A DNA stretch of 25,461 nt from positions 1 through 25,461 of IMG/VR virus record IMGVR_UViG_3300007346_000201. One strand, given 5' to 3'. Of this stretch, positions 1 through 25,461 are shown one piece after another (position 1 is the stretch's first letter; each line of letters starts with the position of its first letter). The position numbers were made by a program, and so were the translations under genes. The notes beneath the pieces were generated by a model. The model saw only the letters and a list, made by a program, of their open reading frames with translations. It had not been told where the DNA came from and did no database searches. The stretch comes from a virus.

Positions 1-59
1 ATGGACTTTTTTCGGAAACAGTGAAAAGAAAAAGGGTCGACGTATTGACAAAAGACACA

Positions 60-407
60 ATGAAAAACAAAATGTCAACAAAAGTCCGCGAATACATGAA
101 CGACGTTCAACGAAAGAAGTTTGACAGTCTTTGTGAACGTTGGTCGACTTACAAAACGCTTGAACAAACAGACTTTGCGCGTCTTGAACTTCTTGCGTGT
201 TGTCAAGTCGAACTGGAAAAACTTCAGTCGTTTATCAATGAAAATTCACCGACGTATGTTGTTCGCGCGAAGTCGGGCGACTACTTCACGCGCGCACGTC
301 CAGAATATCAACAACTCCAAGAACTGCGTCAACGCGTCGGCGTTTTGATTGACAGACTCCAACAGAATGCAACAACAACAGACGAATTCGAATTTGTCGC
401 AGATTAA
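60..407 (+). CDS. terS: Terminase small subunit, P27-like
   Basis: Probable small terminase subunit, which recognises phage DNA and hands it to the large subunit at the portal during packaging. The 115-residue product is helical and follows the P27-family pattern: an early Leu-Cys-Glu-Arg-Trp helix, an acidic helix (LEKLQSFI), a short 'SGDYFTRARPEY' segment and a final helix (LRQRVGVLIDRL). Placement directly before the large terminase supports this more than sequence similarity does. The ATG at 60 follows an A-rich stretch (aaaagacaca) typical of the starts in this window. An alternative GTG at 21 overlaps a TGA at 22-24, which may be the end of an upstream gene, and would add 13 residues. 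The 3' end overlaps the large terminase by 41 bases. Confidence 0.7.
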   Translation: MKNKMSTKVREYMNDVQRKKFDSLCERWSTYKTLEQTDFARLELLACCQVELEKLQSFINENSPTYVVRAKSGDYFTRARPEYQQLQELRQRVGVLIDRLQQNATTTDEFEFVAD

Positions 408-1944
408 TTTCCGCGAAGGCGACTATTTCGACGAAGTTGCTGCTGAACACGCTGTTCAATTCATTGAAAAATATTGTTCGCACGTCAAGGGCGCAAGCGG
501 GCGTTTGGTACTTGAAGACTGGCAAAAAGACGACATTGTTCGTCCACTTTTTGGTTGGAAACGTGAAGACGGGCTGCGAAAGTTTCGAACTTGTTACATT
601 GAAATTCCCCGCAAAAACGCAAAGTCAACTTTGTCTGCTGCAATTGCGTTGTACATGCTTTTCGGCGAAGGCGAACACGGTGCAGAAATTGTTTCAGCAG
701 CAGCAGACAGACAACAAGCGCGAATTGTGTACGATATAGCGGCAGGAATGTGTCGACAAAGTCGAACGTTGTCAACGCGTGCGCGCGTCATGCAAAACGA
801 AATTCGCTTTCGTTCGTCGTTTTACAAAAGCATTTCAGCAGAAGCACGAACCAAGCACGGATTCAACTGTTCTTGCGTCATTTTCGACGAATTGCACGCG
901 CAACCAGACGCAGAACTTTGGAACGTTTTGACGACTTCAGTCGCGTCGCGGAAGCAGCCGCTTGTCATTGCGTTGACAACAGCAGGACACGACACAAGTT
1001 CAATTTGCTTTGAAATTCACGAATACGCCAAAAAAGTTCAGTCGGGAGAAATTCCAGACGCGACATTTTTGCCCGTTTTGTACGCAGCAGACGCGGACGA
1101 CGACTGGCGCGCTGAAGCAACTTGGAGAAAAGCCAACCCAGGTTTTGGAACAATTTGCCAACGCGAATACTTTGAACAGCAAGTGTTTGAAGCGCAAAAC
1201 AGCCCGTCAAACATTTCAAAATTCAAACGACTTCACTTGAACATTTGGACTTCAAGCAGCGAAAGTTGGCTTGCGGACGAAGACTTCATGAAGAACAAAG
1301 AAAAATTGCCGTCCGAAGAATACTTGCAAACGCTTGAATGCTGGTGCGGTTTGGATTTGGCTTCGACGCGCGACTTGACTGCTTTTGCCATGCTTTGGCG
1401 CGAATCTGCCACGCGTTTTTACTTGCGGGTTCACCAATTCGTGAACGCAGAACGTGCAGAAACAAAAAATTCGGAGGGCGTCAATTATTTTGAATTTCAA
1501 GAAAGCGGAGATTTGACAATAACCAGTGGAAATGTCACTGACTTTGACGCTGTTCGAAATTACGTTTTGCAGCAAGCAGAAAAACACAACATTCGCGCAG
1601 TCGCTTTTGACAGAAAGTTTGCACCGTATTTGGTGACGGAATTGCTTGACCGTGGACTGAACATGTCGCCATTTGGGCAAGGTTTTTACGAAATGTCGTA
1701 TCCAACGAAGCGCGTTGAAATGTCACTTTTGAAGGGTGAAATTGTTCACGGTGGAAACAAGTGCTTGCGTTGGCAATTCAACTGCGCAATTGTCGACAAA
1801 GACGCTGCGGACAACGTGAAAATAACCAAGAACAGACACAAAAAAGGACAGCAAGTGGACGGAGTCGTTGCTTCAATTATGGCATTTGGCGAAATGTTGA
1901 AAGACATTGAAAACAACGAAATTCCACATGTCTTTTCTTTGTAG
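367..1944 (+). CDS. terL: Terminase large subunit (HK97-type packaging ATPase/nuclease)
   Basis: The DNA-packaging motor: an N-terminal ATPase translocates DNA into the prohead and a C-terminal RNase H-like nuclease cuts the concatemer. Numbering from the ATG at 367 (525 residues), a Walker A-like PRKNAKST lies at 81-88, Walker B VIFDE at 171-175 and a TTAGHD coupling motif at 204-209. Nuclease acidic residues sit in GLDLASTRD (about 328-336), VAFDRKF (Asp 415) and VDGVVASI (Asp 498). This is the Terminase_1 (PF03354) arrangement at normal length. A TTG at 349 could extend it by six residues, but other starts in the window are ATG. It overlaps the small subunit gene, suggesting coupled translation, and the portal follows after 17 bases. 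Confidence 0.95.
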   Translation: MQQQQTNSNLSQINFREGDYFDEVAAEHAVQFIEKYCSHVKGASGRLVLEDWQKDDIVRPLFGWKREDGLRKFRTCYIEIPRKNAKSTLSAAIALYMLFGEGEHGAEIVSAAADRQQARIVYDIAAGMCRQSRTLSTRARVMQNEIRFRSSFYKSISAEARTKHGFNCSCVIFDELHAQPDAELWNVLTTSVASRKQPLVIALTTAGHDTSSICFEIHEYAKKVQSGEIPDATFLPVLYAADADDDWRAEATWRKANPGFGTICQREYFEQQVFEAQNSPSNISKFKRLHLNIWTSSSESWLADEDFMKNKEKLPSEEYLQTLECWCGLDLASTRDLTAFAMLWRESATRFYLRVHQFVNAERAETKNSEGVNYFEFQESGDLTITSGNVTDFDAVRNYVLQQAEKHNIRAVAFDRKFAPYLVTELLDRGLNMSPFGQGFYEMSYPTKRVEMSLLKGEIVHGGNKCLRWQFNCAIVDKDAADNVKITKNRHKKGQQVDGVVASIMAFGEMLKDIENNEIPHVFSL

Positions 1945-1961
1945 TTCAGAAACAACACAAC

Positions 1962-3179
1962 ATGGCAACACTTTTTGACCGTTTTCGCAACGTTTTCACA
2001 CGCGCCCGCGTCGCTAAATTTGACGCAAACAGTCTTGCGCAGGAATTGGGCGTGTACGGTTGGACGCACGCGGGTTCAAACGTAACCGAAGCGAACGCGC
2101 TGCAATTAGCGGCGGTTTACGCTTGCGTTCAACGAATTTCTTCAAGTATTGCAGGACTTGGGTTGGAATTGTACGAACGAAACGGGCGAAACATTGAAAT
2201 TGCAAACGCGCATTCTGCATACGACTTGACGCGACGCGCGCCGAATCCGCACCAGACGGCGTTTGAATTTTGGGAAACCATTTTTTCGCTTGCGCTTGTG
2301 AACGGAGTTGGGCGCGCTGTTATCGTTCGAAATACGCGCGGGGAAGCGCAAGAAATGTACATTGTTGGACGCGACGACGTGGATGAACGCGAAGTGAAGG
2401 GAAAACGCGTCTTTGTCGTCAAGAATTACGGCACCGTTTTTCCCGAAGACATGCTGGAAATTTGCAACTTGCAACGCAAGTCGCCAATTTCTTTGCATCG
2501 TGAAAATTTGGGACTTGCGTCGGCTTCGCTTGAATTTGGGTCGAAATACTTTGGAAACGGTGGGCAAATGACGGGCGTCATGTCGTCGGACATGCAACTG
2601 CGAAAAGAACAAATGAAAGACGTCATTGACACATGGCGCACGCAAGGCGAAGCAGGAACAAAAATGCTTTCGCACGGGTTCAAGTATCAAAGAATTTCAA
2701 TAAACCCAGATGAAGCGCAATTCATTGAAACGCGCAAGTTTCAGAATGAAGAAATTTGTCGAATTTTCGGCGTTCCGCCCAATTTGATATTCTTGGACAC
2801 GCAAACAACGTACAACAACACAGAACAACAAGCAATTCAATTTGCGCGTCATACGTTGACGCCTTGGGCGGTTCGTGCAGAACAAGAACTGGACAAGAAA
2901 CTTTTGACAGCGCGTCAACGCGAAGTGTTGGGCTTCAAATATCGACTTTCAGACTTGTTGCGCGGAGATATGGAAGCGCGTTCGAAGTTCTATCGTGAAA
3001 TGTTTCACATTGGCGCAATGTCGACCAATGAAATTCGTGAACAAGAAAACTTGAACCCAATTGCGGGCGGTGACGCACATTTGGTTGCGTTGAATTTGAT
3101 TGACATGGAACACCACAACGCGTATTCCTCCAAATTGGCAAATTCGAACACTGTAAATTCGCAAGAACAAAACAATTGA
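1962..3179 (+). CDS. Portal protein (HK97 gp3-like)
   Basis: Portal protein, the dodecameric ring at the head vertex through which DNA enters and leaves and on which terminase and connectors dock. The 405 residues show the HK97/PF04860 pattern: an N-terminal stretch of aliphatic 'AVYACVQRISSSIAGL' (about residues 50-65), a wing with WETIFSLALVNGVGRAVI, then EEICRIFGVPPNLI and a stem-helix region with 'NNTEQQAIQFARHTLTPW', and a C-terminal segment 'MSTNEIREQENLNPI' characteristic of the family. The ATG follows an A-rich leader (gaaacaacacaac). One base separates the stop from the protease-capsid gene. Length and position between terminase and protease are standard. Confidence 0.95.
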   Translation: MATLFDRFRNVFTRARVAKFDANSLAQELGVYGWTHAGSNVTEANALQLAAVYACVQRISSSIAGLGLELYERNGRNIEIANAHSAYDLTRRAPNPHQTAFEFWETIFSLALVNGVGRAVIVRNTRGEAQEMYIVGRDDVDEREVKGKRVFVVKNYGTVFPEDMLEICNLQRKSPISLHRENLGLASASLEFGSKYFGNGGQMTGVMSSDMQLRKEQMKDVIDTWRTQGEAGTKMLSHGFKYQRISINPDEAQFIETRKFQNEEICRIFGVPPNLIFLDTQTTYNNTEQQAIQFARHTLTPWAVRAEQELDKKLLTARQREVLGFKYRLSDLLRGDMEARSKFYREMFHIGAMSTNEIREQENLNPIAGGDAHLVALNLIDMEHHNAYSSKLANSNTVNSQEQNN

Positions 3180-3180
3180 C

Positions 3181-5079
3181 ATGGAAAAAACTGAATTGAC
3201 AACTTCAGAATTGCAAAAGCGCTTTGGTGACAAATGCGAAATTCGCAGTTCAGAAGTTCGCGCAGCGAAAGACGGCGAACTTGTCGTTGAAGGATATGCT
3301 GCCGTTTTTGAGCAAGAAACGAATCTTGGAATTTTTCGCGAAAAAATTGCGCGCGGTGCGTTTGACAACGTGCTTGAAAACGACGTTCGACTTTTGTTGA
3401 ACCACGACGGAGCGCCATTTGCACGCACAACAAACGGAACGCTTGAACTTTCTGTTGACGAAGTCGGGCTGAAATATCGTGCGCAATTGATTGACACGCA
3501 GGCGGGTCGCGACCTTCACAAAAGCATTCAACGCGGGGACATTTCGCAAAGCAGTTTCGCGTTCACAATTGAAGAACAGTCTTGGAGCGACGACAAGCAG
3601 CAGCGAACCGTGGAAAAAGTTGGTTCGTTGTTGGACGTTTCAGCCGTCACTTATCCTGCGTACAACCAAGCAAGCGTTTTCGCGCGAAATGCCGCGCAAA
3701 GGGCGCTTGAAACACAAGAAGAAGTGTCAGACACTGCTGAAGACATGGAAAACGCACCAGAAGCGCCCAAAACGCGGCAAAACGAAAATTTGAAAAGCGC
3801 TAAATTTGGCGACAACAAAAACACGAAAAAAATGACAATGCACGACATGAAGGGGCAGCGCGCTGCCTATTACGAAGAATTTGTGGCTATTGGCGCAAAT
3901 TGCGAAACAGAAGGACGTTCAATGACTGAAGCGGAACAAGAACGCGCAGACAAGTTGGACGAAATGATTCAGGACTTGGATGTGAAGATTCGACACAAGC
4001 AGCGGGAACAAGAAATGGTTTCGCGTCTTGCGGGCGCGCCCGTTGGCAAAAGCGAAGACAAAGAAATTCGCAGCATGAACCACCGTTTCAGTTTGTCGCG
4101 CGCAATCAAACAAGCGACCGAACAACGAATGGAGGGCGTTGAAGCAGAATGGGCTGCGGAAGCGCAGCGCGAAATGCGCGGCTTTGGAAAGCAACCACAA
4201 GGACAAATTGGAATTCCTTCCATTGCGTTTCGTGCGGGTGCTGCGGACAACTTTCAAGCGGGTTCTGGCGACGGTTCAGGATTTGTTGCAACAGACGTTC
4301 CATTTTCAATTGAAGCGCTGCGTGAACCAACGTTTTTGCAGCAGTTGGGCGTTCAAGCAATCAACGCAACAGGCGACTTGAAATTTCCAAGAATTTCGAA
4401 TCCTGCGCTTGCTGTTGAAAAGACAGAAATTGCCGCTTCGACTGGAAGTGGAATGGAATTGGACGAAGTGTCAATGTCACCAACGCGCGTGACAACGCAA
4501 ACGACGTATTCCAAGCAGGTCATTTTGCAGGGCGGCGCAGAAGTCGACCGTTTAATTTCGGGCGATATTCAGCAAGAAATGTCTGCGTTCATTGACCGTG
4601 CGGGTTTTGCTGCAATTCTTGCTTCCACTGAAGTCAACGACCAAAGCACAAGTGGAACGGGAACTGCGAACGGCACGACATTTGACGCTTCGCTTGCAAT
4701 TGCAATGGAAACAGCAGTTCTTGCTGCGGAGGGCGATTTGAGCGGCGCGAATTACGTCATGTCACCATACGCCTACCAATTGTCCAAAACGCTTCCGCTC
4801 ATTTCAGGAATTAAAGCGTTGTTTGAAAACGGACAGTTCAACGGATACGCAGCGCGTGCAACAGCGCACGTTGCGAACACGTCTGCTGCGGAGGGACAAG
4901 TCATTTTCGGAAACTTCCGTCAAGGGCTGTTGCTTGCGTACTTCGGCGGCGTGGATTTGCTTGTCGACCCATTCAGCAGCGCAGCAAATGCGCAAGTGAC
5001 GTTGCACGTCAACCGTTACTTCGACGTTGCTGTTCGTCAAGGGGGCGCTTTCAGCATCTGCACGGACGTCGTCGCGTAA
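3181..5079 (+). CDS. Prohead protease fused to HK97-fold major capsid protein
   Basis: A single 632-residue frame combines two normally separate head genes. Residues about 30-168 are a prohead serine protease (PF04586, S78): VEGYAAVFEQ, the likely catalytic His 75 in LLLNHD, Ser 124/125 in SQSSFAF, and the terminal LLDVSAVTYPAY. Residues about 170-217 are a low-complexity acidic then basic linker. Residues 218-632 are an HK97 gp5-like capsid protein (PF05065): a charged coiled-coil delta domain (about 225-285), then the capsid fold from about 365 (GFVATDVPFSIEAL) to the end (VNRYFDVAVRQGGAF). The protease would normally remove the delta domain during maturation. In-frame ATGs at 3832 and 3838 after an A-rich stretch could also give free capsid protein. 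The gene ends 22 bases before a strong terminator. Confidence 0.93.
   Translation: MEKTELTTSELQKRFGDKCEIRSSEVRAAKDGELVVEGYAAVFEQETNLGIFREKIARGAFDNVLENDVRLLLNHDGAPFARTTNGTLELSVDEVGLKYRAQLIDTQAGRDLHKSIQRGDISQSSFAFTIEEQSWSDDKQQRTVEKVGSLLDVSAVTYPAYNQASVFARNAAQRALETQEEVSDTAEDMENAPEAPKTRQNENLKSAKFGDNKNTKKMTMHDMKGQRAAYYEEFVAIGANCETEGRSMTEAEQERADKLDEMIQDLDVKIRHKQREQEMVSRLAGAPVGKSEDKEIRSMNHRFSLSRAIKQATEQRMEGVEAEWAAEAQREMRGFGKQPQGQIGIPSIAFRAGAADNFQAGSGDGSGFVATDVPFSIEALREPTFLQQLGVQAINATGDLKFPRISNPALAVEKTEIAASTGSGMELDEVSMSPTRVTTQTTYSKQVILQGGAEVDRLISGDIQQEMSAFIDRAGFAAILASTEVNDQSTSGTGTANGTTFDASLAIAMETAVLAAEGDLSGANYVMSPYAYQLSKTLPLISGIKALFENGQFNGYAARATAHVANTSAAEGQVIFGNFRQGLLLAYFGGVDLLVDPFSSAANAQVTLHVNRYFDVAVRQGGAFSICTDVVA
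3807..3834 (+). promoter_or_regulatory. Possible internal translation start for capsid protein
   Basis: Within the protease-capsid fusion, an A-rich segment (gacaacaaaaacacgaaaaa) directly precedes in-frame ATGs at 3832 and 3838. It closely resembles the leaders of independently started genes in this window. Starting at 3832 gives a 415-residue protein beginning with the delta domain, close to the size of a free HK97-type capsid precursor. That the start is used is inference; the Lys/Asn-rich linker codons alone could create the A-richness. Confidence 0.4.
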
Positions 5080-5101
5080 TACACGACAACGAAAAGAAAA
5101 G

Positions 5102-5129
5102 GGGGACGCACTGCGCGTCCCCTTTTTTT
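5102..5129. terminator. Strong, probably bidirectional terminator
   Basis: An 8-bp perfect stem (ggggacgc at 5102-5109 with gcgtcccc at 5115-5122) with a five-base loop is followed by seven T on the plus strand. On the minus strand the same stem is followed by TTTTCTTTTC. It lies between the convergent capsid gene (+) and the 84-residue gene (-), so it probably ends both transcripts. Confidence 0.85.
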
Positions 5130-5133
5130 GTGT

Positions 5134-5388
5134 TCAAGAATTGCGCCAGTCAATGTTTCGTTCGTGACCCAAGTCAAAGTTCTGCTGAACGAAGCGGTTG
5201 AATTGACGACGGTGCTTTGGTGGAACAATGATTCCGCGCTGCGCGTCTTTGAACCAAACATATTCCTCCGCGCGTTGTGTCACGAAGTTGAAGCGCGTGC
5301 GCATTTCGTAATGCTTGCCCAATCCTTGGGTAATTTTGCGCATTGCATTCTTGGTTGCTTTTTCGGGGTTGAAGGTAATGTAATACAT
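5134..5388 (-). CDS. Small basic protein of unknown function
   Basis: Predicted 84-residue, strongly basic protein with aromatic clusters (MYYITF, EEYVWF) and a C-terminal 'PPKHRRQFNRFVQQNF'. I do not recognise a family. The ATG at 5388 was chosen because the open frame further upstream runs through promoter P1 (5425-5454), which is conserved as DNA at five other sites. The leader between promoter and ATG contains five GTTT repeats (CAAA on the coding strand) and ends in CTGTC before the ATG, close to the usual AGTCATG. This is the last gene of the inverted cassette and ends against the bidirectional terminator. A nucleic-acid-binding role is possible from its charge only. Confidence 0.7.
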   Translation of the reverse strand: MYYITFNPEKATKNAMRKITQGLGKHYEMRTRFNFVTQRAEEYVWFKDAQRGIIVPPKHRRQFNRFVQQNFDLGHERNIDWRNS

Positions 5389-5398
5389 GACAGAAAGT

Positions 5399-5418
5399 GT
5401 TTGTTTGTTTGTTTGTTT
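5399..5418. repeat. (GTTT)5 tetranucleotide repeat
   Basis: Five perfect GTTT units lie in the untranslated leader between promoter P1 and the 84-residue minus-strand gene; the transcript carries (AAAC)n. Other leaders have similar but shorter A/C-rich runs, so this could simply be an expanded version of the usual leader. Confidence 0.85.
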
Positions 5419-5424
5419 CTGCTG

Positions 5425-5454
5425 CAATAATATGGCGAACATTTCAAACGGCAA
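5425..5454 (-). promoter_or_regulatory. Promoter P1, Bacteroidota-type
   Basis: On the minus strand, TTG (5454-5452) inside CCATTGCC, a 19-base spacer beginning CCGTTTGAA and ending CGCCA, then TATTATTG (5432-5425). This differs by one base from the Bacteroidota -7 consensus TAnnTTTG. Upstream is an A/T-rich TTGAAT run. It is one of six promoters in the window with the same sequence and identical spacing, and it directs transcription of the 84-residue gene. Confidence 0.85.
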
Positions 5455-5483
5455 TGGAAAAATTCAAGTTTCTTGAAAAAACT

Positions 5484-5726
5484 TTATTTTTCGCTGAATT
5501 GCTTCAGCATTTGCAAGACTCCAATTGCGAATCCACGAAGCGCTTCAGCGCGTCGTTCGTCTGTTATCATTGACGCGAACGGGTCGTTTTCAAATTCGAC
5601 AATCCAATTGACGTCTTTGAATTTGACTTGGTAGGACGTTTCTTCGAACGAAAAGTGACGGTGAACTTCACACCAAGCGTCTTCAAAAAAGAACGCGACG
5701 AAGTTGCGGGAATTTTCTTGTGACAT
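5484..5726 (-). CDS. Small acidic protein of unknown function
   Basis: Predicted 80-residue protein, rich in Phe and acidic residues ('FVAFFFEDAWCEVHRHF', 'VNWIVEFENDPF'), ending in an amphipathic helix (GFAIGVLQMLKQFSEK). No family is recognised. The ATG at 5726 lies after a leader (gtcaaacattgaaacaagcagac) that shares the GTCAAACA and AAACAAGCAG elements of promoter-proximal leaders elsewhere. A longer frame upstream runs through the 5755-5808 hairpin and is not credible. No promoter of the P1-P6 type is present, so it is probably read through from the 5821-6114 gene across that hairpin. Confidence 0.7.
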   Translation of the reverse strand: MSQENSRNFVAFFFEDAWCEVHRHFSFEETSYQVKFKDVNWIVEFENDPFASMITDERRAEALRGFAIGVLQMLKQFSEK

Positions 5727-5754
5727 GTCTGCTTGTTTCAATGTTTGACAAAAC

Positions 5755-5808
5755 GGGGGCGCTGTTCGACGTTTCGCATTTGTACGCCTTTGAACGTTGC
5801 GCGCCCCC
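5755..5808 (-). terminator. Large GC-rich hairpin between minus genes
   Basis: A perfect 8-bp stem, gggggcgc (5755-5762) with gcgccccc (5801-5808), encloses a 38-base loop. On the minus strand it is followed by GTTTTG only, so termination is probably partial. Partial termination would set the ratio of the 97- and 80-residue products. Confidence 0.55.
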
Positions 5809-5820
5809 TTGTCCGTTGAT

Positions 5821-6114
5821 TCAATCAAATGCAACTGTTTGTGCAAAACGGTCGCGAAGAATGTGCTGCAAGTGCTTCCACAGAATGTCCGCCTTTGCGT
5901 CGCCCGAATGAAAAGTGTGTCCGTCATTCTTTTCAATGAATGCGTTCCATTCGTCTGCGTTTGTGTAAACTGGAACGTGACGTGTGTTCATTGGGCGGCA
6001 AGACTCCAATTCGTCTGTTGCGTATGTTTTGCCCAATTCAAAAGCGTCGTCAATAATGTTGCAAAGTTGTTCAGCAGTTACGTTGAAACGGTCGTTGTTG
6101 TTGTTGTTTTTCAT
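5821..6114 (-). CDS. Protein of unknown function with Asn-rich N-terminus
   Basis: Predicted 97-residue protein starting MKNNNNNDRF, followed by a helical region (VTAEQLCNIIDDAFELGKTY) and a His/Asp-containing C-terminal half (KNDGHTFHSGDAKADILWKHLQHIL). No family is recognised. The Asn run comes from AAC repeats. The ATG at 6114 is preceded by TTTTCAGTC, the start context shared across the window. An upstream in-frame ATG at 6146 is only about four bases from the -7 box of P2 and would leave essentially no leader. First gene of its transcript. Confidence 0.75.
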   Translation of the reverse strand: MKNNNNNDRFNVTAEQLCNIIDDAFELGKTYATDELESCRPMNTRHVPVYTNADEWNAFIEKNDGHTFHSGDAKADILWKHLQHILRDRFAQTVAFD

Positions 6115-6149
6115 GACTGAAAATGTTTGTTTGTTGTTGTTTGACATGA

Positions 6150-6179
6150 CAATACTACGGTGACATTTTCGAACGGCAA
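6150..6179 (-). promoter_or_regulatory. Promoter P2, Bacteroidota-type
   Basis: On the minus strand, TTG (6179-6177) in CCATTGCC, a 19-base spacer (starting CCGTTCGAA), then TAGTATTG (6157-6150), one base from TAnnTTTG. The predicted transcript starts near TCATGTCAAACAAC, sharing GTCAAAC with P3-P6. It drives the 97-residue gene and perhaps the next one. Confidence 0.85.
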
Positions 6180-6223
6180 TGGAAAAAGTCAAAAACTTTG
6201 CATTTTTCTTCGGTCGCGTTTGT

Positions 6224-6580
6224 TCAGTACATGTTCGAAACGCGTTCGTTCAAACCGTAGTCAAGCAAAACAACACGACCGTTCAAGCGCCCCCAGTTCG
6301 CAGAATTGAACAAGTCTGTTTTTGTCACGTTCAAATGCGGAATTGAATCAACGACTTTCAAAATGTGTTCGTGTTCAATTGACGAAACGGGAAAAGCGCG
6401 GGATTGACAAACAACTCCGCAAAACGACCAAAGCAGCGGAACAAGCAAGTCTGTTTGTTTGTACGCGTGCCACGTTTTGCGTTCATTCACTCCTTGCAAA
6501 TATCCGCGTTTTGACAATGGAATTTTCAGCGCCCATTCACCAAACAAAATGACGAAGCGTGTTGAAAGTCGAAATTGCAT
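6224..6580 (-). CDS. Miniature kinase-like protein (putative)
   Basis: Predicted 118-residue protein with what looks like a compressed protein-kinase/aminoglycoside-phosphotransferase core. A strand-turn-strand ends in WALKIP (Lys 19, VAIK-like). Next comes a helix with NERKTW (Glu 33, alpha-C-like), a hydrophobic segment (LLVPLLWSFCGVVCQS) leading to a hinge-like RAFPV, a helix, then KTDLFNSANWG (Asp 89, Asn 95) and VVLLDYG (Asp 107-Gly 109, DFG-like). Asp 89 to Asp 107 is 18 residues, the usual spacing between the catalytic-loop and DFG aspartates; Asn is at +6 rather than +5. Everything after DFG, including an activation loop and large C-lobe, is missing. The ATG at 6580 follows TTTCTTTGAAA, downstream of a hairpin. 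A role in modifying host proteins is inference. Confidence 0.5.
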   Translation of the reverse strand: MQFRLSTRFVILFGEWALKIPLSKRGYLQGVNERKTWHAYKQTDLLVPLLWSFCGVVCQSRAFPVSSIEHEHILKVVDSIPHLNVTKTDLFNSANWGRLNGRVVLLDYGLNERVSNMY

Positions 6581-6596
6581 TTTCAAAGAAACGAAA

Positions 6597-6620
6597 CAAG
6601 CGGACAAAAATGCCCGCTTG
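6597..6620 (-). terminator. Hairpin after the 145-residue minus gene
   Basis: A 7-bp perfect stem (caagcgg 6597-6603 with ccgcttg 6614-6620) with a 10-base loop sits 22 bases past the upstream stop codon. The minus strand continues TTTCGTTTCTTTG, a broken T tract. It probably attenuates rather than fully stops transcription, because the next gene has no promoter of its own. Confidence 0.55.
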
Positions 6621-6641
6621 CGTCGCTCAACCAATAACCTG

Positions 6642-7079
6642 TTAACCAAGCAGAAGACGCGTTTGTTTCGCGTCTTGCGCAATATAGCCCAACTGAAACA
6701 AAACAGTTTTCCCTTCTTCAGTCACAACGTATTTTGTCGACTTGTTTGACGTCGGTGCAATGTCTTTGACAAGTTCACGACGCGCCAAAGTTTCAAGTTG
6801 TCGCGGCTTGCGCCCAATTTTTGAATGTTCAATGTTGACTGCGTTCCAAACGTCGTACAACATGGAACGTTCGTCTTGTCGCAATTCAAGCGCTTCACGC
6901 AGTTCGAATTTCAAACTTTCGTGCTTCACGCGCAATTGACTTTGCAACAAAATGACTTGGTGAAGTTGCTGCGTTGTCCAGTTCAATTCGTCGGGCGAAA
7001 CTTGAAGCAAGCGCGCAAGCGCGTTGTCTGCGTCTTGAATAAGCGGAAGCAGTGTCGCTTTTGGTGTTGTTGTGTTCAT
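6642..7079 (-). CDS. Unknown protein, helical with winged-helix-like C-terminus
   Basis: Predicted 145-residue protein. Residues about 10-85 are mostly helical and charged (DADNALARLLQVSP, VILLQSQLRVKHESLKFELREALELRQDE), suggesting a coiled coil. Residues about 95-135 (RKPRQLETLARRELVKDI, then STKYVVTEEGKTVLFQLGY) read like a winged-helix: a recognition-type helix followed by a beta hairpin. A DNA-binding or regulatory role is a guess from that shape. The ATG at 7079 follows the stop of the 76-residue gene by 19 bases, with an A/T-rich leader. It belongs to the transcript started at P3. Confidence 0.7.
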   Translation of the reverse strand: MNTTTPKATLLPLIQDADNALARLLQVSPDELNWTTQQLHQVILLQSQLRVKHESLKFELREALELRQDERSMLYDVWNAVNIEHSKIGRKPRQLETLARRELVKDIAPTSNKSTKYVVTEEGKTVLFQLGYIAQDAKQTRLLLG

Positions 7080-7098
7080 TTGTATGAATTAAAAATTT

Positions 7099-7329
7099 CT
7101 ATTCTGCAAGTGCAAAGCCAACGCTGTTTGTTGTGGGTTGTTTCAAAATCAACCCTTCAACTTTGCAAAACCATGTGGGCGACCAAACGACGTCAAACGT
7201 CCAAAGAACGTTCGCAATTCGAATTGCTGCGTCTTTTTTCAGAACGTGTTTTTGCAGCGCGTTTGACAATTCTGTTCTGTTTTCAGCAGTGACAAAAACG
7301 CCCGCGTCAATGTTGTAAAAAGTTCGCAT
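7099..7329 (-). CDS. Small protein of unknown function
   Basis: Predicted 76-residue protein beginning MRTFYNIDAGVFVTAENRTEL, with a Trp-rich middle (VLWTFDVVWSPTWFC) and a beta-strand-like end. No family is recognised. Its ATG at 7329 is one base after the TGA of the preceding gene (TGAC-ATG), so translation is probably coupled. Fourth gene from promoter P3. Confidence 0.7.
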   Translation of the reverse strand: MRTFYNIDAGVFVTAENRTELSNALQKHVLKKDAAIRIANVLWTFDVVWSPTWFCKVEGLILKQPTTNSVGFALAE

Positions 7330-7330
7330 G

Positions 7331-7621
7331 TCAGTCGTTTTCGGTAAATTTCAAAAACGTGTACAAACGAACTTCAAGACAGTCTGCATACATTCCCGAA
7401 ATGTCGCAACGCGCAAAGAACGTTTCGCTTTGTTGAATTGGAAGTGTCCATGTTATTGCTTCGAATTCGCCGAATTCGCGAAACATGTACGACACGCTTT
7501 CTTGAACGAAGTCGTTCAACATTTTTCTTTCGTCACTGGACAAAGCAGTGAAGTCGTCATTGTTAAGGGCTGCCGCATACGGCGCGGCAACCCTGAATGT
7601 GTCAATGAATTGTGCTTTCAT
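7331..7621 (-). CDS. Small protein of unknown function
   Basis: Predicted 96-residue protein with an N-terminal helical half (NNDDFTALSSDERKMLNDFV) and a beta-rich C-terminal half (FEAITWTLPI, then TFFARCDISGMYADCLEVRLY). I do not recognise a named family. The start overlaps the previous stop as TAATG at 7621-7619, a translational-coupling arrangement. Confidence 0.7.
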   Translation of the reverse strand: MKAQFIDTFRVAAPYAAALNNDDFTALSSDERKMLNDFVQESVSYMFREFGEFEAITWTLPIQQSETFFARCDISGMYADCLEVRLYTFLKFTEND

Positions 7622-7932
7622 TACAGTGAAATTTCGGCATGATTTAAGCGAACGTAAAAAGTCACGCAGTCTGAATGTTCAGAAAACGAAACGTTCAATT
7701 GACCAAACGCTTCGCAAAGTTCGTCCCAACAAGCGCGAAAGTCGTCATTGGACAAAACGTCGGTGACCATTTCACAAGTGTACATGACGCGGTTCAAATT
7801 GGTATTGTGAACGGCAATGCAACAAATGTCTGCAACAATGTTTGCTGCTTGTCGCAAAAGCGTTTCGCAGTCTTCGTGAATGGTTTCGCACCATTCGTTG
7901 CGTTCTGCAACTGTTGGAATTTTTGTGTTCAT
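7621..7932 (-). CDS. Cys-rich protein of unknown function
   Basis: Predicted 103-residue protein with eight Cys (at WCETI, DCETLL, DICCIAV, YTCEM, ACWDELCEAF, DCVTF), otherwise helical and acidic. No regular CxxC pairing for a zinc site is seen; CC in ICCIA is the only adjacent pair. The ATG at 7932 is preceded by ACAAACAGTC, the standard start context, whereas the longer frame from 7965 runs into the 7955-7977 hairpin. Second gene of the P3 transcript and coupled to the next gene by TAATG. Confidence 0.72.
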   Translation of the reverse strand: MNTKIPTVAERNEWCETIHEDCETLLRQAANIVADICCIAVHNTNLNRVMYTCEMVTDVLSNDDFRACWDELCEAFGQLNVSFSEHSDCVTFYVRLNHAEISL

Positions 7933-7954
7933 GACTGTTTGTGTGAATGATGAA

Positions 7955-7977
7955 CCCCCGTCCACTTTGAACGGGGG
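7955..7977 (-). terminator. GC hairpin between first and second P3 genes
   Basis: A 7-bp stem (cccccgt 7955-7961 with acggggg 7971-7977) and nine-base loop. There is no T tract on the minus strand (TTCATCATT follows), so this may protect mRNA ends or attenuate transcription rather than terminate it fully. Confidence 0.5.
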
Positions 7978-7991
7978 CGTTGTTTGTTCGA

Positions 7992-8159
7992 TTATGCTTG
8001 CAAGGATTTAATTGCGCGCAAGTACGCGAACCACGCGCGGTCGGAAATGTGCTTTGTTGCAGCGTGCTTTGCTTGTTCGGTGTACAACGCTGAAATTTTT
8101 TCTTCAGTTGTTGTGTTGCTGTTCAAGATTGAAGCAATGGTGTTGTAAATGCTGTTCAT
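7992..8159 (-). CDS. 55-residue protein of unknown function
   Basis: Small, predicted all-helical protein (MNSIYNTIASILNSNTTTEE, then a Lys/Ala-rich helix ending RAIKSLQA). No family is recognised. The start at 8159 carries the full standard context AACAGTCATGAA about 30 bases downstream of promoter P3, so it is the promoter-proximal, probably most abundant, product of the longest minus-strand transcript. A longer frame from 8231 would run back through the promoter and is rejected. Confidence 0.75.
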   Translation of the reverse strand: MNSIYNTIASILNSNTTTEEKISALYTEQAKHAATKHISDRAWFAYLRAIKSLQA

Positions 8160-8188
8160 GACTGTTTGTTTTTCGTTGTTTGACATTG

Positions 8189-8218
8189 CAATAATATGGT
8201 GGGAAGACCGAACGGCAA
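8189..8218 (-). promoter_or_regulatory. Promoter P3, Bacteroidota-type
   Basis: On the minus strand, TTG (8218-8216) in CCTTGCCG, a 19-base spacer (starting CCGTTCGG, ending CCCACCA), then TATTATTG (8196-8189). The transcript would begin around AATGTCAAACAACG. It drives at least 7992-8159 through 6642-7079 and probably the kinase-like gene. Confidence 0.85.
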
Positions 8219-8335
8219 GGACTAAATGCAAGAAAATTGAAGAAAAGTTTGCTGGAAGTCGGGAAACGCAAGGTTGGTGTGCGTTGGCTTAACCCAAAAA
8301 AATTCGTGGAATATCTTCGCAAAAAGCAAAATGAC

Positions 8336-8890
8336 ATGACAATTGAATTCACAAGCACGACCGACGCAAGCAGCGTTTTGTCAACCGACGACGCAAAAGA
8401 CTTTTTGCGCGTAACAAGCGCAGACGAAGACGCTTTGGTTGGCGCGTTGCGCAACGCGGCTGTTCGTTACGTCGAAGACTATTGCAACACGCATTTTGGA
8501 CAAGACACTGCTGTTCTCTATTTGGACGGATTCTTCAACGTGCGCGTTCCAATTTGTCCCGTCGTATCAATTGAAAGCGTGTCATATTACGACGTTGGAA
8601 ACACGCTGCAAGCGCTTGCCGTTTCGGGCTATTATTACGATTTGAAAAGCACTGTTGCACGCATTGCTTGGAACGACCCGCCGTCCGTGTATGACGACAC
8701 GCTGAACGCAGTGCAAGTGAACTTGACAATTGGACATGCAGTCGACGAAATACCAGAACCCGTAATTCATGCAATCAAACTTTTGACGGCGCATTTCTAC
8801 GACAGACGTAATTTGGTCGCAGCGGGTCGCAACGTCGAAGAAGTCCCATTTGCAGTCAGTGCTTTGTTGAACCCGTACCGAATTCTTTGA
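8336..8890 (+). CDS. Head-tail connector (HK97 gp6-like adaptor)
   Basis: Probable adaptor ring protein that binds below the portal. The N-terminal 'STDDAKDFLRVTSADEDALV' followed by a helix 'ALRNAAVRYVEDYCN' is the signature of gp6-like connectors, and the C-terminal helical 'IHAIKLLTAHFYDRRNLV' plus 'VSALLNPYRIL' matches the usual family end. The middle beta-rich insert (about residues 60-140) is longer than in small gp6 proteins; the total is 184 residues. The ATG at 8336 follows an A-rich leader (aaaaagcaaaatgac). A TTG at 8237 would add 33 unrelated residues. First gene after the inverted cassette; the next gene follows after one base. Confidence 0.8.
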   Translation: MTIEFTSTTDASSVLSTDDAKDFLRVTSADEDALVGALRNAAVRYVEDYCNTHFGQDTAVLYLDGFFNVRVPICPVVSIESVSYYDVGNTLQALAVSGYYYDLKSTVARIAWNDPPSVYDDTLNAVQVNLTIGHAVDEIPEPVIHAIKLLTAHFYDRRNLVAAGRNVEEVPFAVSALLNPYRIL

Positions 8891-8891
8891 C

Positions 8892-9215
8892 ATGTTTGAC
8901 ATTGGAGAATTCGACCGAAAATGCGTTTTGAAAACGTTCACGACTTCAAAGAATTCGTGGAATCATGACGTAAAAACGGAAACAGACTTTGCGACTGTTT
9001 GGGCAAAGCGCGTCGACAAACGCCCTTCAGAAGAATTTGAAGCCAGTCAGATTCAATCCATAACACGAACCGAATGGACAATTCGATACATTTCGGGCGT
9101 CAAGCGAACAATGTATTTGACGCACGACGGAGAAACGTTTGAAATTGTCGGCATTCGTGTTTTGGGACGTCGTGAATTTTTGACGCTTGTCACCGAATTC
9201 CGCGAAACGAATTGA
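8892..9215 (+). CDS. Head-tail joining / head closure protein (SPP1 gp16-like)
   Basis: A 107-residue beta-rich protein matching the Phage_H_T_join (PF05521) pattern: N-terminal 'IGEFDRKCVLKTFTTSKNSW', 'TETDFATVWAKRVDKRPSEEF', 'TEWTIRYISGV', then 'THDGETFEIVGIRVLGRREFLTLV'. Such proteins close the connector after packaging and contact the tail. One base from the preceding connector and one base before the next gene (TGAC-ATG). Confidence 0.82.
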   Translation: MFDIGEFDRKCVLKTFTTSKNSWNHDVKTETDFATVWAKRVDKRPSEEFEASQIQSITRTEWTIRYISGVKRTMYLTHDGETFEIVGIRVLGRREFLTLVTEFRETN

Positions 9216-9216
9216 C

Positions 9217-9825
9217 ATGCGAACATTCAACGTTGGACGTTCAAGCGGAATTGCAAAAGTTGACGAACGTCAACTGAAGATAATTGAAGCGGCAATGTTG
9301 CGCATGCCTGAAGCAATGCGTTCACGACCCATTGCAAAAGCACAAAAGGACGCAATGCAGCCCGCACTGGACGCAAGTCGTCGCGAATCCACAATGATAA
9401 GCCGAAGCGGGTCGTTGGGAAAAAACTTGCACGTTGTGCGCGGCAAGTATCGACGCAAAACATACCCGTATGTTGTTTTGAAGGCGAAAAGCAAGACTGA
9501 AAATTTGGGTGACGACAAATTTGGACTTGACCGTGGAAAGCGCAATTGGGCGCGCGTCGTTCACTTTGGAATTTTGGGCGTGCAGCCGACAATCAAACGC
9601 GCGGGCGTTTCAAAAGGGCGCGGGACGAAAGCAAAAGCGTTTGCGTTCTTTGACAAAGATGAAGGCAAAGTTGTCGTTGTGAAGAAGATAAAACACACAG
9701 GAAATTTGGGTTATCGACTTTTTGACAAAGCGTTTGAAAGCAGTCGCAGACAAGTCGAAACGCATTTCCGTCGCGGCGTCGCGGGCGTCTTGAACACGTT
9801 TTTGAAAAAACAAGGTTTCAAATGA
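9217..9825 (+). CDS. HK97 gp10-like tail-completion/neck protein
   Basis: Predicted 202-residue very basic protein placed where HK97 gp10-like (PF04883) neck proteins are found. Features are an N-terminal helix with many charged residues, 'RSRPIAKAQKDAMQPALDAS', a beta segment 'YPYVVLKAKSK', a His-containing 'NWARVVHFGILG' and a C-terminal helix 'ESSRRQVETHFRRGVAGVL'. The last helix with a conserved-type Arg/Phe pattern is typical. It is longer than many members because of a basic insert around 'AGVSKGRGTKAKAF'. ATG 9217 chosen (AATTGAC-ATG after the previous stop); an upstream in-frame start would overlap the previous gene by 28 bases. Confidence 0.7.
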   Translation: MRTFNVGRSSGIAKVDERQLKIIEAAMLRMPEAMRSRPIAKAQKDAMQPALDASRRESTMISRSGSLGKNLHVVRGKYRRKTYPYVVLKAKSKTENLGDDKFGLDRGKRNWARVVHFGILGVQPTIKRAGVSKGRGTKAKAFAFFDKDEGKVVVVKKIKHTGNLGYRLFDKAFESSRRQVETHFRRGVAGVLNTFLKKQGFK

Positions 9826-10199
9826 TACACAAAATAATTGAAAGAATTCTTGACAGCAGCGACGTCACGGACATTGTTGGCACGCGCGTCTTTCCGTTAA
9901 TTGCTTCGCAAAATTCCGAACTTCCTTCAGTCGTCGTTCAAATGGTTTCCCTTCGAACCAACGACACAAAAGAAGCAAGTTCACCGTTGCACGTTTACAC
10001 AATTCACGTCACTTCATTTGCAAATGAACCAAGTCAATGTTGGGCGCTTTCAAAAGCATGTCAAGCGCAATTGAACAATTGGACGCCGACGGACAACGTC
10101 GTTCGCCAGTCGCGTTTGATTGACATGGCAAGCGACGTATTCGAAAGCACTGAAGTCTTCAGTTTCACGCAGGAATTTGAAGTGTTTTGCGAAATATGA
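9822..10199 (+). CDS. Tail terminator (DUF3168-like)
   Basis: Predicted 125-residue protein with the tail-terminator pattern: 'IIERILDSSDVTDIVGTRVFPLIAS' (the residues following D.V...VG.RV/I.P), a beta strand 'LPSVVVQMVS', 'HVYTIHVTSFANEPSQCWALSKACQAQL' and a final 'FSFTQEFEVFCEI'. These caps end tail-tube polymerisation and join the tail to the head. It overlaps the previous gene by four bases (ATGA) and the following glycosyltransferase-like gene by four bases, indicating tight coupling. Confidence 0.8.
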   Translation: MIHKIIERILDSSDVTDIVGTRVFPLIASQNSELPSVVVQMVSLRTNDTKEASSPLHVYTIHVTSFANEPSQCWALSKACQAQLNNWTPTDNVVRQSRLIDMASDVFESTEVFSFTQEFEVFCEI

Positions 10200-10930
10200 A
10201 ACTTGCTGTTCATTTGCCCGTTTTGGGTCGTCCACGAATTACGGAACTTGCGTTTCGTTCATTGACGCGCGTGCTTGAAGAATTTCGTGAAGCGGGCGTT
10301 GAAAGTCGCGTTTTGGTAATTGGAAGCGAACAGCGTTTGAAGCGACTTGCGCACAAGTACAATTTTGAATGGTTCGAATGTGAAAACAAACCACTTGGAA
10401 AGAAATTTGACCTTGGATTGAAGGAACTTTTGAAAGACAAAACATGGACGCATTTGTTCGAAATGTGTTCGGACAACGTCTTTGAACAAACGTTTGTTGA
10501 AAAAGTCCTTGAAGCGCAAAAGCATGAACCCGACTTGTTGGGACTTGTTTCGTTTTACATGATGAATTGGAAGACGAAGAAAGTTCTGCTGTTTGAAACG
10601 GGCGCAATGTCAAACGTTGGGCGAATAACAAAACGCAAGTTCATTGAACGCGTAATTCGTCGCAGAAATTACGTTTTCGAATATCGACTGCGACAAGGTT
10701 TGGACGCGTCGTTTTACAAAGCAGTTTGCAATGTCGGCAAAGCAGAACCGACTGCGCTGCAAAACGCGACGCCGCTTGTCGTGGACTTGAAGTCTGGAGA
10801 AAGCATGCATTCTTTCGAATCGTTCGCGCGCAATCCGCAAAAGTTCAAAGTCGTAAATTTGGGCGGACACTTTGAAGAAATAACACCAAACACAAAAGAA
10901 AATGGCAACAACGGGAAAAATTCGGAGTAA
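10196..10930 (+). CDS. Putative GT-A fold glycosyltransferase
   Basis: A 244-residue protein with a nucleotide-sugar transferase layout. The N-terminal strand-loop 'KLAVHLPVLGRPRITELAFRS' and strand 'ESRVLVIGSE' form a Rossmann-like start. 'ENKPLGKKFDLGLKEL' (about 63-78) matches the PLG.K.N.G motif of phage GT-A enzymes, and 'THLFEMCSDN' (about 86-94) stands where the SDD/DxD metal-binding turn normally lies, with Asp 93 the only acidic residue. 'ETGAMSNVGRITKRKFIERV' and 'RLRQGLDASFYKAV' fit the acceptor-side loop and following helix. The final 29 bases overlap the major tail protein gene. An aberrant DxD leaves open that it is inactive. Substrate unknown; position suggests a virion or surface glycan. 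Confidence 0.62.
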   Translation: MKLAVHLPVLGRPRITELAFRSLTRVLEEFREAGVESRVLVIGSEQRLKRLAHKYNFEWFECENKPLGKKFDLGLKELLKDKTWTHLFEMCSDNVFEQTFVEKVLEAQKHEPDLLGLVSFYMMNWKTKKVLLFETGAMSNVGRITKRKFIERVIRRRNYVFEYRLRQGLDASFYKAVCNVGKAEPTALQNATPLVVDLKSGESMHSFESFARNPQKFKVVNLGGHFEEITPNTKENGNNGKNSE

Positions 10931-11432
10931 CGCAATTGGCGTGTACATTTCGAACACAGTTCTTCCAGACACTGCTGCAACAGCACCGACTGGAAACACA
11001 TTTGGGGACAACACATTTGAAAACGACACTTGGGAATTGGTCGCTTGTGCAACAAGCGGAACGTTTTCAGGTTCGCTTGAAGTAATTGACGCAACGACAA
11101 AAGACAACGACGGGCAACGCGAAATTCTGCCTGGCGGTTTGACGTGGTCAATGACAGCGGAAGGAATGATTCAGTTCGACCTTTCTTCGAACGTTCGCAG
11201 CAGCGTCGACTTGTTTGACTTGTGGAAAGCGAAGACGCAAGTTCGAATTGCATGGACAACAGCAGTTGACGGGGATACCATGTACTATGGAGCCGCGTAT
11301 ATTACGCAGTTGGAAGAAAATGCTGGTTTGAACGAAGTTGCGTCTTTTTCAGTTACTTTTGAAGGCGACGGCGATTTGACGAAAGCAATCGTTGACAGCA
11401 CGAACACAACTTTCAACAACAACAATTCCTGA
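10902..11432 (+). CDS. Major tail (tube) protein, TP901-1-like
   Basis: A 176-residue, Thr/Ala/Gly-rich beta protein: 'GKIRSNAIGVYISNTVLPDTA', 'TWELVACATSGTFSGSLEVIDATTKDN', 'DLFDLWKAKTQVRIAWTT', 'ASFSVTFEGDGDLTKA'. This is the usual Phage_tail_2/TP901-1 major tail protein pattern, with an N-terminal self-polymerising beta sandwich and 'FEGDGDLT' near the end. Its position between tail terminator and chaperone is diagnostic. The ATG follows an A-rich leader (aacacaaaagaaa) inside the preceding gene. Confidence 0.88.
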   Translation: MATTGKIRSNAIGVYISNTVLPDTAATAPTGNTFGDNTFENDTWELVACATSGTFSGSLEVIDATTKDNDGQREILPGGLTWSMTAEGMIQFDLSSNVRSSVDLFDLWKAKTQVRIAWTTAVDGDTMYYGAAYITQLEENAGLNEVASFSVTFEGDGDLTKAIVDSTNTTFNNNNS

Positions 11433-11437
11433 ACTGA

Positions 11438-11803
11438 ATGAAATTTGGCGGTGAATTTGAATTTGACCTGAACGGGAAAAAGCAAAAATGTTTGCTGAAC
11501 TTGACGACACTTGGTGAAGTCATTGAAGAAAGCGGACTTGAATTGCACGAAATATTTGAAGGACTGCAAAAGCAACCACTTCGCGTCATGCCACTTCTTT
11601 TGTGGCATGGCGTGAAAGTTGCTTGTTGGGCTGAAGATATTGAACCCGAAATGTCAAGAAACAAATTCAACGCTTTGCTTGGTTCATGTAATTGGCAGGA
11701 CTTGACGCCCAAAATATTGGCGACAATGGGCGACGAAGAAGACGACGCAAAAAAAAAGCAAGCGACGACAACGAAAAGAACGACGACGCGGGCGAAAAAA
11801 TAA
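11438..11803 (+). CDS. Tail assembly chaperone, short form (gpG-like)
   Basis: A 121-residue protein read in the zero frame: a beta-rich start 'KFGGEFEFDLNGKKQKCLLNLTTLGEVIEESG' then helices 'LPLLLWHGVKVACWAE', ending in a basic Lys/Thr/Arg tail. Gene G-like chaperones coat the tape measure protein while the tail tube is built. The frame contains the slippery A-run at 11749-11757 near its end, as expected. It starts five bases after the major tail stop. Confidence 0.8.
   Translation: MKFGGEFEFDLNGKKQKCLLNLTTLGEVIEESGLELHEIFEGLQKQPLRVMPLLLWHGVKVACWAEDIEPEMSRNKFNALLGSCNWQDLTPKILATMGDEEDDAKKKQATTTKRTTTRAKK
11752..11758 (+). other. Programmed -1 frameshift site A AAA AAG
   Basis: The zero-frame codons AAA (11753-11755) and AAG (11756-11758) preceded by A make the canonical heptamer A-AAA-AAG, within a run of nine A. 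Zero-frame translation stops at 11803; slipping by -1 continues to 12126. This matches the known G/GT arrangement upstream of tape measure genes. No strong downstream pseudoknot is obvious by eye; a weak aagcg/cgctt pairing is possible. Confidence 0.82.
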
Positions 11804-12126
11804 CGCTTCGCAAGTTTTATCTGAACGCGCTTCGTGCGGGCGTCGACGCTGAACAATTTTGGCGTTTGTCGTTTGTCGAAGCGCGTTGTTGCGTTCAAGC
11901 GCTTGAAACGCGGGACGAATTGCAATGGTTGCAGACTTCGCACATTCTTGCCATGTTGCACAATGTGAACGTGAAGAAAGAACACGCACAAAGTTTTGAA
12001 GCGTTCAACCCATACGCGCAGAAGCGCAAACGTCAAGCACCAGCAGCGAAAATTTCAGCGCGTGAAATTGCGCTATTTTCGACATGGCAAAATGAAATAA
12101 ACAATGGCACGGAGCGCGGCACTTAA
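11758..12126 (+). CDS. Frameshift extension of tail chaperone (gpT-like)
   Basis: The -1 frame portion adds about 122 residues to the chaperone, beginning ASDDNEKNDDAGEK and continuing with a helical domain ('LRKFYLNALRAGVDAEQFW', 'FVEARCCVQALETRDELQWL'). The extended protein is thought in other phages to recruit the tail tube protein. An apparent start at 11692 gives an Arg-rich N-terminus from overlapping the other gene and is unlikely to be used. It overlaps the tape measure start by 23 bases. Confidence 0.78.
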   Translation, partial: ASDDNEKNDDAGEKITLRKFYLNALRAGVDAEQFWRLSFVEARCCVQALETRDELQWLQTSHILAMLHNVNVKKEHAQSFEAFNPYAQKRKRQAPAAKISAREIALFSTWQNEINNGTERGT

Positions 12127-15043
12127 CATCATCTTTGGAGCGGATACAACGCAACTTGACAGGGCGCTTGGTAATTCGCAAAAGCGTCTGCGCAAAATGT
12201 CCGCAGACTTCACAAAAGTCGGACGAAACATGTCCGCAGCAGTTACTGCGCCGCTGCTTGCAATGGGCGCAAACGCAGTTCGAACGTTTGCAAACTTCGA
12301 ACAGTCCATGGCGTCGGTGAAAGCAGTCAGTGGAGCAACAGACGCTGAATTTGCACGCTTGTCAGAAAGCGCAAAAGCGCTTGGACGTTCCACAGTCTTC
12401 ACTGCTTCGCAAGTCGCGGACTTGCAATTGGAATATTCCAAATTGGGTTTTTCAGCAGCAGAAATTGAAAAGACGACTGAAGCCACTTTGTATTTGGCGC
12501 AAGCGACGGGAAGCGACCTTGCGCAAGCAGCAGAAGTTGCAGGTTCAACGCTGCGCGGATTTGGACTTGAAGCGTCCGAATTGACGCATGTGACGGACGT
12601 CATGGCGAAAAGTTTCAGTTCGTCCGCGCTTGACATGTCTTCATTCCAAGACGCCATGAAGTACGTTGCACCAGTTGCAAAAGCGGCTGGAGTTTCGATT
12701 GAAGAAACGACTGCAATGCTTGGTGCGCTTGCAAATTCGGGAATCAAAGGTTCGCAAGCGGGGACTTCGTTGCGAATGATATTCCAACAACTTGCTTCGG
12801 GCGGGGGCAACGTGCAGGAACGTCTTGCTGCGCTTGCTGAAGAAGGACTGACTTTGGACGCTGCTTTCGATGAAGTCGGGCGTCGTGCGCAAACTGCGTT
12901 GCTTGTCTTGGGCGACAACGCGCCCAAAGTTGACGAATTGACGACTGCGTTGAAAGAAGCAGACGGCGCTGCAAAGGGCATGGCAGACGTCATGAACGAC
13001 ACGACAAAAGGAGCAATGTTGCGAATGCAGTCTGCAATTGAAGGAATGAACATTGCAATTGGTGAAGCGCTTGCGCCCATTGTCATTTCCATGACGGAAA
13101 CCATTTCTGACATGGCGAACGCGTTTACCGAAATGACGCCCGAAGGACAGAAGTTTGTTCTTGTCATTGCTGGACTTGCCGCCGCAATTGGTCCGTTGCT
13201 GTTAATTGTGGGGCAACTTATTACGTTGAAAGCGAATTTGGGCGCGGTTTATTTGCGCGTTGGACAGAAAGCATTTGTTGCAGCGGGCGCGACTGAAGCG
13301 CTTGCAGCAGCAAACACTGCGGCAGGAAATACTGCTGCAATTGCTGCGGGAAAAATGCGCGTGTTTTCAAACGCAATGAAAGCAATTCCGTTTGCGTTCA
13401 TGGTTGCGGGAATTACGTCGTTCGTCAATAAAGTTCGACGTGCGCAAAAAGAAGTTGAAGACTTGAAGCAACAAGGGCTGAAATTGAAAGCGGCTTTTGC
13501 TTCGCAAGAACAAGTTTTTGAAAATCTTGAAACGCTTGACAGCGCGGAAATTTTGCGTCGAATAAACGAATTGGACGCTTTGCGCAAGACGCAAGAAGAA
13601 GTTTTTGGTGGAGAATCTGCGTCAACGTATTTCGCAGCGGGCGAAGCAGGATTTGCGCGAATGGCGGACGAACTTATTCCGCGCAGCATCGTTCAAGAAA
13701 TTGCAAAACGAACGAAGGAAATTCAAGCGCAAATTGACGAAGGTTTTGTGACGTTCGGACAAACTGCTGAAGAACTGGCGACAAGTGAAGTCTTGTCAAG
13801 AATCGAAAAAGACGCAAAGAAAGCGGCAAAGAAAGTTGCAGACGCAATTGCGGGTGAAGAATACAGTGCAGCAGTTGCAGAAATGCAGGAAAAATTGCAG
13901 GCAGCATTGTCTGACATTGATATTTCACAAAGCATTTCACCCGACGCAATTCGAAAACAAGAAGAATTGGCGGACGCGTATGAAAACGCGGCGAAAAATG
14001 CGGCTGAAATTGGAAAGCAAGATTTGGCGCAAGAATACATTCGACAAGCACGCGCAGCACGGGAAAATGCAGAGTCTTTGCAAGCAAACAAAGATTTGGC
14101 GGACGACCTTGCAGACGCGCTTGCAGACATTGCGCAAGAACAGTTCATTGACGAAAACGAACTGAAGAAACAACAAGCGCTTGCCGAAGCGTATGGCGAC
14201 GCGGCAAAAGCAGCGTTTGCGCTTGGACAAACAGACCTTGCGAACGAATACAAAGCACAAGCAGAACAAGCGGAAAATGCAGCAAAAGCGCTGAAGAAAG
14301 TTGAAGACAGTCTGAAGAAACAGACGGACGCCATTTCAAGTTTGTACGAAAGTGTGGGAATGAATTTTGACGCTGCAACTGCAAGCGTTGGGGAACTATT
14401 GTTTATCCTTGAAAACACGGGAACCCAAGTCGGAGAAGCAACGGAAGAAGTGACGGACAAAGTCGCCGACATGGGCGAAAAAATCAAAACAATACTGCAA
14501 AACACAACTGCGGAAACTGCTGTTGCTTTGGGTGAATTGATAGGAAATTTTGCAATTGGTGCGGCAAGCATGGGCGACGTTGTGGGCGCGTTTGGAAACA
14601 TCGTTGGAAATTTGCTCATGACATTTGGAAAACTTGCAATTGAAACGGGCGTAATGGCAATTGGATTTGGAAACGTTATTGCAGCAGTGAAAGCAGCATT
14701 GTTGTCGTTGAACCCCGCAGTTGCAATTGCAGCGGGTATTGCATTGGTTGGACTTGGAACAGCAGTGCGCGTTGGCTTTCAAAAGAAAGCAGACGAAATG
14801 GATGGAAACGTCCCTGCGTTTGCAACGGGCGGCATGGTTACGGGACCGACATTGTCCTTGCTTGGTGACAACCCAAGCGGAAAGGAAGCAATCATTCCGT
14901 TTGAAAGAATGGGACAATTTATTTCGATGGTTAACGGAAACAACACTGCACAACAAGTCGAAGTTGTCGGGCGAATTGACGGACAGGACATTCTGCTTTC
15001 AACACGTCGTTCAAACTACGACTTCAAACGAATTCACGGATAA
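12104..15043 (+). CDS. Tape measure protein (TP901-type)
   Basis: A 979-residue protein determining tail length. Residues about 30-330 match the PhageMin_Tail (PF10145) domain: 'QSMASVKAVSGATDAEFARL', 'GRSTVFTASQVADL', 'GSDLAQAAEVAGSTLRGFGL', 'TAMLGALANSGIKGSQAGTSLR'. A hydrophobic segment lies at about 350-372, a long alpha-helical charged middle at 440-760, and a second hydrophobic segment at about 857-888. The C-terminal 'FATGGMVTGPTLSLLGDN' (about 905 on) is a common tape-measure end. Two related repeats (about 617-659 and 688-730, period 71) sit in the coiled coil. By the usual 0.15 nm per residue, a tail of about 145 nm is implied. Confidence 0.93.
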   Translation: MARSAALNIIFGADTTQLDRALGNSQKRLRKMSADFTKVGRNMSAAVTAPLLAMGANAVRTFANFEQSMASVKAVSGATDAEFARLSESAKALGRSTVFTASQVADLQLEYSKLGFSAAEIEKTTEATLYLAQATGSDLAQAAEVAGSTLRGFGLEASELTHVTDVMAKSFSSSALDMSSFQDAMKYVAPVAKAAGVSIEETTAMLGALANSGIKGSQAGTSLRMIFQQLASGGGNVQERLAALAEEGLTLDAAFDEVGRRAQTALLVLGDNAPKVDELTTALKEADGAAKGMADVMNDTTKGAMLRMQSAIEGMNIAIGEALAPIVISMTETISDMANAFTEMTPEGQKFVLVIAGLAAAIGPLLLIVGQLITLKANLGAVYLRVGQKAFVAAGATEALAAANTAAGNTAAIAAGKMRVFSNAMKAIPFAFMVAGITSFVNKVRRAQKEVEDLKQQGLKLKAAFASQEQVFENLETLDSAEILRRINELDALRKTQEEVFGGESASTYFAAGEAGFARMADELIPRSIVQEIAKRTKEIQAQIDEGFVTFGQTAEELATSEVLSRIEKDAKKAAKKVADAIAGEEYSAAVAEMQEKLQAALSDIDISQSISPDAIRKQEELADAYENAAKNAAEIGKQDLAQEYIRQARAARENAESLQANKDLADDLADALADIAQEQFIDENELKKQQALAEAYGDAAKAAFALGQTDLANEYKAQAEQAENAAKALKKVEDSLKKQTDAISSLYESVGMNFDAATASVGELLFILENTGTQVGEATEEVTDKVADMGEKIKTILQNTTAETAVALGELIGNFAIGAASMGDVVGAFGNIVGNLLMTFGKLAIETGVMAIGFGNVIAAVKAALLSLNPAVAIAAGIALVGLGTAVRVGFQKKADEMDGNVPAFATGGMVTGPTLSLLGDNPSGKEAIIPFERMGQFISMVNGNNTAQQVEVVGRIDGQDILLSTRRSNYDFKRIHG

Positions 15044-15046
15044 AAA

Positions 15047-18000
15047 ATGGCGACACGTTACACTTCACAGTTCCGAAATATTGACAGCGAACTTTGGACA
15101 ATCAACATTGTGGACGAAGACTATTCGGGAAGCAGCCCGTTTGAATTTACGCTTGGGGGTTACGGTTTCGAATTGACGTATCATGCAAACGTGAACGACC
15201 CGTTTGAAGCAATTATTCCTTCTTCGGTTCGCTTCGAATTTTTGATTCAAAACAGCAATGACGAATGGCTGCTTTCGCAAATTCCGACAAGCGAAGAAGG
15301 GCGTTTCACGGTGACAATTTATGACGACGCAAACGAACTGTTTTGGACTGGAACAATCTTGTGTGACCAAGTCACGACGCAGGACGAAGCGTATCCGCAG
15401 CGCTGCGAAATAACTGCTTCGGACGACTTGGGTGTTTTGAAGTCAATTCCGTTCACGACAAACAGCGGAGTTGGTTACGGAGGGCGCGAACAAATTGCGT
15501 GGCATTTGTGGCAAGCGCTTTCAAAAACGCGTCATTGGGGCAACTTGGACTGGAATGCGGACATGATTCGTTGGGCGAATAATTTCGCAGCAGCAGACAC
15601 CATTTCAAGCAGTATTGACCAACTTTCAAACGTCGCAGTTCACAACGCTGTTTGGTGGAATTTTGAGGACGGAGAAGTGACAAGTTTCGCGTCTTGTTAC
15701 GAAGTCATTGAAAGTTTGGCAATTGCATTCAACGCGCGTTGTTTTCAGCACAAGGGAAAAATGTATTTCATTCCCGTTGGTTGTTACGCCGACTTCACGA
15801 CAAGTTCAAGTTCGTTGCAGTTGTACGGGCGCGACGGGTACGGAAACAACAGTTCAAGCGCGACTGCAACCGACGTCGGACTTCATGCGGGAACGGACGT
15901 CTTTCGTTTGCGCGGAAACACGTTGTCATTTTTGCCCCCGTTTCGACGTGCTGAAAAGACATGGCAAGCGCGTGGCGACGTTCGACTTTTGCGAATTCGT
16001 CAATACTTGAATCCCAACGCGGCGTTCGACTGGCAGCAAGGTTTTTCAGCAGTCACAGACGGTGGACTTGTTTACCCTGAAGACACAGAAATTCAACTTG
16101 CATACCAAATTTGGTACAATTGGGAAAACGACACTTCGCAAGCAAACAACGGAGTCCCGTTTCTGCGTTTTGTCATTCAGTGCGGTTCATTGTATTGCAC
16201 GAATTCAGTTGCTGCAAGCGGTGCAACATTCAACATTGCAGCCGCTTCTTGGGGTGCGTCGTCGGGTTATTATTACGCGCCCATGGGACAATTTTGGTAT
16301 ACAACGCCAGACTTGGGAAACCCACCCGCAAGCAATTTGACTTGGGTTGGAAACTTAACTTTGCCAGCGCTTCCAAGCGAACAAGAAACGTTGACAATCA
16401 CGCCCGCCGTTGTCGGTTACGAAACAGACATTTCGACTTCGTTGACAAACTTCAGCAGCGCAAGCGCGTTTGCTTTTCTTCGTCTTGACGTTTTCAAAGA
16501 ACAAGAAGAAATTGGAAACGCTTCGGAAATATTGTACGCAGCGCAACACGCGTACACCAACGGCGCGCAAACGTATTCGCAGACGACGCGAATTGGTTCG
16601 TCGGGTTATGAAGGAACAGACGGACAACTTGTGACGGACACGGGCGGCGCTGAAGACGCTTTGCCGAATTGGAAAAGCATCATTGACTCCAATTTTGTGA
16701 CTGGAAACATTCTTGCTTTGGGTTGTCAAGAAATTGTTGCTTTGATTCGAAAAGCGCTTGAAGTTCGTCAAGGAGATTTGAAGGGGGAATTTGTCAGTCC
16801 GTTGAATTGGATTGAAGTCAACGGTGACGGCTTTCTTGTTATTGAAAGCACGTTTGAAGCGCAGACAAAACGAAGCACATTCAGCGCGTTCAAGATTCAA
16901 AAAGACTTGTCGGACATTACAGTTCCAACGGGCGTTGCAGACTTTGGAACGCAGTTTGACGACTCTGTTTCCCCGTCGGGTTCAGACACAGTGGACTTCA
17001 TTATGGACACAGTCACTGACCATGAAAACGTGGTGAAGCATTTGACGGTGACGCAAGCAGTCAATTTGGACACGCTTGAAACGCAGACGAACACAAACAC
17101 AACAAGCATTTCGGGAATTCAAGGAATCCTTGCCATTATCAAAGCAACGTTTCAACCAAAGTCAGACGGGACGAACACAGTGACCAAAATTGTGTACGAC
17201 CAAAACCAGACGGACGGACTTGAAATGTCTTTGACTTCGACAACAGCAGCGTTCACTTCAAGCAGCGGAAACACAGTCTTGTCCGTTACGGAGTCAAGTC
17301 CAGGCGTTTTTGAAGTTATGGTTCAAGACGACGCTGCAACGCCCGCGTCCGTGCGCGCAATTTACGCGACGGCTTCAGCGGGCGTTCCATACGTCGGAAT
17401 TGGAACAAACAGTCCTGCCTACATGTTGGACGTGAACGGTCGTTTGAATGTTTCGAACGCAATTCTTGTCAATGGAAATGCATTGAATTTGAACACGCTT
17501 GACAGCGTGAACGTCACGGGCGCAACGTCTGGACAAGTCTTGGAGTTCAACGGCACAAATTGGGTTGCTGCGACTCCGTCAACGGGCGGAATTTCAGACG
17601 TCGTTGACGACACGACGCCGCAATTGGGCGGAGATTTGGACGTTAACGGGTTCGACATTGTGACGACAAGCGCGGGCAATATTGAAATTGCACCAGATAC
17701 CAATGGATACACGCGAATTGCAAACCCAAACGGGTACGCAACGCGCTTGAAATTGGGTGGAAACACAAACAGCGGTGGAATTGCTTCAATTGATTTCAAA
17801 CACCACACGCTTTCAGCAAACGTTGGCGCGCGAATTCAAACAGTGGGAACTGCGTACGGAAGCAGCACGGGCTTGAAGTTTTACGTCAAAGGACGAAACA
17901 CGTCGGACGGCGCTGCATTGACAGACGCGGAAAATTTGATTATGACGCTGAGTCATTTGGACGGCTGCGTCATTCACAAACAATTCACGGCGGTTGGGGG

Positions 18001-19813
18001 TGACTTGACATTTGGTCATTTGGGTAATGTTACGACAAACGCAAAACGAATTGGAGTGCGTGGTGACGAACCGAACCCAACACAGTCGACATTGTACATT
18101 GACGCGGGACTTGCGACCTATCAAAATCGTGCAGGGGGTTCGTTGATTTTCAGGGCGGGCGCGGGCGCGGGAACGGGCGATTCGGGAACGATTCAATTTT
18201 GGACATGCGAAGGAATCGAAACAAGCGGAACAACGAACACCAATTTGGAACGCGTCCGAATTTTGCCCAATGGAAATTTTGGAATTGGAACAACAACGCC
18301 CGCGCAAAAACTTGACGTGAACGGAAACGTTTCCGCTTCGGCGTATTACGTCGGAACAAGTCTGTTTGCGCTTAACGATTTGGCGGACGTCGACACAACG
18401 ACAACGACGCCCACAAATGGCGATTCGCTTGTTTGGGATAATAGCGCGGGCAAATGGGTTCCAGACGGTTCGGGCGGAGCGGGCGGGGGCGGTTCAGATT
18501 CTTTCAACACAATTCAAGTCACTGGACAAAGCGACGTTGTCGCAGACAGTGGAAACGACACGTTGACCTTGGCAAGCGGCTCAAATATTAGCATCGGAAC
18601 AAACGCAACAACGGACACAATTACATTTTCCGTTTCAACGACACCGTCGTTTTCCACAATCACGACAACAGGCACTGCAACAATTGGAGGGAATTTATTG
18701 GGTGTCAACATAATATCAACCGGATTCATTGCGTCCGGTTCAACGTTGTCGTCAATAGGAAACGCGACCATTGGAGGAAATATTTCGGTTTCAGGAACTT
18801 CAACATTTGGCGGAACAGCGACATATTCAACGGGCATTGTTGCGGGAAAAATCGAATTTATAGGCGGGGGAACGTCAATCATTGAACCCGTGACGTATGG
18901 AGGGAATTTGCCTGCGGATTTGGAAATTCGTTCAAACGGAAATGTCGTTGTTGTTTTGGATTATGACGACGACGAAACGGGACAATCGTTCAAGATTCAA
19001 AACGGCGACGGAACAACCATTTTCCAAGTTGACGAAACTGGCGTGACAAGTGGTTTGCTGACAACAGCAACGCCCACCATTTCAAATTTGCAAACGTCGT
19101 TGCAACAAGGAAACGCGGGAACGGCGAACGTTGGAACAGCGCAAGCAGGAAGAACTTTTGTTGGCAGAATTTACAATTCAAGCGGAACAGAACAAACGGC
19201 AAACCCGGTCACGATTGATTCGTCTGGCAACGTGTCATTCACTGCGCCGTCAACTGTTGCGACAAATTATGAATTGCGAATTTTTGCGGTCGATGCGGGC
19301 AAACTTCGAAGTTTGGAAGCAACAGCAACTTTCAACGTAACACAGTCTTTGACGTTTACACATTTTCGGATTAAGGGTTACACTTCAACAGGCGTTGCAA
19401 CGGCTGACCGAATATATCTTGGAACTTGCGCGTTTTACACCGGACAAAATCAAACGGGAACAAAATATCCAACAACAAATTTGACATCTAACACGTCCGA
19501 AACTGGTGTGACCGTTAGTGCGGGCTATCAATATTCCAGCACATACGCACCATGGAAAGCGTTTGATAATTTAGGATATTCGGGTTGGTGGTCGTTGGGT
19601 TTAAGTAACGCCGCGTTGAATTGGATTCAAATTGAATTCGACACTGCAAAAACGTTTCAATCTGCGCGTTTGGATTTTTACGGCAGCAACACGCAAGCGG
19701 ACAACGTGAAAATTTTTGGAAGCAACACGGGCAATTTCACGGGTGAGGAAGTCGAAATAATTGATATTTCAGGCGTGGATGCGGGATATGTTTTAAAGGA
19801 TGTAAATTTTTGA
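15047..19813 (+). CDS. Large tail protein: tail-tip region with C-terminal receptor-binding domain
   Basis: A 1588-residue tail protein right after the tape measure. Residues about 1-640 are non-repetitive and aromatic-rich; this is where distal-tail/tail-associated proteins lie, but I cannot assign a family. Residues about 650-780 include a likely coiled-coil linker. From 784 the protein becomes fibre-like, with modules GIGTNSPAYMLDVNG (784) and GIGTTTPAQKLDVNG (1079), each followed by a GATxGQVL/GDSLVW...W-type segment. A Gly-rich hinge (about 1145-1155) precedes glycine/Thr-rich beta repeats, an Ig-like segment (about 1345-1431) and a C-terminal discoidin-like (F5/8C) domain (about 1432-1588) with 'APWKAFDNLGYSGWWS' and 'ALNWIQIEFDTAK'. 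This domain probably binds surface glycans. No S74 chaperone is present. Confidence 0.85.
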   Translation: MATRYTSQFRNIDSELWTINIVDEDYSGSSPFEFTLGGYGFELTYHANVNDPFEAIIPSSVRFEFLIQNSNDEWLLSQIPTSEEGRFTVTIYDDANELFWTGTILCDQVTTQDEAYPQRCEITASDDLGVLKSIPFTTNSGVGYGGREQIAWHLWQALSKTRHWGNLDWNADMIRWANNFAAADTISSSIDQLSNVAVHNAVWWNFEDGEVTSFASCYEVIESLAIAFNARCFQHKGKMYFIPVGCYADFTTSSSSLQLYGRDGYGNNSSSATATDVGLHAGTDVFRLRGNTLSFLPPFRRAEKTWQARGDVRLLRIRQYLNPNAAFDWQQGFSAVTDGGLVYPEDTEIQLAYQIWYNWENDTSQANNGVPFLRFVIQCGSLYCTNSVAASGATFNIAAASWGASSGYYYAPMGQFWYTTPDLGNPPASNLTWVGNLTLPALPSEQETLTITPAVVGYETDISTSLTNFSSASAFAFLRLDVFKEQEEIGNASEILYAAQHAYTNGAQTYSQTTRIGSSGYEGTDGQLVTDTGGAEDALPNWKSIIDSNFVTGNILALGCQEIVALIRKALEVRQGDLKGEFVSPLNWIEVNGDGFLVIESTFEAQTKRSTFSAFKIQKDLSDITVPTGVADFGTQFDDSVSPSGSDTVDFIMDTVTDHENVVKHLTVTQAVNLDTLETQTNTNTTSISGIQGILAIIKATFQPKSDGTNTVTKIVYDQNQTDGLEMSLTSTTAAFTSSSGNTVLSVTESSPGVFEVMVQDDAATPASVRAIYATASAGVPYVGIGTNSPAYMLDVNGRLNVSNAILVNGNALNLNTLDSVNVTGATSGQVLEFNGTNWVAATPSTGGISDVVDDTTPQLGGDLDVNGFDIVTTSAGNIEIAPDTNGYTRIANPNGYATRLKLGGNTNSGGIASIDFKHHTLSANVGARIQTVGTAYGSSTGLKFYVKGRNTSDGAALTDAENLIMTLSHLDGCVIHKQFTAVGGDLTFGHLGNVTTNAKRIGVRGDEPNPTQSTLYIDAGLATYQNRAGGSLIFRAGAGAGTGDSGTIQFWTCEGIETSGTTNTNLERVRILPNGNFGIGTTTPAQKLDVNGNVSASAYYVGTSLFALNDLADVDTTTTTPTNGDSLVWDNSAGKWVPDGSGGAGGGGSDSFNTIQVTGQSDVVADSGNDTLTLASGSNISIGTNATTDTITFSVSTTPSFSTITTTGTATIGGNLLGVNIISTGFIASGSTLSSIGNATIGGNISVSGTSTFGGTATYSTGIVAGKIEFIGGGTSIIEPVTYGGNLPADLEIRSNGNVVVVLDYDDDETGQSFKIQNGDGTTIFQVDETGVTSGLLTTATPTISNLQTSLQQGNAGTANVGTAQAGRTFVGRIYNSSGTEQTANPVTIDSSGNVSFTAPSTVATNYELRIFAVDAGKLRSLEATATFNVTQSLTFTHFRIKGYTSTGVATADRIYLGTCAFYTGQNQTGTKYPTTNLTSNTSETGVTVSAGYQYSSTYAPWKAFDNLGYSGWWSLGLSNAALNWIQIEFDTAKTFQSARLDFYGSNTQADNVKIFGSNTGNFTGEEVEIIDISGVDAGYVLKDVNF

Positions 19814-19863
19814 AAAATGACAATTGACGAAGGAGCAACTTTTGAAATTGAATCACGATGGCC
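18720..19863. other. Compositional island in the receptor-binding end
   Basis: CCGG occurs at 18720, 18735, 19205 and 19440, and GGCC at 19860. By eye I find no other occurrence of either in the window. The segment also uses TTA codons and A/T-rich words (taatatc, ttaggatatt) rare in neighbouring genes. It covers residues about 1225-1588 of the tail protein and the start of the next gene. This fits later acquisition than the surrounding DNA. Confidence 0.65.
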
Positions 19864-20059
19864 TGCGTATAAACAACGCAATGTGGGAATGGCGTTCAAT
19901 TTTTATGGCAAAAATTTTGCGAAAAACATGTTGACGGGAATTCAATTGATTCGCGACCACCATGAACAATTGAAATTGCAAGGTGAAACTGTTTGGAGTA
20001 TTCCCGCAGACATGACAACGATGCTTGACGAACTTGCAAAAAAAGAAGATAATGTTTGA
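19817..20059 (+). CDS. Small protein after receptor-binding protein
   Basis: Predicted 80-residue protein ('WPAYKQRNVGMAFNFYGKNF', 'LIRDHHEQLKLQGETVWSIPADM') with no recognised family. Three bases after the tail protein stop, and its 3' end overlaps the following small ORF by eight bases. Gene position suggests a tail-fibre assembly or accessory protein, but nothing in the sequence proves it. Its start lies within the compositional island (GGCC at 19860). Confidence 0.65.
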   Translation: MTIDEGATFEIESRWPAYKQRNVGMAFNFYGKNFAKNMLTGIQLIRDHHEQLKLQGETVWSIPADMTTMLDELAKKEDNV

Positions 20060-20153
20060 AGAACAGACTTGGACAAACGTCGTCGCATTCACGTTTTGCA
20101 ATTGCACTGAACACGTTGACAGCATTCAATTCACGGAAATTTTCGCGTTGTAA
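20052..20153 (+). CDS. 33-residue ORF, possible small gene
   Basis: ATG at 20052 opens a 33-residue frame (MFEEQTWTNVVAFTFCNCTE..., ending FTEIFAL) that overlaps the end of the previous gene by eight bases and stops nine bases before the next start. It fills an otherwise empty gap in a tightly packed operon, which is the main support. Its aromatic, Cys-containing content does not resemble a membrane protein. Could be a translational-coupling ORF. Confidence 0.4.
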   Translation: MFEEQTWTNVVAFTFCNCTEHVDSIQFTEIFAL

Positions 20154-20162
20154 ATTGCAACC

Positions 20163-20396
20163 ATGTTCACGGTGGAAATTTTGGTTGGAGTCATTGTTGC
20201 CCTTGTCGCGGGTGCGGTTGGAATGTTTGTCAAGCAAACGAACGACGTTGCGCGTTTGAAAGAACGAATGTTCCAACTTGAAAAAACAGTGTCAAAGAAT
20301 GACGAACACGTTTCAGAAATGCTTTCTGAAATGACAAAAAGCATTCAACGAATCGAACGCGCGCTTGTGAAAGCGGGCTTCATTCCAGTCGAATAA
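20163..20396 (+). CDS. Membrane-anchored coiled-coil protein, possible holin or spanin
   Basis: A 77-residue protein: an N-terminal transmembrane segment (ILVGVIVALVAGAVGMFV, about 6-23) followed by a charged coiled coil (DVARLKERMFQLEKTVSKNDEHVSEMLSEM). With the N-terminus inside, the coiled coil would lie in the periplasm, resembling inner-membrane spanin or the XhlA-type holin accessory architecture. It sits five bases before the peptidase gene, so it probably belongs to the lysis cassette. No family assigned with certainty. Confidence 0.6.
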   Translation: MFTVEILVGVIVALVAGAVGMFVKQTNDVARLKERMFQLEKTVSKNDEHVSEMLSEMTKSIQRIERALVKAGFIPVE

Positions 20397-20401
20397 AAAA
20401 C

Positions 20402-20785
20402 ATGGAGTTACGATATTTCAAACACGAAGAATTTGACAGTCCCGACGCAAAGGGGTCGGGCGCAAACATGAACGCAGACTTTTTGAAATTGCTTGACGAA
20501 GCACGACACATTGCGGGCGTGCCATTTCGCATTTCAAGCGGTGGAGGATTCAGGACGAAAGAATACAACGCGGAACTTTGCAAACGAAACAAGCACGCAA
20601 GCAAAACGTCAAGTCACATGAAAGGACTTGCAGCGGATATTTTGGTCGACGACAGCAGAACACGCTTCAACATTCTTTTCGCGTTGCTGCGTTGCGGATT
20701 CAATCGTATTGGCGTCGCAAACGGGTTCATTCACGTCGACGTGGACGAAGCAAAAACTGAAGACTTGTGTTGGACGTACATGTGA
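20402..20785 (+). CDS. Endolysin: M15 family peptidase
   Basis: A 127-residue zinc peptidase of the M15_3 (PF08291) type, cleaving peptidoglycan peptide bonds at lysis. N-terminal 'RYFKHEEFDSPD' and 'FRISSGGGFRTKEYNAEL' are the family opening. The zinc ligands are in SSHMKGLAADI (His 72, Asp 79) and FIHVDVD (His 111). There is no signal peptide, so it needs a holin to reach the periplasm. Length is normal for phage members. The ATG at 20402 follows gaataaaaa, an A-rich leader. Confidence 0.88.
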   Translation: MELRYFKHEEFDSPDAKGSGANMNADFLKLLDEARHIAGVPFRISSGGGFRTKEYNAELCKRNKHASKTSSHMKGLAADILVDDSRTRFNILFALLRCGFNRIGVANGFIHVDVDEAKTEDLCWTYM

Positions 20786-20818
20786 ACGTAACTTGACAAA
20801 ACACAAAAACAAGAAAAT

Positions 20819-20992
20819 ATGGACATCATTCTTCAAAATTGGGCGGAACTGTTGCTTGCGCTCATTGCATTCCTTGACGTTGTCGTTTCGTTGACGCCAA
20901 CACAAAAAGACGACCGTTTTTTGGGCTATCTGCGAACAATTACGCTTGCGTTTACAAAGCGTACAATTCGAAAAGCGGCAAAAAAGCAGTAA
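20819..20992 (+). CDS. Small membrane protein, holin candidate
   Basis: An additional 57-residue gene: ATG at 20819 after the A-rich leader 'acaaaaacaagaaaat', stop TAA at 20990-20992. The product starts MDIILQNWAELLLALIAFLDV, with one hydrophobic span (about 8-26), then 'TPTQKDDRFLGYLRTITLAF' and a basic tail (KRTIRKAAKKQ). Size, single membrane span, charged C-terminus and position beside the peptidase fit a holin or lysis regulator. It is the last gene before the terminator at 21044. Confidence 0.72.
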   Translation: MDIILQNWAELLLALIAFLDVVVSLTPTQKDDRFLGYLRTITLAFTKRTIRKAAKKQ

Positions 20993-21043
20993 CTTCGCAA
21001 AGAAGTTCATGACGAAAAACTTCACTGTTTGTTTGTAGCAAGA

Positions 21044-21073
21044 ACGGCGGCACGTTGTGTCGTCGTTTTTTTT
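21044..21073 (+). terminator. Late-operon terminator
   Basis: A 10-bp stem (acggcggcac 21044-21053 with gtgtcgtcgt 21057-21066, two G-U pairs) with a three-base loop, followed by seven T. It is 52 bases past the last lysis gene and separates late from early-type genes. It is the first of a family of similar G-U hairpins. Confidence 0.85.
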
Positions 21074-21149
21074 GCTTCAAACTTTTCTTGTTTGGTGCGC
21101 TTTTCCCGCTTTGGACACAAAAAACTTTCAAATTTCTTGAAAAAAACCA

Positions 21150-21179
21150 TTGCCAAAGCGAATGTTCACCATATCTTTG
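21150..21179 (+). promoter_or_regulatory. Promoter P4, Bacteroidota-type
   Basis: TTG (21150-21152) in CCATTGCC, a 19-base spacer ending TTCACCA, then TATCTTTG (21172-21179), a perfect TAnnTTTG -7 box. Upstream is TTGAAAAAAA. Downstream the leader has GTCAAACAAACAG and ends ACACAGTC before the ATG at 21217. It begins rightward early-type transcription. Confidence 0.88.
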
Positions 21180-21216
21180 AAACGTCAAACAAACAGAACA
21201 ACAAAAAAACACAGTC

Positions 21217-21663
21217 ATGAATTCACAAGTTCACTTCCCACCAGTCACAGTTTTCCCAAATTACGCGGAACAAGTCATGGAAAAAATTGCAGCGGGTGCA
21301 GCAGCACACGAAGCAAGCGTTGCAGCAACAAAGCAACACGCGGCAGAAACAGTTCATCCTGAATATCGTTTGAACGCTGCTGAACGAACGCAAATGGTGA
21401 AGCAAGCGGAGAAAGCGCAATTGCAAGAATTGTTTCCAATTGGAACTGCTTGCGTGGAGATTCGCAGCCGTTACGGCAACGGAACGCAGCAGAAGTTCAA
21501 CATTGTGACGAAGTTCACAAAAGCGGGTTATCCCGTACTCGACAACGGCAAAACTTTGCGCTTCAAGCATTTCATGTCCGAAGGGTTTTGTGTCGTTGCG
21601 CGCACACATTCAAACGCGTATGGCTGGGACAACCGTACTTTCATGGCTTGCGCTTGGGCTTAA
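21217..21663 (+). CDS. Protein of unknown function with Ala-rich N-terminus
   Basis: A 148-residue protein: helical, Ala-rich first half (MEKIAAGAAAHEASVAATKQHAAETV, then ERTQMVKQAEKAQLQEL) and a beta-rich second half (GTACVEIRSRYGNGTQQKFNIV, VLDNGKTLRFKHFMSEGF). No family is recognised. The ATG 21217 has the AACAGTC-type context (acacagtcatgaat). First gene behind promoter P4. Confidence 0.75.
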   Translation: MNSQVHFPPVTVFPNYAEQVMEKIAAGAAAHEASVAATKQHAAETVHPEYRLNAAERTQMVKQAEKAQLQELFPIGTACVEIRSRYGNGTQQKFNIVTKFTKAGYPVLDNGKTLRFKHFMSEGFCVVARTHSNAYGWDNRTFMACAWA

Positions 21664-21683
21664 TTCATCGAAACAAAAACGTC

Positions 21684-21998
21684 ATGAACTATTTCGAAAC
21701 AACAGACACACAACGCTTCAATTTTCGTGCGCAAGGAAGCGTGACAATTTGGACAATGTCAGTCAAAACTGGAACGCGCAAATTCGAAAACCACAAAACG
21801 AAAGCAGTTTGTGGACTTGCAAATTGCTTCGACCGTTTTGAATTCATTCTTGTGACAACTCCAAATGCTATAAATTGCGCAGCGTACAAAGGCAACAAAA
21901 TTGTTCAGGAAGCAGACTTCAAAAATTTTGCGGAGTGCAAGGAGTTCGCAAACGACTTCATTGCAAAACAACTTCGTTTGACGCAGCGGACTTCATGA
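21684..21998 (+). CDS. Protein of unknown function
   Basis: A 104-residue protein ('QRFNFRAQGSVTIWTMSVKTGT', 'YKGNKIVQEADFKNFAECKEF') with a beta-rich front and helical end. No family is recognised. ATG 21684 is preceded by AAAAACGTC; the open frame extends upstream into the previous gene, but that part is a shadow. The terminator at 22033 follows. Confidence 0.72.
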   Translation: MNYFETTDTQRFNFRAQGSVTIWTMSVKTGTRKFENHKTKAVCGLANCFDRFEFILVTTPNAINCAAYKGNKIVQEADFKNFAECKEFANDFIAKQLRLTQRTS

Positions 21999-22032
21999 CT
22001 GCGTTTGTTTGACAACTTGCGTCAAACGTTTG

Positions 22033-22070
22033 GCAGCGTGTGTTTTTACAACATGCGCTGCTTTTTTTTT
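22033..22070 (+). terminator. Terminator after P4 transcript
   Basis: A 10-bp stem with two G-U pairs (gcagcgtgtg 22033-22042 with catgcgctgc 22052-22061), nine-base loop, then nine T. It lies directly upstream of promoter P5, so each unit is insulated. Confidence 0.85.
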
Positions 22071-22090
22071 GGGTTTTTTGAAAAAAACCA

Positions 22091-22120
22091 TTGCCGTTTG
22101 AATTAGGCGACATATCTTTG
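22091..22120 (+). promoter_or_regulatory. Promoter P5, Bacteroidota-type
   Basis: TTG (22091-22093) in CCATTGCC, a 19-base spacer starting CCGTTTGAATTAGG, and TATCTTTG (22113-22120). It shares CCATTGCCGTTTGAATTAGG (20 bases) with P6. Upstream TTGAAAAAAA could be an UP-type element. It drives 22151-22714. Confidence 0.9.
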
Positions 22121-22131
22121 ACGCAGTCAAA
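22117..22131 (+). promoter_or_regulatory. Perfect inverted repeat at P5 start region
   Basis: TTTGAC-GCA-GTCAAA overlaps the last four bases of the -7 box and reaches into the transcribed leader. P6 has the same arms with a TCA centre. It could be an operator, or a hairpin at the RNA 5' end. Confidence 0.6.
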
Positions 22132-22150
22132 CACGAAAAAACAAGCAGTT

Positions 22151-22348
22151 ATGAATTACACAATCAAAAGCAAGGGCGCGGGAGTCAAGCAAATGGAACT
22201 TGAAAACGGACAAATTTTTGGAATTTGCAAGCGTCGTTCATACGGCAACCGTTACGTTTGGACAGTATACCGTGACGGCAAGCACATTGCGGCAGGGTTG
22301 ACCGTTAAAGAATGCGCGGAAGACGTTATTCGCACGGTCATTCGATAA
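22151..22348 (+). CDS. Small basic protein of unknown function
   Basis: A 65-residue beta-rich protein ('GIGAxVKQM'-like start, 'NGQIFGICKRRSYGNRYVWTVYRDGKHIAAGL') ending in a helix (KECAEDVIRTVIR). The strand-rich middle and C-terminal helix recall small phage proteins of unknown role; no family is assigned. ATG 22151 (gcagttatgaat) was chosen because the open frame upstream passes through promoter P5. Confidence 0.72.
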   Translation: MNYTIKSKGAGVKQMELENGQIFGICKRRSYGNRYVWTVYRDGKHIAAGLTVKECAEDVIRTVIR

Positions 22349-22375
22349 TTCACGAACACACACAAGCAAACAGTC

Positions 22376-22714
22376 ATGAAAAATCAAAACACCACCCAAG
22401 CACAACGTTTGAACGCATTCTTCAAGCGCAGTGAAAAGAAAATGTTCGCAAAAGCGGCAAAAGTTTACCCAACAAGCCAATTGCCGCTTGACGACATGTC
22501 AAACTTGGACGCATTGTCATTTGTACTTGTTCGCAGCGCGCTTTGCAAGCAGTACGTTGCCAACGAACGTCACACGGTCGCTTTGTCGTATGGCTGCGCG
22601 GAAGTTGTCGAAGCACAAGCAGCAGAAATTCAAAAGCAGCGCAAAGAAGTCGAACGTTTGTGGGCGCGACTTGAACGAAATGACTTCGAATTTCCAATTG
22701 AATGGCGCGCTTGA
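22376..22714 (+). CDS. Protein of unknown function, C-terminal coiled coil
   Basis: A 112-residue protein: basic N-terminus (RLNAFFKRSEKKMFAKAAKVY), hydrophobic middle (DALSFVLVRSALCKQYV) and a charged helix (EVVEAQAAEIQKQRKEVERLWARLERN) likely forming a coiled coil. ATG 22376 has the AACAGTCATGAA context. Second gene of the P5 transcript, ended by the hairpin at 22729. Confidence 0.72.
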   Translation: MKNQNTTQAQRLNAFFKRSEKKMFAKAAKVYPTSQLPLDDMSNLDALSFVLVRSALCKQYVANERHTVALSYGCAEVVEAQAAEIQKQRKEVERLWARLERNDFEFPIEWRA

Positions 22715-22728
22715 AACAGCGACGAACA

Positions 22729-22762
22729 GCGGGCGGCGAATTGCGTCGTCCGCTTTTTTTTT
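22729..22762 (+). terminator. Terminator after P5 transcript
   Basis: A 10-bp stem with two G-U pairs (gcgggcggcg 22729-22738 with cgtcgtccgc 22744-22753), five-base loop, then nine T. Its sequence closely matches the hairpins at 21044, 23114 and 23313. Followed immediately by promoter P6. Confidence 0.87.
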
Positions 22763-22793
22763 GAGCGAAAGAAAAAAAATTTGAAAGAATCCA

Positions 22794-22823
22794 TTGCCGT
22801 TTGAATTAGGCACCATATATTTG
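22794..22823 (+). promoter_or_regulatory. Promoter P6, Bacteroidota-type
   Basis: TTG (22794-22796) in CCATTGCC, 19-base spacer, then TATATTTG (22816-22823). Leader GTCAAACACAC...TTCAGTC. It drives 22854 onward and, because no further promoter is seen, probably the nuclease and OB-fold genes too. Confidence 0.9.
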
Positions 22824-22834
22824 ACTCAGTCAAA
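22820..22834 (+). promoter_or_regulatory. Perfect inverted repeat at P6 start region
   Basis: TTTGAC-TCA-GTCAAA, same arms and position relative to the -7 box as at P5 (22117-22131). The three central bases differ, so selection seems to act on the arms. Confidence 0.6.
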
Positions 22835-22853
22835 CACACAAAAACATTCAGTC

Positions 22854-23102
22854 ATGAACAATTTTCAAAACATCGTCGACGCAGTTGAATTCGAAATGTA
22901 CACTTTTCGAATGGGAGTCAAGAAGAACAAAATGGTTGAACAAGTTGCACACTTGCAGCGAATCAATCAAATGTATTTTCGATTGAAGGACACTGCAAAA
23001 TTGCTGGGTTGCGCAGCGCAAGACGTGAACGACGCAATTGAATTGTTGTCGTACTTCTTCAACTCCATTGACACAACGCCAAACCGTGCGGGCATCGAAT
23101 AA
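22854..23102 (+). CDS. Helical protein of unknown function
   Basis: An 82-residue predicted helical protein ('NIVDAVEFEMYTFRMGVKKNKMVEQVAHLQRINQMYFRLKDTAKLLG') with an acidic C-terminus. No family is recognised. ATG 22854 has the TTCAGTCATGAA context; the longer frame from 22794 would translate promoter P6 and is rejected. First gene of the P6 transcript. Confidence 0.73.
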   Translation: MNNFQNIVDAVEFEMYTFRMGVKKNKMVEQVAHLQRINQMYFRLKDTAKLLGCAAQDVNDAIELLSYFFNSIDTTPNRAGIE

Positions 23103-23113
23103 GCAAACAACAC

Positions 23114-23140
23114 GGGCGGCGAAAGTCGTCGCCCATTTTT
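23114..23140 (+). terminator. Hairpin, probable attenuator
   Basis: A 9-bp stem (gggcggcga 23114-23122 with tcgtcgccc 23126-23134, one G-U pair), three-base loop, then ATTTTT. A member of the recurring G-U hairpin family; the short T tract and lack of a promoter downstream suggest partial termination. Confidence 0.65.
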
Positions 23141-23158
23141 ACCAAACAAACGTTTCAA

Positions 23159-23305
23159 ATGAACAAGAACGGAACAACACAAGTCGTCACTGCTTCGGGC
23201 GTGACAACGCAAGTCGCAGAAAGCGGCACGGTCGAAATTTACATGAACGGACAACTTCTTGCAGAAGTGTACAACACAGACAGCAGAACAGTCGAAGTTG
23301 GATAA
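23159..23305 (+). CDS. 48-residue protein of unknown function
   Basis: An additional small gene flanked by two hairpins. ATG 23159 follows 'aaacaaacgtttcaa'; stop TAA at 23303. The product is beta-rich and polar (MNKNGTTQVVTASGVTTQVA, then 'GTVEIYMNGQLLAEVYNTDS'). Flanking hairpins and the start context support it; function is unknown. Confidence 0.65.
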   Translation: MNKNGTTQVVTASGVTTQVAESGTVEIYMNGQLLAEVYNTDSRTVEVG

Positions 23306-23312
23306 ACACGAC

Positions 23313-23337
23313 GCGGGCGGCACGCGTTGTCGCCCGC
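23313..23337 (+). repeat. G-U hairpin of the intergenic family, no T tract
   Basis: A 10-bp stem with one G-U pair (gcgggcggca 23313-23322 with tgtcgcccgc 23328-23337) and loop cgcgt. No T run follows, so it is unlikely to terminate by itself. It closely resembles the hairpin at 23114 and lies in the same place between genes. Confidence 0.6.
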
Positions 23338-23355
23338 TTCACAACACAAACAAAC

Positions 23356-23652
23356 ATGAACTTTTGGAAGATATATGGAGAAGTGAAGAAAGTCGAATTG
23401 GAGGAAAACGAATTCGCAAACACCGTCATTCTTCACGTTGCAACAAGTGAAAATTTCAATTCTGCCGTCATGCCAATTGAAATATGGGAAAGTGACTTGC
23501 GCAGAATGTTATTGACGACGGACGAAAAAGAACTGAAGCGTTCAAACGTCACTGCAATTGGACGCTTCAAGACGCGCGTCAAAACAGTTGGCGAAACAAA
23601 GAAAGACGTTCCATGTCTGCACGCAGACTCCATTCAATTCACGCAGTTATGA
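23356..23652 (+). CDS. Protein of unknown function, possibly beta-barrel
   Basis: A 98-residue protein ('WKIYGEVKKVELEENEFANTVILHVATSENF', 'IEIWESDLRRMLLTTDEKELKRSNVTAIGRF'). The strand pattern could be an OB-type barrel, but no motif proves it. ATG 23356 follows 'acacaaacaaac'. Its stop overlaps the next start (ATGA). It leads into a gene set with a nuclease and an OB-fold candidate, so a DNA-metabolism role is plausible. Confidence 0.7.
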   Translation: MNFWKIYGEVKKVELEENEFANTVILHVATSENFNSAVMPIEIWESDLRRMLLTTDEKELKRSNVTAIGRFKTRVKTVGETKKDVPCLHADSIQFTQL

Positions 23653-23969
23653 AATACAACGGTTGGACGAATTGGGAAACATGGTCAGTTCGAATGCATC
23701 TATTTGACGACGTCGTGGAAATGTGCGTTGAACGCATTGACGAAGACGAAGCATTTGCTGAACGCATGACGCAGGGCGACGTGGACGAAGCCACGTCTGA
23801 ATGCTGCGACATTATTTCAAACGAATTCGCAGATTGGCGCGGTTACGCTGAACACGACACGCACGACTGGTTGACTGAAATTGTGAACGGTTTTCAGTGC
23901 GACGTCAATTGGTGGGAATTGGGTGCTGCTTTGCACGACACTTTGAAAACACACATGAAAGAACAATGA
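23649..23969 (+). CDS. Phage protein resembling DUF7249
   Basis: A 106-residue, acidic, Trp-rich protein opening MKYNGWTNWETWSVRMHLFDD, which matches the 'NGWxNxETWxVxLW' start of a widespread phage family of unknown function (DUF7249-like, recalled and not searched). The remainder is helical ('EAFAERMTQGDVDEATSECC', 'WLTEIVNGFQCDVNWWELG'). ATGA overlaps on both sides (23649 and 23966) show strong translational coupling with neighbours. Confidence 0.75.
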   Translation: MKYNGWTNWETWSVRMHLFDDVVEMCVERIDEDEAFAERMTQGDVDEATSECCDIISNEFADWRGYAEHDTHDWLTEIVNGFQCDVNWWELGAALHDTLKTHMKEQ

Positions 23970-24700
23970 AAGAACAATTGAAAAGGGAATACTTGTCGCA
24001 TTCGGCATTGAAAGCGTTTTTGCGCAGCCCAAACCACTATTTGCAGTACGTCACGCGACAAATTGAAACAACGCCCGCAATGCTGTTTGGAAGCGCGTTT
24101 CATTGTTACGTTTTGGAACGTGACGAATTTGGAAAACGTTACGCAGTCGCACCCAAAGTCGACAAGCGAACGAAGGAAGGAAAAGCAACTTGGAACGCAT
24201 TCAGTGAAGCAGTCATTGGACGCGAAATAATAACCGAAGACGACATGAACACAATTGTCGTCATGCAAGAAGCAATGAACAACTTTGAACCCGCGCGAAC
24301 GATTCTTGCAGCGTGCAAGTCGTTTGAAGAAGAACGAACAGACACGCTTTTTGGTTACGCTTTCAAGGGCATTGCGGACGCAGTCGGTGAAAACTTTGTT
24401 GTTGACGTGAAGACGACGCTTGACGCGTCGCCCGAAGCGTTCATGAAAACAGCGTACAACATGGGCTACCATGAACAAGCGGCGGCGTACAAATTGCTTT
24501 TCAACGTGGAACGTTTCTATTGGGTCGCAGTCGAAAAGAACAATCCGCACAATTGCGCCGTGTACATGCAAAGCGAACGCGCAGGACGACTTGCATTGAC
24601 ACGACTGCAAAACGGAATTGAAGCGTTCAAAGCATGGGACGGACGCGGACAATCATATTCAAACGAAACACAAATTTTGGAAATGCCGTCATGGGCATGA
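23966..24700 (+). CDS. RecE/Cas4-like PD-(D/E)XK exonuclease
   Basis: A 244-residue nuclease of the exonuclease VIII/YqaJ-like group (DUF3799, PF12684 type). Order of motifs: 'SHSALKAFLRSPNHYLQY' (about 11-28), 'MLFGSAFHCYVLE' (His 46), 'YAFKGIADAV' (Asp 138), 'FVVDVKTT' (Asp 147, Lys 149; the catalytic DxK) and 'MGYHEQAAAYKLL' (Gln 171, Tyr 175). Such enzymes resect double-stranded DNA to give 3' ends for recombination. ATG 23966 overlaps the previous stop and gives a normal N-terminus; the frame from 23897 adds an improbable extension. The next gene overlaps as ATGA. Confidence 0.85.
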   Translation: MKEQLKREYLSHSALKAFLRSPNHYLQYVTRQIETTPAMLFGSAFHCYVLERDEFGKRYAVAPKVDKRTKEGKATWNAFSEAVIGREIITEDDMNTIVVMQEAMNNFEPARTILAACKSFEEERTDTLFGYAFKGIADAVGENFVVDVKTTLDASPEAFMKTAYNMGYHEQAAAYKLLFNVERFYWVAVEKNNPHNCAVYMQSERAGRLALTRLQNGIEAFKAWDGRGQSYSNETQILEMPSWA

Positions 24701-24852
24701 ACGAAGAAAACGCGCTTTCAACCGAATTCAAAGAAGCAGTTGAAGCAGCACAAAAAAACAACACGACACACGAATTGAATTGGGCGGTGTTTTGCATGCA
24801 GTGCGAAATTCGAAACGTTGTCAGAATTATTCAGAAACTCAAAAACCAATAA
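24697..24852 (+). CDS. Small acidic helical protein
   Basis: A 51-residue protein (MNEENALSTEFKEAVEAAQK, 'WAVFCMQCEIRNVVRIIQKL') overlapping the nuclease gene by four bases (ATGA) and ending two bases before the next start. A small helical partner of the neighbouring nuclease or OB-fold protein is possible; no family is recognised. Confidence 0.7.
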   Translation: MNEENALSTEFKEAVEAAQKNNTTHELNWAVFCMQCEIRNVVRIIQKLKNQ

Positions 24853-24854
24853 AA

Positions 24855-25340
24855 ATGGAAAACAGAACAATTCAAGCAGTGCAAAACGTCGAAGCATGGA
24901 ACGGACAACATGGACAAATGTTCGAATTCACACTTGCTTTGGACGACGGTCGAATTGGGCGCGTCAACGCGAAAACAAACGACCGTTGGAACGTCGGTGA
25001 CGTTGTCGTGGTGACAAGCGAAAAACAAACAAAGCATGGACTGAAATGGAGCATGGACAAAGCGGAATTTCATTCGAACGCGCCCGCTGCGCAAGCGACA
25101 AATTCAAGCGCAAAACAAGAAGACAGAACTGCGCAAATTGAAGCGTCTTGGGCGATAACGAACGCAGTGCGAATGGGCGCAACGTCTTCAAACGAACAAA
25201 TTCTGCAAACTGCGCAGAATCTTCTGAATTTGAAGGCGCAACTTGTGGAACACATGCAGAACGTCACCACAAGCGCAGAAACAGCGCAAGGTTCAAACCA
25301 AAGCGCCCAAGCAGTAGGACAAGACGGATTGCCTTTTTAA
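24855..25340 (+). CDS. Putative single-stranded-DNA-binding (OB-fold) protein
   Basis: A 161-residue protein. Residues about 1-70 form a short beta barrel ('TIQAVQNVEAWNGQHGQMFEFTLALDDGRIGRV', 'WNVGDVVVVTSEKQTKHGLKW'), then a Gln/Ala/Ser-rich linker and a helical segment, and a C-terminus ending DGLPF, like the D-D-[IL]-P-F tail with which bacterial SSB recruits partners. Pairing with a RecE-like nuclease supports a recombination role. The barrel is divergent, so SSB is a proposal. ATG 24855 follows 'accaataaaa'. Confidence 0.6.
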   Translation: MENRTIQAVQNVEAWNGQHGQMFEFTLALDDGRIGRVNAKTNDRWNVGDVVVVTSEKQTKHGLKWSMDKAEFHSNAPAAQATNSSAKQEDRTAQIEASWAITNAVRMGATSSNEQILQTAQNLLNLKAQLVEHMQNVTTSAETAQGSNQSAQAVGQDGLPF

Positions 25341-25461
25341 ATGCAACCTGAAGCGTTTATTTGCGCCAACGTGTGGGTATCCTTTGCATTTGGCGTCGGT
25401 TTAATGTGCGCAGCAGTGTTCATTCATGAACTAATGTGCATTTGGGAGGAAAAATATCAAC
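25341..25461 (+). CDS. Partial small membrane protein (runs off the end)
   Basis: ATG 25341 directly follows the previous TAA and the frame stays open to the window end (40 codons). It has one hydrophobic span ('WVSFAFGVGLMCAAVFI') followed by 'HELMCIWEEKYQ', consistent with a short membrane protein. Codons TTA, CTA and GAG, rare elsewhere in the window, occur here. The 3' end is not in view. Confidence 0.6.
   Translation, partial: MQPEAFICANVWVSFAFGVGLMCAAVFIHELMCIWEEKYQ

What the first reader, a model, noticed from the sequence alone, without database searches (positions are those of the whole stretch)
6224..6580. Miniature kinase-like protein in the inverted early cassette
The sequence shows, in order, Lys in WALKIP, Glu in NERKTW, a hinge-like RAFPV, KTDL...NWG and VVLLDYG. 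The two aspartates are 18 residues apart, as in the catalytic-loop/DFG pair of kinases and APH enzymes. The whole protein is only 118 residues and stops nine residues after DYG, far below normal kinase size. An early phage protein of this form could be a stripped-down phosphotransferase or a nucleotide-binding pseudokinase. T7 gp0.7 is an established example of an early phage kinase, but it is not a homologue as far as I can see.
Basis: partly seen in the sequence, partly recalled or inferred. Interest (0 to 1): 0.66.

Follow-up and report, generated by a model that had tools for sequence, protein, structure and literature searches.

The report
Miniature kinase-fold protein in phages
This phage gene encodes a 118-residue protein with the ATP-binding half and the complete catalytic residue set of a protein kinase but almost none of the usual second half; it belongs to a large, selectively maintained and essentially unstudied family found across many phages and some bacteria, and it may be one of the smallest kinase-type enzymes.

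Summary
The ORF at 6224-6580 (minus strand, 118 aa) belongs to a family (phrog_4301, "unknown function") found in Flavobacterium, T4-like, jumbo and many uncultured phages, with a chromosomal clade in Clostridia. The residues named from one sequence are conserved: K19, E33, D89, N95 and D107 in 20/20 window-type homologues, and the catalytic-position Asp in 96/96 sequences of four clades. AlphaFold2 gives a confident kinase N-lobe, hinge, catalytic loop, beta7-beta8 and DYG (pLDDT 89), with no activation segment or helices F-I. The top fold matches are almost all kinases: Ark1, Rio2, TTK and ACVR1 for the window model; OspG, NleH, HopBF1, APH and PRPK for a glycine-loop relative. The short length is real: the nine-residue tail is conserved, three contigs agree, and dN/dS is about 0.07-0.42. 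Pfam and NCBIfam have no model for it. Conservation of the catalytic Asp favours real phosphotransfer over a pure pseudokinase, but activity, substrate and any partner are untested, and a comparably trimmed SteC construct is reported inactive. I call it a new variant of a known kind: a C-lobe-less phage mini-kinase. "Early" expression is not shown.

The parts
6224..6580 (-). Mini-kinase gene, 118 aa, ATG at 6580-6578, stop codon 6226-6224
   Evidence: Identical gene in L002 and L003. phrog_4301 E 6.5e-17.
6401..6577 (-). Kinase N-lobe, residues 2-60: beta1 2-5, beta2 8-13, beta3 16-21, alphaC 24-43, beta4 49-53, beta5 56-60
   Evidence: AlphaFold2 model, pLDDT 89.2, pTM 0.80.
6557..6559 (-). 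Arg8 of STRxV, the invariant Arg that stands where ordinary kinases have the last Gly of the glycine-rich loop
   Evidence: R8 20/20 in the window clade, R31 47/47 in group A. The functional reading is inference.
6524..6526 (-). Lys19, beta3 ATP-binding Lys (VAIK-type, here ALKIP)
   Evidence: 20/20.
6482..6484 (-). Glu33, alphaC Glu that would pair with Lys19
   Evidence: 20/20. alphaC is modelled at residues 24-43.
6386..6400 (-). Hinge-like segment RAFPV, residues 61-65
   Evidence: Position directly after beta5 in the model.
6344..6373 (-). Single short helix, residues 70-79, in place of helices D and E
   Evidence: AlphaFold2 model.
6296..6316 (-). Catalytic loop D89-L-F-N-S-A-N95 (HRDxKxxN equivalent, one residue longer)
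   Evidence: D89 and N95 20/20. Asp at N-6 in 36/36 window-type plus Clostridia sequences, at N-5 in 60/60 others.
6254..6262 (-). DYG, residues 107-109 (DFG metal-binding equivalent)
   Evidence: 20/20.
6227..6253 (-). Conserved nine-residue C-terminal tail LNERVSNMY (family form I-x-E-R-I-S-x-M-Y)
   Evidence: Tail length median 9 in 20 homologues. Y118 19/20.
8189..8218 (-). Promoter-like element TTG-N19-TANNATTG upstream of the minus-strand cassette that includes the gene
   Evidence: Five copies in the window, none expected in shuffles.
5134..8231 (-). Inverted cassette of small ORFs between the protease/major head protein ORF and a head-tail adaptor gene
   Evidence: ORF list. Flanks identified by PHROGs.

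Best explanation
The gene encodes a mini-kinase: a kinase N-lobe plus hinge, catalytic loop, beta7-beta8 and metal-binding DYG, and nothing after it except a nine-residue tail. Most likely it binds ATP-Mg through K19, E33, N95 and D107 and transfers phosphate with D89 as catalytic Asp. The invariant Arg of STRxV may help hold the phosphates in place of a glycine loop. Because the substrate-binding helices F-I and the activation segment are missing, the substrate platform is probably supplied by a dimer partner or by the target itself, a host or phage macromolecule modified during infection. Shown: the fold by prediction, the residue conservation, the conserved short length, purifying selection, the wide phage distribution. 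Inferred: nucleotide binding, catalysis, the dimer or partner, and the role in infection.
For: Confident models of the window protein (pLDDT 89.2) and of a glycine-loop relative (pLDDT 92.8). Foldseek PDB top matches: RNA kinase Ark1, TTK and Rio2 for the window (prob 0.96-1.00); OspG, NleH, HopBF1, APH(2'') and PRPK for the relative. VIA-align Z up to 9.7 over 113-114 residues, and Ark1 Z 8.8 at 2.6 A over 104 residues. The sequence profile of the glycine-loop group hits only kinases among PDB sequences (7 of 7, weak E 0.4-4). The two groups align at hhalign probability 99.3%, E 1.6e-20. K, E, D, N and D are invariant; the catalytic Asp is present in 96/96, a residue needed for transfer rather than for nucleotide binding. 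dN/dS is 0.07-0.42 in pairs with measurable dS.
Against: No activity data exist. The C-lobe is almost absent. In SteC, constructs ending near this point (200-377 and 210-375) were inactive in vitro while 210-429 was active (PMC13395416). The window branch has no glycine-rich loop, and its catalytic loop is one residue longer than usual. Foldseek E-values for the window model are modest (best 6.5e-3). No Pfam or NCBIfam kinase model is hit. A few family members carry Glu instead of the catalytic Asp (for example OBP and AH04; sequences).
Confidence: 0.6

Rival explanations
1. Pseudokinase: the protein binds ATP or another nucleotide through the intact N-lobe and acts as a binding partner, decoy or inhibitor of a host kinase or nucleotide-sensing protein, without transferring phosphate.
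For: The C-lobe that normally binds substrate is missing. There is no glycine-rich loop. Trimmed SteC constructs are inactive. Some distant family members replace the catalytic Asp with Glu (sequences).
Against: The catalytic-position Asp is kept in 96/96 sequences of four clades. Pseudokinases usually lose this residue (general knowledge).
Confidence: 0.25
2. RNA kinase of the ArkI type: it phosphorylates tRNA or another RNA during infection, for example to protect phage or host RNA from nucleases.
For: The best Foldseek match of the window model is the RNA kinase Ark1 (prob 1.00, TM 0.61; Z 8.8). The Dhakavirus JS10 member is directly next to rnlB, and the Tequatrovirus member is two genes from a tRNA cluster.
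Against: In 60 loci only six carry any tRNA gene and the window has none, so there is no general tRNA link. ArkI has HGQ and DFE motifs and a C-terminal YKR helix (PMC9095486), none of which is present here. Ark1 is tied with protein kinases in the fold search.
Confidence: 0.1
3. A non-kinase member of the wider fold group (SAICAR synthetase / PIPK-like N-lobe) with other ATP chemistry.
For: SAICAR synthetases appear among the structural matches (Z 8.6 and 8.4).
Against: The D-x-x-x-x-N, DYG and VAIK-like signatures and their order are those of the kinase/APH group. Kinases dominate all fold lists.
Confidence: 0.03
4. Chance resemblance in a small unrelated phage protein.
For: Short motifs in one 118-aa protein can arise by chance, and single-sequence database searches find no kinase.
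Against: The fold prediction, the PDB profile hits and the invariance of the motif residues in dozens of divergent homologues.
Confidence: 0.02

Closest known systems
phrog_4301 (PHROGs v4, unknown function)
   Same: Same family by sequence: E 6.5e-17 for the window, down to 8e-59 for other members.
   Different: The PHROG has no function assigned. Many members have a glycine-rich loop and a longer C-terminus than the window protein.
Minimal bacterial effector kinases OspG, NleH and HopBF1
   Same: Kinase fold with a depleted C-lobe; top Foldseek matches of the glycine-loop relative. OspG needs a bound E2-ubiquitin partner for activity (quoted in PMC13395416), a possible model for a partner-dependent kinase.
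   Different: Solved chains of about 160-175 residues; injected into eukaryotic cells; keep more of the C-lobe. No sequence relationship was shown here.
Archaeal/bacterial tRNA kinase ArkI (Ark1)
   Same: Best structural match of the window model, small bilobal kinase lacking ePK subdomains VIII and X.
   Different: HGQ instead of a catalytic Asp, DFE instead of DFG, C-terminal YKR helix, about 170-216 residues, and a glycine loop.
Bud32/PRPK, Rio1/Rio2 and APH(2'') small kinases
   Same: Kinase-like fold with Lys, Glu, Asp, Asn and Asp; recurrent in the fold lists.
   Different: Twice the size or more, with full C-lobes. No Pfam match to their families.
YrbL (PF10707)
   Same: The only Pfam family weakly matched by several relatives (9 of 47 members, best E 0.017, below the curated cut-off).
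   Different: Profile length 185, function unclear, not matched by the window protein.
T7 gp0.7
   Same: A phage-encoded kinase made early in infection (established knowledge).
   Different: No relationship was tested or seen here.

Membership tests
Protein kinase-like superfamily (ePK/APH group) | Beta3 Lys, alphaC Glu, catalytic Asp, catalytic-loop Asn and DFG Asp in order | tested here: met
   K19, E33, D89, N95 and D107 in 20/20 homologues; catalytic Asp 96/96 in four clades.
Protein kinase-like superfamily (ePK/APH group) | Kinase N-lobe: five-stranded sheet plus alphaC | tested here: met
   AlphaFold2 pLDDT 89.2. Fold matches are kinases.
Protein kinase-like superfamily (ePK/APH group) | Glycine-rich loop GxGxxG | tested here: not met
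   The window branch has STRxV with no glycine. Relatives in group A keep GxGxxR (46/47 at the second Gly).
Protein kinase-like superfamily (ePK/APH group) | Helical C-lobe with helix F and activation segment | tested here: not met
   The protein ends nine residues after DYG.
Protein kinase-like superfamily (ePK/APH group) | ATP binding and phosphotransfer | not testable with these tools
   Needs biochemistry.
Pfam PF00069 / PF01636 families | Match to a curated kinase or APH profile | tested here: inconclusive
   No match at E 10 for the window or its relatives and none at E 5 for further relatives. Such divergence does not exclude homology.
phrog_4301 | Profile match over most of the protein | tested here: met
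   E 6.5e-17, residues 6-116.
ArkI tRNA kinase | HGQ catalytic motif, DFE motif and C-terminal YKR helix (PMC9095486) | tested here: not met
   The sequence has D89 and DYG and ends at residue 118.
OspG/NleH/HopBF1 effector kinases | Sequence or structural membership of these families | tested here: inconclusive
   They are the best structural matches of a relative, but no sequence link was found and they were not listed for the window model.

The most novel reading that the evidence does not exclude
Phages widely encode genuinely active kinases of only about 115-125 residues that end just after the metal-binding DYG. That would make them the smallest kinase-fold phosphotransferases known, showing that the whole helical C-lobe and the glycine-rich loop can be dispensed with when a dimer partner or the target supplies the substrate platform.
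Probability: 0.4. Interest if true: 0.82.

Novelty: new variant of a known kind. Interest (0 to 1): 0.62.

Why it matters
If active, these proteins would set a new lower size limit for the kinase fold and show which parts are dispensable, a question normally approached only with designed truncations. They occur in well-studied laboratory phages of E. coli (Dhakavirus JS10, Seuratvirus Skure, Asteriusvirus PBECO4) and in a cultured Flavobacterium phage group, so a family listed as unknown function becomes directly testable for a role in host takeover. The same fold stands alone in clostridial chromosomes, which suggests cellular functions as well.

Tried and rejected
The profile of the window clade and its closest relatives alone found no kinase in PDB sequences, only designed repeat proteins; hhalign against one clostridial kinase lined up the catalytic loop and DFG but was not significant (ABC-transporter control). 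tRNA association as a clue to an RNA kinase: not general. Kinase-phosphatase pairing: a phosphoesterase gene within 1 kb in only 3 of 34 window-type or related loci, all from one sub-clade, and in 0 of 52 group A loci. Truncation by sequencing error: rejected. An upstream extension carrying a glycine loop: the in-frame stretch upstream of 6580 has no such motif, and homologues start at the same place. Ten literature searches found no description of this family; the library holds open-access papers only, so 'undescribed' is not proven.

Full report
Observation. The ORF at 6224-6580 on the minus strand encodes the 118-residue protein described, with every motif at the stated place. Two other IMG/VR contigs carry the identical gene, stop codon included, over 357/357 nt. 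It lies in a minus-strand cassette of small ORFs (about 5134-8231) between the protease/major head protein ORF and a head-tail adaptor gene.

Family. PHROGs places it in phrog_4301, unknown function, E 6.5e-17. tblastn against annotated phages finds 103 records, the weakest at E up to 10: Flavobacterium elemoviruses (39% identity), Asteriusvirus, Seuratvirus Skure, Dhakavirus JS10, Tequatrovirus G4507, Rhizobium, Klebsiella, Pseudomonas and Erwinia phages; the representatives fetched were each confirmed by a strong phrog_4301 match. Nearly all are 'hypothetical protein'; among the rows listed only Erwinia phage AH04 has it as 'serine/threonine kinase'. A tree of 77 sequences resolves four groups: the window clade (20), a longer KIP group (13), a glycine-loop group (28) and a clostridial chromosomal clade (16); the first, third and fourth are well supported, and the order between groups is weak. 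Window-type and glycine-loop groups are related at hhalign probability 99.3%, E 1.6e-20.

Conservation. In 20 window-type sequences K19, E33, D89, N95 and D107 are all invariant, with R8, P21, G26, Q29, G30, N32 and G97. In 47 glycine-loop sequences the matching Lys, Glu, Asp, Asn and Asp are 47/47. The pattern fixed the Asn and DYG; Lys, Glu and the catalytic Asp were not selected. The catalytic Asp is present in 96/96 sequences, five residues before the Asn in two groups and six before it in the window and clostridial groups. A few annotated members outside this set (OBP, AH04) have Glu there. Lengths after DYG are tightly kept (median 9 in the window clade), and dN/dS is about 0.07-0.42 in pairs with measurable dS. 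The protein is therefore a maintained short form, not a decaying fragment.

Fold. AlphaFold2 on 59 sequences gives the window protein pLDDT 89.2 and pTM 0.80: beta1-beta3, alphaC, beta4-beta5, hinge, one short helix, catalytic loop, beta7-beta8, DYG, tail. A glycine-loop relative reaches 92.8. Foldseek against the PDB puts archaeal RNA kinase Ark1, TTK and Rio2 on top for the window (E 6.5e-3 to 1.3e-2, prob 0.96-1.00), and OspG, NleH, HopBF1, APH(2'') and PRPK for the relative (best E 1.8e-4). VIA-align gives Z 9.7 to ACVR1 (2.9 A, 113-114 residues) and Z 8.8 to Ark1 (2.6 A, 104 residues), modestly above the 7-8 the tool calls common. In the viral structure library the best match, a 117-residue protein at 37% identity (the length of the elemo homologue), superposes at TM 0.92, and many further matches carry protein-kinase names. 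The profile of the glycine-loop group hits only kinases among PDB sequences (7 of 7, weak). These lines together make the kinase fold close to certain for the family (my estimate 0.95).

Mechanism. What is missing is the activation segment, helices F-I and, in this branch, the glycine loop. The published SteC data show that a kinase domain cut at a similar point can be inactive while a longer one works (PMC13395416), and OspG needs a bound partner. The window protein could therefore be (a) an enzyme completed by dimerisation or by its target, or (b) a nucleotide-binding pseudokinase. The invariance of the catalytic Asp favours (a), because nucleotide binding alone does not need it. I put active phosphotransfer at about 0.6 and pseudokinase at 0.25. 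An ArkI-like RNA kinase is a specific option suggested by the best fold match, but ArkI's own motifs are absent (PMC9095486) and tRNA genes are not generally nearby.

Context. Five copies of TTGCCGTT-N14-TANNNTTG occur in the window against none in 100 shuffles. Three are on the minus strand in the cassette and two on the plus strand near 22.1 and 22.8 kb. TTG-N19-TANNTTTG resembles the known Bacteroidota -33/-7 promoter (established knowledge), which fits the relatedness to Flavobacterium phages. The kinase gene would lie in the unit starting at 8218; the next gene has its own copy at 6179. This makes shared regulation likely but does not show early expression.

Novelty. Kinase-like proteins are known in phages, and C-lobe-depleted kinases are known among bacterial effectors. 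A selectively maintained, phage-wide family of about 118-150 residues with all catalytic residues is, as far as the ten literature searches in an open-access library show, undescribed. I rate it a new variant of a known kind.

Noticed in passing
window 5425-5454(-), 6150-6179(-), 8189-8218(-), 22091-22120(+), 22794-22823(+): Five copies of TTGCCGTT-N14-TANNNTTG (0 expected by shuffling), inside 77-79 nt dispersed repeats upstream of small ORFs; probably a phage-specific Bacteroidota-type promoter class linking the inverted cassette with the right-end genes.
   Followed up: partly
L145-L149, L153, L154, L160, L164, L167, L169, L178, L182, L183, L185, L189: Chromosomal mini-kinase clade of about 155 aa in Clostridium and Lachnospiraceae with full glycine loop, D-x-x-x-x-x-N spacing as in the window, and a conserved tail (GFTREVRxKYY); in L175, L178 and L185 the neighbours look like ordinary chromosomal genes. 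No Pfam or NCBIfam model.
   Followed up: partly
L025, L026, L063, L076, L081, L084, L099 and others: Glycine-loop mini-kinases often sit directly next to large structural genes that look like terminase or portal (by eye, not verified).
   Followed up: no
L028:1386-1739, L029:4517-4873, L035:3794-4147: In one sub-clade a calcineurin-like phosphoesterase gene lies immediately upstream of the mini-kinase, overlapping its start in L028; not general (3 of 34 loci within 1 kb).
   Followed up: yes
L010:2974-3342 and L013:2977-3357: Dhakavirus JS10 mini-kinase is directly upstream of rnlB (RNA ligase); Tequatrovirus G4507 mini-kinase is two genes from the tRNA cluster.
   Followed up: partly
window 6642-7079(-): Neighbouring 145-aa ORF with a weak winged-helix match (HTH_45 E 0.022, below cut-off); possible regulator of the cassette.
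   Followed up: no
L030 and L101: Longer phage proteins (290-320 aa frames) end in the same catalytic-loop/DYG signature, with an LGEGSSR glycine loop in L030; probably a larger phage kinase family.
   Followed up: no
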